Shown: positions 1-64,000 of the stretch, one piece after another | Position numbering within the stretch: position 1 is the first letter of the stretch | How the letters are laid out: each line of letters starts with the position of its first letter | Source: Flavobacteriaceae bacterium | GTDB taxonomy: Bacteria > Bacteroidota > Bacteroidia > Flavobacteriales > Flavobacteriaceae | Assembly: GCA_028284745.1 (NCBI GenBank) | Contig: JANQRC010000017.1 | Coordinates: 1 to 64,000, forward strand | Direction of reading: 5' to 3' | Length of the DNA stretch: 64,000 nucleotides | Made by a program: the position numbers and the translations under genes | The notes under the pieces: model-generated | The model's database searches: none | What the model was told of the DNA's origin: nothing | Seen by the model: only the letters and a program-made list of their open reading frames with translations

Positions 1-399
1 ATTAGAATTCATGGAGAACATTCCTGAAATGATACATGCAATATGCTGAAAGACAGCTGCTTCACTCTGTGGCTTCCCTCCACTGCACCACTGCCCAGCA
101 TCATTCTTTTTGAGGATCTTGATCCCGTCACCGCCACAACCATTGGCTGGTTTAATGGCCATGGCATGATAGTGTCTACAATCTTGCCACTTTTTCTTGA
201 TATCACTCATCTTTCTGATCACGGCAAAGGTTTCGGCACAGGCGATGCCATTTTGATGTAGTACTTCTTTGGTCAGTACTTTATCATCGGCCAAGCGGTA
301 GTTCTCGCGCTTGTTATGCGCATAGATCAGCTCTATGTTCCTTTGATTCAACCCCATTACTCCTAGCGGGTTGCTGATGTTGAGGATCTTGTGTAACAT
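1..399 (-). CDS. ATP-grasp ligase, alpha-L-glutamate ligase-like (partial, N-terminal 133 residues)
   Basis: The frame is open from an ATG at 399 to the window edge, so the C-terminal part is missing. The visible protein starts MLHKILNISNPLGVMGLNQRN and shows two features of the RimK-like ATP-grasp proteins: the ADDK-LTKE segment (residues 37-45) and a glycine-rich KPANGCGGDGI loop (83-93) that normally covers the ATP phosphates. Such proteins join an amino acid to a carboxyl group, but the substrate of this subfamily is unsettled. It follows the transglutaminase/7TM gene with a single base between stop and start, so the two are almost certainly co-transcribed; this gene pair recurs in many bacteria. 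Assignment of the family is firm, the reaction is inference. Confidence 0.82.
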   Translation of the reverse strand, partial: MLHKILNISNPLGVMGLNQRNIELIYAHNKRENYRLADDKVLTKEVLHQNGIACAETFAVIRKMSDIKKKWQDCRHYHAMAIKPANGCGGDGIKILKKNDAGQWCSGGKPQSEAAVFQHIACIISGMFSMNSN

Positions 400-400
400 G

Positions 401-1987
401 TTATATCGCTTTTGTGTTGAACAGCAGTTTAAAGCGAAGTAGTTCAGTAGCCCTAAGGCCAATGTATCGCCCCAAGAACATGGCACAGACAATCGTGATC
501 AACAATAGCTCGGGAAACACAATGATGATCGATGCTAGCAACTTGCTCGAGAGCATGACGTAGCAAAAGGCTACTGCGACTAGGGTTTGAAACAACGTTC
601 CTGTCGCCTTTTGAAAACCATCTTCCAAGATCAGGCTAGAAAAGCGTTCAGCAGAAACCGTAATGATGATGGTGGGAAAAAAGGTCAGCGCTGTGAGAAA
701 CTTGATATCGGTCACCATCCCAATGCAAGACCCTATGACCATGACCAGGACCATGATGGTCAAGGAAATGACCAACTTAGGCGTATAGAGCAACCCCAAC
801 CGATTGAACAACCTAGACACTATGCCCACAAAGAGGATCAGAAACACAAACAATAAGAGTCCTGTTAAAAATCCCGTTTCCAAAAGTGAATAGGCGATCA
901 GCACTGGCAGAAAGACCCCAAAGGTCCTCAGGCCGACCACATTCCTAAGAAATGCCACGACCAACCCCCCAATGGGAAGCATCAACAACAAGATCAGTGC
1001 GTCTATAGAGAGTAGCTTTCCTTCTACCAATCCCCAAAGGCTGATCGGAGAGATTCCAGAGAACTGTTGGGCGTTGAGATTCAAAAAGGGGATGTTGTTC
1101 TGCTTTTTGATGACGTACGTATAATCAAAGTCAATTCCTGCCGTATGGGTGATCATAAACTCATCACCTGTATACAATTCAAGGTAGTTCGCCGGCAGGT
1201 ATGCGAAGTGCCCATTTAGCGTGTCGAAAGGAACCCACACATCATTGATGTTCACCTCGGCCCATACGTGGGTGGTACGCTTGTCTGCATCTTCAAGAAT
1301 GATCCCTCCTTTGATCCGAGCTGGATAGCCCAAGTTTCGCATCAAGGCAACGAAGACACGACTCTTCCCATTGCAAGAGGCTCTGTTCTGTTCGAGCGCG
1401 GTAACGGCATCTGTAAGGGTGATGATCGGGGCGCTGGGAATTCGGCGCACAAAGTCAAATACTTTTCCGACCAGTTGTTCATCCGAAGAGGAAGTAGCTT
1501 CCAATTTTGATGCAATAGCCTCTATTTGCACATTATCGGACTGTATGTAGGCTGTGGCAATTAAATAGGTCTTGTGCTTGGGGGCTGCCTTCACAAAATT
1601 GGAGGGTAGCTGATACGACCTTGACTTGCCCTTATAAGTGAAGCTGTATTCAATACTCTCATAATTGTTGTTCTCCGCTGTTGTCCAATGCCCTAATAGA
1701 TCATCGGCTATGGAAAAGGATCTAAAGGATAGTGTTCCATGCTTCCTACTTTCTTGATCGGTAATGCGTTGATGCGCGTTGTTCTTAGGCAGGTATGCCT
1801 TGATCTTGGTTTCGCCTTCGCCTGCAGACCTGAAGAAGTACTGATAAGATACGTTGTACATCTCCTCGGCATAAAAATCGTCTACATGCTTAGACACAGG
1901 AATGGCCTTTACGGCCAGCGAGATAATCGCTAGTATCAGTAATATGACTGCAGTGCTCTTGAAATGGTTGGGCGCGTTCATAATCAA
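401..1987 (-). CDS. Transglutaminase-like protein with C-terminal 7TM domain
   Basis: A 528-residue inner-membrane protein. One N-terminal membrane helix (about 13-28) anchors a periplasmic domain with a transglutaminase-like core (about 165-270), followed by a block of seven hydrophobic helices (about 328-520). This is the UUP1-type architecture usually annotated as inactive transglutaminase, yet here Cys205 (in NRASCNGKSR), His240 (in TTHVWAEV) and Asp255 (in VPFD) line up as a possible intact catalytic triad. The ATP-grasp gene follows one base downstream. The gene is divergent from the ECF sigma gene, and an ECF-type promoter matching the one before fecR lies 24 bases before its ATG. Function is not established; peptide modification in the envelope is a guess. 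Confidence 0.85.
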   Translation of the reverse strand: MIMNAPNHFKSTAVILLILAIISLAVKAIPVSKHVDDFYAEEMYNVSYQYFFRSAGEGETKIKAYLPKNNAHQRITDQESRKHGTLSFRSFSIADDLLGHWTTAENNNYESIEYSFTYKGKSRSYQLPSNFVKAAPKHKTYLIATAYIQSDNVQIEAIASKLEATSSSDEQLVGKVFDFVRRIPSAPIITLTDAVTALEQNRASCNGKSRVFVALMRNLGYPARIKGGIILEDADKRTTHVWAEVNINDVWVPFDTLNGHFAYLPANYLELYTGDEFMITHTAGIDFDYTYVIKKQNNIPFLNLNAQQFSGISPISLWGLVEGKLLSIDALILLLMLPIGGLVVAFLRNVVGLRTFGVFLPVLIAYSLLETGFLTGLLLFVFLILFVGIVSRLFNRLGLLYTPKLVISLTIMVLVMVIGSCIGMVTDIKFLTALTFFPTIIITVSAERFSSLILEDGFQKATGTLFQTLVAVAFCYVMLSSKLLASIIIVFPELLLITIVCAMFLGRYIGLRATELLRFKLLFNTKAI

Positions 1988-2010
1988 ATGTTTTTTTGTT
2001 AATTTTGAAA

Positions 2011-2043
2011 GTAGAACAGCTTAAATAGAATCTACCCTACCCC
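2011..2043 (-). promoter_or_regulatory. ECF-sigma-type promoter of the transglutaminase operon
   Basis: Read on the minus strand the site is GGGGTAGGGTA (2043-2033), a 14-base spacer, then TGTTCTAC (2018-2011). The same pattern, with the same spacer length and one base different in the second box, occurs before fecR at 2579-2611. The conserved boxes around unrelated spacers make chance unlikely. It would start transcription about 15-20 bases before the ATG at 1987. Recognition by the neighbouring FecI-like sigma factor is inferred. Confidence 0.7.
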
Positions 2044-2064
2044 TAGGGTCAAATTTTTTGCTAT

Positions 2065-2574
2065 ATGAGCAATCCCTCCTCTGTTTGTGACCAAGGGGTC
2101 TTCAATGAAATCTTTGACGCGCAATCAGAAGCACTTCGCAACTACCTGTATTATCAGTGTGGCGATCTGCAACAAGCCGAAGACCTTACCCAAGATGCCT
2201 TTGTCAAGCTTTGGAAGCATTGCAAGAAAGTGCTGCTTGAGAAAGCCCGTGCCTTTTTGTTCACCGTAGCCAAGAACGCTTTTTACAACCAAGTGGCACA
2301 CAAGAGAATTGTTTTGGAATACAAAAAGAAAGCTCCCCGATATGTCGAGACCGAAACCCCCGAACACCAACTAGAGCAAAAGGAGTTTATGGTTCAATTA
2401 GAGGAAGCGATCAATGCGTTGCCTGATGGGCAGCGAGAGGTATTCCTCTTAAATAGAATTGACAAAAAGACCTATAAGGAGATCGCCGAAATGTTAGGGG
2501 TCTCGCAAAAGGCTATTGAAAAGCGGATGCACAAGGCACTGGTAAAAATGCGCAAAACGATAAAGAATATTTAA
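2065..2574 (+). CDS. FecI-like ECF RNA polymerase sigma factor
   Basis: A 169-residue ECF sigma factor. Region 2 (about 22-90) binds the polymerase and the -10 box (QQAEDLTQDAFVKLWKH); region 4 (about 115-165) carries the helix-turn-helix LPDGQREVFLLNRIDKKTYKEIAEMLGVSQKAIEKR, here cited only as the segment 113-151, that reads the -35 box. There is no extra domain. It is followed after 49 bases by a FecR anti-sigma factor and then a TonB-dependent receptor, the classic iron-citrate-type signalling trio: ligand on the receptor, signal through FecR, release of the sigma factor. Two matching promoters flank the gene (2011-2043 minus and 2579-2611 plus), suggesting it controls both neighbours. Confidence 0.93.
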   Translation: MSNPSSVCDQGVFNEIFDAQSEALRNYLYYQCGDLQQAEDLTQDAFVKLWKHCKKVLLEKARAFLFTVAKNAFYNQVAHKRIVLEYKKKAPRYVETETPEHQLEQKEFMVQLEEAINALPDGQREVFLLNRIDKKTYKEIAEMLGVSQKAIEKRMHKALVKMRKTIKNI

Positions 2575-2578
2575 CTAG

Positions 2579-2611
2579 GGGGTAGGGTAAACCCGTGCAC
2601 ACCTGTTATAC
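2579..2611 (+). promoter_or_regulatory. ECF-sigma-type promoter of fecR and the TonB receptor
   Basis: GGGGTAGGGTA (2579-2589), 14-base spacer, TGTTATAC (2604-2611), ending 12 bases before the fecR ATG at 2624, so the leader would be very short. It is the partner of the minus-strand site at 2011-2043. It lies between the sigma and anti-sigma genes, the usual place for self-regulated ECF promoters in Bacteroidetes. Confidence 0.7.
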
Positions 2612-2623
2612 CATTGTTAAGCC

Positions 2624-3532
2624 ATGTTTGAAGAAAGAGACGACACCATATTAGCCCGATGGTTGGCCGGTGAGCTAACCCCAGAAGAGCAACGTGCTTT
2701 TGAGCGATCGCCCGAGTATACCACATACGAGAACTTGGCAAGGGGTCTAGACCGCTATAAGAAGCCCGAGTTTGACAAGGACCGGCTCAAAAACCAAGTT
2801 TGGAATCACATCAACGCTTCCTCGAAAGGGAACGTCATCCCTCTAAAGCCTCTATACTATTCGATAGCCGTGGCTGCCTCCCTATTACTTTTTATAGGTC
2901 TCTTCTTCAATCAGGTGACCTATGAAACTGGTACTGGAGAGCAACTGGCGATCATCTTGCCTGATGGTTCTGAAATACAGTTAAACGCCAAATCCAAATT
3001 GCAGCGGAATCGCTTTTTTTGGAACTCGAACAAAAGCGTTTCGCTAGAAGGTGAAGGATTCTTTATCATTGAAAAAGGACAAGATTTCTCTGTGCAGACC
3101 AAGGCAGGTACGGTCTCTGTGCTAGGCACCGAGTTCAATGTCAAGACCAGAACCGCTTTCTTCGAGCTTGCCTGCTATGAGGGCAAGGTGCGATTTGACA
3201 ACCAGAAGAAGGCCATTTCAGAAACCCTTGCCGTCGGGCAAGGCCTTCGCATCGATAACAAACTGGAACGCATCACCATTGAGAGAAGCACACCCGATTG
3301 GGTCGATGGCAAAAGTACCTTCACCTCTACGCCGCTAAGCGAGGTAATTGCAGAGCTAGAGGCCCAATACGATATCAATATCATGTCCCAGCGGATCAAT
3401 ATTAGCCATCATTTTACTGGAAGTTTCACACACAACGATCTAGACCTCGCCCTCAAAACAGTGTTTGTCCCTATGGGCATCAACTACCAATTAAGTGAAG
3501 ACCAAAAAACCTTGACCCTTATAGTACCTTAA
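2624..3532 (+). CDS. FecR-type anti-sigma factor
   Basis: A 302-residue single-pass inner-membrane protein. Residues 1-70 form the cytoplasmic sigma-binding part (ARWLAGELTPEEQRAFE), a membrane helix spans about 77-95, a periplasmic FecR domain follows (about 103-200, with the GTEFNVKT and YEGKVRF strands typical of the family), and the C-terminal DUF4974 domain (about 232-300) is the part expected to contact the receptor's STN domain. It sits between the ECF sigma gene and the TonB-dependent receptor, eight bases before the receptor. It should hold the sigma factor inactive until the receptor binds its ligand. Confidence 0.93.
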   Translation: MFEERDDTILARWLAGELTPEEQRAFERSPEYTTYENLARGLDRYKKPEFDKDRLKNQVWNHINASSKGNVIPLKPLYYSIAVAASLLLFIGLFFNQVTYETGTGEQLAIILPDGSEIQLNAKSKLQRNRFFWNSNKSVSLEGEGFFIIEKGQDFSVQTKAGTVSVLGTEFNVKTRTAFFELACYEGKVRFDNQKKAISETLAVGQGLRIDNKLERITIERSTPDWVDGKSTFTSTPLSEVIAELEAQYDINIMSQRINISHHFTGSFTHNDLDLALKTVFVPMGINYQLSEDQKTLTLIVP

Positions 3533-3540
3533 AGCTCATT

Positions 3541-6165
3541 TTGATGAAGAAGTTCGTTTTCCTGACCTGCCTCCTCTTTGGTATCATCGTGAATGCCCAA
3601 CAGACACTTACTGTGAATTATGACGATCGACCACTAAAAGAAGTCATTCAGGATCTAGAGAAGCAAACCTCCTTTTCATTTGCCTTCAGCGATGAGGTCG
3701 TCACAGGAAAAAGCTTCCACTTTTCTGCGACCGATATCGCCATAGAATCATTGCTGGAAGAACTGACTAGGCAAACACGCTTGATCTTCGAAAAAGTCTC
3801 TGAAGTTCAAATCCTGATCAGTGCGCCCAACAATAAAATTTCGGTCTGTGGCTATTTGTTTGATGCTCGATCTAGAGAAGTACTTCCTTTTGCAACCATC
3901 CATGTAGACCAATCCACAAAAGGCACAACCTCTGACGAGAACGGATATTTTATAGTTGAAGATATCAATGCAAGCGCTTCATTGATCGTACAATACGTTG
4001 GCTATCAAGACAAGAAGTTGCTTGCAGAGACCTATCAGAACGAAACCTGCAAGAATATCTTGCTACGACCCCAGGTACAGCCCTTGAGTGAAGTTGTAGT
4101 AACTGGCTACCTCACAAAAGGCGTGAATAAGAATAGTAACGGTTCGCTTAGCCTGTCTAACAAAGACCTGGGCATACTGCCCGGGCTTGTAGAGCCCGAT
4201 GTGTTCCAAAGCTTGCAATTGGTTCCTGGCATTACAAGTCTAGACGAATCAGCATCCGATATCCAGATCCGTGGAGGGTCTGCAGATCAGAACCTGATCT
4301 TGTATGACAACATCAAATTATACAACACAGGGCACTTTTTTGGAATGATCTCTACGATCAATCCGTTTGTGGCCAAGACCACCAAAGTCTACAAAGGAGG
4401 TGCCAGCCCAAAGTATGGCGATCGCATTTCGGGGGTCATAGACATTGTCTCAGAAACCGAAATCCCCCAGCAAACGTCGGGAGGTTTGGGCATTAACGGC
4501 ACTCATGGCGATGCCTATCTTGAAGCGCCCTTAGCCAAAGAAGTTGGGTTGGTCCTCTCGGTAAGAAGATCATATACCGACTTGCTTCAGACACCCACTT
4601 TTGATGCATTGGCCGAAAAAGTATTCCAGAACACTAAAGTAGTGACCAACGCAAATGGCCAAATTATAGAGGATGGCGACATCCAAAGTGAAATTGAAGG
4701 GGAAGAAGATTTTTTCTTCTACGACGGCAGTGCCAAACTGCTTATTCAACCTTCTGAAAATGACAGGATCGCCATCAGCGGGATGTTTACCAGCAACGAC
4801 TTGGACTTTCAGTCGGTAGACGACGAGAATATCAATGCAGACCGCTTGGTGGTCCAAAACCAAGGTGGCAGCTTTTCGTGGGAAGGCACCAAGCATATGA
4901 GATGGCACCATGCCATAAAAGCATATTACTCCAACTTTGATAGTGACTACGCGAATTCGGTGACAGACGATGTTATAGTCGAAGAGGAAAATCTAAGAAA
5001 GAATAGCGTGGAAGAACTGGGCTTGGATGTCAATATTGGCTATGACCTTCGACCTAGGCATCATATCTTGGCGGGATACCAGTTTAGCAATACAGATGTT
5101 TTTTTCCAGTTATTCAGAGATGAGTTTGGAGATGCTGATATCAATCCCGACGACAATGACGACATTATCATAGACCCAGCGTCTAGAGATTTCAACGAAA
5201 TACGAGAAGGGTCCAATAAATCACATTCGCTATATGCAGAATATCAATACAGGCCCACAAACAAAGGGCTTGTGAGCCTAGGCGTAAGAGGTTCGCACTA
5301 TTCGCTAGTCGACGATTATTTTTTTGAACCTCGGTTGAATGTGGAATATCCGCTCAGCAAGAGCCTGCGCCTAAAGGCCTCTGCAGAAAGGCGGTACCAA
5401 TCGATCAGCCAATTGGTCGAGTTCGAAGATGTGCAGCTGCGGCTAGAAGATCGCATTTGGACACTTTCTGATGGTGCTGAGATTCCCATACTCAAAAGCA
5501 CGCAACTCTCTGGCGGGTTTTTGATTGCTGCCAAAGGCTGGACCCTTGATATTGATGGTTATCTTAAGAATATTGACGGGCTCACTTCTTTTACCAATGG
5601 ATTCACCAGTACCTCGGAAGAGTTTTCAGAAGGAGAAAGCAAGATCATCGGCGTCGACTTCCTATTGAAGAAAAAGATCGACAACTACAGGGTCTGGCTG
5701 GGATATACTTTCAATGATATCGAATATACCTTCCCCGAGATCCAGGCTTCAGCATTTCCTGGCAATAACGATGTGACCCACAATTTCAATATTTCTAATT
5801 CGCTATCGTCGAGGTCATGGGACTTCTCTCTGGGCTGGTCATATCGAACAGGTGCCCCATTTACTCCAGCGGATAGCTTTGATGCTTCCACAGGAGATAT
5901 TGATTTTGCTGCCGTGAACAGTGGCCGTTTGCCAGATCATCATCGTTTAGATGCTTCGATAAGATATAAATTCACCTTCAAGAAAAATACCGCTATTCGT
6001 GGTTCTTTGGGCATTTCGTTTAAGAACATCTATGCACGCCAGATCCCCATTTCTGTTTCCTATCGCGTCGATGAAGATCCCGCTACCGGGTCAGGAGAAT
6101 TGAATCGGATAGAACAACTCTCGTTGGGCTTTACTCCAAATGCTACTTTGCGTATTTTCTTTTAA
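3541..6165 (+). CDS. TonB-dependent outer-membrane receptor with STN signalling domain
   Basis: An 874-residue outer-membrane protein with signal peptide (1-20). In order: STN domain (about 22-95) that passes the ligand signal to FecR, a carboxypeptidase-regulatory-like beta-sandwich (about 100-180), the plug (about 185-320, with QIRGGSADQNLILYDNI) and a 22-strand-type barrel ending in the aromatic residue expected for BAM recognition (TLRIFF). There is no SusD gene after it, so it is not a SusCD polysaccharide pair; the FecIR context points to a regulated transporter for a siderophore, metal complex or other small ligand, which the sequence does not reveal. A start one codon later (Met2) is equally possible. 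Confidence 0.93.
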   Translation: MMKKFVFLTCLLFGIIVNAQQTLTVNYDDRPLKEVIQDLEKQTSFSFAFSDEVVTGKSFHFSATDIAIESLLEELTRQTRLIFEKVSEVQILISAPNNKISVCGYLFDARSREVLPFATIHVDQSTKGTTSDENGYFIVEDINASASLIVQYVGYQDKKLLAETYQNETCKNILLRPQVQPLSEVVVTGYLTKGVNKNSNGSLSLSNKDLGILPGLVEPDVFQSLQLVPGITSLDESASDIQIRGGSADQNLILYDNIKLYNTGHFFGMISTINPFVAKTTKVYKGGASPKYGDRISGVIDIVSETEIPQQTSGGLGINGTHGDAYLEAPLAKEVGLVLSVRRSYTDLLQTPTFDALAEKVFQNTKVVTNANGQIIEDGDIQSEIEGEEDFFFYDGSAKLLIQPSENDRIAISGMFTSNDLDFQSVDDENINADRLVVQNQGGSFSWEGTKHMRWHHAIKAYYSNFDSDYANSVTDDVIVEEENLRKNSVEELGLDVNIGYDLRPRHHILAGYQFSNTDVFFQLFRDEFGDADINPDDNDDIIIDPASRDFNEIREGSNKSHSLYAEYQYRPTNKGLVSLGVRGSHYSLVDDYFFEPRLNVEYPLSKSLRLKASAERRYQSISQLVEFEDVQLRLEDRIWTLSDGAEIPILKSTQLSGGFLIAAKGWTLDIDGYLKNIDGLTSFTNGFTSTSEEFSEGESKIIGVDFLLKKKIDNYRVWLGYTFNDIEYTFPEIQASAFPGNNDVTHNFNISNSLSSRSWDFSLGWSYRTGAPFTPADSFDASTGDIDFAAVNSGRLPDHHRLDASIRYKFTFKKNTAIRGSLGISFKNIYARQIPISVSYRVDEDPATGSGELNRIEQLSLGFTPNATLRIFF

Positions 6166-6183
6166 TTTAATTACATTTAGGCC

Positions 6184-6699
6184 ATGAATTTCATCGATAT
6201 CATTCTCGGAGCGATCATTCTTTTTGGAGCGATCCGCGGTATAAAGAATGGGCTCTTCGTAGAGGTTGCCTCTTTGGTCGCGATCGTAGCTGGTATATAC
6301 GGGGCCATACACTTCTCGTACATCGTGGGAGATTATTTAGGCCAACGTGTGAGCTGGGATGAGAAATACTTAAATCTAGCATCCTTTGCCATTACATTTG
6401 TCATCATTCTCCTGACCGTCTCATGGTTGGGAAAGCTATTGACCAAGATTGCCGATTTTGCTGCCTTGGGCATACTGAACAAAATTCTGGGCGGGGCTTT
6501 TGGCGGGTTGAAATTGGCCGTGATATTGGGAGCTATCCTGGTATTCTTTCATAGGACCAACAATATGATCTCTTTTATCGACGAGGAGACCATTGAAGGA
6601 TCGGCACTCTACAAGCCTGTACGAGAACTAGGAGATGCCGTATTCAAATGGGTGTTGAAGGAAACCGAAGATGGCAAAGAACAAGACACCATATCATAA
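6184..6699 (+). CDS. CvpA family membrane protein
   Basis: A 171-residue protein with four hydrophobic helices (about 3-21, 24-44, 62-84, 100-122) and the N-terminal FIDIILGAIILFGAIRGIKNG pattern, here residues 3-23, typical of CvpA proteins, which in other bacteria matter for colicin V export, purine-linked growth or envelope stress. It begins 18 bases after the TonB receptor and may be read through from it, although the functional link is unclear. Confidence 0.85.
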   Translation: MNFIDIILGAIILFGAIRGIKNGLFVEVASLVAIVAGIYGAIHFSYIVGDYLGQRVSWDEKYLNLASFAITFVIILLTVSWLGKLLTKIADFAALGILNKILGGAFGGLKLAVILGAILVFFHRTNNMISFIDEETIEGSALYKPVRELGDAVFKWVLKETEDGKEQDTIS

Positions 6700-6745
6700 A
6701 AGGCCAAAGTAGAGGAACCTAGGCCTTGTCCTTTTTATACACTTG
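6700..6745. terminator. Possible bidirectional terminator between cvpA and the carbonic anhydrase gene
   Basis: An interrupted hairpin with outer stem AAGGCC/GGCCTT is followed on the plus strand by a T-rich stretch (CCTTTTTAT). It lies between two convergent genes. The stem is short, so confidence is low. Confidence 0.35.
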
Positions 6746-6757
6746 GTATTCTTTTCT

Positions 6758-7387
6758 CTAAAGAAGCGTTACTTTCCCACTACCTAGTGCATATACGCCG
6801 CCAACAATCTTGATCTCTCCATTATCTTCCATCTCTTTGAGGATGGGGCTTCTTTCGCGGATACGGTCTATGGTAAGCTTCACATTGTTGGCAACGGTCT
6901 TGGCCACCATTTCCTTGTTGGCAGAAGTCGCTTCACCATCAACTTGATCAGCAGATACATGTACAGCTGGTGTAATGTTGGCTAGCATAGAGGTGATGTT
7001 GCCAAGTTCTACGCCATCAATAGCTGCCTTCACAGCACCGCAGGATTCATGGCCGAGTACGAGGATCAATTTACTTCCCGCTACTTTACAAGAATATTCA
7101 AGACTTCCAAGGATGTCTACATTCTCGAAATTGCCCGCCACGCGCGACACAAAGATATCGCCGATGCCTTGATCAAAGATCGTTTCTACAGGAACGCGCG
7201 AATCAATACAAGAGAGCACTACTGCTTTTGGGTATTGTCCGCCGGTAGTATCTTGCCGTTGACTGGCAAAGTCACGGCTTTCCATTCGTGCTGCTGTAAA
7301 GCGATCATTGCCTGCAATAAGGTCTTGCAGAACTGTAGCTGGAGTAAATGCTGCCTGAGCAGCCATGTCTAGTGCTTTAGTAATCAT
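6758..7387 (-). CDS. Beta-class carbonic anhydrase
   Basis: A 209-residue enzyme interconverting CO2 and bicarbonate. The zinc and catalytic residues of beta-carbonic anhydrases are in place: Cys60-Ile-Asp62-Ser-Arg64, His113 and Cys116 (LGHESCGAVKAA). There is no obvious signal peptide, so it is probably cytoplasmic. The SulP transporter gene lies 21 bases upstream on the same strand, so the two form an operon in which imported bicarbonate and CO2 would be equilibrated, plausibly feeding carboxylases for anaplerotic carbon fixation or pH control. Confidence 0.95.
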   Translation of the reverse strand: MITKALDMAAQAAFTPATVLQDLIAGNDRFTAARMESRDFASQRQDTTGGQYPKAVVLSCIDSRVPVETIFDQGIGDIFVSRVAGNFENVDILGSLEYSCKVAGSKLILVLGHESCGAVKAAIDGVELGNITSMLANITPAVHVSADQVDGEATSANKEMVAKTVANNVKLTIDRIRERSPILKEMEDNGEIKIVGGVYALGSGKVTLL

Positions 7388-7408
7388 ATTGTCTCGGTTT
7401 CTAGCTTT

Positions 7409-9001
7409 TTATGCTGATTTTGAATTTAGTTTAAAGAATTCTATGTAGCTATCAGGATTCTCTACGATCCCTCTTTCTGAATACAGTTTGATATCGATGT
7501 TCCGCTCTTTTGCCTTCGTGGCGAAATCTTCTAAAATTTCAATGATGTCGTTATCTAGGTATCTGGTCTTTCGAACGTCTAATTCAAGATATGAATTTTC
7601 AGGTAAATTGTCTAGCTCTTTCAGAATAGCACCTTTATTGAAGAATGTAACCTCTTCGGCAAGCGTCATTTTGATTTTTCCGTCGTCTACATCTTCACCT
7701 TCCTTATGTAAAAAGTGTGAGTTTCTGAAGCTTTTGTAGAGTACCACAAAAATACCTACCGCAAGCCCTAGCCCTATTCCTTTTAAAAGGTCCGTGAATA
7801 CAATACCCAAAACCGTAACGATAAATGGCACATATTGTGTCCAACCACCATTGTACATTGCCCTGAATGTTGAAGGCTTGGCAAGCTTATATCCCACAAT
7901 AAAAAGAACTGCCGCCAATACCGATAACGGTATGTAATTAAGTATCTGAGGAATGGTGATCACTGAGATCAACAGAAAAAGGCCATGAATAATAGCGCTG
8001 GCTTTTGTCTGCCCACCAGATTGTACGTTCGCCGAGCTACGTACGATCACTTGCGTAATTGGCAGTCCGCCTATCAAGCCTGATATCATGTTGCCCGTAC
8101 CTTGAGCAAGCAATTCGCGATTGGTAGGCGTTACTCTTTTGTGTGGGTCTAACTTGTCTGTCGCCTCAACACAAAGCAACGTTTCAAGTGATGCTACCAA
8201 AGCAATGGTAAATCCAGTGATCAAGACATCTGGCCTAGCAATTACTTCAAAGTTTGGAAATGCCAACTGCGACTTTAGGTCATTTAGGCTTTCAGGCACA
8301 GGGACTGAGACTAGATGCTCAGGGCCTAGGCCCAGGCTATCTCCTTTGGTGACCAGAAAGAAGATGATCCCGGCAATTACAGCCACCAATGGCCCTTGTA
8401 CAAGCTGGAAGATCTTTCCCTTTTTACTAAGCACATTACTCCATAGAACAAGTATGCCCATGGCAATCAGTGCGATCAGTGTGGCTCCTTTATCAAAGTT
8501 TCCACTTAGCAAGGCATTAAGTGTCTTCAATAATTCGGTAAATGTGTTCTCGCCATCTACTTGAAGAAACGCAAAGTCACCTTCAGGGTTTTTATCTATT
8601 CCAAAGAAATAAGGGATCTGCTTCAAGATGATAATGATTCCGATACCTGTCAACATTCCCTTTATTACCGAGGAAGGAAAGTAGTACCCAATGATTCCGA
8701 GCCTTAGCACCCCGAACAACAACTGGATCGCTCCACCTAAAACCACAGCTACCAGGAAGTTTTCCCAACCGCCTAGTGCCGTAATTGCAGTAAGAACAAT
8801 GGCTGCTAGCCCGGCAGCCGGACCACTGACACCTATTTGAGAGCCACTTAATAGCCCAACAATGATGCCACCTATTATTCCTGCGATCAGGCCAGAAAAT
8901 AGAGGTGCGCCACTGGCCAGTGCAATCCCCAAACATAAGGGAAGGGCCACAAAAAATACAACAATACTAGCGGGAAGATCGCTCTTTAAATTTTTGAACA
9001 T
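7409..9001 (-). CDS. SulP family anion transporter with STAS domain (probable bicarbonate transporter)
   Basis: About 530 residues: a SulP membrane domain with multiple helices from residue 6 to about 400 (LPASIVVFFVALPLCLGIALASG and GVSGPAAGLAAIVL, typical of helices 1 and 3) and a cytoplasmic STAS domain at about 425-520. The frame can be extended to 9031, but starting at the ATG at 9001 (MFKNLKSDLPAS) matches the usual SulP N-terminus. Substrates in the family include sulfate and bicarbonate; the adjacent carbonic anhydrase gene favours bicarbonate. Such pairs are known in marine flavobacteria. Confidence 0.93.
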   Translation of the reverse strand: MFKNLKSDLPASIVVFFVALPLCLGIALASGAPLFSGLIAGIIGGIIVGLLSGSQIGVSGPAAGLAAIVLTAITALGGWENFLVAVVLGGAIQLLFGVLRLGIIGYYFPSSVIKGMLTGIGIIIILKQIPYFFGIDKNPEGDFAFLQVDGENTFTELLKTLNALLSGNFDKGATLIALIAMGILVLWSNVLSKKGKIFQLVQGPLVAVIAGIIFFLVTKGDSLGLGPEHLVSVPVPESLNDLKSQLAFPNFEVIARPDVLITGFTIALVASLETLLCVEATDKLDPHKRVTPTNRELLAQGTGNMISGLIGGLPITQVIVRSSANVQSGGQTKASAIIHGLFLLISVITIPQILNYIPLSVLAAVLFIVGYKLAKPSTFRAMYNGGWTQYVPFIVTVLGIVFTDLLKGIGLGLAVGIFVVLYKSFRNSHFLHKEGEDVDDGKIKMTLAEEVTFFNKGAILKELDNLPENSYLELDVRKTRYLDNDIIEILEDFATKAKERNIDIKLYSERGIVENPDSYIEFFKLNSKSA

Positions 9002-9075
9002 AGCTGATTCGTTTTGCCCTTGATGTAACAAGAGCGGTTAATTCTAGGTTTTATGATAGCGTTGCGATGAGAAAA

Positions 9076-9375
9076 CTAAGCCTTGTGTTCTGGAGGTGGT
9101 AGGTCTATGTCGTTTTGAAAGACGTAGTCTTGTTCGAGGTGTTGATTCAATGGCAGTTCTTCGCAAAATGATAAACTGTCAATGAAAACAGAAGAATCAT
9201 GAAAGAATATATCTTTCTCATTGCTCTCCTTTTTTTCTTCTTTATTGTTTTCCTCATCAGCCATATCACAACTCAAAGTGATCTGAGTTGTATGTTCTAC
9301 GAGTGTAAGTATAGAAGGCAACATGATGGATGTCGACAACAACAATGAAAAGAGTATGGTGGTCAGTTTTGCCAT
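9076..9375 (-). CDS. Small secreted or membrane-anchored protein of unknown function
   Basis: A 99-residue protein that I cannot assign. It has an N-terminal hydrophobic segment (about 4-25), two cysteines (36 and 72), a highly charged lysine/glutamate stretch (about 40-54) and ends in PPPEHKA. Small proteins with a hydrophobic start, scattered cysteines and a terminal PPP motif are common in flavobacteria next to transport genes, but the role is unknown. It lies upstream of, and on the same strand as, the SulP gene (74 bases away), so it may be transcribed with the SulP/carbonic anhydrase pair. Confidence 0.6.
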   Translation of the reverse strand: MAKLTTILFSLLLSTSIMLPSILTLVEHTTQITLSCDMADEENNKEEKKESNEKDIFFHDSSVFIDSLSFCEELPLNQHLEQDYVFQNDIDLPPPEHKA

Positions 9376-9429
9376 GAATTGCTACAAAGTAACAAAATAA
9401 AAGTAATACTGTTAGATTTGTTCCATGTT

Positions 9430-10185
9430 TTAAAAGATCTTCAGCAGCTTGATGTCTGAAGAAGGTAGCCAGCCTGTCTTTCCGTCAGCAATTCTGATCT
9501 TGTTCCAATTGTCAAACTCGTCCAATACCTGCACTTTGGCGCCTTCGTGAAGTACAAATACTTCTTCGTCGCTCAATTTTGGCCCCGAGCGCACCGAAGA
9601 CCTTTCCGAGAATACAATTGCCGGATCGTTGCCGTCAGCAACTCCTTTTACCTGAAAGGCAAACACAACGCTAATTACAGAGAAGATGATCGATACTATG
9701 CTTGCCGTAAATGCCAGTCGCTTTTTCGAGGTGTTTGCCGAGAAATAGTAGCCTAAGAAAAGAATGATGAACAATGCCATCAATAGTATCGAGGCGATGG
9801 CCCAGCCATCTGCAGACAGTTTGTTGAGAATATTACCAAAGAACCGTGACATCCCCGTTTGCGGTAACGGCTCTATGGCATCGATGGTCATGTTCTGGGC
9901 AAAAGCCAAGTTGTTCTTGATATCCCAGTCGTTAGGTGACAGCAAAAGTGCCTTCTCGTAGTAATAGATGCTTGGACCAATATTGCTGAGCTTGTAGTGT
10001 GCATTTGCCAAATTGTAATATACTTCGGCTGAATGTTCTTCACTCGAAAGTATCTTTTCGTACTTCACGATCGCCTCAGCAAATCTGTCTTGATTATATA
10101 GCGCATTGGCCTCTTCGAACAAGGTCTCATTTTGCCCGGCAACCGTCAACGAAAAAAGCAATGCTATGTGAACGAGTATTTTCAC
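9430..10185 (-). CDS. batE: BatE: TPR and SH3-domain protein of the Bat operon
   Basis: A 251-residue protein with signal peptide (1-17), two or three TPR repeats (about 20-90), two membrane helices (about 128-150 and 158-178) and a C-terminal bacterial SH3 domain (about 190-248, ending TGWLPSSDIKLLKIF). This layout is that of BatE, the last gene of Bat operons, which in Bacteroides support aerotolerance and envelope integrity. It is the final gene of the leftward operon starting at moxR. The gap before it contains no T-rich hairpin strong enough to call. Confidence 0.88.
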   Translation of the reverse strand: MKILVHIALLFSLTVAGQNETLFEEANALYNQDRFAEAIVKYEKILSSEEHSAEVYYNLANAHYKLSNIGPSIYYYEKALLLSPNDWDIKNNLAFAQNMTIDAIEPLPQTGMSRFFGNILNKLSADGWAIASILLMALFIILFLGYYFSANTSKKRLAFTASIVSIIFSVISVVFAFQVKGVADGNDPAIVFSERSSVRSGPKLSDEEVFVLHEGAKVQVLDEFDNWNKIRIADGKTGWLPSSDIKLLKIF

Positions 10186-10320
10186 ACGTTTAGATATTAG
10201 TGGTCATTTGATTTCAATTTAGCTATAAAATTGAGAACGTGTGCAAGCGCTTCGCTCTCTCATTAAAAATTTTAAACATCTCCTTTTGTAAAAAAGGCTT
10301 TAAATTTATTAGTGTTCGTT

Positions 10321-11142
10321 TTAACTGTTGTCCTTCTTCTTTGAATTTCTTCTTATTAGAGATCTGATGACAAAAAATGCCAGTACGGCTATCACGAAGA
10401 AAGGCCACAGGTAAGTCAAGGCTAGTAAGAATTGAACAAAGCCATGCCACCCACCTGAAAAGCTTTCTTTGAATCTGGTGGAATACTCTACACTTCGCGG
10501 CAACTTCTTATAAAATGTGAGTGTCAAGGTAGACATGGAGACTTGGCTCTGAAGGTATTTCAGTCTCCCTTCGATCGACTCTATCTCTGAACGAAGCAAC
10601 CCGATCTGCCTTTCGATATCAAGGATGTCCTTAACTGTATTTGCCTTTGCCAGCAGTTGTGTGTAGCGTTCTTCCAGCTCCTTTTTGGTCTTCAACCGTG
10701 CTTGTACGTCTAAAAACTCTTCGGTGACATCATTCACATAGATCTGGCGGTCATCGAATTTATTTACCCCTTGCGTAGCATCTTTCAAGAAAGCATCAAA
10801 GCGTTGCGAGGGCACGCGCACCACAATGGTATTGTTAATGCGTCGGTCGTACTTGTTCTCGTTATCGGAAGAAACATAGCCTTGATGCTTCTTCGCGGCT
10901 TCAAGGATCGTATTTCGTGCAGTGGCCATGTCTTCAACCTGAAAACTGACATTCCCTGTTTTTATAAGCTTACGTTCTACAGGTTGATCGGGAGTTGCTT
11001 GCTTTGACTGCTCTTCAAAATTCGCTACATCGGTCATGACCATTTCTGAAGACGGTGCGGAGATGCTTCTACTATTTCCGCCGCCTCCACAGGATAATGG
11101 TAAGGTCAGCAATGAAAAAACTCCTATCAGTAAACTCTTCAT
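10321..11142 (-). CDS. DUF4349 lipoprotein
   Basis: About 273 residues from the ATG at 11142, two bases after the batD stop; the open frame continues upstream inside batD, but only this start gives a lipoprotein signal (MKSLLIGVFSLLTLPLSCGG). Residues 50-245 fit DUF4349: RKLIKTGNVSFQVEDMATAR near the start, a long coiled coil (about 150-200, RLKTKKELEERYTQLLAKA and IERQIGLLRSEIESIEGRL) and a C-terminal membrane helix (about 238-262). Function of the family is unknown. Its presence between batD and batE is an addition to the usual Bat gene set. Confidence 0.85.
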   Translation of the reverse strand: MKSLLIGVFSLLTLPLSCGGGGNSRSISAPSSEMVMTDVANFEEQSKQATPDQPVERKLIKTGNVSFQVEDMATARNTILEAAKKHQGYVSSDNENKYDRRINNTIVVRVPSQRFDAFLKDATQGVNKFDDRQIYVNDVTEEFLDVQARLKTKKELEERYTQLLAKANTVKDILDIERQIGLLRSEIESIEGRLKYLQSQVSMSTLTLTFYKKLPRSVEYSTRFKESFSGGWHGFVQFLLALTYLWPFFVIAVLAFFVIRSLIRRNSKKKDNS

Positions 11143-11144
11143 AC

Positions 11145-12956
11145 CTACTTGATCTGTTTGTCTATGTCTGAAATGGTCTGGGCTGCTTGGTTGTAATCTT
11201 GCTTCATGGTGGCCACTGTGGCAGGTGTGTAGCGTGCCAATTCGCAATTCTCTAGAATAGCGATGAATTGATCGATCGGCACCTCGGAAACACCACGTTC
11301 TGTAAGCAACTCTCTGATCTTCGGCTTGCTGAACTCTGATGTCTCTATGTTCAGTTTTGCTTTTAGGTAATTGTGCAATGCCCGTTCCATCGATTCATAG
11401 AACGCTTCCTTTTTGCCTAGATTCTTCTTGGCTTCAGAAAGATACTTCTTGGCCAATCTACTCGCCTTGCGAAGCCTGTTGCCTTCAACATCTGCATTAC
11501 GTGCGCTTTTCTTCTTTCTCACTATTATCGCCAGAGGTATCAAAAGCAATGGCAACAACAAGGCCCCGTAATAGGCTTTACTACCGAAGAATTGTGATAC
11601 ATTTTTAGGTTGAAGGTTTGGTCTCAACTTCAAGAACCTAAACTGACTTCCTGTACTCAATACTGCTTGCTTGCCAGCACTGATGTTGGTATCGCTGGTG
11701 TTGTTAGACACGATCGCATCGGCATTGGTAGGTCCTTCCGTTACGTTGATAAGCACTTCGGGTGAAGTGATCGTCTCGTAGGTCTCAGTATCTGGGTTGA
11801 AATACGAGAAGTTTATGGGTGGGATAGGGTATTTTCCTTGGTACTGAGGCACCACAGTATAGCTGTCGGTAATACTACCTTGCATTCCTGAAAGATTGGT
11901 GCGGATGCTATTGTCACGCTCTGGGTCATAAACCTCCAATGAGCTTGGCACATTGAGTTTGGGAAGGTCGAATAGTTTCAGGTTGCCCTTGCCTTTCACA
12001 CGAACTTTGGCTTGTAATGATTCGCCCGCCTTCAGTGCATCCTTGCTGGCAGACACCTCGAGTGCAAAATCACCTACGGCCCCAGTAAAATCAATAGGCC
12101 TCCCATGCTCGGGCAAGGGTTTCACATTGATGGTCCTTCTTCCTGCCGACACCTTCTTCTGGACATTCTTGTAGATCCTGCCGCCAAAAAAATCACGACG
12201 ATTGGTCGGGACTTCCACCGAGACATCCAACACCAAAGGTTCGATCTTCAATTTCGTAGACTTCTGCGGATATAAGACTTTCCTGGCTATCACGATAGAA
12301 TTGTAGGGTTGCCCTTTGTAGGTGTCCTGCTTTATCTCGTAACGTGTCACCTTCATATCGTGACTCCAGAAACCATCGTACGATGGCCTGTCTACTTCTG
12401 AGAAGTTGGTGACATTCACCGTTGGGCCGAAATAGAGCTTGTAGACCACAGTAATGTCCTCGTTCAGATATGGGTTTCCTTTTGACACCTCGGCCACCAA
12501 GTGAAGGTTTTGGTCGGCAATATAGCTTGGGTCGTTGGGGTCCTTTGGCACCTCTACCGCAGAGGTCACCACAAGATCAATGGGCGTGGTCTTGAAAACT
12601 TGTCCGTTGATCTCTACGGTGGCTTGTTTTATTTTGAACTTTCCCTTTCGCGTGGGTGTGAGAATGTATGAGTAGGTCTTCGAAAAAGAGCGCTTCCCGT
12701 TGATCCATGAATTGCTGATAGACTGATTGGGGCCCATCACCACTTTGAAGTTCTCGAAGCTTGGCGGTGTGAAGTTATCGCCGTCCTCGTTCATCTGGAA
12801 GTCGATGCGCAAACGTTCGTTGACCCCCAAGGTGCTTTTGCTCACCTTAGCCTCGAACTTCACTTGTGCGAGCGTGCTACTTGCTACAAGAAGGAATAGA
12901 GATGCTATGTATATCTTTGTCTTTGACACGTTATCTTCCTTATGGGCTCCAACCAT
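11145..12956 (-). CDS. batD: BatD: periplasmic/membrane protein of the aerotolerance operon
   Basis: A 603-residue protein with signal sequence (about 11-30, shifted because of a 10-residue N-terminal extension; a GTG start at Val10 would remove it), immunoglobulin-like oxygen-tolerance (BatD) repeats over about 30-430, a membrane helix near 463-480 and a basic cytoplasmic tail (about 485-603). The family partners with the VWA proteins BatA and BatB. It is translated just before the DUF4349 gene with two bases between. Confidence 0.92.
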   Translation of the reverse strand: MVGAHKEDNVSKTKIYIASLFLLVASSTLAQVKFEAKVSKSTLGVNERLRIDFQMNEDGDNFTPPSFENFKVVMGPNQSISNSWINGKRSFSKTYSYILTPTRKGKFKIKQATVEINGQVFKTTPIDLVVTSAVEVPKDPNDPSYIADQNLHLVAEVSKGNPYLNEDITVVYKLYFGPTVNVTNFSEVDRPSYDGFWSHDMKVTRYEIKQDTYKGQPYNSIVIARKVLYPQKSTKLKIEPLVLDVSVEVPTNRRDFFGGRIYKNVQKKVSAGRRTINVKPLPEHGRPIDFTGAVGDFALEVSASKDALKAGESLQAKVRVKGKGNLKLFDLPKLNVPSSLEVYDPERDNSIRTNLSGMQGSITDSYTVVPQYQGKYPIPPINFSYFNPDTETYETITSPEVLINVTEGPTNADAIVSNNTSDTNISAGKQAVLSTGSQFRFLKLRPNLQPKNVSQFFGSKAYYGALLLPLLLIPLAIIVRKKKSARNADVEGNRLRKASRLAKKYLSEAKKNLGKKEAFYESMERALHNYLKAKLNIETSEFSKPKIRELLTERGVSEVPIDQFIAILENCELARYTPATVATMKQDYNQAAQTISDIDKQIK

Positions 12957-12967
12957 ACACTACTCAT

Positions 12968-13366
12968 TCATTGAAAGAAATCTGAAGCAATTTCTATAAG
13001 ATTTCCTTCTGGGTCGGCGATCATAGACGACCTGAGGCCCCAAGGTTCGTTTCTTGGTGCATATATGGGCTGGGCGCCTGCTGCTATAAACCTTTCGTGC
13101 GTTGTATCTACATTATCAGGTCTCCCGACGTTGATGGCCAACTCAAAAGTTCCGTTGATCCCTTCTGGAAAAGAAGGTGCCTGTCCAAGCAACTCTGGTA
13201 ATTTTGCTCTCTCATACATCGAGAATCTGATTCCTTCGTGCTTGAACTCGGCATACGGTGCATTCTTGTCCCATTCGGTCTCAAGTCCCATAACTTCTGA
13301 GTAAAAAGATACCATTTTAGATAGATCTTTTACAAACAGGCCGATCATGTTGAATGTTAGTTTCAT
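12968..13366 (-). CDS. VOC (glyoxalase/bleomycin-resistance) family protein
   Basis: A 132-residue single VOC domain: the paired beta-alpha-beta modules begin MKLTFNMIGLFVKDLSKMVSFY and end LRSSMIADPEGNLIEIASDF. Enzymes of this fold are metal-dependent dioxygenases, isomerases or lyases, and the substrate cannot be told. It sits in the Bat operon between batC and batD (11-18 base gaps), although it is not one of the standard Bat genes. Confidence 0.85.
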   Translation of the reverse strand: MKLTFNMIGLFVKDLSKMVSFYSEVMGLETEWDKNAPYAEFKHEGIRFSMYERAKLPELLGQAPSFPEGINGTFELAINVGRPDNVDTTHERFIAAGAQPIYAPRNEPWGLRSSMIADPEGNLIEIASDFFQ

Positions 13367-13384
13367 GCTTGGGTTTGTTCTTTG

Positions 13385-14290
13385 TTACCAGTCTTTTTCA
13401 GTTTTTACCTTGGCGCCTTTTGCCTTTTGGACATTGATCCTGTCTTGCACCTTGTTCTCTTCGTTGTTGGCTGCCTCTAACAAATTCTTTACCTGTTGCG
13501 GGCTTAGTTGTCCGGGCCTTGGCTGTTGCTGCTGGTCGTCCTTAGGTTGGTCACCTCCTTTATTCTCGTCTTTTTTGTCCTCTTTTTCATCGCCACCTTT
13601 GTCTTCCTCGTCTTCGCCTTGCTTATCTTGATCGTTCTCGCCTTCTTGGTCGTTTTGATCTTGATTCTCCTTGTCCTGTTCGTTCTCGCCGTCCTTGTCT
13701 TCGTTTTCCTCTTCTTTATCTTTATCCTGATTCTTCTGGTCTTTATTTTGGTCTTGATCCTGGTCCTTGTTGTTGTCATCACCTCCGCCACCATCGTTTT
13801 CTTTCTTCAGCAATTCTTTGGCCAAGGCATAATTATAGCGTGTTTCCTCATCATTGGGGTCATTGCGCAACGCATTTTTAAAAGCTTCTACTGCCTTTTC
13901 GTATTCTTTGTTCTTCATGAACACATTGCCCATGTTATGGAATGCCTTGTGCCTTTCGGCTTTTTCCGTTGCCTTGCTGGCTGCTTGTTTATAGCGGTCA
14001 AAAGCTTCTGTAAGCTTCTCGTTGCGATAGTAGGCATTGGCCAAGTTGTAGGGCGCGTTCGCATTCTTTATATCCTTGGACATCGCTTTGCGATATTCAG
14101 CTTCAGCCTCTACAAAATCGTTCTCTGAGAGTTTTTCGTTGCCTTCATACACATGGTTGTTAGCCTCGGCGGCAGCGATCATCGCCTGCTGTCGAAGTTC
14201 GGCCAATTCTTCTTCTTGAGAGAAGCCCAAGGCTGCTGTAAGCAGAAGGCTAAAGGCAGTAAACGTTTGTATGTATCTAATCTTTTTCAT
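13385..14290 (-). CDS. batC: BatC: TPR protein with acidic/lysine low-complexity tail
   Basis: A 301-residue protein: signal peptide (1-24), TPR repeats (about 35-165; PYNLANAYYRNEKLTEAFDRY and GNVFMKNKEYEKAVEAFKNAL) and a strongly biased segment rich in D, E, K, N and Q (about 168-268). Length and layout fit BatC. The low-complexity DNA produces long false open frames on the other strand. Its ATG (14290) is flush with the 3' arm of the inverted repeat that bounds the four-helix-bundle unit upstream, leaving no room for a separate ribosome-binding site outside that repeat. Confidence 0.88.
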   Translation of the reverse strand: MKKIRYIQTFTAFSLLLTAALGFSQEEELAELRQQAMIAAAEANNHVYEGNEKLSENDFVEAEAEYRKAMSKDIKNANAPYNLANAYYRNEKLTEAFDRYKQAASKATEKAERHKAFHNMGNVFMKNKEYEKAVEAFKNALRNDPNDEETRYNYALAKELLKKENDGGGGDDNNKDQDQDQNKDQKNQDKDKEEENEDKDGENEQDKENQDQNDQEGENDQDKQGEDEEDKGGDEKEDKKDENKGGDQPKDDQQQQPRPGQLSPQQVKNLLEAANNEENKVQDRINVQKAKGAKVKTEKDW

Positions 14291-14700
14291 TAACGAACAA
14301 CGATTTAACCATTCCTGATTTTAGAATTCTTTGCCTTTGACGTTTTTATGCTTGACACAAAAATGGCAATCAATTGGTCATTTTCGCCTATAATATTTTC
14401 AAGTAGTTCTTTATTAGAAAACAAATTTGCTCTATTTATGATCTTTAGGTTCACTAAAGATTCCCTTAATTCTTTCAAACAAATTCCTAGTTTGTGTACA
14501 AAATCCTTATGTGACTCTGCACTCTGTGCCTCTCCATAATTCAAAGCAGGTGCTGTGCCAGAACGAATAAGCTGACCAAACAAGTGTCTTGAGGCATAAT
14601 CAGTAGTTGCTGACTTTGCTATAGCTATCATCGAAACTGCAAAGTCTATCAACCTTTCTTCTAGTTCGTTCGTTCTCACTTCAGAAATCCTTGTTCGTTA
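14291..14700 (-). mobile_element. Single-gene unit bounded by 16-bp inverted repeats inside the bat operon
   Basis: The left end TAACGAACAACGATTT (14291-14306) and the complement of the right end (14685-14700) agree at 15 of 16 bases. The 410-bp interior holds only the four-helix-bundle gene. The unit lies exactly between the batB stop region and the batC ATG. I see no transposase and no clear target duplication. In a transcript the two arms could pair into a stem with the gene in the loop, as in the intervening sequences of 23S rRNA that carry the same protein family. Mobility is inference. Confidence 0.55.
14305..14679 (-). CDS. Four-helix-bundle (S23 / 23S rRNA intervening-sequence) protein
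   Basis: A 124-residue all-helical protein. The family signature is clear: LFGQLIRSGTAPALNYGEAQ (about 34-53), then a segment with FVHKLGICLKELRES and a final helix ending IFVSSIKTSK. Family members form pentameric rings and are encoded in 23S rRNA intervening sequences, but also as stand-alone genes of unknown role. The start codon is GTG at 14679 with an AAGGA box at 14693-14689 that lies inside the 5' arm of the flanking inverted repeat; stem formation would hide it. The stop codon overlaps the other arm. It interrupts batB and batC. Confidence 0.88.
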   Translation of the reverse strand: MRTNELEERLIDFAVSMIAIAKSATTDYASRHLFGQLIRSGTAPALNYGEAQSAESHKDFVHKLGICLKELRESLVNLKIINRANLFSNKELLENIIGENDQLIAIFVSSIKTSKAKNSKIRNG

Positions 14701-14718
14701 TTCTCCATTCATTAATCA

Positions 14719-15765
14719 CTACGCTGCTTTCTTTTCATTGAATAGGTTCAGCCTCTTTATCCAAGCCGTCTTTCTTTCTAAGAAGAAGATATCTAGGAAG
14801 AGGAGCAATGCGCCAAGACCTATGAACCATTGAAATTGGTCCTTGTAGTCAACAAATTGTTTGGCTTCGAATTCGGTCTTGTCAATGCCTTCAAGTGTTT
14901 CCTTTACAAAATCTACTACTTCTTGAGTATTACTCCCGTTGATGTAGGCGCCATCAGACTCGTCTGCTATTTCCTTGAGAATGTCCTCATTCAACTTGGT
15001 AATGACCACTTCGTTGTCCCTATCTCGCTTATAACTTTCGGTGACTCCATTCTTTTTGATAGGAATAGGGCCGCCTTTCGCACTGCCCACACCGATGGTA
15101 AAGATCGTAATGCCAGCCTTTTCAGCAACGCTCTCAGCGGCGGCGGCGGCATTAGAATCGTGATCCTCGCCATCTGAGATGATGAACAATACGCGATTGG
15201 TCTGGTCATCGTCGTTATAATACGTGGCGGCAAGGTTGATCGCTTGTGCAATGGCTGTGCCTTGCGAAGAGATGATGTTCGTGTTCATGTTGTTCAAGAA
15301 CATTTTACCTGCCGAGTAATCTGTTGTGATGGGCAACAGTGGAAAAGCTTGCCCGGCATACGCCACAATGCCTATACGATCGCTCGCCAACTGATTGATG
15401 ATCTCGGACACCAATCGCTTGGACTTGTCCAAGCGATTAGGCGCAATGTCTTCGGCCAACATGCTTTTGGACACATCTATGGCAAATACGATATCTACTC
15501 CTTCGCGCTTCACGGTTTCTAGCTTGGTGCCGACCTTGGGATTGACCAGACCAATGGTCAATAAAGCAATTCCTAAAGACACCAGCAATAACTTTAACAC
15601 GCCTTTAAAGGTTGAACGGTCCGGACTAAGGCGTTGTAAAAGTTTGCTTTCTGCGAATTTCCGTTGTGTTTTTCTTCGCCATAACCATAGCAAAAAGAAG
15701 CCCAGCACCATCAGTGGAATGATGGCTAACAGGTAAAAATATGTTGGTTCTTCTACTTGAAACAC
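14719..15765 (-). CDS. batB: BatB: VWA-domain membrane protein
   Basis: A 348-residue protein with two N-terminal membrane helices (about 10-29 and 55-74), a VWA domain (about 90-285) with the metal-binding MIDAS start DVSKSM (Asp97-Ser99-Ser101), and a C-terminal helix (about 312-328). It is the second VWA protein of the operon and is expected to work with BatA on the periplasmic face. Standard family length. Confidence 0.93.
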   Translation of the reverse strand: MFQVEEPTYFYLLAIIPLMVLGFFLLWLWRRKTQRKFAESKLLQRLSPDRSTFKGVLKLLLVSLGIALLTIGLVNPKVGTKLETVKREGVDIVFAIDVSKSMLAEDIAPNRLDKSKRLVSEIINQLASDRIGIVAYAGQAFPLLPITTDYSAGKMFLNNMNTNIISSQGTAIAQAINLAATYYNDDDQTNRVLFIISDGEDHDSNAAAAAESVAEKAGITIFTIGVGSAKGGPIPIKKNGVTESYKRDRDNEVVITKLNEDILKEIADESDGAYINGSNTQEVVDFVKETLEGIDKTEFEAKQFVDYKDQFQWFIGLGALLLFLDIFFLERKTAWIKRLNLFNEKKAA

Positions 15766-15775
15766 GTTCTTAAGT

Positions 15776-16297
15776 TTAAGAGTTTGTTGCGTTTGCGGTC
15801 AGTTTTTCTCTGATGAATCTGTCTATGCTGTGTTGTAGGTCTACAGGAATCTGCTCATTCTTGATGTACGTATGCACGTGCCCGATATAATGCATCCCGA
15901 GATATGTAGCACTTTGCTTGAAGGGCATCTCAAAACCTTCGAATACTTCATGGTCAGAGCCGCAACTTATCACAGCCATGTTCTTCCCTCTTAATTTTCT
16001 TCCTTCGTCCTTTTCAACAAACAAAAAGTCGGAGATACGGTCAAAGAATACTTTCATGATGCCGCTCATGGTATACCAGTATATAGGTGTGGCAAATATC
16101 AGGGAATCGTATTGGTCGACGATCATTTTGAACAACCTTCGGAAGTCGTCATTGTCTTGCACTGCATAGTCAAAGTGACCTATTTTGAATTGTTTCAGGT
16201 CTATTACATCAAAGCCTGTCTGTTCTTGAACGTATGTAGCTACCTTGGCCGTGTTGCCATTGCTTCTTGAGCTCCCCATGATAATTACTCCTCTCAT
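15776..16297 (-). CDS. NAD(P)H-dependent FMN reductase / flavodoxin-fold protein
   Basis: A 173-residue flavodoxin-fold protein. MRGVIIMGSSRSNGNTAKVA is the phosphate-binding loop for FMN, and ATPIYWYTMSGIMKVFFDRI (about 89-108) is the flavin-edge motif of the NADPH-dependent FMN reductase group. It is likely a quinone, flavin or azo-type reductase; the true substrate is not visible. It lies between batA and batB with gaps of 2 and 10 bases, so it is co-translated with the Bat genes although it does not belong to the core set. Confidence 0.88.
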   Translation of the reverse strand: MRGVIIMGSSRSNGNTAKVATYVQEQTGFDVIDLKQFKIGHFDYAVQDNDDFRRLFKMIVDQYDSLIFATPIYWYTMSGIMKVFFDRISDFLFVEKDEGRKLRGKNMAVISCGSDHEVFEGFEMPFKQSATYLGMHYIGHVHTYIKNEQIPVDLQHSIDRFIREKLTANATNS

Positions 16298-16299
16298 CC

Positions 16300-17304
16300 C
16301 TAAACAAAACTTCGATATACGGTTGCCTTCAGAAGCAATTCAAACACTATTAATATTCCTGCCAACCATACCAAGGGGCGGAACTTTTCCTCATAATTGG
16401 TGTATTTGAACTCTTCTACTTCGGTCTTCTCCAGTTTATTGATCTCTTCGTAGATCTCCTCTAGCTTTTTGTTATTCGTTGCACGGAAATACTGGCCTCC
16501 TGTTTGTTTGGCAATTTCCTTTAGCAAGGCTTCATCGATCTCTACGTCTCGTAGCCCATAACGGAAGCTCCCATCCGGATTCAGCGCTACGGGTGCATAG
16601 GCATTGCCATTGGTGCCCAGGCCGATCGTATATGTTTTGACCCCAAATTCGGCCGCCAGCTCTGAAGCCGTTCTGGGTTGAATAAAGCCCGAATTGTTCA
16701 CACCATCGGTCAACAAAATGATGACCTTCCCTTTTGCCTTGCTTTCTTTGAGCCTGTTTACTGCTGTAGCCAATCCCATACCGATGGCTGTACCATCTTC
16801 GATAACCCCATCAAATCTAATATCACGCAATGCATTCTGTACCACGCGCTTGTCACTTGTGATGGGCATCTTCGTATAGCTTTCACCTGCATAGACCACC
16901 AATCCGATGCGGTCGTTGGGGCGGTCGTTCACGAATTCTGAAGCCACCTGTTTCAAAGCAGAGAGTCTGTTTGGTTTAAGGTCGCGGGCCAACATACTCG
17001 ACGAAACATCGATGACCATTACGATATCTATCCCCTTGTTGGTCTTTGTCTTTGTCGAGACCTCTGTGGTCTGTGGTCTCGCCAGAGCGGTGATCAAAGC
17101 CGCCAATGCAAGCAATCTTAACGCAAACAGAAAAGGCCGTAAGCGAGCCCAGAAAGAAGTGCTGACTTTGAATCCCTTTAGCGAAGAGATCTTTAGAGAC
17201 GCTGTTTGTCTCTTTCGTTTGAAGACATACCATACCCCTGCCAAAGGAAGCAATAAGAGCAACCAAAAGAACTGAGGATGTGCAAAGGTGATGTCTCTAA
17301 GCAT
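16300..17304 (-). CDS. batA: BatA: VWA-domain membrane protein
   Basis: A 334-residue protein with membrane helices at about 10-27 and 58-75, a VWA domain (about 90-285) with the full MIDAS pattern Asp99-Ser101-Ser103 (VIDVSSSM) and a C-terminal helix (about 312-328). The start ATG overlaps the preceding stop in TAATG. Partner of BatB, MoxR and DUF58 protein in the aerotolerance operon. Confidence 0.94.
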   Translation of the reverse strand: MLRDITFAHPQFFWLLLLLPLAGVWYVFKRKRQTASLKISSLKGFKVSTSFWARLRPFLFALRLLALAALITALARPQTTEVSTKTKTNKGIDIVMVIDVSSSMLARDLKPNRLSALKQVASEFVNDRPNDRIGLVVYAGESYTKMPITSDKRVVQNALRDIRFDGVIEDGTAIGMGLATAVNRLKESKAKGKVIILLTDGVNNSGFIQPRTASELAAEFGVKTYTIGLGTNGNAYAPVALNPDGSFRYGLRDVEIDEALLKEIAKQTGGQYFRATNNKKLEEIYEEINKLEKTEVEEFKYTNYEEKFRPLVWLAGILIVFELLLKATVYRSFV

Positions 17305-18995
17305 TAGCTTCCCGTTTTAAAACTAATGGAACTTTCGATACGTTGTACGATCTCGGATGCATAGCGATCATCTCTTGGATACAAGAAAATGATCTGCTGC
17401 AGGCCATTGTTGTTCGCAAACGTATACAATGCATACTCACTTTCGTTATATTGTTGGGTGAATGTGTTCTTAAACTCCCCACGACCAAAGGTTTTCAGTC
17501 CTTTGACACCTTCTGAGGTAACGAACTCGTCTTTTTTCACCACCATGTTCTGTGCGCCATTCTGCTGAATCATGTTCACACTTCCCTCAGATGCCATATT
17601 CAGATCGATCTCTTGACCTTCCGGCATCGGATACGAGCTTACCATGATGTAGAAATTATCGATCAGGCTTCCGTAGGTGAACATTTCCAAATCCTTAAGA
17701 GCGGCACGTTGTTCTACTGTCAGGTTATCTGGCAAAGGTAGTGGTGTGCGTTTTAGTACTTTGGGAGTTTCGACACTGATGGCAGGAAAGCCATAGGAAC
17801 TTCGCACCCAGCCGCCTTCGGCCAATTCTTTGGTCGGATGCCCCAGCAAAGAGTCTTTTAGATCTGTAAAGCCATAGTACGCGATCACGCTTCCAACTCC
17901 TGCAAGCAGTAGAACGGCCCCTGCCACTGAAGCAATGACGATGCGTTTCTTTCGTTTTTTGCGCGCCCGCTCTTCCAAGTATTCTTGATTCTGAAGCAAT
18001 TCTTCCTCTGTGGGTTCAGGAATGACCTCATGTGTCTTGACCACTACCTTTTCTATCACTTGGCGGTCCTGCTCGGCGACCTTCATCTCGGGCTGCGCCT
18101 TTGCAAATTTTACCAAGTCTGCTGTTTTCAATACTTCCTTAAAGTCTTCGACCGTTTGTTTTTCCAGAGGCAACTCTCCTGCATCGCTAAGTAACTCTAA
18201 CTTCTCTATCAATTGATCGGTCGTGCTTTCTAAGGCTGAAACATGGGCTTCTTCCTCTAAGTACGAGCGAACAATGTCGGTCAATTCAGAATAATACTTT
18301 TTATGCTCAGACTGAAGAATATAACGCGACTGTTCTAATTCTTTCAGTTTCAACAGTGCACGATCGTACGGTGGCAACTGTGCTACTTTCTCTTCTTCAG
18401 ACAGGGGCCTTCTTCGGAGGAAGAACCAATACACCAACCCGCCGATCAATAAAAGCCCCATCAAGAACCAAAGCCAATTCTTTGAAAGGCCTGTACCAGC
18501 CCTTTCCACTTCCGTGATGGGCTTGATGTCAAAGAAATCCTTCGACACGGTGTCTACCGAGACTTTGGCCACGGCCACTCTCGCAGAATCGGTCAAAAAT
18601 TCCCTCCCGTTGACCAGCACCTTCTGCCTTGGAATGGTGTAATAACCTGAATCCCATTGCGTTAAGGCATATCGCTGGATGAGCTGTTGCTTTGCTGTTT
18701 CACGAATCGTATCGATGGGTGACGCTTCTACCATCTCTAGCGGCATGAAGGTTTGCCCTTTCGGAAAGAGCACTTGTGCGGTGGTATCAGCCTCTACTTT
18801 GATCGTGTAGTTGATCTGCTCGCCAAACTTGATGGAGAGCGTGTCTATTGAAGAAGTGACTTGCTGTGACCATGAAAAAAGTGAAAAAAGGAAAAAGGGA
18901 AAGAGGGAAAGGTTGAGATTTCTCGCATACACTCGAAATGACAGACCCTTCATCACTTTCAACTTTCCACTTTTAGCTTTTAACTTCCTCATCAC
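17304..18995 (-). CDS. BatD-like membrane protein of the Bat operon, unusual N-terminus
   Basis: A 563-residue protein with an N-terminal export signal (hydrophobic run about 28-42), an extracytoplasmic BatD-like domain (about 45-165), a membrane helix (about 173-190), a cytoplasmic helical region with DUF4381-like composition (about 195-335), a second helix (about 345-366) and a C-terminal domain (about 385-563). It occupies the conserved place between the DUF58 and batA genes, overlapping the DUF58 gene by ATGA. The first 35 codons are not ordinary coding sequence: they read through DNA that resembles two dispersed intergenic repeat types (see repeat at 18866-18990). An internal ATG at residue 15 is an alternative start. 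Confidence 0.85.
   Translation of the reverse strand: MMRKLKAKSGKLKVMKGLSFRVYARNLNLSLFPFFLFSLFSWSQQVTSSIDTLSIKFGEQINYTIKVEADTTAQVLFPKGQTFMPLEMVEASPIDTIRETAKQQLIQRYALTQWDSGYYTIPRQKVLVNGREFLTDSARVAVAKVSVDTVSKDFFDIKPITEVERAGTGLSKNWLWFLMGLLLIGGLVYWFFLRRRPLSEEEKVAQLPPYDRALLKLKELEQSRYILQSEHKKYYSELTDIVRSYLEEEAHVSALESTTDQLIEKLELLSDAGELPLEKQTVEDFKEVLKTADLVKFAKAQPEMKVAEQDRQVIEKVVVKTHEVIPEPTEEELLQNQEYLEERARKKRKKRIVIASVAGAVLLLAGVGSVIAYYGFTDLKDSLLGHPTKELAEGGWVRSSYGFPAISVETPKVLKRTPLPLPDNLTVEQRAALKDLEMFTYGSLIDNFYIMVSSYPMPEGQEIDLNMASEGSVNMIQQNGAQNMVVKKDEFVTSEGVKGLKTFGRGEFKNTFTQQYNESEYALYTFANNNGLQQIIFLYPRDDRYASEIVQRIESSISFKTGS
18866..18990 (-). repeat. Dispersed-repeat-like DNA forming the signal-peptide coding region
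   Basis: Two low-complexity patterns are seen: a chain of AAAGTGGAAAGTTGAAAG-like words (about 18955-18990 on the minus strand) and a TGTCATTTCGAGTG...GCGAGAAATCTC module (about 18915-18945), followed by a T/C-rich tract encoding the hydrophobic core. Such words usually lie between genes in flavobacteria; here they are inside an open frame. Identification as repeat copies rests on recognition only. Confidence 0.5.
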
Positions 18996-19858
18996 CCTCT
19001 GCGTTTAAAATATCCCAATAGCTTCTTCACATAGCTTTCGTCTACACGGCAGCTGAGTGTGCCTGCGCCGCTTTTGGTGAAAGCATCGCCAAAGTAATCT
19101 ACTTTTTCTTTATAGAACTTGGCATATTGCGACCTGATCCGTCTAGAGGCTGTGTTCACTAGCATAGACTCACCGGTTTCCTCATCTTCCATCTGAACCA
19201 TGCCCAGGTCAGGAATGCCTTCTTCCATACGGTCGTAAACTCTGATGCCTGTAACGTCGTGACGTTTGCCCGCAATGCGAAGTGTTTGCTCGTAATCATC
19301 ACTCATAAAATCCGAAAGCACAAATATGATGGCTTTCTTCTTCATCACGCTCGACATGAATTTTAGGGCTTGAGACACATCGGTCTTGTTGCTCTTTGGT
19401 TGAAATTCTATCAGTTCGCGTATGATTCGAAGAATGTGCGACTTCCCTTTTTTAGGAGGAATATATAATTCAACCACATCAGAGAATAGTATTAGTCCTA
19501 CTTTATCGTTATTTTGCAATGCTGAGAATGCTAAGGTTGCCGATATTTCTGTAATGACCTCCTTCTTGAATTGATTCACGGTACCAAACAACTCAGAGCC
19601 ACTAACATCCACCATGAGCATCATGGTAAGCTCTCGTTCTTCTTCGAACACCTTGACAAAGGGTTCGTTGTAGCGTGCAGTTACATTCCAATCTATATTG
19701 CGCACATCGTCACCAAACTGATATTGGCGTACTTCACTAAAGGTCATGCCGCGTCCTTTGAAGGTCGAGTGATACTCGCCTCCAAAGATATGGTCGCTCA
19801 AGCGACGGGTCTTGATCTCGATCTTACGGACCTTCTTGAGAAGTTCTTTGGTATCCAT
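18992..19858 (-). CDS. DUF58 domain protein (VWA-like) of the MoxR/Bat operon
   Basis: A 288-residue cytoplasmic protein with the DUF58 core: FKGRGMTFSEVRQYQFGDDV and RNIDWNVTARYNEPFVKVFE (about 34-73), then VDVSGSELFG (about 82-91), the start of a VWA-like fold. DUF58 proteins go with MoxR AAA+ ATPases. The stop overlaps the ATG of the next gene (ATGA), and moxR is 86 bases upstream. Confidence 0.93.
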   Translation of the reverse strand: MDTKELLKKVRKIEIKTRRLSDHIFGGEYHSTFKGRGMTFSEVRQYQFGDDVRNIDWNVTARYNEPFVKVFEEERELTMMLMVDVSGSELFGTVNQFKKEVITEISATLAFSALQNNDKVGLILFSDVVELYIPPKKGKSHILRIIRELIEFQPKSNKTDVSQALKFMSSVMKKKAIIFVLSDFMSDDYEQTLRIAGKRHDVTGIRVYDRMEEGIPDLGMVQMEDEETGESMLVNTASRRIRSQYAKFYKEKVDYFGDAFTKSGAGTLSCRVDESYVKKLLGYFKRRG

Positions 19859-19865
19859 TTGGTTC

Positions 19866-19944
19866 GGTTCTCAGTTCTCGGCCTTCAGTTCCCAGTTGGT
19901 TTATAAATTTACTGCCAACCGCATACTGACTACTGCCAACTGAT
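19866..19944. repeat. Degenerate intergenic repeat between moxR and DUF58 genes
   Basis: Short words of the CTCAGTTCTC / CAGTTCCCAGTTGG and ACTGCCAACTG types recur several times in about 80 bases (for example TACTGCCAACCGCATACTGA then CTACTGCCAACTGA). They have no coding meaning here. Similar words occur at about 21984-22015 (GTTGGCAGTTGG, GACTGAGAACAA). Confidence 0.55.
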
Positions 19945-20946
19945 CTAGGGTACTTCAACTTGGTTTACGATCTTATTGATAATGTCTTCGGAAGTAACAT
20001 TTTCGGCCTCAGCCTCGTAGGTGATGCCAATACGATGGCGAAGTACATCATGTACCACAGCACGAACATCTTCTGGGATCACATATCCTCTTCGCTTTAT
20101 GAATGCGTAGCAACGTGCAGCGTTGGCAAGGTTGATGCTTCCTCGTGGGGAAGCACCGAAGCTGATCAATGGCTTGATGTCTGGCAAGCCATATTTCTCA
20201 GGATAACGTGTAGCGAAGATGATATCGAGGATGTACTTCTCGATCTTCTCGTCCATGTATACTTCGCGAACGGCAGCTTGTGCTTTCAATATCTGTTCTA
20301 ACGAGACAACTGGATTCACTTGTTCGAAACCACCTTTGAGGTTGGCGCGAATGATCAATTGCTCTTCATCTAGTTTTGGATAGTCGATCACTGTCTTCAA
20401 CATAAAACGGTCTACTTGTGCTTCCGGCAAAGGATATGTCCCTTCTTGTTCTACCGGGTTTTGCGTGGCCATCACCAAGAAAGGCTTGTCTAAGATAAAA
20501 GTCTCATCGCCAATGGTCACTTGTTTTTCCTGCATGGCTTCGAGCAATGCCGATTGCACCTTGGCCGGTGCTCGGTTGATCTCGTCTGCCAAAACGAAGT
20601 TGGCAAAGATGGGCCCTTTCTTGATAGAGAAATCGTTCTCCTTGATGTTGTAGATCAATGTTCCTATAACATCAGCAGGAAGCAAGTCTGGCGTAAACTG
20701 AATTCGACTGAATTGGCCATCTACCGCCTTGCTTAATGTGTTGATCGCTAGTGTTTTGGCCAATCCTGGCACCCCTTCGAGCAAGATGTGCCCTTGCCCT
20801 AAGAGACCGATCAGCAAGCGTTCTACCATGTGCTTTTGCCCAACGATCACCTTATTCATTTCCATGGTGAGCAAATCGATAAAAGCGCTCTCTTGCGCTA
20901 TCTTTTCATTGATTGCCTTGATGTCAACTGTACTCGTTACTTCCAT
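19945..20946 (-). CDS. moxR: MoxR family AAA+ ATPase
   Basis: A 333-residue AAA+ ATPase. Walker A is GVPGLAKT (58-65), Walker B FVLADEINRAP (about 117-127), followed by the sensor region FLVMATQNPVEQEGTYPLPEAQ. MoxR proteins act as chaperones that mature metal- or complex-dependent VWA systems, here the Bat proteins. It is the first gene of the leftward operon and has a good Bacteroidetes promoter just upstream. Confidence 0.95.
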   Translation of the reverse strand: MEVTSTVDIKAINEKIAQESAFIDLLTMEMNKVIVGQKHMVERLLIGLLGQGHILLEGVPGLAKTLAINTLSKAVDGQFSRIQFTPDLLPADVIGTLIYNIKENDFSIKKGPIFANFVLADEINRAPAKVQSALLEAMQEKQVTIGDETFILDKPFLVMATQNPVEQEGTYPLPEAQVDRFMLKTVIDYPKLDEEQLIIRANLKGGFEQVNPVVSLEQILKAQAAVREVYMDEKIEKYILDIIFATRYPEKYGLPDIKPLISFGASPRGSINLANAARCYAFIKRRGYVIPEDVRAVVHDVLRHRIGITYEAEAENVTSEDIINKIVNQVEVP

Positions 20947-20968
20947 TGTGTTTCAGCTTTTGAAGGTG

Positions 20969-21000
20969 TGAAAATAGCCATCTGGATTGAGCTTCGCAAA
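20969..21000 (-). promoter_or_regulatory. Promoter of the moxR-bat operon
   Basis: On the minus strand TTTG (21000-20997), a 20-base spacer and TATTTTCA (20976-20969) match the Bacteroidetes housekeeping pattern TTTG-N19-21-TAnnTTTG with mismatches at two positions at most. The moxR ATG is 23 bases further on. Confidence 0.55.
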
Positions 21001-21061
21001 TTGTTAAAATCTTTGCCGCGACGCTGTTAACAATTGGTTAAAAGTTAAGGCATTGACTGGG

Positions 21062-21092
21062 TTTTAAGGAAGTTTTAGGTTTCTTACTTTTA
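21062..21092 (+). promoter_or_regulatory. Promoter of the aldo-keto reductase gene
   Basis: TTTT (21062-21065), 19-base spacer, TACTTTTA (21085-21092), then a leader of about 10 bases to the ATG at 21110. A near match to the Bacteroidetes consensus. Confidence 0.4.
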
Positions 21093-21109
21093 AGAAGTAA
21101 AAAATCACT

Positions 21110-21982
21110 ATGAAATCAACAACATATTCAAGGATCATCGCTGGCACCATGACATGGGGAAGCTGGGGGAAGTCCTTTGAGACCTATGGGATGCTAAGCC
21201 TCATAGAGCGATGCATCGAACAAGGCATCACCACGTTTGACCACGCCGACATCTACGGTGGCTATACCACAGAGGCCGATTTTGGCAAAGCCTTTGCCGA
21301 GAGTAGCCTAAAACGTGAGGACATTCAACTGATCACCAAGTGCGGGATCCAGTACATCACCGATAAACGCCCACATCAGATCAAACACTACCAATATGAT
21401 GCAGCGTACATCATTTGGTCGGCAGAAGAGTCTTTGAGAAACTTGAAGAGCGACTACCTGGACCTTTTTCTATTGCACAGGCCAAGCCCCTTGATGCACG
21501 GTGAAGCCATCGCAGAAGCGGTCTCGACCTTAAAGCAGCAAGGAAAGGTCAACGCATTTGGCGTATCTAATTTCACCCCGAGTCAAACTCAGCTTGTGCA
21601 AGAACATGTTGAAGTGGAGGTAAATCAGATAGAATTCTCACTGACTGCTCATAAGGCCATGCTCGATGGTGAACTGGACTTCATGCAATTGCACAACATC
21701 ACTCCCATGGCATGGAGCCCATTAGGTAGCATCTTCCGTGAGGAAAACGATCAGACCAGCCGCATCCACCAGCAATTGCTCGAGTTGATGCCCAAGTACG
21801 AAGCTACTGCAGACCAGTTACTGTTGGCTTGGACACTTCAACATCCTTCAAGCATTCATCCTGTGATCGGCACCACCAACCCCGAACGCATTGCCAACTC
21901 GGTAAAAGCACTAGACATTCAACTGGATCTACAAGATTGGTTCAAGCTTTGGGTAGCCGCCATGGGGCATAGAGTACCATGA
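21110..21982 (+). CDS. Aldo/keto reductase
   Basis: A 290-residue TIM-barrel oxidoreductase of the YdhF-like group. The catalytic tetrad is visible as Asp47 and Tyr49 (DHADIYGGY), Lys77 (LITKCG) and His123 (LFLLHRPSPL). The C-terminal PVIGTTNPERIANSVKAL binds the NADPH phosphate. It would reduce carbonyls to alcohols; substrate unknown. It is monocistronic: promoter just upstream, and a 190-base gap without a gene after it. Confidence 0.93.
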   Translation: MKSTTYSRIIAGTMTWGSWGKSFETYGMLSLIERCIEQGITTFDHADIYGGYTTEADFGKAFAESSLKREDIQLITKCGIQYITDKRPHQIKHYQYDAAYIIWSAEESLRNLKSDYLDLFLLHRPSPLMHGEAIAEAVSTLKQQGKVNAFGVSNFTPSQTQLVQEHVEVEVNQIEFSLTAHKAMLDGELDFMQLHNITPMAWSPLGSIFREENDQTSRIHQQLLELMPKYEATADQLLLAWTLQHPSSIHPVIGTTNPERIANSVKALDIQLDLQDWFKLWVAAMGHRVP

Positions 21983-22172
21983 TCCGTTGGCAGTTGGGCC
22001 AACAGAAGACTGAGAACAATTAGCGTTTGATGATCTTTGAATTACGATTTCAACAGACCGATCAAATGAGCTGGGAATAACAAGTAACGATTTTTAATGT
22101 ATGAAGATGTGCGAAAAGCATTAGATGCTCTGTTCTCAATACTAACATCTAACTACTTTATACTAAACAACA

Positions 22173-23306
22173 ATGATCAACAAACGCCTTTTAGTGAAGA
22201 ACCTGCTCGCCCATAACGACGAGAACAGTTTCTACGACAAAAAACGAAAGGTAAATATTGGTCAAAAAGAAGGGAAGGCCAAGTTTTTGAAACATATCTG
22301 TGCGCTTTCTAATTCCAATCCCAAAAACAACGCCTATATCGTTATCGGTGTAGAAGACGATGACCAGGTCGTAGGCGTAGACTTTTTCGATGATAGCAAG
22401 ATTCAGAACCTCATCAACGCCTATCTCCAGAATCCACCATTGGTGCAGTACGAGAACATTCCCTTTCCGGGTTTGCCAGACGGAAAGGTCGTTGGGCTGG
22501 TCACCATTAGAAGTACTGGCAAGCTCTGTGCACTTCGCAAGAACATATGGAAGTATTATGGCGGTTCGGTCTTTTTTAGAGATGGTAGCATGAGCATGCC
22601 CAAAGTCTTCGACATTGAAATTGAAGACATCAATAGCCCCATTGTCTCTGAAATTGAAAAACACGCCCAGAACAATATCGAGCTGACCCTCGACGGCGTC
22701 ATGGATTTCATGAGCAATCGCCATGACGGCATGGAAACGCACTACAAGGTCTTCAAGGAGACGTTTGTGCTTTGCTGGGCGGGTATTCCAAAACATGTGA
22801 ACGAGAAGAAGTTCTATTCGCGCGTAGACATCGAGTTGATCAATGAACAGGTAAAGCTCTTCTATTCTGCACTAGATGAAGTGAAGATCATCCATGAAGA
22901 GAATGCCTTTATGATCACTGAGTATGTCGCCTTGGGTCTTCAGAACAATTACAAATATTACCCATTGGAAGACGTTACCATTTCTTTCAAGGACAACAAC
23001 ACCTATGAGATCGACACCGACCTGGTCTTCGAGCCTCCCAAGTTCGACAAGAAAATATTGCACCATATCTACAATGCCAACAATGCATTGATGAAAAAGC
23101 TAGAGAGGAAGTTTCCGTTAAACCCGGGGCAACAAGAAGATCTGAAGAACCTTCCTGCCACCTATCTGCTTTGCTCCTTAAACGGATTCGAGGACGCGAA
23201 AGACAAGCTGCAAGAGGCCAAGCTCTACATCAAGAGATACGATGCCGATATCTATGCGTCGCTAAAAGAGGCTATCAGAATTCTTCGAAAGATTCGCTAC
23301 AGCTAA
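22173..23306 (+). CDS. AlbA_2 / Schlafen-like domain protein with C-terminal DUF5929
   Basis: A 377-residue cytoplasmic protein. The N-terminal part (about 15-150) fits AlbA_2 domains (GQKEGKAKFLKHICALSNSN, then NNAYIVIGVEDDDQVVGVDF), a fold linked to nucleic-acid binding and often labelled ATP-binding; the rest is the domain seen in Bacteroidetes homologues (DUF5929). The role is unknown. It is preceded by 190 bases without a gene. Confidence 0.75.
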   Translation: MINKRLLVKNLLAHNDENSFYDKKRKVNIGQKEGKAKFLKHICALSNSNPKNNAYIVIGVEDDDQVVGVDFFDDSKIQNLINAYLQNPPLVQYENIPFPGLPDGKVVGLVTIRSTGKLCALRKNIWKYYGGSVFFRDGSMSMPKVFDIEIEDINSPIVSEIEKHAQNNIELTLDGVMDFMSNRHDGMETHYKVFKETFVLCWAGIPKHVNEKKFYSRVDIELINEQVKLFYSALDEVKIIHEENAFMITEYVALGLQNNYKYYPLEDVTISFKDNNTYEIDTDLVFEPPKFDKKILHHIYNANNALMKKLERKFPLNPGQQEDLKNLPATYLLCSLNGFEDAKDKLQEAKLYIKRYDADIYASLKEAIRILRKIRYS

Positions 23307-23408
23307 CTTTCTTGCGCTTCACCGTTAACCACAAAATCTTTACATTTTCCTTCGGAAAAAATTAGTCATATTCCGTATATTGAATTCCTAATCTTAAATG
23401 CAAACTCC

Positions 23409-24545
23409 ATGGGACTTTTCGACGAAATAAAAAAGAAGCTCGGTCATGAATTCATTGACATTGTCGAGTGGCTAGACAATACAAACGATACCATTGTTCA
23501 TCGTTTTGAACGTTATCAGAACGAGATCAAGAATGGCGCTCAGCTCATTGTCCGTGAAGGGCAGACCGCTGTCTTTGTAAACGAAGGTCAACTAGCCGAC
23601 GTCTTTACGCCTGGCACCTACACACTGAATACCAAAAACCTTCCGATCCTTGCAACCTTAAAAGGTTGGAAGTATGGCTTCAACAGTCCCTTTAAAGCCG
23701 AAGTATATTTTGTGAATACACGACTTTTCACTGATGAAAAATGGGGGACAAAAAATCCGATCACATTGAGTGATGAACGCTTTGGTCTTGTAGAGATTCG
23801 CGCTTTCGGGACCTATAGCTTCCGTATTTCTGACCCAGGGAAATTTGTCGTGGATGTGGTGGGCACGGATAGCAACTTCACCAACTATGAAGTGAACGAA
23901 CACCTGAAGAGCTTGATCGCCACGAGATTCACCGATACCGTAGGCGAAGCCAATATTCCCATCGAACTCTATGCCGCCAATACTTCTGAGCTTTCTGAAA
24001 CTTGCCAAGAAGTGATGCAGCCCGAGTTTGGACGTGTAGGAATCGAACTAGAGAAATTCTACATCGAGAATGTCTCCATGCCTGAAGAACTCAAAAAAGA
24101 GATCTTCGAATACAGCCGACTCGATAAGCTAGACATGACCAAGTTGGCACAGTTCAAAGCTGCCAAAGCCATGGAAGCTGCCGCGAAGAACGAAGGCGGT
24201 ACCGCAGGTGCCGGAATGGGCATGGGCATGGGCTTTGTATTGGCACAGCAAATGGGCAATATGATGAACCCCGGCATGCAACAACAAGTGCGCCCACAAC
24301 CCGTGGCTGCCGCAGCTGTGCCTCCGCCAATGCCTGCACCCATACAGTACTTCTATGCAGTAGACGGACAACAACAAGGACCTGTTTCTTTTGACGTACT
24401 GAAAGGCCTGTTTGCCAACCGTACCGTGAATCGCGATTCTTTGGTGTGGCGACAAGGCTTGGAAAATTGGGCCGCGTTGAAAAATGTGGAAGAGTTGAAA
24501 GTACTGTTAGGTGGAAGTACGCCACCACCATTACCGAATGCTTAA
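23409..24545 (+). CDS. SPFH domain protein with C-terminal GYF_2 domain
   Basis: A 378-residue protein. Residues 1-255 form the SPFH/virion-core-like domain (MGLFDEIKKKLGHEFIDIVEW, NGAQLIVREGQTAVFVNEGQ), followed by a glycine/methionine/proline-rich linker (about 262-312) and a GYF_2 module (about 314-365: FYAVDGQQQGPVSFDVLKG, LVWRQGLENWAALKN). There is no membrane helix. SPFH proteins of this type are found with zinc-ribbon proteins; such a gene follows at 25117, but the DUF559 unit separates them. Confidence 0.88.
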   Translation: MGLFDEIKKKLGHEFIDIVEWLDNTNDTIVHRFERYQNEIKNGAQLIVREGQTAVFVNEGQLADVFTPGTYTLNTKNLPILATLKGWKYGFNSPFKAEVYFVNTRLFTDEKWGTKNPITLSDERFGLVEIRAFGTYSFRISDPGKFVVDVVGTDSNFTNYEVNEHLKSLIATRFTDTVGEANIPIELYAANTSELSETCQEVMQPEFGRVGIELEKFYIENVSMPEELKKEIFEYSRLDKLDMTKLAQFKAAKAMEAAAKNEGGTAGAGMGMGMGFVLAQQMGNMMNPGMQQQVRPQPVAAAAVPPPMPAPIQYFYAVDGQQQGPVSFDVLKGLFANRTVNRDSLVWRQGLENWAALKNVEELKVLLGGSTPPPLPNA

Positions 24546-24560
24546 GAAAATAAAAGCACT

Positions 24561-25103
24561 TCCTTCCCTTTATAAGGGAAGGTGGCTTCGACGAAAGTCG
24601 GAGTCGGAAGGGTTCTAGCCTATGAAAAAACCAAAACATAACAGCGTTCATCTGAAACCCTTTAGAAGGCAACTGAGAAAGCGCCTTACCTCTGCTGAAG
24701 CCACATTATGGAACTCATTGAAAGGAAAAGGGCTCGCCGGAAGAAAATTTAGAAGACAGCATAGCATCGACAACTACATTGTTGATTTTTATTGTGCCAG
24801 CGAAAAGGTGGTTGTTGAATTAGATGGAACTTCGCATCTTGAATTTTCGCAATCAATTCATGATGATGAAAGAAATGCAATTCTAGAGCACATGGGATTT
24901 GCTGTACTTCGTTTTGAAAACAAGATGGTTTTTGAGGATCTAGAAGGCGTGCTGCAAATTATTTACAGTCATTTTAAAGTTTCTGAATGATTCCTTCCCT
25001 TTAGAAGCGATGGCATTTCGAAAGGTTGAAAATAGCCAGAAGGCTTAAAAACCACCCCGTCTTCATCTAAGATGAAGCCACCCCTCCTTAAAAAGGAAGG
25101 GAA
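24561..25103. mobile_element. Repeat-bounded DUF559 unit inserted between the SPFH and zinc-ribbon genes
   Basis: The left end (24561-24614) reads TCCTTCCCTTTATAAGGGAA followed by GGTGGCTTC...AAGGGTT. The right end carries a divergent direct copy (24991-25046) and an inverted copy (25050-25103, complement beginning TTCCCTTCCTTTTTAAGGAG then GGTGGCTTCATC). Each copy holds a small palindrome. The only gene inside is the DUF559 gene. No transposase is present. Similar repeats around solitary DUF559 genes are familiar from bacterial genomes, which supports a mobile or repeat-associated nature, but movement itself is inference. Confidence 0.55.
24622..24990 (+). CDS. DUF559 endonuclease-like protein
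   Basis: A 122-residue protein of the Vsr/PD-(D/E)XK-like DUF559 family: LRKRLTSAEATLWNSLKGKG at 18-37, then the nuclease core QHSIDNYIVDFYCASEKVVV with the acidic residues of the fold and a later VELDGTSHLE, ending with VLRFENKMVF. The family is probably DNA-cutting but has no settled role. Both sides carry copies of a palindromic repeat, see the unit at 24561-25103. Confidence 0.9.
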   Translation: MKKPKHNSVHLKPFRRQLRKRLTSAEATLWNSLKGKGLAGRKFRRQHSIDNYIVDFYCASEKVVVELDGTSHLEFSQSIHDDERNAILEHMGFAVLRFENKMVFEDLEGVLQIIYSHFKVSE

Positions 25104-25116
25104 CCAATAAGTTACA

Positions 25117-26211
25117 ATGCAAGAACAGGAAATAAAACAATCCGAAGATAAAAATGCCTGTGCCAATTGTGGTGCGGAGATGAAATTCAAGCCTGGATCC
25201 GACCAGCTGAAGTGTGAGTATTGCGGCTACGAAGAATTCATCGAGAAAGGCAAGAGTAGTTTTGAAGAGCTTGAGCTAAAGCACTATATCGACGTCGTAG
25301 GCCAAAAGGCGCATACCGAAGCCATCAGCCTATTACATTGTAAGAACTGTGGCGCCAACCAGCATGTGGAGGAAAACTACAGATCGCTCAAATGCGTGTA
25401 TTGCAGCGAACCACTGATCCTGGAAGATGTGTATGATGAAGACTGGATCTTGCCTGGTGCTTTGGTTCCTTTTCAACTAGATAAGAAAAAGGCGCAGCAG
25501 CGTTTCAAAGGTTGGGTAAGTAGTATTTGGTTTGCCCCTAATAAACTGAAGCGCGCCGCCTTGGACCCTGAAGGATTGCATGGGCTTTACATCCCGTATT
25601 GGACCTTCGACAGCAACCTTACCGCTGACTATCGAGGCATGCGTGGCGAGTATTATTACGAGACACAAACCTATCGGACCAGTGACGGTAGAAGAGCGCA
25701 AAGAAGGGTTCAAAAGACACGATGGTATCCTACCTCGGGCAGGGTAAGTGGGTTTCTTGATGACATTCTCATCAACGCCTCAGAAAAAAAACGCAGGGAA
25801 GTGCCAAAACAGATCTCTAGATGGGATATGAAGGCACTTGTTCCCTTCAATGGCAAATACCTGGCCGGATTTGTGACCGAGAAGTATACCGTTTCGCTAA
25901 AAGATGGGCATCACCAATCGTTTCAAAAAGCAAAGGACATTGCCTATTCTTGGATCCGTCAAGATATTGGCGGAGATACCCAGCGCGTTAGCAATGCCAA
26001 CATCTCGTTGGCCGATGAGACCTTCAAGCACATTTTACTGCCAGTGTACATCAGCAGTTACCGATATAGTGGGAAAGAGTATCACTTTTATGTGAATGGG
26101 CAGACAGGAAAGATCTCTGGCACACATCCCATCTCATTCTGGAAGATCTTCTTTTTGGTCCTCTTCATTATAGTAATCATTGCCGCATTGGCTGTCTTTG
26201 CTGGGGGATGA
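25117..26211 (+). CDS. Zinc-ribbon membrane protein (partner type of SPFH proteins)
   Basis: A 364-residue protein with two zinc ribbons, CANCG...CEYCG (about 16-37) and CKNCG...CVYCS (about 72-92), a beta-rich middle region (WILPGALVPFQLDKKKAQQRF, LHGLYIPYWTFDSNLTADY) and one C-terminal membrane helix (about 343-361). It resembles proteins labelled PriA-like zinc ribbon that accompany SPFH genes. The ATG is 13 bases after the inverted repeat at 25050-25103. Its stop overlaps the phosphatase start (ATGA). Confidence 0.8.
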   Translation: MQEQEIKQSEDKNACANCGAEMKFKPGSDQLKCEYCGYEEFIEKGKSSFEELELKHYIDVVGQKAHTEAISLLHCKNCGANQHVEENYRSLKCVYCSEPLILEDVYDEDWILPGALVPFQLDKKKAQQRFKGWVSSIWFAPNKLKRAALDPEGLHGLYIPYWTFDSNLTADYRGMRGEYYYETQTYRTSDGRRAQRRVQKTRWYPTSGRVSGFLDDILINASEKKRREVPKQISRWDMKALVPFNGKYLAGFVTEKYTVSLKDGHHQSFQKAKDIAYSWIRQDIGGDTQRVSNANISLADETFKHILLPVYISSYRYSGKEYHFYVNGQTGKISGTHPISFWKIFFLVLFIIVIIAALAVFAGG

Positions 26212-26936
26212 GTAGAACATTGGTCATCGGCGACATACATGGCGGGCTAAGGGCATTGCATCAGGTGATGGAGCGTGCAAAGGTTTCTTTAGAAGACCAT
26301 CTGATCTTTTTAGGGGATTATGTAGATGGTTGGAGCGAAGCACCGCAGACCATCGACTTCTTGATTCAACTCGGAAAAAACCACCAGTGTACTTTCATCA
26401 GAGGCAATCATGACGAGCTGGCCTGCGATTGGCTTACCAAAGAGAAAAGTAACGATTCATGGTTGCACCACGGTGGACAAGTGACCGTTGATGCGTACAA
26501 GAATTATAGCGAAGCGGCTCTAAGCTTGCATAAGGCGTTCTACGAGTCCCTTGAGAATTATTATTTGGATAAAAACGATCGCTTGTTCTTGCATGCGGGT
26601 TTTACCAATATGCACGGTGTTGAGCAAGAATATTTTCCGAAATTGTTCTACTGGGATCGAACGCTCTGGGAGATGGCGCTTTCGCTAGATCCCAACCTTT
26701 CGCCACAAGACCAGAACTATCCCAAGCGCCTGAGGCATTACAAGGAGATCTACGTTGGTCACACCCCTGTTACCCGAATTGGTGCTACTGTTCCTGTAAA
26801 CCGTGCCAATGTGTGGAATGTGGATACGGGTGCTGCCTTCAAAGGCCCTTTATCGATCATGGATGTCGACACGAAAGAACTCTGGCAGAGCGACCCTGTA
26901 CATTTGCTATATCCTAAAGAAAATGGCAGGAATTAA
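26208..26936 (+). CDS. Calcineurin-like metallophosphatase (serine/threonine phosphatase type)
   Basis: A 242-residue phosphatase with the full metal-site set: GDIHGG (Asp8, His10), GDYVDGW (Asp36, Asp39), RGNHDE (Asn, His near 65) and the late VGHTPVT and NVDTGAAF segments. The layout resembles PrpA/PrpB-type protein phosphatases, though diadenosine-tetraphosphate hydrolysis cannot be excluded. Translationally coupled to the zinc-ribbon gene by an ATGA overlap. Confidence 0.92.
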   Translation: MSRTLVIGDIHGGLRALHQVMERAKVSLEDHLIFLGDYVDGWSEAPQTIDFLIQLGKNHQCTFIRGNHDELACDWLTKEKSNDSWLHHGGQVTVDAYKNYSEAALSLHKAFYESLENYYLDKNDRLFLHAGFTNMHGVEQEYFPKLFYWDRTLWEMALSLDPNLSPQDQNYPKRLRHYKEIYVGHTPVTRIGATVPVNRANVWNVDTGAAFKGPLSIMDVDTKELWQSDPVHLLYPKENGRN

Positions 26937-26980
26937 CCTTGAATATATTCCTTGTACACTGCAATGGGAATCAAGGCTGT

Positions 26981-27187
26981 CTAACCACAAAAGTCCTTTT
27001 TGGCGGGGATCCCATACGAAACCAGGTCAGGTGCATAGTTTCCCCAAAACGTACCCTTAGCTTCAAAGACAATGGCAATATTCTTGTACACTCTTGCCGC
27101 TCGTTTTTTAGCCGATCCATTACGTTTTTGGTGAACTCCCTTCGTTTCATAAGATTTGTTTTGGTCTTTGAAAATTACGGAATCCGT
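26981..27187 (-). other. Region without a clear gene; possible remnant of a small HicB-like reading frame
   Basis: Between the phosphatase and the terminator at 27188 no convincing gene is present. On the minus strand one open stretch without a start codon ends in IAIVFEAKGTFWGNYAPDLV...DFCG and stop, which recalls the N-terminal sheet of HicB-type antitoxins, while an ATG in another frame (MKRREFTKNVMDRLKNERQ) precedes it, as if a small gene had suffered a frameshift. This is a weak reading. Confidence 0.2.
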
Positions 27188-27221
27188 AGAAAAAATAAAG
27201 CCGCTTCAACCGAAACGGCTT
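27188..27221 (-). terminator. Intrinsic terminator of the unknown secreted-protein gene
   Basis: Stem AAGCCG (27198-27203) with CGGCTT (27216-27221), extended inward by a two-pair segment, followed on the minus strand by TTTATTTTTT. It lies 34 bases after the stop at 27255. Confidence 0.7.
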
Positions 27222-27254
27222 CCTGAAATAGTTGACTCAAGAAATAGGAGAATA

Positions 27255-28979
27255 CTATATGCTTGAGCAGAAACGCAAGATGTCTACCTTCATGTTTCGG
27301 ACCTCCTCGACAGATCGATTGGTGACCTTCTCTAGGGAATCTACTTTTCCGAGAAGGTCTCTGACCTCCAAGAAGAGTTCTCTATCCGCATATTTCAGGT
27401 TTTCTAGTCTTGGGGAGATCCTACTTGCCAAATCTTTACACCTTTCTTCGATTCCGTTGGCTAGCCCATTGTTGTTTCGGATCAAAATGATCTGAGCGTA
27501 AAGATCGAATAGATCGACGATCAGATCTTGCTTTTCTTGAGAAAACCTGGAGAACTCAGCGCGAAAGGCTTCTTCTGTGCTCCCTGCTAGTTCTGCTTGA
27601 ATGCTCTTGAAGCTCTTTCCACTGAAGAATTCATCTACAGCTTGCTTCGAGAAAAGAGCCTTTACCTCTTTGTGATACTTAAGAAGAGCCTCGTATGCCT
27701 GCCCATTCACCTTTTTTAGACTCTTTCTGGGCTTGGCGCGATTAAGCGCTACAAATATTTTCTTCTTCATATATGGGCTCATTGCGCCACCTTTTCTAGT
27801 GAGCACATCGACCAAGTACATGTTGAAATGGGTCTCAAGCACCTTGTCTTCGTAACCCAATACCCTATTGATATGATTCGGGTCTTTTTTCTTGTAACGC
27901 TCGTATGATCTGATGTTGGCCGGCGGGTTTTGATAGCTAGGCTGTCTCTCTTGTGCTGTGTTGGGCGCTTTTGTATAGAACGTCATGTATTTAGGTTTCC
28001 CCTTGAGCACTCTGACCTTCTCTGTATAGAACTTGGCAGAATCCAACTCGTCGATCAAATAGTATGCCTTGGCAATATTTTCATGAGCATCCGAGTACAG
28101 TCGGCTTTGTCTTCTCTCATTCAGGTCTAGCTTAGCGCTTTCAGACTTCCACACATCGATTGCATCAACAACCTGCTTCTTATTGGCATTGCTAGGTTCT
28201 CTCGCAAACTCCTTTATCGGTTGGATCGCATTGTTGAATGGTGTGATATCAAATCCCTTGAACTTTTTGATGGTGTAGAATGTATGCGCCTCTGTATAAG
28301 GTGTCTTGAAAAAAGCACGTTTCATATATTCCCTAGCCATCAGCCCAAGCTTATATATCTGAACATCATTGACCTCCTTTGCGTATGAAGCTTTGGCCTC
28401 TAACTGTCCTTTTCTATCTTTCTTGTAATATCCTTTCAAGTTTATGGGTGAAACTTCTTCGAATATTCTTGTGCTGTTATTGAAGTCAGCCCCTCTCAGT
28501 TGCTTGCTTGAAAACTTATAATTGGAGACATTGTCGACTATCGCTGTTGGATTGGAGAAATCATCAAGGTGTATCACCTCTTGGTGCATCAGCCCTTTTT
28601 CACTGTCCATGATGTGGAGCAATCCTTCTAGCTTGGAGGTGAAAACCAGTCTGTGCGCTTCATTTCCGTCTTTGTCAGTTCTTTTTTGGTCTTCTACTTC
28701 CACAGGCTTGAAGACCAATTCTAACGAGGCTATGTAATCAGGATAGTAGTTGTCCTCTTTAAGTTTTTTGAAAGCGAACTCGCCTTCGTTGTAGTTCAGA
28801 CTATGATCGGCCAGCTTCTTATCATTTGCAAACGCTTCGATGAAAATCGTCTTGTCTTCTGTTAGCTCCAACAGACTTGCCGGTAGTTCTTTAACGATCC
28901 CTACTTTTTCATTAGCGGTTCTCTGAGCATTAGAAAAAGTAACATGCAACAAGCAAAGTATAAAAAAAGTATAGTTCAT
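27255..28979 (-). CDS. Secreted protein of unknown function, 574 residues
   Basis: I do not recognise this family. A signal peptide is clear (1-18, cut after SNAQ). The mature protein is rich in lysine, mostly predicted beta strands in the first 170 residues (KGYYKKDRKGQLEAKASYAK), then largely helical with a stretch resembling a TPR-like helix pair (about 296-330, AHENIAKAYYLIDELDSAKFY) and a long helical C-terminus (about 415-574). No membrane helix or catalytic motif stands out. It is a single transcription unit with a terminator after it and a strong hairpin ahead. Confidence 0.75.
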   Translation of the reverse strand: MNYTFFILCLLHVTFSNAQRTANEKVGIVKELPASLLELTEDKTIFIEAFANDKKLADHSLNYNEGEFAFKKLKEDNYYPDYIASLELVFKPVEVEDQKRTDKDGNEAHRLVFTSKLEGLLHIMDSEKGLMHQEVIHLDDFSNPTAIVDNVSNYKFSSKQLRGADFNNSTRIFEEVSPINLKGYYKKDRKGQLEAKASYAKEVNDVQIYKLGLMAREYMKRAFFKTPYTEAHTFYTIKKFKGFDITPFNNAIQPIKEFAREPSNANKKQVVDAIDVWKSESAKLDLNERRQSRLYSDAHENIAKAYYLIDELDSAKFYTEKVRVLKGKPKYMTFYTKAPNTAQERQPSYQNPPANIRSYERYKKKDPNHINRVLGYEDKVLETHFNMYLVDVLTRKGGAMSPYMKKKIFVALNRAKPRKSLKKVNGQAYEALLKYHKEVKALFSKQAVDEFFSGKSFKSIQAELAGSTEEAFRAEFSRFSQEKQDLIVDLFDLYAQIILIRNNNGLANGIEERCKDLASRISPRLENLKYADRELFLEVRDLLGKVDSLEKVTNRSVEEVRNMKVDILRFCSSI

Positions 28980-29049
28980 CAGTCAATTCATTTGGGGGAT
29001 GAAACGTAGCGAATATAGTTTTTTTCGTTCAATTGCATGCCTGATGAGC

Positions 29050-29087
29050 TTTTGAAAGCCTATCTGGGTGCAGATAGGCTTTCAAAA
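29050..29087. other. Long perfect hairpin downstream of the aldehyde dehydrogenase gene
   Basis: TTTTGAAAGCCTATCTG (29050-29066) and its exact complement (29071-29087) give a 17-bp stem with a four-base loop. Because the stem ends in A/T pairs on both sides, it may act as a terminator or 3' stabiliser, but no T-run follows outside the stem in either direction. Confidence 0.6.
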
Positions 29088-29105
29088 AAATGTGCTCTAA
29101 AAAGG

Positions 29106-30659
29106 CTATAGGTCAAATTTTATCCCTTGTGCTAGTGGCAGTTCGGTCGTATAGTTGATGGTATTGGTCTGGCGACGCATGTAGATCTTCCAAGCATCGG
29201 AGCCACTTTCTCGACCGCCACCCGTTTCTTTTTCACCGCCAAAAGCCCCACCGATCTCAGCGCCCGAAGTACCGATGTTCACATTGGCGATCCCGCAGTC
29301 AGATCCTGTATGACTCAAGAAACGTTCTGCTTCGCGAAGGTTGGTGGTCATGATGGCTGATGAGAGGCCTTGGGCCACACCATTCTGAATGTCGATGGCA
29401 TTGGTCACATCGCCAGCGTATTTCAATAAGTACAGAATTGGTGCAAAGGTCTCGTGTTGAACGATCTCGAAGCTATTCTCGGCCTCAGCAATGGCTGGTT
29501 TCACATAGCAACCACTTTCGTAACCTTCGCCAGAAAGTACGCCGCCTCCAACGACAATGTTCCCACCTTCATCAACGACTCTACCTAAGGCCTCTTTGTA
29601 CATACCAACAGCATCGGTATCAATAAGCGGCCCCACATGGTTGTTTTCATCTAAAGGGTTTCCGATACGCAACTGACCGTAGGCATCTACAATTGCTTGC
29701 TTTACCTTGTCATAGATGCTTTCGTGAATGATCAATCGACGGGTAGAAGTACAACGCTGGCCGCAAGTGCCCACTGCACCAAATACGGCACCTATTACTG
29801 TCATTTTGATGTCCGCATCTGGAGTCACGATAATGGCATTGTTCCCACCCAATTCTAACAATGACCTTCCTAGGCGTTCGCCAACGGTCTTCGCAACGAT
29901 CTTGCCCATTCGGGTTGAACCTGTGGCAGAAATTAGCGGAATACGCTTGTCTGTGGTCATAAATTCGCCCACGCGATAGTCTCCGTTGATCAAGCATGAG
30001 ATCCCTTCGGGTAAATTGTTTTCTTTCAAAACCTCAGCAATGATATGCTGACAGGCCACACCACAAAGCGGTGTCTTTTCTGAAGGTTTCCAAACACAAA
30101 CGTCACCGCAGATCCACGCCAAGGCAGTGTTCCATGACCAGACCGCTACGGGAAAGTTGAATGCCGAAATGATTCCGACAATCCCCAAAGGATGATATTG
30201 CTCGTACATGCGATGCCCAGGACGTTCGCTATGCATCGTAAGGCCGTGCAACTGGCGCGATAACCCAACAGCGAAATCACAGATATCGATCATTTCTTGG
30301 ACCTCGCCAAGACCTTCCTGATAGGATTTTCCCATTTCGTAGGAAACCAATTTGCCAAGCGGCTCTTTCAACTCGCGAAGCTTTTCCCCAAATTGGCGAA
30401 CGATCTCGCCTCGTTGCGGTGCCGGCATGAGTCGCCAAGACCTAAATGCCTTCTGAGCGGCAACCATTGCTCTCTCATAATCTTCACGGGTCGTGGTCTT
30501 CACCTTGGCGATGAGCAGCCCGTCTACAGGAGAATAGGAGGCGACCTCTTCGCCTGAAGAGAACCACTGCGAACCTGTAGAGGTCCCTTCGTTTATAGTT
30601 GTGACGCCTAACTGCTGGAGCGCTTTTTCAATTCCGAAATCGGTAGCAACTACTGACAT
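29106..30659 (-). CDS. Aldehyde dehydrogenase, ALDH7 (aminoadipate-semialdehyde) type
   Basis: A 517-residue NAD-dependent aldehyde dehydrogenase. Catalytic Glu269 (LLELGGNNA) and Cys303 (GTCGQRCTSTRR) are in place; the GGNNA and GQRCTSTRR versions of the motifs are those of the antiquitin/ALDH7 branch, which oxidises alpha-aminoadipic semialdehyde in lysine breakdown. Because the next gene upstream makes 3-hydroxyanthranilate dioxygenase, action on the related 2-aminomuconate semialdehyde is an alternative. A TATTTTTG box lies 37 bases before the ATG. Confidence 0.92.
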   Translation of the reverse strand: MSVVATDFGIEKALQQLGVTTINEGTSTGSQWFSSGEEVASYSPVDGLLIAKVKTTTREDYERAMVAAQKAFRSWRLMPAPQRGEIVRQFGEKLRELKEPLGKLVSYEMGKSYQEGLGEVQEMIDICDFAVGLSRQLHGLTMHSERPGHRMYEQYHPLGIVGIISAFNFPVAVWSWNTALAWICGDVCVWKPSEKTPLCGVACQHIIAEVLKENNLPEGISCLINGDYRVGEFMTTDKRIPLISATGSTRMGKIVAKTVGERLGRSLLELGGNNAIIVTPDADIKMTVIGAVFGAVGTCGQRCTSTRRLIIHESIYDKVKQAIVDAYGQLRIGNPLDENNHVGPLIDTDAVGMYKEALGRVVDEGGNIVVGGGVLSGEGYESGCYVKPAIAEAENSFEIVQHETFAPILYLLKYAGDVTNAIDIQNGVAQGLSSAIMTTNLREAERFLSHTGSDCGIANVNIGTSGAEIGGAFGGEKETGGGRESGSDAWKIYMRRQTNTINYTTELPLAQGIKFDL

Positions 30660-30695
30660 TTGTAACTTTTTAGTGGATTATTGTTATATTCTCAA

Positions 30696-30703
30696 CAAAA
30701 ATA
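30696..30703 (-). promoter_or_regulatory. Minus-7 box before the aldehyde dehydrogenase gene
   Basis: TATTTTTG on the minus strand fits TAnnTTTG exactly; the upstream -33 region has no clear TTTG. It suggests the gene can be started separately from the dioxygenase gene 59 bases upstream. Confidence 0.4.
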
Positions 30704-30718
30704 CAAAGATGAGTTGGC

Positions 30719-31261
30719 TTAATCTTCGTCTGTGAGAAATCTTTTATCTACAGGCATCACTGTACCGCAATTATCACAGGTTCGTAATTTTTCAGAACCG
30801 TAGAATGTTCTGAAGTGTCCCAGGAAATCTTTCTCGATATCCTCTAACGGAAAATAGACCTCATACAGCTTATTGTTGCAATTGTCGCAGAACCACAGCA
30901 ATCCGTCTTCAGCGCCGGTTTCTAGCCGTTTCCGCTCAATGACCAATCCTACAGATCCTTTATGCCGTACTGGCGAGTGTGGCACCTTCGCGGGATGGAG
31001 ATACATGTCGCCCGGCCCCAACTTCATGGTCTTCTTCTCGCCATCTTCTTGCACATGCACTTCGATATTGCCCTCTAGCTGATAGAACAATTCTTCGGTC
31101 TCATTGTAGTGATAGTCCTTGCGAGCATTGGGCCCGGCAACGACCATGACAATATAATCCCCTGCTTCCTTGTATAGGTTTCTATTGCCCACCGGCGGTT
31201 TTAGCGTATCGCGGTTTTCCTCGATCCATTGGTCAAGGTTAAAGGGTGTTTGAATAGCCAT
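30719..31261 (-). CDS. 3-hydroxyanthranilate 3,4-dioxygenase
   Basis: A 180-residue cupin enzyme that opens the ring of 3-hydroxyanthranilate in the kynurenine route of tryptophan breakdown, leading to quinolinate. The iron ligands are visible as His51, Glu57 and His95, and the C-terminus has the two CxxC pairs (Cys125/128 and Cys162/165) of the bacterial rubredoxin-like site. Length is standard for the bacterial type. It is on the same strand as, and 59 bases ahead of, the aldehyde dehydrogenase gene. No kynureninase or other pathway gene is in the window. Confidence 0.93.
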   Translation of the reverse strand: MAIQTPFNLDQWIEENRDTLKPPVGNRNLYKEAGDYIVMVVAGPNARKDYHYNETEELFYQLEGNIEVHVQEDGEKKTMKLGPGDMYLHPAKVPHSPVRHKGSVGLVIERKRLETGAEDGLLWFCDNCNNKLYEVYFPLEDIEKDFLGHFRTFYGSEKLRTCDNCGTVMPVDKRFLTDED

Positions 31262-31309
31262 ATGATGTGAATTAGGGTCTTAAAATTACGAGATCGGCAC
31301 GAGCCCGTT

Positions 31310-31786
31310 CTATCTTTTGAAGAAAACTTGTGTGAAGTAGTAGCTGCCTTGGGCATCCTTGATCGCAGCCACACCGATGTGCGTAAAATCGCCTTCAATG
31401 TTTTTCCTGTGCCCTGGGCTGCCCAGCCAGCTACTCATCACAGATCTGGCATCTGTCTGCCCATAAGCCACATTTTCGCCCACCTCCATTGCCCCTACTC
31501 TTACCAACTCATCTGCTCGCTGCTGAAAGTTATCGTGACTCAAAGCAGCTTGCTTGATCATATATTCAGTATGGGCAACTGCCATCTGAGTCGCCAGGGC
31601 ATCTGTCTTTAAGCCTTCCATTCTTATGCCATCGCGGTGGTCGTTCACCAGATCGATGATACTGACCTCAAGTGAAATGACCCCAGATGCTTTCATAGGC
31701 TTTGTTGCGACATCACTTGTTTCTTTTCCCTTTCCACAGGAAATAAATAGTAACACGATGGTGAGTATAAAAGGTCTTGTCTTCAA
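31310..31786 (-). CDS. CAP-domain (SCP/PR1-like) lipoprotein
   Basis: About 158 residues if started at the TTG at 31786, which gives a lipoprotein signal MKTRPFILTIVLLFISCGKG. The open frame runs on upstream, but that part is antisense to the asparaginase gene. The CAP fold shows as SIIDLVNDHRDGIRMEGLKT, VAHTEYMIKQAALSHDNF, VGENVAYG, WLGSPGHRKNI and YYFTQVF, with the two conserved histidines. Role of bacterial CAP proteins is mostly unknown. It is divergent from the asparaginase gene with 70 bases between. Confidence 0.82.
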   Translation of the reverse strand: MKTRPFILTIVLLFISCGKGKETSDVATKPMKASGVISLEVSIIDLVNDHRDGIRMEGLKTDALATQMAVAHTEYMIKQAALSHDNFQQRADELVRVGAMEVGENVAYGQTDARSVMSSWLGSPGHRKNIEGDFTHIGVAAIKDAQGSYYFTQVFFKR

Positions 31787-31856
31787 TATTGAAAAGAAGT
31801 TAAGGCTGATTGTTGTTGAATTTCTTAATTTTATTCGAACTAGAAAAACCATCCTC

Positions 31857-32936
31857 ATGAGATCTACGTTTCTCTCTCTTCTTTTTATTGGCCTCTTGAC
31901 GGGCTGTAAGTCTTCGCCTGAAGAAAAGGCAGTCGTTGCCTCGACGGCTATCGCTGAAAACGCACAAGGGCAAACGTTTGGCATTGTGATCCATGGTGGT
32001 GCCGGCACCATTCTGAAAAAGAACATGACGCCAGAAAAGGAGGCTGCCTATAATGCAGTGCTAGAGAGAGCTGTTCGGGTAGGGCATAAGATCTTAAAAA
32101 ACGGAGGAAGTAGTCTAGACGCTGTGGAAAAGACCATTAACATGTTGGAGGACTCTCCTTTGTTCAATGCTGGAAAGGGAGCCGTCTTCACCCATGAAGG
32201 AAAGAATGAGTTGGATGCCTCGATCATGGATGGCCAGACATTGAATGCAGGTGCCGTCGCGGGCGTGACCACAGTAAAAAATCCTATCGATCTGGCACGT
32301 GCCGTGATGGAGAATTCAGAACATGTGATGTTTGCCCGCAAAGGTGCTGAATTCTTTGCCAAGCAACAGGGTATTGAATTGGTAGACCCTTCGTATTTCC
32401 ATACGGATTCGCGCATGAGGGCCTTAAAACGTGCCATCGAGCGCGAAAAGGTAGAAATGGACCATGATGATGGCAAGGCGTTTTTCTATGACGAGTCCAT
32501 AAAAGATAGCAAGTACGGAACTGTGGGTTGTGCTGCTTTGGACAAAGATGGAAATCTAGCCGCTGGGACTTCTACGGGCGGCATGACCAACAAGCGTTGG
32601 GGGCGCGTGGGTGATTCGCCTATCATCGGTGCTGGCACCTATGCCAACAACAATACCTGTGCAGTTTCATCTACCGGTTGGGGTGAGTATTTTATACGTG
32701 GTATGGTGGCCTATGACATTTCGGCCATGATGGAATACAAAGGTAGTTCTCTTCAAGAAGCAGCTTCGGAAGTCATTCAAGATAAGTTGACAAAACTCGG
32801 CGGCACAGGCGGGATCATCGCTATCGATCATGATGGTAATGTGGCCATGGAATTCAATACTGCTGGCATGTATCGTGCTGCCATGAATGCTGCGGGCGAA
32901 CTTACTATCGACATCTATAAAGATCGATCCCATTGA
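31857..32936 (+). CDS. Isoaspartyl peptidase / L-asparaginase type 2, predicted lipoprotein
   Basis: About 359 residues, N-terminal nucleophile hydrolase. The start at 31857 gives a lipoprotein signal (MRSTFLSLLFIGLLTGCKSS, lipidated Cys17), so the enzyme should sit in the periplasm or outer membrane. Cleavage before Thr222 (YGTVGCAALD) would release the beta subunit and its nucleophile; GTSTGGMTNKRWGRVGDSPI follows as expected. It hydrolyses asparagine or isoaspartyl dipeptides. An open extension upstream to 31626 is antisense to the CAP gene and not used. Confidence 0.93.
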   Translation: MRSTFLSLLFIGLLTGCKSSPEEKAVVASTAIAENAQGQTFGIVIHGGAGTILKKNMTPEKEAAYNAVLERAVRVGHKILKNGGSSLDAVEKTINMLEDSPLFNAGKGAVFTHEGKNELDASIMDGQTLNAGAVAGVTTVKNPIDLARAVMENSEHVMFARKGAEFFAKQQGIELVDPSYFHTDSRMRALKRAIEREKVEMDHDDGKAFFYDESIKDSKYGTVGCAALDKDGNLAAGTSTGGMTNKRWGRVGDSPIIGAGTYANNNTCAVSSTGWGEYFIRGMVAYDISAMMEYKGSSLQEAASEVIQDKLTKLGGTGGIIAIDHDGNVAMEFNTAGMYRAAMNAAGELTIDIYKDRSH

Positions 32937-33244
32937 AAGATCTTCAACCGTACTACGCTGTCATCTTCACTTCAAAACATGCCCAAGAAGAAGTAGAAGC
33001 ATATAGCGAAATGGCGCAACTGATGGAAGACCTGGCCAGTGAACAAGAGGGTTTTTTAGGTATGGATTCTGCTCGAAACGAGATCGGTATCACAGTAAGT
33101 TATTGGGCATCGCTCGAAGCGATCACTCGATGGAAGCAGCATGCTGAACATCAAATAGCCCAACAAAAAGGAAGAAACGACTGGTATCGGTGGTACCATG
33201 TGCGCATCTGCAAAGTGGAACGCGAATACGATTTCAACAGATGA
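32933..33244 (+). CDS. Antibiotic-biosynthesis-monooxygenase (ABM) domain protein
   Basis: A 103-residue dimeric alpha/beta barrel type protein: YYAVIFTSKH at the start, then EQEGFLGMDSARNEIGITVS and WASLEAITRWKQHAEHQIAQ. Members act as small monooxygenases or heme-degrading enzymes, or have no known role. The start codon TTG (32933) overlaps the asparaginase stop, and its own stop overlaps the transporter start (ATGA), so all three genes are coupled. Confidence 0.85.
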   Translation: MKDLQPYYAVIFTSKHAQEEVEAYSEMAQLMEDLASEQEGFLGMDSARNEIGITVSYWASLEAITRWKQHAEHQIAQQKGRNDWYRWYHVRICKVEREYDFNR

Positions 33245-34686
33245 CAAAACCTTTTCCGTTAGTAAAAAAAACAGGTTTCTTTTTAGGCCCTCTGCTTTTT
33301 GGGTTGTTGCTCTGGTATCCCGAAACACTGATCGGCGGTATCGGTGACAAAGTGCTGGCAACGGCCGCTTGGATGGTCGTTTGGTGGATCACCGAAACGG
33401 TATCTATCTCAGTGACTGCTTTGATTCCGTTGGTGCTCTTCCCTCTCATCGGAGTGATGGACGTCAAAGAGGTTTCTTCCAACTATGGCAGTCCCATCGT
33501 ATTTCTATTCTTTGGTGGGTTTGTTATGGCATTGGCCTTAGAAAAGGTGAATCTGCACAAACGCATCGCCTTGAACATCATAAAACTTACCGGCACTAGT
33601 GCCAATAAAGTGATCCTTGGTTTTATGATCGCCACTGCATTAATGAGCATGTGGATCAGCAATACGGCCAGTACGGTGGTGATGTTGCCCATTGCGCTAT
33701 CGGTGATCCATCTATTGATCGATGATGAGGATGGTTTTACAAAAGCAGATCAAAACTTTGCTTTAAGTGTGATGTTGGGTATTGCCTTTTCGGCCAATGC
33801 AGGTGGTATAGCCACTATTATCGGCACTCCGCCCAATTCTGTGCTGATCGGTTTTTTAGAGAATGAATATCAGCTAGAGATCTCCTTTTTGGAGTGGATG
33901 CTCTTTGGGTTGCCCTTCGCTGCCTTGTTGATCATCATCATCTATTTTGTGCTGGTGAAGTGGATCTTCCCGAATCGAAGCCTACAACTGAAAGCTTCCA
34001 AAGAGGTCATTGACACTGAATTGAAGAAGTTGGGAAAAATGAATGGTCGAGAGAAGCGAGTACTGATCATCTTTGGTGTGACCATCCTACTTTGGATCCT
34101 TCGCATCTTCATCAACAAATGGTTCCCCAGCTTGCGATTGACCGACACTTCAATAAGCATGTTGGGTGCTTTTGCTATGTTTGCCATTCCCTTTAGATTC
34201 AACATTGGTGATTTTATTCTTGAATGGAAGGACACTCAAAAACTGCCTTGGGGGATCTTGATCCTGTTCGGTGGTGGTTTGGCGCTTGCCGCCGGAATGT
34301 CAAAAGGAGGCATCGTAGACCTCATCGCTCAATTTGTAGCTGACAACAAAGCCATGGGCATTACCATCACCGTGACCATCCTCATCACGTTGATGCTCTT
34401 TTTAACAGAATTGATGAGCAATGTAGCCTTGACCGCTGTGATGGTCCCTGTGGTAGCGGGTATTTGTATCGGTTTGGGTGTGCCGATGCTGTATGTGCTG
34501 ATTCCGGTAACGATAGCCTCTAGTTGTGCGTTTATGTTGCCCATGGCCACACCGCCCAATGCCATCGTGTTTGCCAGTGGTTACATCAAGGTGCATCAGA
34601 TGGCAAAGGCCGGATCATTGCTTAATATCATATCCGTCTTACTACTCATCCTACTCTTCAAATATGTGATGCCGTTGTTCTTTTAG
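33241..34686 (+). CDS. DASS/SLC13 family sodium:dicarboxylate (or sulfate) symporter
   Basis: A 481-residue inner-membrane protein with about 11 hydrophobic segments. Family hallmarks are SNTASTVVMLPIALSV (about 140) and SNVALTAVMVPVVAG near 400, the paired Ser-Asn-Thr/Val motifs that bind sodium and substrate. The start at 33241 is preferred because it gives ATGA coupling and a natural N-terminus. Likely substrates are C4-dicarboxylates, which would fit with asparagine breakdown nearby, but this is inference. Confidence 0.92.
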   Translation: MTKPFPLVKKTGFFLGPLLFGLLLWYPETLIGGIGDKVLATAAWMVVWWITETVSISVTALIPLVLFPLIGVMDVKEVSSNYGSPIVFLFFGGFVMALALEKVNLHKRIALNIIKLTGTSANKVILGFMIATALMSMWISNTASTVVMLPIALSVIHLLIDDEDGFTKADQNFALSVMLGIAFSANAGGIATIIGTPPNSVLIGFLENEYQLEISFLEWMLFGLPFAALLIIIIYFVLVKWIFPNRSLQLKASKEVIDTELKKLGKMNGREKRVLIIFGVTILLWILRIFINKWFPSLRLTDTSISMLGAFAMFAIPFRFNIGDFILEWKDTQKLPWGILILFGGGLALAAGMSKGGIVDLIAQFVADNKAMGITITVTILITLMLFLTELMSNVALTAVMVPVVAGICIGLGVPMLYVLIPVTIASSCAFMLPMATPPNAIVFASGYIKVHQMAKAGSLLNIISVLLLILLFKYVMPLFF

Positions 34687-34708
34687 GAAGTAGATCGTTA
34701 TTCACGGG

Positions 34709-34834
34709 ATAGAGGTCATGCCGAGCATTGTCGAATTCAAAATATATTTTGAATGACGATAGTTTACGAAATAAGTCGAGATAGCTCTTTATAAGACCTC
34801 TCGTCGCTCTCTCGGCAAAATTATCGAGATCACT
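34709..34834. repeat. Intergenic repeat element with a perfect 20-bp palindrome
   Basis: The stretch starts GAGGTCATGCCGAG and ends CTCTCGGCAAAATTATCGAG, so its ends are partly inverted, and it contains the perfect palindrome ATTCAAAATATATTTTGAAT at 34735-34754. It fills the gap between two convergent genes. A related word (CGGCATGAC) occurs at about 37516-37524. Confidence 0.5.
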
Positions 34835-35355
34835 CAACGGAGCGGAAAGCCTTTGGCCGCCCACCACGGATGCATTTCAATGACCAGCCTGCCAGCTTTT
34901 ACAGATGGGTCTGCATTCGCCAGACTGTCCGCCATTTCAAGGGTAGGCGTGTTATAAATGGTAATGCCTCGAATATCGCCATCATCCCCAAAAGGGCCAG
35001 AGATGTCGGCATAGCCAAGCGCATACATCTTCCCTAGGTGTTCAAGGTGTAGTTCTTGTAACCTTGCTGAGTCGGCACTGTCTTGCGAACGTACGGGACC
35101 ACGCTTCAAAAAGGCAATGAAGTATTGTTGCATGACCACTTTTTCCCCCGAATCGGAATCGATATAATCAAAGGTCTGAAAGCCTTTTTCTTTCAGATCG
35201 ACAATGAGTTGGTCTGTAGCCTGGTTCTTTTCGGCCAGTAGCTCTTCGGCAGTCTTTTTAACTGCTTCGGTCGCCTTATTGGCCATTTCTGTTTGGGGTT
35301 CCTTTCCGCAGGAAACCAGCACGGCTAGCATGGCCGTGAATATAGCGGTTCGCAT
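34834..35355 (-). CDS. YciI-like domain lipoprotein
   Basis: A 173-residue protein with a lipoprotein signal (MRTAIFTAMLAVLVSCGKE, Cys16), a short lysine/glutamate helical linker (about 25-50) and a YciI-like domain (about 72-173: QQYFIAFLKRGP, HLEHLGKMYALGYADISGPFGDDG, DPSVKAGRLVIEMHPWW). YciI proteins are small ferredoxin-like folds with unproven catalytic roles; the lipoprotein form is common in Bacteroidetes. Downstream of the VOC-CYTH gene by 12 bases. Confidence 0.85.
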   Translation of the reverse strand: MRTAIFTAMLAVLVSCGKEPQTEMANKATEAVKKTAEELLAEKNQATDQLIVDLKEKGFQTFDYIDSDSGEKVVMQQYFIAFLKRGPVRSQDSADSARLQELHLEHLGKMYALGYADISGPFGDDGDIRGITIYNTPTLEMADSLANADPSVKAGRLVIEMHPWWAAKGFPLR

Positions 35356-35367
35356 AGTCTATCTATT

Positions 35368-36231
35368 TTACCATTGTTTGAATGGTGTTCTACTTAGGTT
35401 GCTATTGTAATATTTGACCTCTCCCGTAACTTCTGCTCCCAACCAATCTGGCTTGTCAAAGCGCTCGTCCTCCTGTTGCAACTCTATCTCGGCGACGGTC
35501 AACCCTTGGTTGTCACCACGAAACTCATCTACCTCAAAGACATGATCTCCAAAAAGTACTTCGTAGCGAGTTTTTTCAATGATAGGTTGCTCGCATAGCT
35601 TCAATAGTTGTTCGGCTTCTTCAGCAGATATCTCCTTTTCCCACTCAAACCGTGAAGTCCCCGCTTCATTGGACCTTCCCTTTATGGTCATAAAGCCTTG
35701 TTCGCCTTTCACACGAATACGAACCGTACGTTCAGGCGTTGTGCTCAAAAATCCTTGCACAATGCGCGTACTATGTGCAGCTTCTTTTTTAAATGCCTCG
35801 GAATTCACCAAAAACTTGCGCTCGATCTCAATTGACTGATTCGTCTGCTTTTCCTCGGAAATGCGCCAAGGTGGATATTTGCGGTTCTTACCTGCGCTAT
35901 ATAGGATCACTTTGTTGCCGCCAGGATCTCTTAGCCCTGCCTCTCGCCAAAGCCATGGGCGATCTTCCGGAAGCTCATCAAATACGACACCTTGCTTTTG
36001 CAGTTGTATAACTCGCTTGTCCAGGTCTTCCGTTTCAAAGTAGACGACCATCCAATCGCCTTGCTGTACCTCTTCAACTTCATGGACGGAAAGTGTACTG
36101 TTGCCTGCTGGGCATTCGAAGCGTACGTATCTCGGCAAAGCATCTACAATGAGCTTCAGGCCCAGCTTTTTATAGAATTCGGTGGCTGTAGCAACATCGG
36201 TAGCGGGAATGGTGACCTGATTCAAATCCAT
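35368..36231 (-). CDS. VOC-CYTH fusion protein
   Basis: A 287-residue protein joining two domains that are normally separate. Residues 1-118 are a VOC (glyoxalase) domain (MDLNQVTIPATDVATATEFY, GLRDPGGNKVILYSAG). Residues about 133-287 are a CYTH domain, beginning with the diagnostic IEIERKFLV and continuing with RIVQGFL, RVRIRVKG, MTIKGRS, EKTRYEV, VFEVDEF and LTVAEIEL. The EXEXK-type start and the charged tunnel residues suggest an active triphosphate-binding site. No frameshift separates the halves. CYTH alone would be called an inorganic triphosphatase or adenylate-cyclase-like protein; what VOC adds is unknown. Confidence 0.9.
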   Translation of the reverse strand: MDLNQVTIPATDVATATEFYKKLGLKLIVDALPRYVRFECPAGNSTLSVHEVEEVQQGDWMVVYFETEDLDKRVIQLQKQGVVFDELPEDRPWLWREAGLRDPGGNKVILYSAGKNRKYPPWRISEEKQTNQSIEIERKFLVNSEAFKKEAAHSTRIVQGFLSTTPERTVRIRVKGEQGFMTIKGRSNEAGTSRFEWEKEISAEEAEQLLKLCEQPIIEKTRYEVLFGDHVFEVDEFRGDNQGLTVAEIELQQEDERFDKPDWLGAEVTGEVKYYNSNLSRTPFKQW

Positions 36232-36257
36232 GCCTAAAGATATTGTATTTTTAAGGG

Positions 36258-37367
36258 ATGTTGGAAGCTGTGCCCTTACGAAAGATCATTCATGTGGACA
36301 TGGATGCTTTTTATGCATCTGTAGAGCAAATGGACAATCCTGACTTGAAGGGAAAACCCATCGCTGTTGGTGGTGGCTCAAAACGTGGTGTCATCTCAGC
36401 AGCCAGTTACGAGGCGCGAAAGTTTGGTGTACGCAGTGCCATGCCAGGTTTCAAGGCACGGAGGCTTTGCGACCACCTCATCTTCGTGCGTCCGCGTTTT
36501 GACCGATATAAGGAAATCTCGAAGCAGGTGCGCAAGATCTTCTTCGACTATACCGATCTGGTGGAGCCCCTATCACTAGACGAGGCCTATTTGGATGTGA
36601 CCCAGAACAAGAAAGGAAACCCATCGGCCACATTGGTCGCGTCAGAGATAAGAGCTCGAATTCTAGAAGACGTTGGCTTGACGGCATCGGCGGGCATCTC
36701 TATCAATAAGTTTATCGCCAAGGTCGCCAGTGATTACAACAAGCCCAACGGGCAAAAGACGGTTCCGCCTGAAGAGGTCATCGAATTCTTGGAAAGATTA
36801 GACATTCGAAAATTCTATGGTGTGGGGAAAGTAACTGCCGAGAAGATGTACAAACTTGGCATCTTTACGGGAAGTGACCTGAAATCAAAATCGCCAGAGT
36901 TCCTGGATAGGAACTTTGGCAAATCGGGGAAGTTCTATCACAATGTAGTACGTGGCATTCATTTGAGTGAGGTGAAGCCACGCCGTATTGCCAAATCGGT
37001 GGGAGCCGAGCGCACCTTTTCTGAGAACTTGACCAGTGAGCTGTTCATGCTAGAAAAGTTGGAACACATCGCCGAGGAGCTGGAAAAACGCCTGAAACGT
37101 TATCAGATCGCGGGGAAGACGGTGACGCTGAAGATCAAGTACAGTGACTTCACCTTACAAACACGTAGCAAGACATTGCCCTTATTTATCTCTGACATGA
37201 GTTTGGTGCTCGAAACTGCCAAAGAGCTATTGTATCAGGAAAAGCCACAGAACTCGGTACGCTTGCTGGGAATTTCGCTTTCTAACTTGAATGTGGAAAA
37301 GGATAAAGAGCATGCTGAACAACCCGACCAAAAAACCGTTGCTGTACAGTTGGAGTTCGAATTTTAG
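36258..37367 (+). CDS. dinB: DNA polymerase IV (Y-family translesion polymerase)
   Basis: A 369-residue translesion polymerase. The metal-binding carboxylates are in HVDMDAFYASVEQ and SLDEAYLDVT; ASAGISINKFIAKVASDYNKP is the conserved fingers/palm segment, followed by the helix-hairpin-helix GVGKVTAEKMYKLGI and the little-finger domain. The C-terminus lacks an obvious clamp-binding extension beyond VAVQLEFEF. Divergent from the VOC-CYTH gene (26 bases). Confidence 0.95.
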   Translation: MLEAVPLRKIIHVDMDAFYASVEQMDNPDLKGKPIAVGGGSKRGVISAASYEARKFGVRSAMPGFKARRLCDHLIFVRPRFDRYKEISKQVRKIFFDYTDLVEPLSLDEAYLDVTQNKKGNPSATLVASEIRARILEDVGLTASAGISINKFIAKVASDYNKPNGQKTVPPEEVIEFLERLDIRKFYGVGKVTAEKMYKLGIFTGSDLKSKSPEFLDRNFGKSGKFYHNVVRGIHLSEVKPRRIAKSVGAERTFSENLTSELFMLEKLEHIAEELEKRLKRYQIAGKTVTLKIKYSDFTLQTRSKTLPLFISDMSLVLETAKELLYQEKPQNSVRLLGISLSNLNVEKDKEHAEQPDQKTVAVQLEFEF

Positions 37368-37585
37368 GAGCAAGCATGTGGGGACCGGCACAAAAAATAA
37401 TCGTATAGGTACGGCCCCATCGGAAGGCCACTGTATGCAAATTTAGACCGCGTGCTGTGCGTTAGGGATAGAATCATTGTTGAAGCTCTTTTTTGTGAGA
37501 TGCTGAAGCTAATTCGGCATGACGAGCAAAAAAAGCGACTGGTGAAAGCCCGCCCCCGAGCACTCGGGGGAACGCCCCTGGAAAA
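37368..37585. repeat. Intergenic stretch with repeat-like hairpins between dinB and pyk
   Basis: No gene. It contains CCCCCGAGCACTCGGGGG (8-bp stem, about 37552-37569) and the word ATTCGGCATGACG (about 37513) shared in inverted form with the element at 34709. No clear T-run follows the GC-rich hairpin, so its use as a terminator for either convergent gene is uncertain. Confidence 0.45.
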
Positions 37586-39028
37586 CTAGATCTTACAACT
37601 ATCAATTTCAGAAACACGGAGTGTGTTTACCATACCCTTTCCGGCAATAGGCATGGCTGCTAGACTTATCAGGAAATCCCCGTTAGTCACAAACCCTTTT
37701 CGGCATGCGATGGCATTGATGTCGTCTACGGTCTCGTCAGTGCTTACAAAACGGTCGTAGTAAAAGGCCTTGACGCCCCAAAGAAGATTTAGTTGGGTGA
37801 GTATCCGCTTGTTCGAGGTGAACACCAAGATATGTGCATCGGGTCTCCAGGCAGATATCTGAAAGGCTGTGTAGCCACTGTTGGTCAATGTGCAGATGGC
37901 TTTGGCCTTGATCTCGTTTGCCATGTTCGCAGCATGGTAACAGATCGATTTTGTGATGTATCGCTTGGTACGTATGTGTGGTGGTGAATGCGGTACTTCG
38001 ATCAATGGAGAGTCTTCAACGCTTTTACAGATACTGGCCATCTTTTCGATGACTTGCACGGGGTATTGCCCCACTGAGGTCTCACCTGAAAGCATCACGG
38101 CATCAGCGCCATCCATCACGGAGTTGGCCACATCGTTTACCTCGGCACGCGTGGGTGTCAGGCTGGTGATCATGGTTTCCATCATCTGTGTGGCAATGAT
38201 GACAGGGATGCGAGCGCGCTTGGCCCTGTTTACCAGTTGCTTTTGGATCAATGGTACTTCTTGGGCAGGCACCTCGACCCCTAGATCGCCCCGAGCTACC
38301 ATAAGACCGTCGCAGTAAGCAACGATCTTGTCGATATTTTCAACAGCTTCTGGCTTCTCTATCTTGGCAATGATCGGAATCTTAATGTCTGTATGTTCTT
38401 TGATCAGGTTTTGCAGGTCGATGAGGTCTTGGCTGTGCCTTACGAACGAAAGAGCGATCCAATCGACGTTTTGCCCAATGGCAAAGATGGCGTCCTTGAC
38501 ATCCTTTTCTGTAAGTGCGGGAAGCGAGATATCTGTGTTGGGAAGGTTTACGCCTTTCTTGGATTTCAAAGGTCCTCCTTGAATTACCTTGGCCTCTACT
38601 TCGGTGTTCTTGTCGGTCTTAACTACTTCAAAGATCAATTTGCCGTCATCTAGAAGGATCCTTTCACCAGGATTGACATCCTTTGGAAAGTTGTTGTAGT
38701 TCATGTAGACGCGTGTTGCATTTCCTTTGAATTCTTCGGCAGTAGAAAAGGTTATAGAATCTCCTGGGTTGACCACTACATCTTCGGCCATGACACCTAC
38801 CCTAAGTTTAGGGCCTTGCAAATCGGCCAATATAGAGGTATTGAAGCCATGCTCCTCATTTAGGGATCTAATGAGGCGAATTCGTTCTTCTACATCATCG
38901 TACATCGCGTGCGAAAAATTGATGCGGAACACATCTACCCCTGCACGCATCATCTCTAACATGGTGTCGGCTGCGCCAGACGCAGGACCGAGTGTTGCTA
39001 CTATTTTGGTCTTCTTTCTAACAGGCAT
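37586..39028 (-). CDS. pyk: Pyruvate kinase
   Basis: A 480-residue glycolytic enzyme converting phosphoenolpyruvate and ADP to pyruvate and ATP. TKIVATLGPAS near the start, RINFSHAMYDDVEERI, PIIAKIEKPEAVENI (active-site Lys/Glu) and MVARGDLGVEVP are all typical, followed by the C-terminal allosteric domain. It follows the IPExxxVDY gene with a one-base overlap; that pairing is a hallmark of Bacteroidetes. Confidence 0.97.
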   Translation of the reverse strand: MPVRKKTKIVATLGPASGAADTMLEMMRAGVDVFRINFSHAMYDDVEERIRLIRSLNEEHGFNTSILADLQGPKLRVGVMAEDVVVNPGDSITFSTAEEFKGNATRVYMNYNNFPKDVNPGERILLDDGKLIFEVVKTDKNTEVEAKVIQGGPLKSKKGVNLPNTDISLPALTEKDVKDAIFAIGQNVDWIALSFVRHSQDLIDLQNLIKEHTDIKIPIIAKIEKPEAVENIDKIVAYCDGLMVARGDLGVEVPAQEVPLIQKQLVNRAKRARIPVIIATQMMETMITSLTPTRAEVNDVANSVMDGADAVMLSGETSVGQYPVQVIEKMASICKSVEDSPLIEVPHSPPHIRTKRYITKSICYHAANMANEIKAKAICTLTNSGYTAFQISAWRPDAHILVFTSNKRILTQLNLLWGVKAFYYDRFVSTDETVDDINAIACRKGFVTNGDFLISLAAMPIAGKGMVNTLRVSEIDSCKI

Positions 39029-39486
39029 TAGTCAAAAATTAGGTTGGTCTTGGATCTTAGTTGGTCATTATGCAATTGGTAGGCTGTGATCACCTGGGGT
39101 ATCTGATTGATCTCTGAGACGATGTTTCTTACTCCTTTTACTTCGTTCTCAATCTTAAGAAAAAAGTCTACGCTGATATGCTCCGTGACCAGATGATTCA
39201 CCGCTTTGTTCATTTTAAAGAGTGTGCCAGCGTGCGAGGCATCGACCGAAGCGAGGCACTTATTTCTAACAAGTCTCCAATCGGACCTTGCCCTGGGGTC
39301 GTGCCAGTTAAAGAGCTCGTAGCAAGCCTCTTCATCGAATATCTTATGGTCTTTGTCCCTCTTCAACTTGCTGGTCAGCTTTTGGTTAAGCAAAAATGAG
39401 AGCTGATAAGCTTCTAGTGAACAATGGATCGCTATTAGCTTAAAATCTTCCTCAAAATCTTCTATGGCCCATTTGTACATTGTCAT
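39028..39486 (-). CDS. IPExxxVDY family protein
   Basis: A 152-residue protein of a Bacteroidetes-only family that almost always precedes pyruvate kinase. The C-terminal signature is altered here (INQIPQVITAYQL instead of IPE...VDY), which is a normal variation range. Otherwise KLIAIHCSLEAYQLSFLLNQ and ACYELFNWHD are recognisable. Role unknown, perhaps regulating the kinase. Confidence 0.85.
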   Translation of the reverse strand: MTMYKWAIEDFEEDFKLIAIHCSLEAYQLSFLLNQKLTSKLKRDKDHKIFDEEACYELFNWHDPRARSDWRLVRNKCLASVDASHAGTLFKMNKAVNHLVTEHISVDFFLKIENEVKGVRNIVSEINQIPQVITAYQLHNDQLRSKTNLIFD

Positions 39487-39580
39487 GATCGCGAAAGATA
39501 GCGCGGTAAAGATAGGGTTTATTGCTTGTTATAAGCACCTATGGCAATCAGGTTTCGGGTTTTTTTGATACGAAAACGTT

Positions 39581-41221
39581 TTAGCTGTTAGGCTTTCGCT
39601 TTGGGAGTGAGAAGTATAATGTGGCTCCTTCTCCTAAGGTAGACTTCATCCATATTTCTCCATTATGGGTCTCCATGAATTCTTTGCAAAGTAAAAGACC
39701 GAGGCCGGTCCCTGGCTCTCCTTCAGTTCCCATTTTAGAGGTCCTTACTTGAATGTCAAAAAGTGTCTCTTTGTCTTCAGCACTCATACCAGTGCCCTGG
39801 TCCTCGACAGAGACAATGACTTTTTCTTCTACCTCTGAGGCTGAAACGATGATCTTCTTCCCTTTGGACGAGAACTTTATGGCATTATTGATCAGGTTTC
39901 GTATCACGGTAGACATCATATTCTCGTCGACCTCAACGTTGATATGACTTGGCACATCGACTACAAGTTCAAGGTCTTTTGCTTGTATGGCTCCTTCAGA
40001 GACTTTTGTAGAGTCTGCAACCAATTTTTTCAGGTTTGTCATCCGCGGCTCAAAGGTCAAATCGCCTGTTTGTACACGCGACCATTTTAGCAAATTGTCG
40101 AGCAAGGCAAGGGTATTCCTACTAGAGTGGTCTAGCTCATTTACAACTTCTTTTATTTCTTGATCTCTAAAATCCTCTTCCTTTAACAGATCTGTCAGCC
40201 CTATGATAGAGGCCAATGGGCTTCGTAGGTCATGGGCAACGATAGAGAAGAGCTTATTCTTAGAGGCCATGACTCTTGATAGGTTCTCTTTCTGTTCTCT
40301 CACTTTGGTGGCATACCTTTTCGCTGCAAAGCCTTGCCTAATAGATAGAAACCCAAAGATCAACAGCGTGGCGTACCAACCCAATAGCATCAGTGAAACA
40401 TACCAGCTTCTCTTATAAGGCTCTTTATAGGCCGTACCGATCTTTAAGTCGATGTTATAAAAGGATGCATTGCTGTATATGTAGTCTGATAACGGAACAT
40501 TGTAGTTCTTGTAAAATTCTTTATCGGTGTTGGGGTTGAATATGGATATATCATCATATACACGTTCTCGGTCAAGGTCATAGCCTCCTCTCGTAACAAA
40601 GCGGAACACAAATTCTTTTTCGACCTCTGGGTTGTATATCTTGTTGGCGATAGATTTGAAATCGGTCAAGACGGCCATGTAGCCAAGAGGTTTGCCGTTC
40701 TTTACAACTCCGAAATCGATAGGCAGCGCTACCCATCCTTCTACGATATTGATCAAGTATCGCGAAAAGAATTCTCCAGTAGCCATCAGGCTATCCATCT
40801 TTCTGGCATTGTAATTTGGTCGTATCTTTCGAACATCCACACCTCTAAGGTCGAATGGATCGATTGCTTTTTCAGTAAAGGTGAACTGAAAAATATGGTC
40901 TTGGTTCAGGAATGATACGGCAAACTTGTCAATCGAATTCAAGTTTCCTACTTGAGACACCATATACGTCTGAAGCTCCTGGGGCGATGGGATAGAATCA
41001 TGTTCGTCTATCTTTGCTTTGACACCCGAGACAAAAGATGCAAAGTTGTTGAATCCCAATTCTATTTCTTGTCTGGCAGCCCTATTTACAGTGGCCAACC
41101 TGGTGGCGCGCTCCTTAATAGCGTTCTGCTTGATAAGATAGTCGATGTAACCAAGCAGCGCTCCTCCAAAAAGAAGAATTACCAAGAAAAGAATGTACGG
41201 GCTGATGGTAGGTTTCGACAT
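39581..41221 (-). CDS. Membrane sensor histidine kinase
   Basis: A 546-residue kinase. Helices at about 8-30 and 274-295 enclose a periplasmic sensor domain of about 240 residues, probably of Cache type (YLINIVEGWVALPIDFGVVK, GYMAVLTDF). A coiled linker leads to the dimerisation domain with phospho-acceptor His330 (FSIVAHDLRSPLASIIG) and the ATPase domain with N box NLINNAIKF, G1 DQGTGM and G2 GTGLGLLLCKEF. It ends without receiver domain. No response-regulator gene is adjacent. It sits inside the otherwise conserved acpP-fabF-rnc-IPExxxVDY-pyk order, between rnc and the IPExxxVDY gene. Confidence 0.93.
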   Translation of the reverse strand: MSKPTISPYILFLVILLFGGALLGYIDYLIKQNAIKERATRLATVNRAARQEIELGFNNFASFVSGVKAKIDEHDSIPSPQELQTYMVSQVGNLNSIDKFAVSFLNQDHIFQFTFTEKAIDPFDLRGVDVRKIRPNYNARKMDSLMATGEFFSRYLINIVEGWVALPIDFGVVKNGKPLGYMAVLTDFKSIANKIYNPEVEKEFVFRFVTRGGYDLDRERVYDDISIFNPNTDKEFYKNYNVPLSDYIYSNASFYNIDLKIGTAYKEPYKRSWYVSLMLLGWYATLLIFGFLSIRQGFAAKRYATKVREQKENLSRVMASKNKLFSIVAHDLRSPLASIIGLTDLLKEEDFRDQEIKEVVNELDHSSRNTLALLDNLLKWSRVQTGDLTFEPRMTNLKKLVADSTKVSEGAIQAKDLELVVDVPSHINVEVDENMMSTVIRNLINNAIKFSSKGKKIIVSASEVEEKVIVSVEDQGTGMSAEDKETLFDIQVRTSKMGTEGEPGTGLGLLLCKEFMETHNGEIWMKSTLGEGATLYFSLPKRKPNS

Positions 41222-41259
41222 TGGACGTCTTTGCTTTATGCGAAGCGATGAAAATCGCT

Positions 41260-41997
41260 TCAGGTGTAGTAGATTTCTCTTTTAAGTGCAAAATAAGCTC
41301 GCTTAGATGCTTTTTCCTCTGCCTTTTTCTTCGATGTGGCCCTTGCCTTTGCCACCATTTTATCTTGAATGAAAAGCTTTACTGCGAAGTGTTTCAACAC
41401 TTCATTACCTGTATCTTCATATACTTGATAGAAGAAATCTTTTTTGTTCTTTTGGCACCACTCGATCAGCAAGCTTTTGTGGCTTATGATCTTAGATTCT
41501 AGCTTCTTAATGTCTACATAAGGCTCTATGACCCTATCGTGAATGAACTCTTCGCATGCTCTGTAACCTTTGTCAAGAAAGATGGCTCCTACCAATGCTT
41601 CAAAGAGGTTGCCGTGTATGTTATTGCCGAAGTTTTCTTTCTTGATCCTTGTTTTGATCAGGTCTATCAGCCTCAAGTCGCTCCCCAGTTCGTTGAGGTG
41701 TTCCCTGCTTACCACCTTAGACCTCATTTTGGTAAGATAGCCTTCATTGCCCGAAGGAACTTCTTTGAAAAGATATGAAGAGATGATCGAGCTGACCATC
41801 GAGTCTCCCAGAAACTCCAGACGCTCATAGTTAATGGCGTTACCATCTTCATCCTTGATATTCATCGAGCGATGCGTGAATGCCTTTTCGTAGAGTGAGA
41901 TGTTCGCTGGTTTAAACCCAATGATCTCAGACACCTGCATAAAAAAATTCCCGTTCTGCTGAGATCGGGAATTAAATATTTTCTTAAAGAAATGCAT
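41260..41997 (-). CDS. rnc: Ribonuclease III
   Basis: A 245-residue double-strand-specific RNase that processes rRNA and structured RNAs. The nuclease signature ERLEFLGDS (58-66, catalytic Asp65) and NLFEALVGAIFLDKGY are intact, and the C-terminal dsRNA-binding domain (about 170-240) ends with KKKAEEKASKRAYFAL. A 20-residue N-terminal extension with a second Met at 20 is present. Twelve bases after fabF in the same operon. The enzyme is relevant to the hairpin-bounded units noted elsewhere. Confidence 0.96.
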   Translation of the reverse strand: MHFFKKIFNSRSQQNGNFFMQVSEIIGFKPANISLYEKAFTHRSMNIKDEDGNAINYERLEFLGDSMVSSIISSYLFKEVPSGNEGYLTKMRSKVVSREHLNELGSDLRLIDLIKTRIKKENFGNNIHGNLFEALVGAIFLDKGYRACEEFIHDRVIEPYVDIKKLESKIISHKSLLIEWCQKNKKDFFYQVYEDTGNEVLKHFAVKLFIQDKMVAKARATSKKKAEEKASKRAYFALKREIYYT

Positions 41998-42009
41998 GCT
42001 ATGGCTTGC

Positions 42010-43260
42010 CTAACCTAATTTTTTGAACAAAATACATGCATTGTGCCCTCCAAAACCGAACGTATTGCTCATTGCCGTTCTAATATCACGCCTTTGAGCT
42101 GTATTCAGTGTAAGGTTCAAAGAAGCATCTATATTTTCATCAACCGTAGAATGATTGATCGTGGGTGGGATCACCCCATGTTCTAATGCCAGTAAGGAAG
42201 CAATGGCCTCAACAGCTCCTGCTGCCCCTAGCAAATGTCCGGTCATGGACTTTGTTGAATTAATATTGATGTCCTTGGCGTGCTCGCCAAACACCTTCCC
42301 GATAGCTTTCAATTCTGCGACGTCTCCTAAAGGCGTAGACGTACCATGTGTGTTGATGTGGTCTACATCCTCAGGATTCATCCCCGCATTCTTGAGGCAA
42401 TTCTGCATTACAGCAACAACACCAATACCCTCGGGGTGCGGCGCGGTCATGTGGTGTGCGTCAGCAGAAAGACCACCACCGACAACTTCAGCATAGATCT
42501 TGGCGCCACGTGCTTTGGCATGTGCATATTCTTCAAGGATCAATGCGCCCGATCCTTCACCAAGCACAAACCCGTCTCTATTAGCATCGAACGGTCTCGA
42601 AGCCGTCTTCGGGTCATCATTCCGAGTGCTCATGGCATGCATGGCATTGAAGCCTCCCATACCTGCGGCGGTCACTGCAGCCTCAGATCCACCAGTAACG
42701 ATCACCTCAGCATGACCCAGTCTGATATAATTCAAGGCATCTATGATAGAATTTGCAGATGAGGCACAGGCTGATACCGTAGTATAGTTGGGTCCCATAA
42801 AGCCATGCTTGATCGAGATAAGGCCAGGGGCAATATCAGCGATCATTTTAGGGATGAAGAAAGGGTTGAAGCGTGGAGTGCCATCACCCTGCGCATATGC
42901 GGTGACCTCTTCTTGAAAAGTCTCCAAGCCGCCTATGCCTGCTCCCCAGATAACCCCGACACGATGTTTGTCGATAGATTCGAGGCCTAGGCCTGAATCT
43001 TTAAGGGCCTCATCGGAAGTAACTAAGGCGTATTGGGCAAATCTGTCCATACGCCTTACTTCTTTTTTGTGTATAAACTCTGTTGGATCGAAGTTCTTAA
43101 CTTCGCAAGCAAATTGTGTTTTGAAGTTGGAAGCGTCGAAGTGCGTCACGGGGGCTGCCCCACTAGCTCCGTTCTTAAGCCCGTTCCAATATTCTTCAAT
43201 ATTGTTCCCAATTGGCGTTAATGCTCCTATTCCAGTAACAACAACTCGCCGTAACTCCAT
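42010..43260 (-). CDS. fabF: 3-oxoacyl-ACP synthase II
   Basis: A 416-residue condensing enzyme that elongates fatty acids with malonyl-ACP. Catalytic Cys165 (TVSACASSANS), His (NTHGTSTPLGD, about 304) and His (KSMTGHLLGAAG, about 341) are visible. It follows acpP with a 19-base gap, the normal arrangement. Confidence 0.97.
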   Translation of the reverse strand: MELRRVVVTGIGALTPIGNNIEEYWNGLKNGASGAAPVTHFDASNFKTQFACEVKNFDPTEFIHKKEVRRMDRFAQYALVTSDEALKDSGLGLESIDKHRVGVIWGAGIGGLETFQEEVTAYAQGDGTPRFNPFFIPKMIADIAPGLISIKHGFMGPNYTTVSACASSANSIIDALNYIRLGHAEVIVTGGSEAAVTAAGMGGFNAMHAMSTRNDDPKTASRPFDANRDGFVLGEGSGALILEEYAHAKARGAKIYAEVVGGGLSADAHHMTAPHPEGIGVVAVMQNCLKNAGMNPEDVDHINTHGTSTPLGDVAELKAIGKVFGEHAKDININSTKSMTGHLLGAAGAVEAIASLLALEHGVIPPTINHSTVDENIDASLNLTLNTAQRRDIRTAMSNTFGFGGHNACILFKKLG

Positions 43261-43279
43261 AAATATATATGCTAGTTAA

Positions 43280-43513
43280 TTACTTTGCCTCTTCAATGTA
43301 TTGAATGGCCTGCCCAACGGTAGCGATGTTCTCGGCTTGATCGTCTGGAATCTGAATATCGAATTCTTTTTCAAACTCCATGATGAGCTCTACTGTATCC
43401 AGTGAGTCAGCGCCTAGGTCATTCGTGAAGCTCGCTTCAGCAACAACCTCGTTCTCGTCAACGCCTAGTTTGTCTACAATAATCGCTTTAACTCTTGATG
43501 CAATGTCTGACAT
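43280..43513 (-). CDS. acpP: Acyl carrier protein
   Basis: A 77-residue acidic carrier protein. Ser37 in [12 protein letters not shown] takes the 4'-phosphopantetheine arm. It is the first gene of the acpP-fabF-rnc operon and has a perfect TAnnTTTG box about 30 bases before its ATG. Confidence 0.97.
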
Positions 43514-43542
43514 AGTTGTAAAATTTAAAATTTAGTCGTTGG

Positions 43543-43550
43543 CAAAAATA
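43543..43550 (-). promoter_or_regulatory. Minus-7 box of the acpP operon
   Basis: TATTTTTG on the minus strand equals TAnnTTTG; the upstream -33 element is not clear. The leader is very A/T rich. Confidence 0.5.
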
Positions 43551-43691
43551 AAAAACTTTGTGGTTTTAACACCCTACTCGACACAAATGTGAAGGTAAGT
43601 TACTAAAATTGGCTCAAGTATTTTGCCTTTGCCTTCTGTTTGTTAATAATTATTCTTTCTTTTGTGAACCACCTAATGCTAGTGTTTTCCG

Positions 43692-44258
43692 ATGAAACGT
43701 ATCGTCATTTTTGCTTCGGGCTCAGGTACCAATGCCGAGAACATCATACAATATTTTCAAGAACGTCCCATAGCTAAGGTTGTTCAAGTGCTCTCTAACA
43801 AGAAGGATGCCAAAGTTTTAGACAGGTCTAAAAATTTGAGTGTGCCTGCTTTCAGCTTCGGCAAAGAAGCATTCCTAGATACCGACCAAGTATTAGACCT
43901 AGTTGCAGCTACCAGCCCGGACCTAATTGTATTAGCTGGTTTTCTTTGGAAGGTCCCGCAGAAGTTCATCGATGCATTTTCGAACAGGATCGTCAACATT
44001 CATCCTGCCTTGTTGCCAGATTATGGCGGAAAGGGAATGTACGGCATGCACGTGCACAAGGCCGTGATAGGTAACAAAGAGGTCGAATCGGGCATCACCA
44101 TCCACTACGTGAATGAGCATTATGACGAAGGTGCCATCATATTTCAAGCCAGAACATCGATAGATGATTCTGACACTCCCGAGACTTTGGCCCAAAAGAT
44201 CCACTCGCTAGAATACGAGCATTTTCCAAGGGTGATAGAAAAACTGCTTTCAGAATAA
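43692..44258 (+). CDS. purN: Phosphoribosylglycinamide formyltransferase
   Basis: A 188-residue enzyme of purine synthesis that formylates GAR with 10-formyl-tetrahydrofolate. ASGSGTNAENII binds the phosphate; NIHPALLPDYGGKGMYG includes the catalytic Asn-x-His, and the later Asp in NEHYDEGAII completes the site. The stop codon is followed directly by the rnhA start. Confidence 0.96.
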   Translation: MKRIVIFASGSGTNAENIIQYFQERPIAKVVQVLSNKKDAKVLDRSKNLSVPAFSFGKEAFLDTDQVLDLVAATSPDLIVLAGFLWKVPQKFIDAFSNRIVNIHPALLPDYGGKGMYGMHVHKAVIGNKEVESGITIHYVNEHYDEGAIIFQARTSIDDSDTPETLAQKIHSLEYEHFPRVIEKLLSE

Positions 44259-44738
44259 ATGGCCCAAGCCGATGTGCACATATATACCGACGGCGCGTCT
44301 AGAGGAAACCCAGGTCCTGGAGGGTATGGGATCGTCATGGAATGGGTCGGTAAGCCTTACAAGAAAGAGTTTGCCCAAGGCTTTGAGCGAACTACAAACA
44401 ATCGCATGGAGCTCATGGCAGTGATCAAGGCGCTAGACAAATTGAAGAAAGAGAAGTTGATGGTGACCATCTTTACCGATTCTAAATACGTCGCTGATGC
44501 AGTAGAGAAGGGTTGGGTCTTCAACTGGGAAAGGAAAGGATTTGTAGGCAAGAAGAATGTAGACCTCTGGGTTGCCTTTTTGAAGCTATATAGAAAACAC
44601 AACATTGTCATCAAGTGGATCAAAGGGCATAGCAACCACCCGCAAAACGACCGTTGTGACCAGTTGGCCGTGATGGCATCAAAACAGGAGAAGCTCAGTA
44701 AAGACCTTGGTTTTGAGGACGATGCGGCACTACTCTAA
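44259..44738 (+). CDS. rnhA: Ribonuclease HI
   Basis: A 159-residue enzyme cutting RNA in RNA/DNA hybrids. The DEDD residues are in IYTDGASRGNPGPGGYG (Asp), RMELMAVIKAL (Glu), FTDSKYVADAV (Asp) and HPQNDRCDQLA (Asp). It begins immediately after the purN stop, so translation is coupled. Confidence 0.96.
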   Translation: MAQADVHIYTDGASRGNPGPGGYGIVMEWVGKPYKKEFAQGFERTTNNRMELMAVIKALDKLKKEKLMVTIFTDSKYVADAVEKGWVFNWERKGFVGKKNVDLWVAFLKLYRKHNIVIKWIKGHSNHPQNDRCDQLAVMASKQEKLSKDLGFEDDAALL

Positions 44739-44788
44739 CTTAACTCTGACATCAAAGTTGTACTTTTAAGAAAAAATCCCCTGAGATC

Positions 44789-45391
44789 GTGATGCTTAAA
44801 TTTACCATCGTTCTATTTTTCTTGTGCACATCCTTTTCCTTTTCTCAAAGCGATTGGGTGCTAAAGAAGAACAAGAATGGCATTCGGGTCTATGTGCGGG
44901 AGATTCCTACCTCAGAGATCAACGAATTCAAAGCTACAACGATCCTCTCCGCAGATCTAGAGGATGTGGTCGCCTTGATCATAGATGGTGACAACCTGCA
45001 TACCTGGAACTACAAGACCTCAGATAGCAAGACGGTTAAAGTCCTTTCAGAGACTGAACGTATCATTTGGATGAAAAATGATTTGCCCTGGCCCATCCGC
45101 AATCGGGATCACGTTACGCATATGAAGATAGAGGCGCTCTCGGAAAGTGAGGTCAAAATATGGCTGTTGCCAGACACTTCTGATATCGTACCCGTCAATG
45201 ATGACCTTATTAGGATCATGGATTTCAAAGGGTATTGGTTGGTAAAACGAATGGGAAACAACCTTTCCGTTACACACCAGATGTTTGGCGACCCCAACGG
45301 AAAATTGCCAACCTGGTTGCTGAACTCACTACTTACCAAGGCTCCTTACACCTCTTTCTCGAACATGAAGAAAATGCTCGGAACAAAGTAG
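44789..45391 (+). CDS. Exported START-domain lipid-binding protein
   Basis: A 200-residue protein with signal peptide (1-20, cut near SFS-QS) and a START/Bet-v-1-like cavity domain (about 25-195: WVLKKNKNGIRVYVREI, LPWPIRNRDHVTHM, YWLVKRMGNNLSVTHQ). START proteins bind lipids or sterol-like molecules. A TACTTTTA box lies 30 bases upstream of the ATG. Confidence 0.85.
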   Translation: MMLKFTIVLFFLCTSFSFSQSDWVLKKNKNGIRVYVREIPTSEINEFKATTILSADLEDVVALIIDGDNLHTWNYKTSDSKTVKVLSETERIIWMKNDLPWPIRNRDHVTHMKIEALSESEVKIWLLPDTSDIVPVNDDLIRIMDFKGYWLVKRMGNNLSVTHQMFGDPNGKLPTWLLNSLLTKAPYTSFSNMKKMLGTK

Positions 45392-45458
45392 CACGACCAT
45401 CTTCGACGGCTATTTTTCAAATAACAAAACTGAAGCTTCGGTTTAAGAACGTAATCGA

Positions 45459-45466
45459 TATATTTG
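45459..45466 (+). promoter_or_regulatory. Minus-7 box before the PfkB kinase gene
   Basis: TATATTTG matches the consensus exactly and lies 14 bases before the ATG at 45481. No good -33 TTTG is seen. Confidence 0.4.
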
Positions 45467-45480
45467 CAAAAAATTACTGA

Positions 45481-46407
45481 ATGAGCAAATTGCTAATTGT
45501 CGGAACTGTGGCATTCGACGCCATTGAAACTCCTTTCGGGAAAACCGACAAGATCCTAGGCGGCGCAGGAACTTTTATTGGCCTTGCCGCATCCTATTTC
45601 AACGTTGATGCCGCTATTGTTTCTGTTGTTGGCGGCGACTTTCCTGAAAAATATTTAGCCCTGCTTGAAGATAGAAATATCGAAGTATCTGGTATTGAGG
45701 TCGTCCCCAATGGCAAGACCTTCTTCTGGAGTGGCCGCTATCACAACGACATGAATAGCAGAGATACATTGGCAACAGAACTGAACGTCCTTGCAGATTT
45801 TGACCCCAAAGTCCCGGCAAACTACAAAGATGCCGAAGTAGTCATGTTGGGAAACCTGCACCCGACCATACAGTTGGATGTCATCAAGCAAATGACCTCG
45901 ACCCCTAAGCTGATCATCTTGGATACCATGAACTTCTGGATGGACAATACTTGGGATGAGTTGATGGAAGTCATCGCCAAGGTAGATGTCATTACCATAA
46001 ATGATGAAGAGGCGCGCCAATTGTCTGGTGAGTATTCGCTGGTGAAAGCCGCGCAAAAGATCATTGAGATGGGGCCAAAATATGTGGTCATAAAAAAGGG
46101 AGAGCACGGCGCTTTGTTGTTCGACCACGACAGCATCTTCTTTGCTCCTGCCTTGCCGCTAGAAGAGGTGTTCGACCCCACTGGCGCAGGCGACACCTTT
46201 GCAGGAGGCTTTGCCGGTTACATTGCCTCTCGTCAAGATATTTCTTTCGAAAGTATGAAGAATGCCATCATATATGGTTCAAACCTGGCCTCGTTCTGTG
46301 TAGAGAAGTTCGGCACGCAGCGCATGGAGACCTTAACAACCAAAGAAGTGCGAGATCGTCTGAAGCAATTCAAGCGACTCACACAATTCGAAATAGAACT
46401 AACATAA
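45481..46407 (+). CDS. PfkB/ribokinase family sugar kinase
   Basis: A 308-residue kinase. N-terminal ILGGAGTFIGLAA is the substrate side, and DPTGAGDTFAGGFAGYIA (about 238-255) gives the catalytic Asp and the anion hole of the family. The acceptor (nucleoside or sugar) cannot be read. In Bacteroidetes it usually precedes the PurF-like gene, as here. Confidence 0.92.
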   Translation: MSKLLIVGTVAFDAIETPFGKTDKILGGAGTFIGLAASYFNVDAAIVSVVGGDFPEKYLALLEDRNIEVSGIEVVPNGKTFFWSGRYHNDMNSRDTLATELNVLADFDPKVPANYKDAEVVMLGNLHPTIQLDVIKQMTSTPKLIILDTMNFWMDNTWDELMEVIAKVDVITINDEEARQLSGEYSLVKAAQKIIEMGPKYVVIKKGEHGALLFDHDSIFFAPALPLEEVFDPTGAGDTFAGGFAGYIASRQDISFESMKNAIIYGSNLASFCVEKFGTQRMETLTTKEVRDRLKQFKRLTQFEIELT

Positions 46408-46411
46408 GTAC

Positions 46412-46440
46412 ACGCGCCAAAATTTGGCGCGTTTTTGTTT
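46412..46440 (+). terminator. Intrinsic terminator between the PfkB and PurF-like genes
   Basis: Stem ACGCGCCAAA / TTTGGCGCGT (46412-46432) followed by TTTTGTTT. It ends only four bases before the PurF-like ATG at 46445, so it could act as an attenuator for that gene rather than a simple end signal. Confidence 0.8.
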
Positions 46441-46444
46441 CAAT

Positions 46445-48343
46445 ATGAGCGATGCACTAAAACACGAATGCGGAATAGCCATGATAAGGCTGTTAAAACC
46501 GCTAGAATACTACAAGGAAAAGTACGGTTCTGCCTTTTACGGGGTGAACAAGATGTACTTGATGATGGAAAAGCAGCACAATCGCGGACAAGATGGTGCA
46601 GGCTTTGCCAGTATAAAGCTAGACATGCCGCCGGGCAGTCGCTACATAAGCCGTGTGCGCTCTAACAAGCAACAGCCGATCCAGGATATCTTTGCGCAGA
46701 TCAACCAACGTGCTAACGATGAGCTTCTTGCTCATCCTGAGTATACCGACGATGTATCGCTCCAAAAGCAAAACATTCCTTACATGGGCGAATTGTTATT
46801 AGGCCATGTGCGCTATGGTACCTTTGGTAAGAACAGTATCGAAAGCGTGCATCCTTTCCTAAGGCAGAACAACTGGATGCACCGAAATCTCATCGTTGCA
46901 GGAAACTTCAACATGACCAACACTTCAGAGCTTTTTGACAACCTTGTACAATTAGGTCAGCATCCCAAGGAAAAAGCAGATACGATCACCGTAATGGAAA
47001 AGATCGGTCACTTTTTGGACGATGCCGTAGCAAAGCTGTACAAAGAGTTGAAGCAACAGGGCTACACAAAATTAGAAGCCTCTCCACTGATCGCAGAAAG
47101 ACTGAATGTTGCTAAGATCTTGAAGAAGTCTGCTAAAAACTGGGACGGTGGTTATGCGATGGCCGGGCTTCTTGGCCATGGTGATGCCTTTGTGCTTCGT
47201 GACCCAGCAGGCATTCGGCCAGCTTACTTCTATCAAGATGAGGAGGTCGTTGTCGTTGCTTCAGAAAGGCCTGTCATCCAGACCGTTTTCAATGTTTCTT
47301 TTGAAGATATTCACGAATTGGATCCCGGCAAGGCCATCATCGTCAAAAAGAATGGCAGCGTGCATTTCAAAAGGATCTTGGACCCACTAGAAAGAAAAAC
47401 CTGTTCTTTTGAACGCATCTATTTTTCTCGCGGAAGCGACCATGAGATCTATCAAGAGCGAAAGAACTTGGGGCGATACATCTTTGATTCTGTCTTGAGA
47501 GAGATCGATTATGATCTTGTCAATACTGTGTTCTCCTATATTCCGAATACGGCAGAGACATCGTTCTTGGGAATGGTGAAACAAGCGCAAGACTATCTTA
47601 ATCGCCGTAAGGAAAACTGGATCCTAGAGCAAGAGGGCAGCATCGACAAAGAAGCGCTTCACAAAGTGTTGAACATGCGTCCACGCATCGAAAAAGTGGC
47701 CATAAAGGATGTGAAGTTACGAACTTTTATTACTGAAGACAGCAGTCGCGACGACTTGGTCACCCACGTGTATGATGTCACGTACGGCTCTGTGAAGCCC
47801 ACTGACAATTTGGTGATCATTGACGATAGCATCGTTCGTGGAACTACATTGAAGAAGAGTATTTTAAAAATGCTTTCTAGACTAAGCCCGAAGAAGATTG
47901 TTGTAGTTTCTTCTGCACCCCAAATTCGCTATCCGGATTGCTATGGGATCGACATGGCCAGGCTAGAGGGATTGATCGCCTTTAGGGCAGCGCTTGCCCT
48001 CCTAAAAGAGCGCGACATGTACTACATTGTCGAGAAGACCTACTACCAATGTCTAGAACAACTCAAGAAGGACAACCACGAAATGGTGAATGTGGTGCAA
48101 CAGATATATGAGCCTTTCACTTATGAAGAAGTATCTTCCAAGATCGCTGAGTCATTGAAAGAGGATGAGACCGAAACCGAGGTGAGCATCATCTATCAAA
48201 CGGTTGAGAATCTTCATAAAGCCTGCCCTAAAAATTTGGGAGATTGGTACTTTACTGGCAATTATCCTACCAAAGGCGGCAATCGTGTTGTCAATCAAGC
48301 ATTTGTAAACTTTTTTGAAGGAAAGAAGGTAAGAGCCTACTGA
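46445..48343 (+). CDS. PurF-like amidophosphoribosyltransferase paralogue
   Basis: About 632 residues, much longer than PurF (about 500). The N-terminal glutaminase domain has its nucleophile at Cys9 (MSDALKHECGIA), so an eight-residue leader must be removed, as in propeptide-type PurF. HNRGQDGAGFAS and HVRYGTFG are glutaminase motifs; VIIDDSIVRGTTLKK (about 457-471) is the PRPP loop. Flavobacteria commonly carry this long form as a second PurF. The reaction is presumably transfer of glutamine nitrogen to PRPP, but the long form may differ. The open frame extends to 46424, but that start would lie in the terminator. Confidence 0.88.
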   Translation: MSDALKHECGIAMIRLLKPLEYYKEKYGSAFYGVNKMYLMMEKQHNRGQDGAGFASIKLDMPPGSRYISRVRSNKQQPIQDIFAQINQRANDELLAHPEYTDDVSLQKQNIPYMGELLLGHVRYGTFGKNSIESVHPFLRQNNWMHRNLIVAGNFNMTNTSELFDNLVQLGQHPKEKADTITVMEKIGHFLDDAVAKLYKELKQQGYTKLEASPLIAERLNVAKILKKSAKNWDGGYAMAGLLGHGDAFVLRDPAGIRPAYFYQDEEVVVVASERPVIQTVFNVSFEDIHELDPGKAIIVKKNGSVHFKRILDPLERKTCSFERIYFSRGSDHEIYQERKNLGRYIFDSVLREIDYDLVNTVFSYIPNTAETSFLGMVKQAQDYLNRRKENWILEQEGSIDKEALHKVLNMRPRIEKVAIKDVKLRTFITEDSSRDDLVTHVYDVTYGSVKPTDNLVIIDDSIVRGTTLKKSILKMLSRLSPKKIVVVSSAPQIRYPDCYGIDMARLEGLIAFRAALALLKERDMYYIVEKTYYQCLEQLKKDNHEMVNVVQQIYEPFTYEEVSSKIAESLKEDETETEVSIIYQTVENLHKACPKNLGDWYFTGNYPTKGGNRVVNQAFVNFFEGKKVRAY

Positions 48344-48448
48344 CCGAAAAATCACTAGAAAAATATCAAAGTGTGCATTTCGTCGATAAAATATGCTCTT
48401 TATCGGCAATTTCCAATTTTCGCTAGGTTTTGGGGTTACTTTTACAAA

Positions 48449-48523
48449 GCCATAGCATAAGTAGGTTAAGTTCATGGTAAGATTTGGGGCAAAAAGGTGG
48501 ATCTAATCCACCTTTTTATTTTT
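48449..48523 (+). ncRNA. Tandem small RNA-like unit, copy A
   Basis: Begins with the hairpin GCCAT...ATGGT around the loop word AGCATAAGTAGGTTAAGTTC, then AAGATTTGGGGC, then a terminator with a perfect 12-bp stem (48491-48502 with 48506-48517) and a T-rich tail. The core is nearly identical to copies B and C, but the terminator sequence differs while keeping the fold, which supports selection on structure. The upstream promoter region is not shared with B and C. Function unknown. Confidence 0.65.
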
Positions 48524-48606
48524 CTACCCCCATAATCACTCGTCAACTCCCTTCTCAAATAAGTTCCATAACTCTTACACGATCAGAGCCGCGTTTCGTC
48601 CATTTT

Positions 48607-48640
48607 TTTGAGACGCTCGTGATGCTTCTCCCTATATTCG
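48607..48640 (+). promoter_or_regulatory. Promoter of small RNA copy B
   Basis: TTTG (48607-48610), 22-base spacer, TATATTCG (48633-48640). An inverted repeat GCGTTTC...GAGACGC (48591-48616) overlaps the -33 box and is shared with copy C, a possible operator. Confidence 0.6.
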
Positions 48641-48644
48641 GGTC

Positions 48645-48724
48645 GCCATAGCATAAATAGGTTAAGTTCATGGTAAGATCTGGGGCAAAAGGGTAGGACA
48701 TCCGTTCTGCCCTTTTCATCTTTA
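48645..48724 (+). ncRNA. Tandem small RNA-like unit, copy B
   Basis: Same core as copy A with two or three substitutions (for example AGCATAAATAGG). The 5' hairpin pairs GCCAT with ATGGT including a G-U pair. The terminator stem is AAAAGGGTAG / CTGCCCTTTT (48687-48696 with 48707-48716). Expected transcript about 75-80 nt. About 150 bases, including the promoter, are almost identical to copy C. Confidence 0.7.
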
Positions 48725-48831
48725 TACTCTTTATGTGGATCATGTTATTCGACATGAAGGTTTCCCAATAGCCAATACTTCCCGTTACTTTCACGACAGT
48801 TACACGATCAAAGCTGCGTTTCGTCCATTTT

Positions 48832-48864
48832 TTTGAGACGCTCGTGATGCTTCCCCTATATTCG
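48832..48864 (+). promoter_or_regulatory. Promoter of small RNA copy C
   Basis: TTTG (48832-48835), 21-base spacer, TATATTCG (48857-48864). Spacer lengths of 22 and 21 bases for B and C fit a real Bacteroidetes promoter, and the single deleted base (CTTCTCC versus CTTCCC) falls inside the spacer. Confidence 0.65.
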
Positions 48865-48868
48865 GGTC

Positions 48869-48950
48869 ACCATAGCATAAGTAGGTTAAGTTCATGGTAA
48901 GATTTGGGGCAAAAGGGTAGGACATCCGTTCTGCCCTTTTCATTTTTATA
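48869..48950 (+). ncRNA. Tandem small RNA-like unit, copy C
   Basis: Core identical to copy A over the loop word and AAGATTTGGGGC, with the 5' stem ACCAT/ATGGT, and the B-type terminator (48911-48920 with 48931-48940) followed by CATTTTTAT. The next gene (sodA) is on the opposite strand with its own terminator, so the copies cannot be leaders of a downstream gene. Confidence 0.7.
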
Positions 48951-48954
48951 GGGC

Positions 48955-48980
48955 ATGAAAAAACGGGCACTCGGCCCGTT
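48955..48980 (-). terminator. Intrinsic terminator of sodA
   Basis: Stem AACGGGC / GCCCGTT (48962-48968 with 48974-48980), followed on the minus strand by TTTTTTCAT. Lies 30 bases after the sodA stop. Confidence 0.85.
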
Positions 48981-49009
48981 CTTGTTTATCTATTCACAAT
49001 AGTCAACCC

Positions 49010-49618
49010 CTATTTGTTCGCTTCATACAGCTCGCTTACTTTATCCCAATTGACCACACTGAAGAATTCTGAGATATAATCTGGCCTGCGGTTTTGGTAG
49101 TTCAAGTAATAGGCATGCTCCCAGACATCCAATCCAAGTATGGGAAATCCGCCACAACTCACACTTGGCATTAGCGGGTTGTCTTGATTTGGTGTTGAGC
49201 ACACCTCTACCTTACCGCCTTTGTGCACGCATAGCCATGCCCAACCAGACCCAAATCTAGTAGCTGCCGCTTTGCTGAAAGTTTCTTTGAACCCATCATA
49301 AGATCCATATGCCACTGTAATAGCCTCGGCCAATGCTCCTGAAGGTTCCCCACCGCCATCCGGTGACATCACTTCCCAAAAAAGGCAGTGATTGTAAAAT
49401 CCACCTCCGTTGTTTCGTACAGCCGCATTGTTCATGTCAAGATCGCCCAGAATGTCTTCGATCGACTTCCCAGCTAGATCCGTACCTTCGATCGCTGCAT
49501 TTAACTTTGTCGTGTAGCCATTGTGATGCTTTGTATGGTGTATCTCCATGGTGCGTGCATCCATGTGTGGTTCAAGTGCTTCGTATGCATATGGTAACTT
49601 TGGTAGTTCGAAAGCCAT
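49010..49618 (-). CDS. sodA: Superoxide dismutase (Fe/Mn)
   Basis: 202 residues from the ATG at 49618 ([20 protein letters not shown]); the longer open frame to 49777 is leader. Metal ligands are His in [12 protein letters not shown], His in [11 protein letters not shown], and Asp/His in [27 protein letters not shown] and the GSGWAWLC segment fit the dimeric Fe- or Mn-type; the metal cannot be fixed from sequence with certainty. A good RBS (GAGAAGG) and a TAAATTTG box (49661-49654) lie upstream. Confidence 0.96.
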
Positions 49619-49653
49619 TTTTTTCAGTTTTACGGTTAATATTTTTTCCTTCT

Positions 49654-49661
49654 CAAATTTA
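49654..49661 (-). promoter_or_regulatory. Minus-7 box of sodA
   Basis: TAAATTTG on the minus strand is a perfect TAnnTTTG; the -33 element is weak. The leader is about 30 bases. Confidence 0.45.
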
Positions 49662-49727
49662 CACAAAAACCTGTTGAATATAAGTTTCAACTGATTGAGA
49701 ATTGCTATTTTGGTATAAATTCTTCCT

Positions 49728-52700
49728 TTGAAAAAAACTGGGCTCCAGATATATGATGCATCCGCAGGAAGTGGCAAGACCTATGCGCTGGTAAAAAACT
49801 ATTTGCAACAGCTGCTCTCGTCTCCTTGGAATGATGGCTTTAAACATCTGCTAGCCATCACATTTACCAACAAGGCTGTTGCTGAGATGAAAACAAGGAT
49901 CATCGATCGACTCAGGTCTTTTACAACACGTCCGTTGGCAGCTGATGATCCCATGTTCCACGAGATCGTAAAGAATCTTGGTGCCAACGCCAAAGAGGTC
50001 TCCGAAAGGTCTAAAAAGCTTCTGAAAGCCATCCTGCACGACTATGCGTTCTTTGACATATCGACCATCGATGCCTTCAACCATCGCCTTATACGCACCT
50101 TTGCTAGAGACCTGAAGCTGCCTGCAAACTTTGAAGTGACACTCGATGTAGATGCTGTTTTAAAAAGGACCGTAGATACCCTGATCGACAACGCAGGAAA
50201 TGATGTGCGGCTGACGGAAGTGCTTGTTGCTTTTGCCCTAGAAAAAGCCAATGAAGACAAAAGTTGGGACATCGCTCGTGACCTCAACGACATTGCCAAG
50301 CTGCTAAAAAGCGAGAACGAACTAGCACATCTTAGCCGCTTCGAAGAAAAATCGATAGCTGATTTTCTTGAACTGAAATCATCTCTCAAGAAAAATATCA
50401 CCGACACAGAAAAAAAGGTGGTGGCATCAGCTCAACAGGTACTGGCAAGCATCCATGAATCGGGGCTTGCCTTTGAAGACTTCACCCGAAAAACGCTGCC
50501 AAATCACTTTGCAAAAGTGAGTAAAAGACAATTTGATAAGTTATATACTAACAACTTACAGCAAGACATAGAAGAAGGGCGCGTCTACAACAAAACCTTA
50601 CCTGAGGGCAAAAAAGCTATCGTAGACAATTTGTTGCCAACCATCAAAGCGCAGTATATCGCCATTAAAGCATCTATCACCAGGCTAACATTGCTTAAGA
50701 ATTTCTACAAGAGTATCATTCCACTATCTGTGCTGAATCTGTTAAGGCATACCTTGAGCCAGCTGACCGAACAGGAAAACATCTTGCTGATCTCTGACTT
50801 TAACAAGATCATCAGCAAAACGATAAAAGGTCAGCCCGCCCCATTTATATACGAGCGATTGGGCGAACGCTATCGCCACTACTTCATTGATGAGTTCCAG
50901 GATACTTCAGTGATGCAGTGGGAGAACTTAAAACCATTGATCGACCATGCGCTTACCTCAGAAAACAATGCAGGCGAACACGGTTCGCTTCTTTTGGTCG
51001 GAGACGCCAAACAATCCATTTACCGATGGCGAGGCGGCAGAGCCGAACAGTTTTTAGAGATGTTGGGCGATAAAGATCCTTTTTTTGTGGACAAGCAGAT
51101 CGAAAGACTTCCATACAACAGAAGGAGCTTCACTGAGGTCGTGCAGTTCAACAATACGTTGTATTCCTTTATAGCCAATGAATTGAAAGATCGTTCGCAC
51201 CGCAGCTTGTATGAAAACGCTTCGCAAGAAGTCACTGGTGACAAGCAGGGTGGTTGTGTGTGCGTGTCATTCATAGAGGCAAAGAATAAGTCCGAAGAGC
51301 ATGAGCGTTACCCTGAAAAAGTAATCGAAGTGGTGAAGGGCTGCCTAGAGCAAGGGTTTGCTTTGGGCGACATCTGCATTCTAACTCGCAAGAACGAAGA
51401 AGGGACTGCCATTGCCGATGCGCTCACAGCAGCAAACATCCCATTGGTTTCTTCTGAGACCTTGTTGCTTAAAAATGTCGAGGAAGTGCAGTATCTAGTT
51501 GACATGCTCACCTACTTGTCTCATCCGTCGGATCTTCATGCCAAAGCTAACGCGCTCTATTATATTTCAAAAAGCTTAGATATAGAAGACACACATGGCT
51601 TTCTTGGTAAGCATGTCCATTTAGAAGATGATTCATTCTATGATGCGCTGGATGTTATGGGCATCTCCTTTACGCCGACTGTCTTCTTCCAGCTTTCATT
51701 GTTTGAGGCTGTGGAGTATCTGGCACGCGCATCTGGATTGCTAGAAGTTCCCGATGCCTATGTGCAAGAGTTCTTAGAGTTTGTGTTTCGTACTTCACAG
51801 AAGAAAAATAATGATATCATCACTCTTTTGGATCATTGGGAAAGCGAAAAAGAAACGCTGAGCCTTACGCTATCACAATCTGCCGAAGCCCTGCAGATAA
51901 TGACGATACACAAGGCGAAGGGGCTTGAGTTTCCTGTGGTCATATTCCCTTTTGCCAACCAATCATTAACGGTGAAGAAGGGAAGTCATGTTTGGCTGCC
52001 GGTCGATCCTAAAAAATATCATGGCTTTGATGAGGTTTATGTTCCTTTCGGGGACTACGTAAAAGATCTTGGGCAAGATGGGCAGGCGGTCTATGAAGAG
52101 GTTACACAGCAAGCTGCCTTCGACAATATAAATCTACTGTATGTGGCCACCACACGGGCGATAGAGCAGTTATATGTCATTGGCAAGAAGCCAAGTGCCC
52201 GGTCGATCACGTACTCGACATTATTGGTTGATCTTTTAAAGATGCAAGGAGTCTGGAACGATGATCAATCAGCATATTATTTTGGAACACCCGCAAAGGT
52301 CTCTGCCTCTAACGATAAAATTGCAACCGCCAACCTATTGTCTCAAATGATCAGTGTGCCAAAGGAAGCACATGAAATCAGCATTCTAACCAAAAATGGC
52401 CTTTTGTGGGATTCTGCCAAGATGCAGGCCATTGAAAGAGGAAATCTGGTCCATGAGCTCATGTCCAAAGTATTTAAAAAAGAGGATGTGAAGAAGGTGG
52501 TCGATAATGCGACTTCCGATGGATTTTTCAGTGTTGAAGAGTCTGTTGCCATAAAACAAGCATTAGTAGACGTCGTCAGCCATCATGGCTTGCGCATGTT
52601 CTTTTCCGATGATTTTAAGATCTATAACGAACGAGAGATCATTACTTCAGAAGGCAATATGTTGCGCCCTGACAAAATAGCTGTCAAAGACCATGAGGCT

Positions 52701-52850
52701 GCGGTGATAGACTACAAGACCGGACTACATAGCAAGAAATATGAGCTTCAAATGAATGAATATGCCAGTGCATTGAAAGCGATGGGATATCGTTCGGTCA
52801 AAAAGCTATTGGTATTTATTGGCGAAGATATCACCGTTCGATCTATATAA
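49728..52850 (+). CDS. AddA-like UvrD helicase / PD-(D/E)XK nuclease
   Basis: A 1040-residue protein for end resection of double-strand breaks. Walker A is [13 protein letters not shown] (about 10-22), motif Ia [16 protein letters not shown], motif [20 protein letters not shown] near 383-400, motif [20 protein letters not shown], later [16 protein letters not shown], and the C-terminal nuclease core [20 protein letters not shown] near 993. The start is TTG at 49728. The likely partner AddB is at 55613, after two unrelated genes. Slightly smaller than AddA of Firmicutes. Confidence 0.92.
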
Positions 52851-52878
52851 ACGTATTTTTGTAAAAACCTTCTATATC

Positions 52879-54072
52879 ATGTACGGAAGCATACAACAAC
52901 ACCTTCAAAAAGAACTACAAGAAATCGAAGATGCCGGGCTGTATAAAAAGGAGCGCATCATCACCTCGCCGCAAGATGCGGTGATCAAGATATCAACAGG
53001 GGAAGAGGTCATCAATTTTTGCGCCAACAATTACTTAGGGCTTTCTTCACATCCCGAAGTTATAAAGGCCGCGAAAGACACTTTAGACTCGCATGGATTT
53101 GGCATGTCTTCCGTACGTTTTATTTGTGGCACTCAGGACATCCATAAACAGTTAGAGCAAAAGATCGCTGATTTTTATGGAACTGAAGACACCATATTAT
53201 ATGCAGCGGCCTTTGATGCCAATGGGGGGGTGTTCGAGCCACTGCTTACCAAAGAGGATGCCATCATCTCAGATTCTCTGAACCACGCCTCCATCATTGA
53301 TGGTGTTCGCCTGTGCAAGGCAGCCAGATATCGCTATGAGAACAACAATATGGAAGATCTCGAAGCCAAATTGAAGCAAGCCAATGCAGATGGTGCCCGT
53401 TTTAAGGTCATCGTAACCGATGGTGTCTTCTCTATGGATGGTTTGTTGGCCCCATTAGATAGCATTTGCGACCTGGCTGAGGCATACGATGCCATGGTCA
53501 TGGTCGATGAGTGCCATGCGGTAGGGTTCATCGGTGATACGGGTCGGGGCACGCTAGAAGAAAAAGGAGTGCTTGGCAGCGTAGATATCGTTACAGGCAC
53601 ACTAGGCAAAGCATTGGGTGGGGCTATGGGCGGATACACCACTGGGAAGAAAGAGATCATCGAGATACTACGCCAACGTTCAAGACCATACTTGTTTTCC
53701 AATTCTTTGGCGCCTTCAATAGTTGGGGCATCGATCAAAGTGTTTGACCTCTTGGCCAACGACACTTCTTTGCGAGATAAGCTAGCGTGGAATACGAAAT
53801 ATTTTAAAGATGGAATGAACAACGCCGGTTTCGACATCATTGATGGCGACTCGGCCATTGTTCCTGTGATGCTTTATGATGCAAAGCTATCACAACGCAT
53901 GGCCGATAAGCTTCTGGAAAGAGGCATCTACGTGATCGGATTTTTCTACCCCGTTGTCCCAAAGGAAAAAGCAAGGATCCGCGTTCAATTATCTGCAGCC
54001 CACACCAAAGAACATTTAGACAAAGCCATCGGTGCCTTTACAGAAGTTGGCCACGAATTGCACGTAATCTGA
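52879..54072 (+). CDS. kbl: Glycine C-acetyltransferase (2-amino-3-ketobutyrate CoA ligase)
   Basis: 397 residues from the ATG at 52879 ([20 protein letters not shown]); the frame extends 60 bases upstream into the AddA gene. A PLP-dependent alpha-oxoamine synthase: [51 protein letters not shown] and the PLP lysine in [17 protein letters not shown]. Works with threonine dehydrogenase in threonine breakdown; that gene is not in the window. KPVVP and sphingolipid-type (serine palmitoyltransferase) alternatives are less likely given the close Kbl motifs. Confidence 0.93.
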
Positions 54073-54151
54073 ACATGCCCTAACCCCTTGATTTTTCTAC
54101 TGTAAAACAAAAAAATTGATATATTTGTTTTTATAGTAATGTATAACCACT

Positions 54152-54159
54152 TACATTTG
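54152..54159 (+). promoter_or_regulatory. Minus-7 box of the OmpA gene
   Basis: TACATTTG is a perfect TAnnTTTG box, with a long A/T-rich leader of about 30 bases to the ATG. A TTTG occurs 24 bases upstream (54124-54127), slightly beyond the usual spacing. Confidence 0.45.
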
Positions 54160-54195
54160 CGAACAAATAACACTTAAAAAATTAAATATTTGAAC

Positions 54196-55545
54196 ATGAA
54201 ACATCTTAGCAGATTATTCGTTGTTTTGTTCTTAGCTGGCGGTGTTTTCGCTACAGCCCAAGACGAAAACAATCCCTGGCAAGTTTCTTTTGGTGTTAAT
54301 GCCATTGATACTTATCCTACAAACCAAGCTGGCCAAGGAAATTGGTTCAGTCAATATTTTAATGTGAACGACCACTGGAACATTCTTCCTTCAATCTCAA
54401 CTATCGCTGTCTCGAAATATATCGGGGACGGATTCTCAGTTGGTGCCAGAGGTTCTTTGAACAGAATTGAAAAAATTGGCGATACTCCAGTAGATGACCT
54501 TTCTCACTATGCTGTGGATGGTCTTGTCAAATACAACCTCCGTAAAGCTGGCGTGAAGTTTGACCCTTTTGTTGAAGTTGGTGGTGGTTATACTTGGGTA
54601 GATGAAATAGGTGCTGGTACTGTTAACGGTGGCCTTGGTTTCAACTACTGGTTTACAGAAAGCTTAGGTCTTAACCTCCAATCTACGTACAAGCACGCTT
54701 TTGAAGATTATGGTGTGAAGCATTTCCAGCACCTAGCAGGTCTTGCCATCAAATTTGGTGGTAGTGACACTGATGGTGACGGTATCTATGATAAAGACGA
54801 TGCATGTCCTGAAGTTGCTGGCCTTCCTGAATTCAACGGTTGCCCAGACTCTGATGGCGATGGTATCGAAGATGGAAAAGACGACTGTCCTAACGAAGCT
54901 GGTCCTGCTGAGTTCAACGGCTGCCCAGATTCTGACGGCGATGGTATCAAAGACGGTGACGATGCATGTCCTAATACTCCTGGCCTAGCCGAGCTTCAAG
55001 GTTGCCCAGACGGTGACGGTGACGGTGTTGCTGATAAAGACGACAACTGTCCTGAAGAAGCTGGTCCTGCCGAAAACAATGGATGCCCATGGCCTGACAA
55101 AGATGGTGACACTGTTCTTGACAAAGACGATCAATGTCCAGATGTAGCTGGTACTGTAGCTAACAAAGGATGTCCTGAGGTAACCGAAGAAGTTCAGAAG
55201 AAATTGAACGATTATGCTAGAACTATCTTGTTCGACACAGGAAAGTCATCTATCAAAGATGAGTCTAGAGCTGTCCTTGGTGACATTGTCAACATCTTAA
55301 AAGAGTATCCTAACTCTAAGTTTACTGTTGAAGGTCATACAGATAGTGTAGGCAGCAGTACTTTAAATCAGAGACTTTCTGATTCAAGAGCCAATTCTGT
55401 TAAAGAGTATCTAGTGCAAAATGGTATTGATGCATTCAGGTTATCTTCTCTTGGATATGGCGAAGACAGACCAATCGCTTCCAACAGAACTAGAGCAGGT
55501 AGAGCTCAAAACCGTAGAGTTGAGATCAACTTAGTGAAGAACTAA
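54196..55545 (+). CDS. OmpA family outer-membrane protein with TSP3 calcium repeats
   Basis: About 449 residues from the ATG at 54196 (a TTG six bases earlier is also in frame). Signal peptide (1-20), N-terminal eight-strand-type beta barrel (about 25-192), five thrombospondin type-3 repeats (about 195-330) of the DSDGDGIxDxxDxCP kind that bind calcium, and a C-terminal OmpA peptidoglycan-binding domain (about 340-449: [45 protein letters not shown]). Codon choice (many GGT, GAC, AAC, CCT) looks optimised, as for an abundant envelope protein. A strong terminator follows. Confidence 0.95.
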
Positions 55546-55570
55546 GTTTCTAGATAAACAATCTTTCGAA

Positions 55571-55608
55571 AAACGTCCTGAGAAATCTCAGGACGTTTTT
55601 TATTTTTA
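55571..55608 (+). terminator. Strong intrinsic terminator of the OmpA gene
   Basis: A 13-bp perfect stem AAACGTCCTGAGA / TCTCAGGACGTTT (55571-55583 with 55586-55598) followed by TTTATTTTT. It ends five bases before the next start codon. Confidence 0.92.
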
Positions 55609-55612
55609 AAGA

Positions 55613-58369
55613 GTGAAGCCATTCATTTCAGAAGTAGTGTCAGAAGTCCTCGCCACGAATAATAACGTTGAGGACAGTATTTTAGTGCTGCCCAGTAAAA
55701 GAGCAATTCTATTCTTTAAAAAAGAGCTGGCCCTGCAAAAAGAAGGTACTTCTTTCTCCCCGATCTTTTTAAGCATCGAAGATTTTATTCAGCAATTGTC
55801 TGGCCTTAGGCAAATCTCCAATGTAGAGTTGCTATTTGAGTTCTATGCTGCATACGTAAGTATCATGCCAGAAGAAGAGCAAGAAGCCTTTGGCTCCTTT
55901 AGCAGGTGGGCCCAAGTGATCTTACAAGACTTCAATGAGATCGACCGTTATCTTGTTGATCATCATCAGATCTTCTCGTATCTGAAAGCTATCAAAGACT
56001 TAGATCATTGGTCAAAAAAAGATGCTTCAGGCCCTTTGGTAAGTAGTTATCTGAAATTTTGGCATTTGTTGCCAGCGCTCTATGAGGCTTTCTCTGCCTC
56101 ATTGGTCAAAAAAGGGGTCGGATATCAGGGGTTCGTCTATCGTGAGGCCAACGAGAACATCGAATTCTATCTACAAGAAAAAGGCGATGTCACTCATTAC
56201 TTTATCGGGTTCAACGCACTAAACAAAGCCGAGCAGAATATTTTCAACAGCATACTGCACCTTGGCAAGTCAAAGATATTCTGGGATGCAGACAGGCATT
56301 ACATGGAAGACCCTGCACACAATGCCGGACTTTTTCAAAGGACCTACCGAAAAAGGTGGAAGTATTTTGAAAATCATCCGTATGATTGGGTCAAGGATCT
56401 TTTCTCTCAAAAAAAGAATATCGAGATCATTGGTGTTCCCAAAAATGTCACACAAGCCAAACATGCAGCAACCATACTGGATCACTTGCACAGTAACGCC
56501 GAAGCAGGTCGCAATACTGCCATCGTGCTTGCAGATGAAAACCTGTTGACTCCTATGCTCAATGCTATTCCGAAGCACTATCGGAAGCTGAATATCACCA
56601 TGGGGTTCCCCTTGTCCTTAACGTCATTGGCCCAAGTCTTTGAATCTTTCTTCAAATTATACGCAGATCAGGCCAAAGGTGTTTTCTATTATCGTGATGT
56701 GCTACATCTATTGTCCTTGCCGCTCATTAAGACGCTTTTTACAAGCGATAATGTTGATGGTGCCCAACAAGTTCGAGATAGCATCCAGCGGAACAACTTC
56801 ATCTCTATAGATGCTGCAAAGCTCATGAGCTTCTTTCCAGCTTCTGTCTTGCCCATCGCATCTTTGCTTTTCGACATTGAGAATTATATAGTGCCCTCCT
56901 TGCTCGGCAATGTGCTCAAGATGATCATGGCTGCCAAAGAAAAGATCATGCCTGAATCAGAGGGTCATCACTTAACGCTCGAATATCTTTTTCGTTTCCA
57001 CCAATTATTCAATCAAATGATAACCCTAAATGGGAAATATGGCCAGATAAAGGACGTGAAGACTCTTATTTCGGTATTTAGGGAATTGCTCGCCATAGAG
57101 AAGTTAGATTTTGTTGGAGAGCCCTTAGAGGGCTTACAACTTATGGGAATGCTAGAGACGCGTTTGCTAGATTTCGAAAACGTCATCATCACATCTGTCA
57201 ACGAAGGGATTCTTCCCTCAGGAAAGAAAAACAGCTCTTTCATCCCTTTTGACGTGAAGAAACAGTTTGGGCTGCCCACTTATAAAGAAAAAGATGCCGT
57301 CTATGCATATCATTTCTATCGTTTACTTCAACGGGCGCAGCATATTTTCTTATTGCACAACACTGCTTCAGATGCCCTCAACACCGCTGAAAAAAGTCGA
57401 TTCTTAATGCAGATAGAGGTAGATGCCCTACCCCATCATTCCATTCGCTCATATACGGTAGGGCTTCCTGCTTCAAATAACAAAGAGGCCTTAAAGACCG
57501 TTGCTAAGGCGCCCGATGCCATCATGCGTTTGAGAGCACTGGCAGAAAAGGGATTCTCTCCTTCAGCATTTACCGCTTACATCAGAAATCCGTTGGATTT
57601 CTATTTTGAAAAGGTCTTGGGCATTCGTGAAGCGGAACTGGTAGAGGAAACGGTCGCAGCCAATACTTTTGGGTCCATCATACACGAAAGCCTAGAGTTG
57701 CTTTACAAACCCTATGTTGGCGATGTATTAACTAAAGACGAATTGGCCAAAAGCATCCTCCAGGTAGAAGAAGTCGTATCTGCACAGTTTAAGAAGCATT
57801 ATCGCAGCGGAAACTTTGCTAAAGGAAAAAACCTGATCTCTTTTGAAGTAGCCAAAGATTATGTAACTCGCTTTATCCAACAAGAGATCGATCTATTGGG
57901 CCAAGGAAATAAGATCCACCTTTTGAGCCTAGAGGAATCGCTAGAGGGCTCTTTTAACTTCCCTGGCCTAGATTTTCCTGTTAAGGTGAAAGGTGTTGCA
58001 GATAGGATAGATCGCTTCAATGGCAACCTTAGGATCATCGACTATAAAACAGGTAAGGTCTCACAACGAGAACTTAATTTGACACGATGGGCAGACCTCA
58101 CCAGTGATCATAAGTTCAGCAAAGCCTTCCAAGTGCTCACATATGCGTGTTTGTACAAAGGTCAAATGCCTCATGATGAACCGTTGCAGGCAGGTATCTT
58201 TTCGCTGAAGAACATGGTCGAAGGTTTCTTGCCCTTTCAAATGAAAGAAGGTAGAAAAGCAGATGCTTCGATCTCTCCTGAAACACTAGAAGCGTACGTC
58301 CGGGAGCTTGAGCTGTTACTGCTAGAGCTTTTCAATCCTAACATTCCATTCACTGAGAAAGAAGTATGA
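55613..58369 (+). CDS. AddB-like PD-(D/E)XK nuclease family protein
   Basis: A 918-residue protein, likely partner of the AddA-like helicase. The N-terminal half is an inactivated helicase-like region (ILVLPSKRAILFFKKELAL near 22-40), and the C-terminal nuclease domain has NTFGSIIHESLELLYKP near 683-700 and IIDYKTGKVSQRELN near 807 with the QVLTYACLY helix. No four-cysteine iron-sulfur pattern of classical AddB is evident. Start codon GTG (55613), five bases after a terminator, so it probably has its own promoter inside the ompA 3' region or depends on read-through. Confidence 0.88.
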   Translation: MKPFISEVVSEVLATNNNVEDSILVLPSKRAILFFKKELALQKEGTSFSPIFLSIEDFIQQLSGLRQISNVELLFEFYAAYVSIMPEEEQEAFGSFSRWAQVILQDFNEIDRYLVDHHQIFSYLKAIKDLDHWSKKDASGPLVSSYLKFWHLLPALYEAFSASLVKKGVGYQGFVYREANENIEFYLQEKGDVTHYFIGFNALNKAEQNIFNSILHLGKSKIFWDADRHYMEDPAHNAGLFQRTYRKRWKYFENHPYDWVKDLFSQKKNIEIIGVPKNVTQAKHAATILDHLHSNAEAGRNTAIVLADENLLTPMLNAIPKHYRKLNITMGFPLSLTSLAQVFESFFKLYADQAKGVFYYRDVLHLLSLPLIKTLFTSDNVDGAQQVRDSIQRNNFISIDAAKLMSFFPASVLPIASLLFDIENYIVPSLLGNVLKMIMAAKEKIMPESEGHHLTLEYLFRFHQLFNQMITLNGKYGQIKDVKTLISVFRELLAIEKLDFVGEPLEGLQLMGMLETRLLDFENVIITSVNEGILPSGKKNSSFIPFDVKKQFGLPTYKEKDAVYAYHFYRLLQRAQHIFLLHNTASDALNTAEKSRFLMQIEVDALPHHSIRSYTVGLPASNNKEALKTVAKAPDAIMRLRALAEKGFSPSAFTAYIRNPLDFYFEKVLGIREAELVEETVAANTFGSIIHESLELLYKPYVGDVLTKDELAKSILQVEEVVSAQFKKHYRSGNFAKGKNLISFEVAKDYVTRFIQQEIDLLGQGNKIHLLSLEESLEGSFNFPGLDFPVKVKGVADRIDRFNGNLRIIDYKTGKVSQRELNLTRWADLTSDHKFSKAFQVLTYACLYKGQMPHDEPLQAGIFSLKNMVEGFLPFQMKEGRKADASISPETLEAYVRELELLLLELFNPNIPFTEKEV

Positions 58370-59226
58370 TACACATTGAAAAAAATATCACTTATGCAGG
58401 TTCAAATAACAGAACATCTGTTCTGGATATCTTCTTCAACCAAACACAACGACCGAGGCCTGTAGTTATCTTTTGTCATGGCTATAAGGGATTTAAAGAT
58501 TGGGGTGCCTGGGACCTCGTAGCTGAGCGTTTCGCCAAAGCGGGATTTTTCTTTTTGAAATTCAATTTCTCTCATAACGGTGGAACGGTCGAGCAACCCA
58601 TAGACTTTCCGGACCTTAATGCTTTTGGAGAGAACAACTACACGCGTGAGCTCGAAGACCTAAATAGTGTGCTAGACTGGGTCACCTCGTCCGATAATTC
58701 TTTTGAAGAACACATAGATCCTGATAACATAACCGTAATCGGCCACTCGAGAGGTGGTGGCATTGCGGTACTGAAAGCAGCCTATGACCTTCGAATAAAA
58801 AATGTGATAGGCTGGGCCAGTGTGAGCGATTATAGGGTCCGTTTCCCGAAGAACGAAGCCTTTGCGCAATGGAAAGAGGAAGGCGTCTTCTACACGTTGA
58901 ATGGAAGAACCAAGCAGAAGATGCCGCATTACTTCCAGTTCTACGAAGATTTTGTGGCCAACGAATCGAAGTTGACCATCTCCAAAGCCGCCCGAGAATT
59001 GAAAATTCCATATTTGATACTTCATGGCACAAAGGACGAGGCAGTGCCATTACACGAGGCTCAGAGCTTGCATCAATGGGCTTCAAATAGCAAGCTGGTG
59101 TGGGTAGACGATGCTAACCATACCTTTGGTGCCAAGCATCCGTGGGAAGAACGTGAAATGCCTGATCAATTATCAGTTATCGTTTCCCGATCCATCACTT
59201 TTCTCAATACAGGCCAAAGCCAGTGA
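58366..59226 (+). CDS. Alpha/beta hydrolase (dienelactone/S9-like)
   Basis: A 286-residue serine hydrolase. Nucleophile Ser in VIGHSRGGG (near 127), Asp in LHGTKDEAVP and His in DDANHTFG near 246-253 form the triad; VIFCHGYKGFKDWG holds the oxyanion hole. Substrate unknown. The start overlaps the AddB-like stop (ATGA). The end overlaps the convergent C1q-like gene by 23 bases. Confidence 0.92.
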   Translation: MIHIEKNITYAGSNNRTSVLDIFFNQTQRPRPVVIFCHGYKGFKDWGAWDLVAERFAKAGFFFLKFNFSHNGGTVEQPIDFPDLNAFGENNYTRELEDLNSVLDWVTSSDNSFEEHIDPDNITVIGHSRGGGIAVLKAAYDLRIKNVIGWASVSDYRVRFPKNEAFAQWKEEGVFYTLNGRTKQKMPHYFQFYEDFVANESKLTISKAARELKIPYLILHGTKDEAVPLHEAQSLHQWASNSKLVWVDDANHTFGAKHPWEEREMPDQLSVIVSRSITFLNTGQSQ

Positions 59227-59608
59227 TATAGGCTTCCGAGATATGTCGCTTGTCGCTAACGCTCTCGTCGTCGTCAGTCTTGGGAGTGATCACGTCATTT
59301 TGCTTTAGATGAAGGGTAAGGCTCAGCGCGCCTGTACCTCGTTTTCCGGTGCCTTGGCCACTCCACGCAAAGCCCACAAATTCGTTGTTCTTACATAGGT
59401 GCACATACACGTCGTCCTCAGTTCCATCGTGGTAATAGGCATCTTTAACGAACGAAATTGAAAAGAAATACACGCCATCTCGGGGAGCAGTAAAGCGTGT
59501 TCCATCCCAAAAATCACTTTCTAACAAGGTTCTATCATAGGTTATCAAAGCATTGGATGCATTAGACACATGCTCTGTACATCTTGCACTAAAGGCTATC
59601 GGGATCAT
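59204..59608 (-). CDS. C1q/TNF-like domain protein
   Basis: 134 residues from the ATG at 59608 (MIPIAFSARCTEHVSNASNA). The whole chain fits one C1q-like jelly roll: FTAPRDGVYFFSISFVKD, DDVYVHLCKNNEF and HISEAYITGFGLY at the end are classic C1q strands. No signal peptide is seen with this start. C1q modules occur as trimeric binding domains in spores, phage fibres and surface proteins; alone they are of unknown role in flavobacteria. The frame continues upstream into the displaced tRNA fragment, which is an artefact. Confidence 0.85.
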   Translation of the reverse strand: MIPIAFSARCTEHVSNASNALITYDRTLLESDFWDGTRFTAPRDGVYFFSISFVKDAYYHDGTEDDVYVHLCKNNEFVGFAWSGQGTGKRGTGALSLTLHLKQNDVITPKTDDDESVSDKRHISEAYITGFGLY

Positions 59609-59680
59609 CGTTGTGTTCTTTGGAGGCAAGTTGGGAAAAATACAGGTTGGGATAAAGGGTGTTTTCCTTGGATTTCGATA

Positions 59681-59713
59681 AAGAAAAAAGCTCCGAGAGC
59701 TTCTCGAAGCTTT
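59681..59713 (-). terminator. Terminator originally belonging to tRNA-Ala, now behind the displaced tRNA fragment
   Basis: Stem AAAGCT...AGCTTT with inner CGAG/CTCG (59687-59713), followed on the minus strand by TTTTTTCTTT. It lies just past the 3' tRNA fragment (59718-59762) and thus was the terminator of the tRNA gene before the island separated them. Confidence 0.75.
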
Positions 59714-59716
59714 CTT

Positions 59717-59762
59717 GTGGAGAAGATGGGACTCGAACCCACGACCTCTTGACTGCCAGTCA
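59717..59762 (-). repeat. Distal attachment repeat: displaced 3' part of tRNA-Ala
   Basis: 46 bases identical to 61075-61120, covering the tRNA from the anticodon stem to the discriminator base plus one. Beyond 59762 the match stops abruptly. This is the direct repeat left by site-specific insertion into a tRNA 3' end. Confidence 0.9.
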
Positions 59763-59876
59763 CTCAAAATAGTGTCTCATATTTTGGCAGATAGTTTCAA
59801 ATACTCTATAACTACCAGGTTTATAGAATTTGTATTTTTCTTATGCTTTCAGATAGTACCATATTTTATACTCAAA

Positions 59877-59885
59877 TGTTTGACC
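59877..59885 (+). repeat. Arm-site-like word, left end of island
   Basis: TGTTTGACC, same word and same orientation as the pair at 61007-61026. Sits about 115 bases inside the left attachment repeat. Confidence 0.45.
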
Positions 59886-59897
59886 TGAAAATTATAG

Positions 59898-60890
59898 TTA
59901 TTGCGCACTAGCTCTACCCAGATTTAATACATTAATACCTAATGCAACTCCAATAAAGGGTTTTCCTTCAAAATCCCAAAGCCTTCCTGTATCCTGACCT
60001 AAACCAAAATCATGTCCATAAAATAATCCTACACTAAAAGAATTATAACTAAAAGAAGTTCCTAAACCAAAAGAAAACAACCCTTGATTAAGCTGTTCTC
60101 CTACAGGAATTTGGTCTTCCCCCGCACTTGTTGTATTTCTACTATTTAGTGTAAGGGTAGAAGCTCCTACGAACCCACCTAATGTCCAACTTAAATCTCT
60201 TATACTATTATCTAAATTTTTTAGATATGTAAACTTACTTCTTCCTAAAAGAGTATAGGAAATCATTGCGTTAAGGTTAATTGATGCGGAAAAATCATCA
60301 CTAATCTCTTGACCACGCCTCTCAGTAGAAAATCTATACTTTAATGGTATGGTGAGTCCTGAAATAACCCACCCATTATGCTTTAACTTTATAGTCTGCC
60401 TATTCTTTAATTTGAAGAAATAACTTTCATTTCTGTCTATTAATTTAGTACTGCTACTATCAGTAATGCTTATCTGTTGTTGTTTATCTCCATCTAAAAG
60501 ATAATTTATGTATAATTTATCTCCTGTTAGTTTAACAGAAGCTTTACGGGTTTTATCAGGACACTCTGTACAGTCAACTGTATCTTTTTTTGTTCGCTTT
60601 ATATCTTTTTCAAGTTTAACTTTATAATCAGTTGTGACTCTTGTTTTAATCCCATTTACAACAACTTCTTTTTCTATAGCAACAGAATCACCTTTTTTAT
60701 GTAAAACTTCAGTTGAAGAAGTAATCTTTTGAATATGTAAGGTATAATCGCTTTTTTTAGTAAAGTCCAATGTATCTAATACTATAGTTCTAGGAATTTT
60801 CTTGTACTTGGTTCTAATACTAAGTCTTTCTTGACTTAATCCTGATGCATAAACAAATAATAAAACAAGCGAAAGTAGTATATGTCTCAT
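59898..60890 (-). CDS. Exported, possibly outer-membrane protein of unknown function (island cargo)
   Basis: A 330-residue protein that I cannot assign. It has a signal peptide (1-19, cut near GLS-QE), a lysine- and threonine-rich N-terminal half (about 20-170) with one CTEC pair (about 112-115), and a C-terminal half (about 175-330) of alternating polar/hydrophobic strands (FSFGLGTSFSYNSFSVGLFYGHDFGLG, cited as 278-304) that looks like a small beta barrel. Codons end mostly in A or T, unlike neighbouring genes, supporting recent transfer. It is the only gene of the tRNA-Ala island, so it is presumably why the island is kept. Confidence 0.75.
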   Translation of the reverse strand: MRHILLSLVLLFVYASGLSQERLSIRTKYKKIPRTIVLDTLDFTKKSDYTLHIQKITSSTEVLHKKGDSVAIEKEVVVNGIKTRVTTDYKVKLEKDIKRTKKDTVDCTECPDKTRKASVKLTGDKLYINYLLDGDKQQQISITDSSSTKLIDRNESYFFKLKNRQTIKLKHNGWVISGLTIPLKYRFSTERRGQEISDDFSASINLNAMISYTLLGRSKFTYLKNLDNSIRDLSWTLGGFVGASTLTLNSRNTTSAGEDQIPVGEQLNQGLFSFGLGTSFSYNSFSVGLFYGHDFGLGQDTGRLWDFEGKPFIGVALGINVLNLGRASAQ

Positions 60891-61006
60891 AATTAGAAGT
60901 TTATTTCAAATATAAAAATGAAAAAGCTAAATTAAATACCCAATAATGGGTATTCATTGAGTCATTTGTAAAAACTCCAATAATTTAATAAACCATAAAG
61001 ATAAAA

Positions 61007-61026
61007 TGTTTGACCTATGTTTGACC
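61007..61026 (+). repeat. Arm-site-like direct repeat, right end of island
   Basis: TGTTTGACC twice with an 11-base period (61007 and 61018), about 50 bases from the right attachment repeat. Helical-phase spacing suits a protein bound on one DNA face. Confidence 0.5.
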
Positions 61027-61063
61027 CAAAAGAAAAAGCATCTACAGAAACCCTGTAAATGCT
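61026..61063 (-). terminator. Terminator supplied to tRNA-Ala by the island
   Basis: Stem AGCATCTACAG / CTGTAAATGCT (61037-61047 with 61053-61063, one wobble pair) followed on the minus strand by TTTTTCTTTT. It begins 12 bases after the tRNA 3' end and replaces the original terminator now at 59681-59713. Confidence 0.75.
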
Positions 61064-61074
61064 TATAAATACTA

Positions 61075-61120
61075 GTGGAGAAGATGGGACTCGAACCCAC
61101 GACCTCTTGACTGCCAGTCA
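61075..61120 (-). repeat. Proximal attachment repeat inside intact tRNA-Ala
   Basis: 46 bases identical to 59717-59762, ending at the anticodon stem. On its left it opens directly into island DNA. Confidence 0.9.
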
Positions 61121-61149
61121 AGCGCTCTAGCCAGCTGAGCTACATCCCC
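61076..61149 (-). tRNA. tRNA-Ala (anticodon GGC)
   Basis: 74 bases folding as a full cloverleaf: acceptor GGGGATG with CTTCTCC, D arm GCTC...GAGC, anticodon stem CTTGA/TCAAG around loop CTGGCAG (anticodon GGC), and T arm GTGGG TTCGAGT CCCAT. The G3-U70 pair, the alanine identity mark, is present; U6-U67 is mismatched. CCA is not encoded. A TATATTTG promoter box lies 25 bases upstream. The 3' 45 bases are repeated at 59718-59762. Confidence 0.95.
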
Positions 61150-61154
61150 ATCGT

Positions 61155-61181
61155 CCCGATAACTATCGGGACACAAATATA
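61155..61181 (-). promoter_or_regulatory. tRNA-Ala promoter box and leader hairpin
   Basis: TATATTTG on the minus strand (61181-61174) is a perfect -7 box. Between it and the tRNA lies an 8-bp hairpin GTCCCGAT/ATCGGGAC, which would form in the 5' leader and may guide processing. Confidence 0.5.
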
Positions 61182-61191
61182 TGACTTTCTG

Positions 61192-61983
61192 TTATTTCCC
61201 TTTTAACACCAACAAAGGAATCGTCATGTAGAAATCTTTTTTCTGTATCGTATTGCGCTCCCATAGCTTCTCAAAGAAACCACGCTTTCTTCTAAAAACA
61301 CAAAGCATGTCTGGCTGTGCCGATCGAAAGTGCTCCAAGACACCTTGATATGTAGTTGCGTTCTCTGTGATCGTCATATGAGAGCTAAGGTCTACTAATT
61401 TTGGCGAGACCTCAAGGTCGCTATTGCTGTAGGTTGGTGTTTTTACCAATAATAGCTTCATGTCCGTGCCAAACTCCTTTTCAATAGTACTTAGCATTTC
61501 AATATTTGCATCGTTCTGAATGCTTCCGTACTTAAAAGCAAGCAACATGTTCTTTGGTTGTGTAAATGATTTTCCTTCAGGAACCACAAGTACCGGAGAC
61601 CTGGTCTGTTTTACAATGCTACCCGATGTGCTTCCTAAATAGACCTGATCACTTACATCCGTACTGCGCGGCCGAACAATGATCAAATCGATGTCATATG
61701 CTCTCTCAAAGCCTCTGATTCCGTCTAACACATCTCCTTTATAGGTCACTACCTTTACCGGAACTTCTTTTTTATCTACTTGATTCACTAAGCTCTCTAA
61801 TGATTCGCGGCTTGTACGTTGCATTACATCATCTACATTCGATAGTGCCCCTGCTCTTGACAAAAGTGTATACGCACGCATCACGTATACCTTGCCTCCG
61901 CAGGCATGGGCAAAATCTGTAGCATATTGTAACGTGCTCACCGCTTTTTCTGTGTTTCCTACAGGAACTAGAATGTTCTTCAT
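61192..61983 (-). CDS. Universal stress protein, two UspA domains
   Basis: A 263-residue tandem Usp protein. Domain 1 (1-138) begins MKNILVPVGNTEKAVSTLQY and has a phosphate-binding segment near GSTSGSIVKQTRSPVLVVPE (about 122-141), the ATP-type Usp signature G-2X-G-9X-G(S/T). Domain 2 (about 145-263) is degenerate and lacks that signature. Likely cytoplasmic nucleotide-binding stress factor. Divergent from the GNAT gene. Confidence 0.88.
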   Translation of the reverse strand: MKNILVPVGNTEKAVSTLQYATDFAHACGGKVYVMRAYTLLSRAGALSNVDDVMQRTSRESLESLVNQVDKKEVPVKVVTYKGDVLDGIRGFERAYDIDLIIVRPRSTDVSDQVYLGSTSGSIVKQTRSPVLVVPEGKSFTQPKNMLLAFKYGSIQNDANIEMLSTIEKEFGTDMKLLLVKTPTYSNSDLEVSPKLVDLSSHMTITENATTYQGVLEHFRSAQPDMLCVFRRKRGFFEKLWERNTIQKKDFYMTIPLLVLKGK

Positions 61984-62044
61984 GTGCTTCTTTTTAAAGG
62001 ACTAACTTTGCAGCTTTGAAATACATATACAAGCTGTATCATAG

Positions 62045-62545
62045 ATGATTCGTACCGCAAAATTACAAGATATTCCCCACATTTTAACAATTACTCGAGC
62101 TTGTGCTGTACATATGGCTAAAAAAGGCATCTTTCAGTGGAATGAGCATTACCCCAACGCAGAGGCTTTTGGAAAGGATGTGGCACGAGGAGAGTTGTTT
62201 GTGCTAGAAGATGACAAGGTCATTGGTTGTATTACCATTTCTACGCTGATGGACAAAGAATACGATATTGTAGAATGGCTTACCGCAAACGGCAACAATC
62301 TATATGTGCACCGTTTGGCCGTTCATCCAAGCTCTCAGGGGAAAGGCCATGCCCAACAACTGATGGGCTTTGCTGAGGCATACGCCCTAGAAAATAATTT
62401 CACGTCGATCCGCCTGGATACCTTCAGCCAAAATCAAAGAAATCAACATTTCTATGAGCAACGGGGATATCAACGCTTGGGAAGCATCTACTTCCCAATG
62501 CAAAGTGAGCATCCGTTCTATTGTTATGAAAAAGTGTTGCCATGA
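62045..62545 (+). CDS. GNAT family N-acetyltransferase
   Basis: A 166-residue acetyltransferase. The acetyl-CoA loop is VHRLAVHPSSQGKGHAQQLM (about 98-117), followed by the late NQRNQHFYEQRGYQRLGSIY segment. Acceptor unknown. The stop overlaps the MATE gene start (ATGA). Confidence 0.9.
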   Translation: MIRTAKLQDIPHILTITRACAVHMAKKGIFQWNEHYPNAEAFGKDVARGELFVLEDDKVIGCITISTLMDKEYDIVEWLTANGNNLYVHRLAVHPSSQGKGHAQQLMGFAEAYALENNFTSIRLDTFSQNQRNQHFYEQRGYQRLGSIYFPMQSEHPFYCYEKVLP

Positions 62546-63864
62546 AGGAAAAGGTGGCCTTCAAAGAAATCAATCGACTGGCCATTCCAGCCATCATTGC
62601 TGGTGTTGCCGAGCCCTTGATCTCGTTGACCGACATTGGAGTTATCGGCAACGTTGATGAAAATTCGGTGGAAGCCTTGGCGGCGGCGGGCATTGTGGGC
62701 TCATTCATCTCTGCCATTGTATGGACCCTGGCACAGACCAAGACCTCTATTTCGGCTTTGGTATCACAGCACTTGGGAGCAGGCAAGCTTCATGAGGTGA
62801 AAACACTGGTTCCTCAAGCTGTAGCCATCAATCTCTTGTTGGGCATTGTATTGTATCTGTTCACCTTTTTCTTTGCTGAAGGGATTTTTAAACTCTACAA
62901 TGCCGAAGACCTCATTCTAGCATATAGTGTTTCATATTACAAGATCAGAGCTATTGGCTTTCCAATCACCTTGGTAACTTTTGCCATCTTTGGTGTATTC
63001 CGTGGTATTCAAAACACCCTTTGGGCCATGAAGGCCAGCCTTACCGGGATGATCGTCAACATCCTATTCGATTATCTTTTGGTCTATGGTGTAGAAGGTC
63101 TCATTCCTGCGATGCATCTGCAAGGTGCTGCCTATGCCAGCATCATCGCGCAACTCGTCATGCTATGCATGGCCTTATACTTTCTGTTCAAAAAGACCGA
63201 TTTCAACCTAAGACTATCTAACGCCATCAACAACAAGCTCAGCGAACATCTGTCATTGAGTGTGAATCTCTTTTTACGTACCATAGCCTTGAATGTGGCC
63301 ATCTATCTGGCCAATGCTTATGCTACTGATCATGGGAAGAACTACATCGCTGCACAAAGCGTTTTGATGAATATTTGGCTCTTCTTCTCCTTTTTTGTCG
63401 ATGGGTATTCCAATGCCGGGAATGCCCTTGCTGGAAAACTGTTAGGCGCCAAAGATTACCGTCGTATGTGGTTCTTGAGCATTGACCTTTGCAAGTTTGC
63501 CGTGACCATCGCTCTCGTGTTGATGGTGCTGTGCGCTTTCTTCTATGATCAGATCGGACCTGTATTCAGCAAAGATGAGGCTGTGTTGTTGCTCTTTGCG
63601 CAAACCTTCTGGGTGGTGTTGGCCATGCAGCCCATCAATGCCATCACCTTTGTCTTTGATGGTATCTTCAAAGGGATGGGTGAAGCCAAATATTTGCGCA
63701 ATGTGGTCGCTGTTGCCACATTCGTGGGCTTTTGGCCTGTACTGTTACTAACAGACCTCCTAGGATGGAAACTATTTGCGATCTGGACCGCCTTTGTGGT
63801 CTGGATGCTGATCCGCGGTGGTGCATTGATCTATAAATTTCGAGCGAAGTATGTGAAAACCTAA
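62542..63864 (+). CDS. MATE family efflux transporter
   Basis: A 440-residue inner-membrane protein with 12 hydrophobic segments in two related halves, as in MATE/DinF exporters. The N-terminal AIPAIIAGVAEPLISLTDIG and the second-half MNIWLFFSFFVDGYSNAGNA carry family motifs. It exports cationic compounds or drugs by exchange with Na+ or H+; the substrate is not visible. Coupled to the GNAT gene by ATGA. Confidence 0.93.
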   Translation: MKEKVAFKEINRLAIPAIIAGVAEPLISLTDIGVIGNVDENSVEALAAAGIVGSFISAIVWTLAQTKTSISALVSQHLGAGKLHEVKTLVPQAVAINLLLGIVLYLFTFFFAEGIFKLYNAEDLILAYSVSYYKIRAIGFPITLVTFAIFGVFRGIQNTLWAMKASLTGMIVNILFDYLLVYGVEGLIPAMHLQGAAYASIIAQLVMLCMALYFLFKKTDFNLRLSNAINNKLSEHLSLSVNLFLRTIALNVAIYLANAYATDHGKNYIAAQSVLMNIWLFFSFFVDGYSNAGNALAGKLLGAKDYRRMWFLSIDLCKFAVTIALVLMVLCAFFYDQIGPVFSKDEAVLLLFAQTFWVVLAMQPINAITFVFDGIFKGMGEAKYLRNVVAVATFVGFWPVLLLTDLLGWKLFAIWTAFVVWMLIRGGALIYKFRAKYVKT

Positions 63865-63866
63865 CA

Positions 63867-63927
63867 TGTCATTCCGCACTTGTTGCGGAATCTCATTATT
63901 TTAGTAGGAGATTCTCAACTTATGACA
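63867..63927. repeat. Palindromic intergenic repeat running into the next start codon
   Basis: Nested inverted repeats: outer TGTCAT / ATGACA, inner ATTCCGCA / TGCGGAAT (63871-63891 hairpin) and GAATCTC / GAGATTC. This is a familiar type of BIME-like repeat in Bacteroidetes. Its right end ATGACA contains the ATG of the following gene. Confidence 0.6.
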
Positions 63928-64000
63928 ACCACTCGACCCAACGGAAGTCTCTATACTTCCATCCAAAATAACATCGCCACCTTAAAGTTTGGGCATCCGG
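63922..64000 (+). CDS. Enoyl-CoA hydratase/isomerase family protein (partial, N-terminal 26 residues)
   Basis: Only the start is in the window: MTTTRPNGSLYTSIQNNIAT then LKFGHP, typical of the first strand of crotonase-fold enzymes. The ATG lies in the end of the palindromic repeat at 63867-63927. The rest is beyond the edge. Confidence 0.6.
   Translation, partial: MTTTRPNGSLYTSIQNNIATLKFGHP

Follow-up and report, generated by a model that had tools for sequence, protein, structure and literature searches.

A multicopy small RNA family of Flavobacteriaceae and its candidate antisense target at the start of an unannotated microprotein gene

The stretch of 64,000 nucleotides analyzed here as a whole (hereafter, the window) comes from a member of the Flavobacteriaceae and carries, between a purF-like gene and sodA, three similar units that an initial annotation had proposed to be tandem copies of a small RNA. 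What do these units encode, and on what would their products act? The question arises in a family whose members are major polysaccharide degraders of oceans and fresh water and in which, to our knowledge, regulation by RNA is almost unknown. From a practical perspective, an RNA family found in >80% of the sampled genera, together with an unannotated protein as its candidate target, provides a testable sRNA–target pair in Bacteroidota lacking Hfq, and an explanation of the tandem arrays in the purF–sodA interval would make many genomes annotatable.

Anatomy of the tandem units

The three units lie on the forward strand at spacings of 196 and 224 nt and, as the initial annotation had described, are built around a common core (Table 1). 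According to the predicted folds, each has a 30-nt 5′ hairpin (GCCATAGCATAAGTAGGTTAAGTTCATGGT, loop GUAGG) connected by a linker (GTAAGATTTGGGGC) to an intrinsic terminator, which amounts to two hairpins per copy (z of −2.6, −2.7, and −3.5 for the three copies). The core had been called invariant; it is indeed shared, but copy B departs from A and C by a G>A change in the loop (AAATAGG) and a T>C change in the linker. Copies B and C are 96% alike over 97 nt, promoter included, and copy A has in common with them only the core, the linker, and the terminator design, its own terminator being unlike theirs in sequence with the fold kept, as had also been noted. Likewise, the promoters recognized ahead of B and C turned out to be near-consensus for Bacteroidota (TTTG / TATATTCG), with a Bacteroidota-like spacing, the TACTTTTA element of copy A being weaker. 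The imperfect dyad that covers the −33 region of copy B, and that is found again in copy C, may be an operator.

Table 1. Features of the purF–sodA interval in the window.
Feature	Position	Strand	Basis or remark
purF-like gene	46424..48343	+	upstream neighbour; gene order conserved
Putative −7 promoter element of copy A, TACTTTTA	48437..48444	+	sequence; TAnnTT position conserved
sRNA copy A	48449..48524	+	covariance-model E 1.8e-17
Copy A, 5′ hairpin	48449-48478	+	
Copy A, linker GTAAGATTTGGGGC	48477-48490	+	
Copy A, terminator	48491-48524	+	
Imperfect dyad GCGTTTC...GAGACGC, −33 region of copy B	48591..48616	.	seen in sequence
Promoter of copy B	48603..48640	+	TTTTTTTG 48603-48610, TATATTCG 48633-48640; position conserved
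sRNA copy B	48645..48722	+	terminator stem 48687-48716; covariance-model E 5.6e-18
Same imperfect dyad, copy C	48816-48841		sequence
Promoter of copy C	48828..48864	+	TTTTTTTG 48828-48835, TATATTCG 48857-48864; position conserved
sRNA copy C	48869..48946	+	terminator stem 48911-48940; covariance-model E 3.3e-19
sodA	49010..49618	-	convergent downstream neighbour; gene order conserved

Two other ways of reading the units can be ruled out. They are not cis-acting leaders, a point on which we concur with the initial annotation, because every copy is closed by a terminator of its own and sodA, the gene that follows, is convergent; nor are they leaders coding for a peptide, since the length of the linker differs by 1 nt among lineages (GTAAGATTT/GTAGATTT), an indel that would break any reading frame. 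Each unit has a promoter and a terminator of its own and no ORF, and the hypothesis that the units are autonomous small RNA genes arranged in tandem is strongly supported by the promoters of the individual copies and by the family-wide conservation and covarying terminators described below. A further terminator-like hairpin, located between copy C and the end of sodA (window positions 48962–48980), probably serves the convergent sodA.

Distribution and conservation of the RNA family

Within three mismatches, the core is found at three sites of the host genome, all of them the known copies, and nowhere else there (reversed control: 0); at the same threshold, it is present in 43 of 59 genera of the same family and absent from 40/40 genomes of other families of the order. 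At least 117 stretches were recovered by a pattern scan of named genomes, and among the matches listed are Maribacter, Zobellia, Robiginitalea, Aquimarina, Kordia, Arenibacter, Aequorivita, Christiangramia, and others. With a covariance model trained on 26 diverse copies, the RNA was detected in 163 of 199 Flavobacteriaceae genera, at one to six copies each. Searches of the order and of the class with this model gave strong matches confined to Flavobacteriaceae and no convincing copy outside, where the matches were weak and terminator-like, the outsiders inspected (best E ∼1e-5 to 1e-6) being devoid of the core. In relatives, the RNA genes sit in the purF–sodA interval wherever the flanks are visible: at the 132 loci showing one or both neighbours, purF precedes the RNA genes in the same orientation and sodA follows them in the opposite one, without exception. 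In a few genera, extra copies are found far from the others of the same genome (G005:C13:464009 and 472633; G014:C1:980917; G024:C2:1751448; G006:C32:74984; G007:C24:619913).

Across 329 distinct copies, the 26-nt core takes essentially four forms, which differ at two positions. Upstream, a TAnnTT motif stands at a near-fixed distance in all 326 copies with enough upstream sequence (∼20% in shuffles), and in 256 of them precisely 14 nt before the core. The occurrence of the core in 43/59 genera of the family against 0/40 genomes of other families, together with this 326/326 promoter motif, excludes a chance origin of the units. As for structure, the terminator stem diverges yet stays paired, with compensatory changes on both sides in 8 of its 11 pairs, and the structure as a whole shows 49 cells with changes on both sides versus 13.5 in shuffles. 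The 5′ stem, which had been described as varying compatibly (GCCAT or ACCAT with ATGGT), is likewise present, but family-wide it displays no double change, only A-U/G-U alternation at two pairs, and 11 pairs that almost never vary, so that the alignment agrees with its fold, which covariation leaves unproven. One genus of the family, g85, a large sister genus that, judging by its size and diversity, is probably Flavobacterium, has slightly changed cores (CATAACATTAGTAGG..., CATTACATAAGTAGG...).

The copies fall into three classes according to the end of the linker (GGGGC, GGGGA, or GGGAY), each with a different conserved promoter region, which suggests that they may be regulated separately. 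Unlike other copies, those of the GGGAY class carry a long and highly conserved promoter block, TTATTTCnCACAATACCAGTAATTTAGT, suggestive of a putative regulator dedicated to this class. At many loci (e.g., L116 and L149), the copy with TTATTTCnCACAATACCAGTAATTTAGT is the last of the tandem.

In Rfam 15, only a tRNA of the window scored above cut-off, and the units accordingly match no family at or above its curated gathering score, their sub-threshold RNA matches being weak and mostly to terminators. No other description was found in the open literature. The RNA family is real, family-wide, without a match in Rfam, and apparently undescribed.

A candidate target downstream of scoB

The complement of the linker, GCCCCAAATCTW, was searched in 40 genomes, where it matched, beyond the RNA genes themselves, intergenic sites in several genera, some of them in tandem 40 nt apart. 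Several of these sites are located downstream of scoB and ahead of a convergent ABC-transporter gene. Loci L205 and L208 hold one complementary 12-mer each. We then considered 60 loci downstream of scoB that were taken by synteny, without regard to complementarity, and found that the highest-scoring match to the complement of the RNA has a mean of 33.6 on the sense strand, against 20.7 on the opposite one and 21.6 after shuffling. The complementary sites continue into the start codon of an ORF of 33–47 codons that is not annotated. At 41 such ORF starts (5 of which were found via a complementary 12-mer and hence are not independent), the predicted duplex has a mean of −38.6 kcal/mol versus −20.7 for dinucleotide-preserving shuffles and −18.3 for the opposite strand, which it beats in 41/41 loci, and the local match is at or above the 99.5th percentile of shuffles in 35/41. 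In 23 of the 41 loci, a leader hairpin that would present the C-rich seed in its loop (GATTT-CCCC-AAATC) can form. In most of the genera examined, the RNA thus shows conserved complementarity to a translation start encoded elsewhere; since its core hardly varies, RNA and target display no compensatory changes. The extended complement, searched in 60 genomes, returned the RNA genes, the ORF starts, and about six other places versus four for a reversed control, so that no second conserved target of long pairing is apparent.

The product of this ORF has a C-terminus that mostly reads (L/I)TKK(L/I/V)FML, and its stop codon overlaps that of the convergent ABC-transporter gene. Variation rises from codon position 2 through 1 to 3, position 2 accounting in the C-terminal part for 15–20% of the differences and position 3 for 43–55%, and the other frames are mostly closed. 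From this codon-like evolution, we infer that the ORF is an unannotated conserved microprotein family, one without a match in Pfam or NCBIfam. Its C-terminus is basic and moderately hydrophobic (last 18 residues: mean hydrophobicity 0.61–0.89, moment 0.28–0.64, charge +2 to +6). A profile search detected the ORF in 117 of the 199 genera, every one of them RNA-positive, that is, in 117/163 RNA-positive versus 0/36 RNA-negative genera (Fisher p 4e-17, a value that ignores phylogeny), and 46 RNA-positive genomes had no ORF match.

In the host genome, the RNA (purF–sodA) and the ORF (scoB) are on different contigs. The host ORF (MNNSAPQTFLFEEEVELTSFQQLIENTKNTFHLIGKLFFLAKKIVML, 47 codons, G000:C4:18839-18976) offers one short site, GCCCCCAAACCTTAC just upstream of the ATG (GCCCCCAAACCTTACAGACATG behind a TATTTTAG element). 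The duplex predicted at its start, −25.9 kcal/mol, is equalled by ∼17% of the 90-nt tiles of the window, although its local match score of 29 is reached by only 4/8409 tiles; on this sequence comparison, an interaction in the host genome is plausible rather than established. In g85, both site and ORF are absent at 14/14 loci downstream of scoB, though the RNA is kept. The short and weak host site and the retention of the RNA in g85 make further targets or roles beyond the ORF likely.

Mechanism, rival readings, and relation to described systems

The mechanism that we regard as best supported, with a probability of about two in three, is that the units encode multicopy trans-acting antisense RNAs which block translation of the microprotein. 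Each unit would be transcribed from its own promoter up to its intrinsic terminator into an RNA of roughly 75 nt, in which a short hairpin at the 5′ end would be joined to the terminator by a single-stranded, G-rich linker (GAUUUGGGG). This linker would nucleate on the C-rich stretch, predicted to lie in a hairpin loop at about half of the target loci, and pairing would then spread via the 3′ strand of the hairpin, often its loop and 5′ strand as well, over the start codon of the ORF between scoB and the convergent ABC-transporter gene. The resulting duplex would prevent translation initiation. Tandem copies with different promoters could raise the dose and place it under the control of several signals.

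Less probably, the RNA would instead regulate globally, base-pairing through short seeds with many targets of which the small ORF is simply the best conserved. In this regard, the 5′ hairpin and loop are near-invariant beyond what the ORF would need, g85 retains the RNA without the ORF at scoB, and the host carries, immediately before the start of an M14-type carboxypeptidase gene (G000:C3:50353, L212), 11 nt that are perfectly complementary to the linker. However, the duplex predicted for the carboxypeptidase (−37 kcal/mol) is reached by 6/8409 window tiles and is thus not significant genome-wide, which led us to reject it as a host target, and other extended sites are not enriched in the 60 genomes, a result that bears on the extended complement rather than on short seeds.

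Our own first reading was that the transcript downstream of scoB is a sponge, whose tandem antisense sites titrate the RNA off other, true target mRNAs. Several genera do have two or more sites ∼40 nt apart (two to four in some), the terminator-like hairpin that follows scoB in L202 and L203 points to a transcript of its own, and the presence of the RNA in g85 without the scoB-downstream locus would fit as well. We now deem this reading unlikely, because the start codon at which the sites stop belongs to an ORF that evolves in a codon-like manner; moreover, in the 60 genomes, the extended complement was found in no other mRNA.

Less probable still, the frozen 5′ hairpin could be a protein-binding site, with the tandem copies titrating the protein. 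The initial annotation had allowed for base pairing or protein titration alike: base pairing is now supported by the antisense match that is conserved at the start of a small ORF in many genera, and titration has no support. The 11 almost unvarying hairpin pairs and the multiplicity of copies would suit a protein ligand, but a family search of the host genome covering Hfq and RRM_1 proteins found neither (RRM_1 was recovered from a Bacteroides genome used as control), and the antisense match gives another reason for the hairpin sequence to be frozen. Finally, that these near-identical tandem repeats are repeat DNA without function can be dismissed, as it is contradicted by a core kept while spacers diverge, by covarying terminators, by a fixed promoter position, and by the conserved gene order of the interval.

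With regard to the antisense mechanism, described systems provide several points of comparison. Qrr, LhrC, and OmrA/B are redundant, near-identical sRNAs, partly in tandem and with separate promoters, and the present copies resemble them in each of these traits; their sequence and hosts are nevertheless unrelated, the present host has no detectable Hfq, and the most conserved partner of the present RNA is a microprotein gene. Such multicopy families are known (PMC11697453), and the nearest one described in the phylum is FopS (RF04319) of Bacteroides thetaiotaomicron, a set of 14 paralogous sRNAs with many SusC targets, which has a single-stranded 5′ seed and the RRM protein RbpB as a partner and represses translation by pairing close to the start codon (PMC11697453). 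Both families are multicopy, paralogous, short, from Bacteroidota, ended by an intrinsic terminator, and associated with (here predicted) pairing near a start codon. However, the present RNA has a predicted 5′ hairpin and a G-rich linker, another sequence, a purF–sodA tandem, and a host in which no RRM protein was found; FopS itself was rejected as a match (16.1 bits against a cut-off of 56, E of 9, for copy A only, and not listed for copy C or the relatives). Within the same bacterial family, Rfp18 is a characterized sRNA of Flavobacterium psychrophilum, conserved in Flavobacterium, whose third stem-loop pairs with metalloprotease mRNAs (PMC9723704). The present RNA, with two stem-loops, is unlikely to be Rfp18, from which it is set apart by the description of Rfp18 and not by sequence.

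In type I toxin–antitoxin systems with a trans-encoded antisense RNA, such as IstR-1/tisB, OhsC/shoB, and OrzO/zorO, the mRNA of a tiny protein is matched at its leader or start by an antisense small RNA. The same layout is found here, with an ORF of <60 codons whose leader or start is matched by an antisense RNA (weakly so in the host genome) and a very small protein whose C-terminal segment is basic and partly hydrophobic. On the other hand, that segment is only moderately hydrophobic, the RNA exists in one to six copies, and rather than lying opposite or adjoining the ORF, the RNA genes occupy a separate conserved chromosomal locus (purF–sodA versus scoB). We only tentatively envisage a family-wide, largely dedicated RNA–microprotein circuit, in which separately regulated tandem antisense RNAs would silence a possibly membrane-active microprotein at another locus, as a split, type-I-toxin–antitoxin-like switch operating without Hfq or RRM chaperones. 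The ORF may have regulatory sequences of its own, as two recurrent elements upstream of its promoter, TTTCATCGA in 16/41 loci and GTTAAAA in 24/41 (e.g., L202, 1400–1480), look like a regulator site.

Follow-up and report, generated by a model that had tools for sequence, protein, structure and literature searches.

The tRNA-Ala locus and its island

The window analysed here, a 64-kb stretch of DNA from a member of the Flavobacteriaceae, carries an intact tRNA-Ala(GGC) gene on the minus strand, placed at 61075-61149 by ARAGORN and at 61076-61149 by Rfam (RF00005). The 3′ part of this gene (61075-61120), which constitutes the proximal attachment site of the island described below, is repeated in direct orientation and without a mismatch (46/46) at 59717-59762. 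This second copy, displaced from the tRNA and likewise on the minus strand, constitutes the distal attachment site, and the spacing of the two 46-bp repeats is 1358 bp. The GC content of the enclosed DNA is 0.30, compared with 0.44 in both flanks; no 1.3-kb stretch elsewhere in the window is as low. The sole long open reading frame (ORF) of the interior (59898-60890, minus strand) is intact and encodes 330 amino acids with a putative secretion signal.

A first-pass annotation of this DNA had described the exact repeats and the intact tRNA gene, an AT-rich interior, a single cargo gene unaccompanied by an integrase, and arm-like words near both ends, including a pair spaced by 11 bases. All of these features were borne out. 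The arm word, TGTTTGACC, is found four times in the window where 0.51 occurrences are expected, and none of 100 shuffled sequences reached four. Three of the words, at 59877, 61007 and 61018, fall within the island, all in plus orientation; the fourth, at 53741, is unrelated to it. The words at 61007 and 61018 form a proximal arm pair, TGTTTGACC-TA-TGTTTGACC (61007-61026, plus strand), located 48 bp from the 3′ end of the tRNA, and the identical pair with the identical gap is present in other elements. The distal arm is one word only (59877-59885, plus strand), its usual partner being absent, and lies 114 bp inside the distal attachment site; complete elements carry a distal pair 102-116 bp inside the displaced tRNA fragment. 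A candidate remnant of an integrase start following the distal word (LKIIV, compared with NLKIVV) was rejected, because the distance of the word fits a distal arm and not the third word that precedes integrase starts. Closer to the distal attachment site is TTTCAAAT (59795-59802, plus strand), a possible accessory site. A word of this type, TTTCA[AG]AT, occupies the same position, 32-33 bp from the attachment site, in the island and in the distal ends of five other elements.

Two terminators, which the first-pass annotation did not include, complete the anatomy. One lies outside the island on the minus strand at 59680-59716 (59685-59705 in the terminator scan; RNA fold of -18 kcal/mol, z of -2.7) and would be the displaced terminator of the host tRNA-Ala. 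The other, the element's own, adjoins the tRNA on the minus strand at 61036-61064 (RNA fold of 61035-61074 of -15 kcal/mol, z of -5.7), and the stretch that comprises the arm pair and this terminator shares 82-84% identity with its counterpart in tRNA-Met elements of other genomes. When the flanks are joined in silico (the 5′ part of the tRNA, the displaced copy and the outer flank), the result is a complete tRNA-Ala with the outer terminator behind it, as expected if an element had replaced the 3′ half of the tRNA and brought its own terminator. The host genome is a draft of 73 contigs, and an assembler could in principle have joined unrelated sequence across a 46-bp repeat. Nevertheless, both arm ends lie inside a 233-kb contig, and their order, orientation and spacing are all correct, which makes such an artefact extremely improbable. 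Separately, two genomes have near-identical palindromes of the form CCCGATANCTATCGGG within tRNA-derived sequence or next to it, at 61150-61175 of the window and at L253:3480-3505.

A probable arm-site code in Bacteroidota

We searched for TGTTTGACC-TA-TGTTTGACC in 397 Flavobacteriaceae genomes and in GTDB contigs. The exact pair, TGTTTGACCTATGTTTGACC, occurs at no fewer than about 35 distinct Bacteroidota loci among the matches listed. The tRNA genes it adjoins are those for Met, Asn, Leu, Arg, Pro, Phe and Ala. Its orientation there does not vary, and mostly 40-61 bp separate it from the 3′ end of the tRNA, with a larger distance in three loci. Exact pairs that are not at a tRNA mark distal ends, where a tyrosine integrase gene or another gene lies a short way downstream. 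The viral contigs searched contain no exact pair.

When two mismatches were allowed, variants emerged whose two words had changed in concert. The wider form that results, TGTTNNACC-TA-TGTTNNACC, is present in 112 of the 397 Flavobacteriaceae genomes (about 28%), compared with one for a reversed-pattern control. Its commonest word is TGTTGTACC; the two NN are usually equal, and a minority of pairs are mixed. The TGTTNNACC pairs fall into 127 distinct contexts. A tRNA 3′ end adjoins the pair in 60 of them, at a median gap of 50 bp, and an integrase start does so in 40. The remaining 27 have neither neighbour; many of these are distal ends accompanied by a different gene, or are next to tRNA ends of degenerate sequence. 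Pairs at element ends are exemplified by L181:3876, by L256:1646 and 9806, and by L264:1973 and 16967.

Integrases near arm pairs were identified with phmmer. The tyrosine integrases that neighbour the exact pair carry an Arm-DNA-bind_5 domain, and the architecture PF17293 + PF13102 + PF00589 was found in all four arm-pair integrases tested. Some of the integrases that share the arm word are as little as 22-33% identical to one another. The recurrence of the pair beside tRNA 3′ ends and upstream of tyrosine integrases strongly supports the earlier reading of these words as arm sites. Judged by their position and conservation, the words probably bind the N-terminal domain of the integrase.

We found no description of these words or of such a code in the open-access literature, among the matches listed, and we therefore regard the code as provisionally new. 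It may matter more than the island itself. In many Bacteroidota, elements inserted at tRNA genes have TGTTNNACC-TA-TGTTNNACC at either end, and with this rule element boundaries, integrase-less relatives and the pairing of integrases with arms become predictable and testable.

Complete and compact elements with the same ends

Integrase-bearing elements of 8-58 kb combine direct tRNA repeats with the end geometry of the island. Those in which both ends were seen include elements of 29 kb at tRNA-Asn (G387), 58 kb at tRNA-Leu (G131), 23 kb at tRNA-Met (G795), 8.4 and 19 kb at tRNA-Met and tRNA-Asp (both in G135) and 29 kb at tRNA-Leu (G024). The same ends were also found at another tRNA-Ala gene, in an 18-kb element of Flavobacterium cauense. 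Its arm pairs are at 76637 and 94999 of one contig, its tRNA-Ala ends have the core seen in the island, and its integrase lies about 2.7 kb from the tRNA-side pair. In other genomes, elements also occur in tandem at one tRNA.

For the purposes of this analysis we grouped these elements as TGTTNNACC-arm tRNA integrative elements, and the island belongs to this group. It has the displaced tRNA 3′ repeat, identical over all 46 positions; its proximal pair has the common orientation and a distance within the range of about 40-61 bp; and its distal arm has the common orientation and distance, though as a single word. The island is set apart by its size. At 51 proximal ends the sequence on the element side extends for 3 kb or more, and of these ends only that of the island has a displaced copy within 3 kb.

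Several shorter arrangements were observed in other genomes. In G145:C4 (L308:6649-10004), 3.4 kb between two tRNA-Leu copies encodes HipA and an HTH protein and has no integrase. Its proximal arm pair is intact and its distal pair degenerate, making it a second compact, integrase-less candidate. In G082:C78 (L252:3525-7010), tandem tRNA-Met-like fragments and TGTTGCACC pairs bound short segments without an integrase, which carry a nucleotide cyclase and a 149-amino-acid protein. A 493-bp tandem repeat adjoins tRNA-Leu in G351:C14 (L253:3370-4137), where the arm pair is mixed, the tRNA fragments are interrupted and a short ORF is present. Finally, a 5-kb tRNA-Leu element in G072:C43 (L274:5118-10135) has an integrase truncated to 96 amino acids and appears to be a decaying member of the group.

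The cargo gene

Homologs of the 330-amino-acid cargo protein, which has a signal-peptide-like start, are present in Flavobacteriaceae genomes and are distant (24-37% identity in the alignment). No relatives were recovered in a search of genome contigs, and no arm pair was found within the 20 kb checked around the homolog loci. The protein matched no family in Pfam, NCBIfam, PHROGs or PADLOC and no phage record. An AlphaFold model of the protein alone is strand-rich and of low confidence, with a pLDDT of 38, which is below use for a fold search. From the N-terminus and this prediction, our guess is that the cargo may be a secreted or outer-membrane protein.

The tRNA-Ala site in relatives

In relatives, the tRNA-Ala gene often adjoins the same universal-stress gene. 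Within 1.0-1.4 kb, ten of 12 such loci lack both a displaced copy and an arm pair. Three of these ten have an ortholog of the nuclease gene at 55613-58369 directly next to the tRNA, representing an empty site. Two relatives carry something else. In G005, the same tRNA-Ala is accompanied by a AGTTTAACC-TA-TGTTTAACC pair at the expected distance. In G013:C18 (L363:10988-18483), a 7.5-kb element with a different integrase and without a TGTTNNACC pair is located between the nuclease homolog and the tRNA-Ala that adjoins the stress gene. With another integrase or another arm word, these elements are not the parent of the island. Since the site in relatives is either empty or occupied by differing elements, it is a hot spot for insertions.

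A displaced tRNA fragment, taken alone, could have arisen by an old local duplication that involved no mobility, as the first-pass annotation had considered. A duplication of this kind is hard to reconcile with the arm pair, the distal arm at the distance typical of the family, the foreign composition, the second terminator and the empty sites in relatives. The finding of this anatomy together with integrases elsewhere refutes it, and we give it almost no credence.

More serious is the proposal that the island is the decayed remnant of a larger, integrase-bearing island from which most of the interior was recently deleted in this lineage. This is one of two origins that fall within the explanation we favour below. 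It draws on the existence of the 8-58 kb elements with the same ends, one of them (18 kb) in the same tRNA-Ala core, and on the truncated integrase of the 5-kb tRNA-Leu element, an indication that decay happens; the single distal arm would fit an adjacent deletion. However, the interior holds no fragment of an integrase, the cargo ORF is complete, with its end 12 bp from the distal arm, and the relatives yielded no parental island, those of G013 and G005 being different elements. A recent deletion is a possible origin, and a doubtful one.

Integrases of the host genome

Integrases with matching arm sites occur in many other genomes. In the host genome, only two proteins contain PF00589, namely XerD (above the NCBIfam cutoff) and a XerC-like protein whose best match, XerC, is below the cutoff. 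No arm-domain integrase was matched at E<=1e-30, no second arm pair was found in this genome, and the flanks checked contained no further displaced copy of a tRNA. With tyrosine recombinases only of the XerC/XerD type, the genome contains no helper for the island, although one could be missing from a draft that is 97.8% complete. Searches of this genome and elsewhere did not return a second copy of the island. Autonomous tRNA elements, ICEs and IMEs carry their own tyrosine integrase, and the interior of the island holds the 330-amino-acid ORF alone.

These results bear on whether the island represents a true satellite lineage, one in which the loss of the integrase is old and has been followed by repeated movement on borrowed, arm-matched integrases. 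The first-pass annotation preferred a satellite to a remnant. Its inference that the ends and arm sites are those of a tRNA-targeting tyrosine integrase, and that the integrase is missing, stands; its preference for a satellite is not established, and the different elements in relatives neither refute nor prove the idea. Consistent with a satellite, the ends and the ORF are intact, the repeat is identical at 46 of 46 positions even though a displaced copy should drift freely, the composition is foreign, the arm word is common to integrases only 22-33% alike, and another compact element without an integrase, with HipA and an HTH protein between its tRNA repeats, exists at tRNA-Leu in G145. Opposed to these points are the failure to find a second copy of the island in its genome or elsewhere, the lack of an encoded helper and the rarity of short elements (one of 51 ends with a displaced copy at less than 3 kb). 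We judge a satellite lineage to be quite unlikely.

A probable stranded derivative of an integrative element

Judged by the architecture of its ends, the island very probably derives from a family of tRNA-targeting integrative elements of Bacteroidota, as a single-gene form that has no integrase and resembles a cis-mobilizable element (CIME). The best reading of this 1.36-kb segment is that it is foreign DNA, a stripped-down passenger that is stranded for now. The searches turned up no full-length parent that carries this cargo, and it is from the ends alone that we infer derivation from an integrase-bearing element. The single distal arm word, where a pair is usual, speaks against this reading.

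The anatomy suggests how the island could have arrived. An integrase of the TGTTNNACC-arm family, with an N-terminal arm-binding domain (PF17293 + PF13102 + PF00589), would have acted either in trans or, at one time, in cis. It would have bridged the TGTTTGACC arm words, at either end of the element, to the core contained in the 46-bp tRNA segment, as a circular form (1358 bp at the present size) recombined with the 3′ half of tRNA-Ala. Integration would have rebuilt the tRNA with the 3′ half and the terminator of the element, pushing the host copy and its terminator outward. The integrase was presumably lost either in situ or before arrival.

Because the island has the intact landing ends of its family and lacks the enzyme that moves them, a related island would have to provide the enzyme for it to move. 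Mobility in trans is a possibility. At present the island would not excise by itself. An arm-compatible element that entered the cell might either supply an integrase or integrate beside the island at the tRNA. As the smallest element in our survey with recognisable tRNA-integrase ends and one gene, the island offers a test of whether the integrases of this family act in trans.

A broader proposal is that the arm word is a shared mobility code and that single-gene modules bounded by attachment and arm sites form a cassette-like class in Bacteroidota. If this were true, any arm-matched integrase would insert and excise such modules at tRNA genes, across divergent integrases. We regard this proposal as unlikely.

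Comparison with known systems

A CIME, as defined previously (PMC5704250), is the closest counterpart. Like a CIME, the island keeps both attachment ends (attL and attR) without integrase or transfer genes, and it occupies a tRNA site that is used by autonomous elements. It differs in its size of 1.36 kb, in having one gene and in that its arm sites are identified too. As the correspondence concerns attachment sites and gene content alone, we say that the island works like a CIME, and claim neither descent from an ICE or IME nor site-specific accretion. Phage satellites such as PICIs, PICMIs and tycheposons are characterized by phage-derived or packaging genes; no PHROGs match, phage-record hit or arm pair on viral contigs links the island to them.

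Among elements of the Bacteroidota, NBU1 inserts at tRNA-Leu and is associated with arm-binding tyrosine integrases of the IntCTnDOT subgroup (PMC8138268), and a 10-kb island of Riemerella anatipestifer at tRNA-Arg excises and has a 53-bp repeat (PMC6764341). The island described here shares with both the direct repeats at tRNA 3′ ends and the association with tyrosine integrases. The further likeness of an arm-binding domain is stated for the IntCTnDOT subgroup, and arm sites are not mentioned for the R. anatipestifer island (PMC6764341). In contrast to the present island, each of these elements encodes its own integrase.

Hitchers such as MITEs and CALINs are thought to arise by loss of the recombinase gene (PMC11389934). 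The island resembles them in that the ends are kept and the enzyme would come from others. The ends themselves differ, those of the island being the attachment and arm sites of a tyrosine integrase at a tRNA gene rather than transposon ends or attC arrays.
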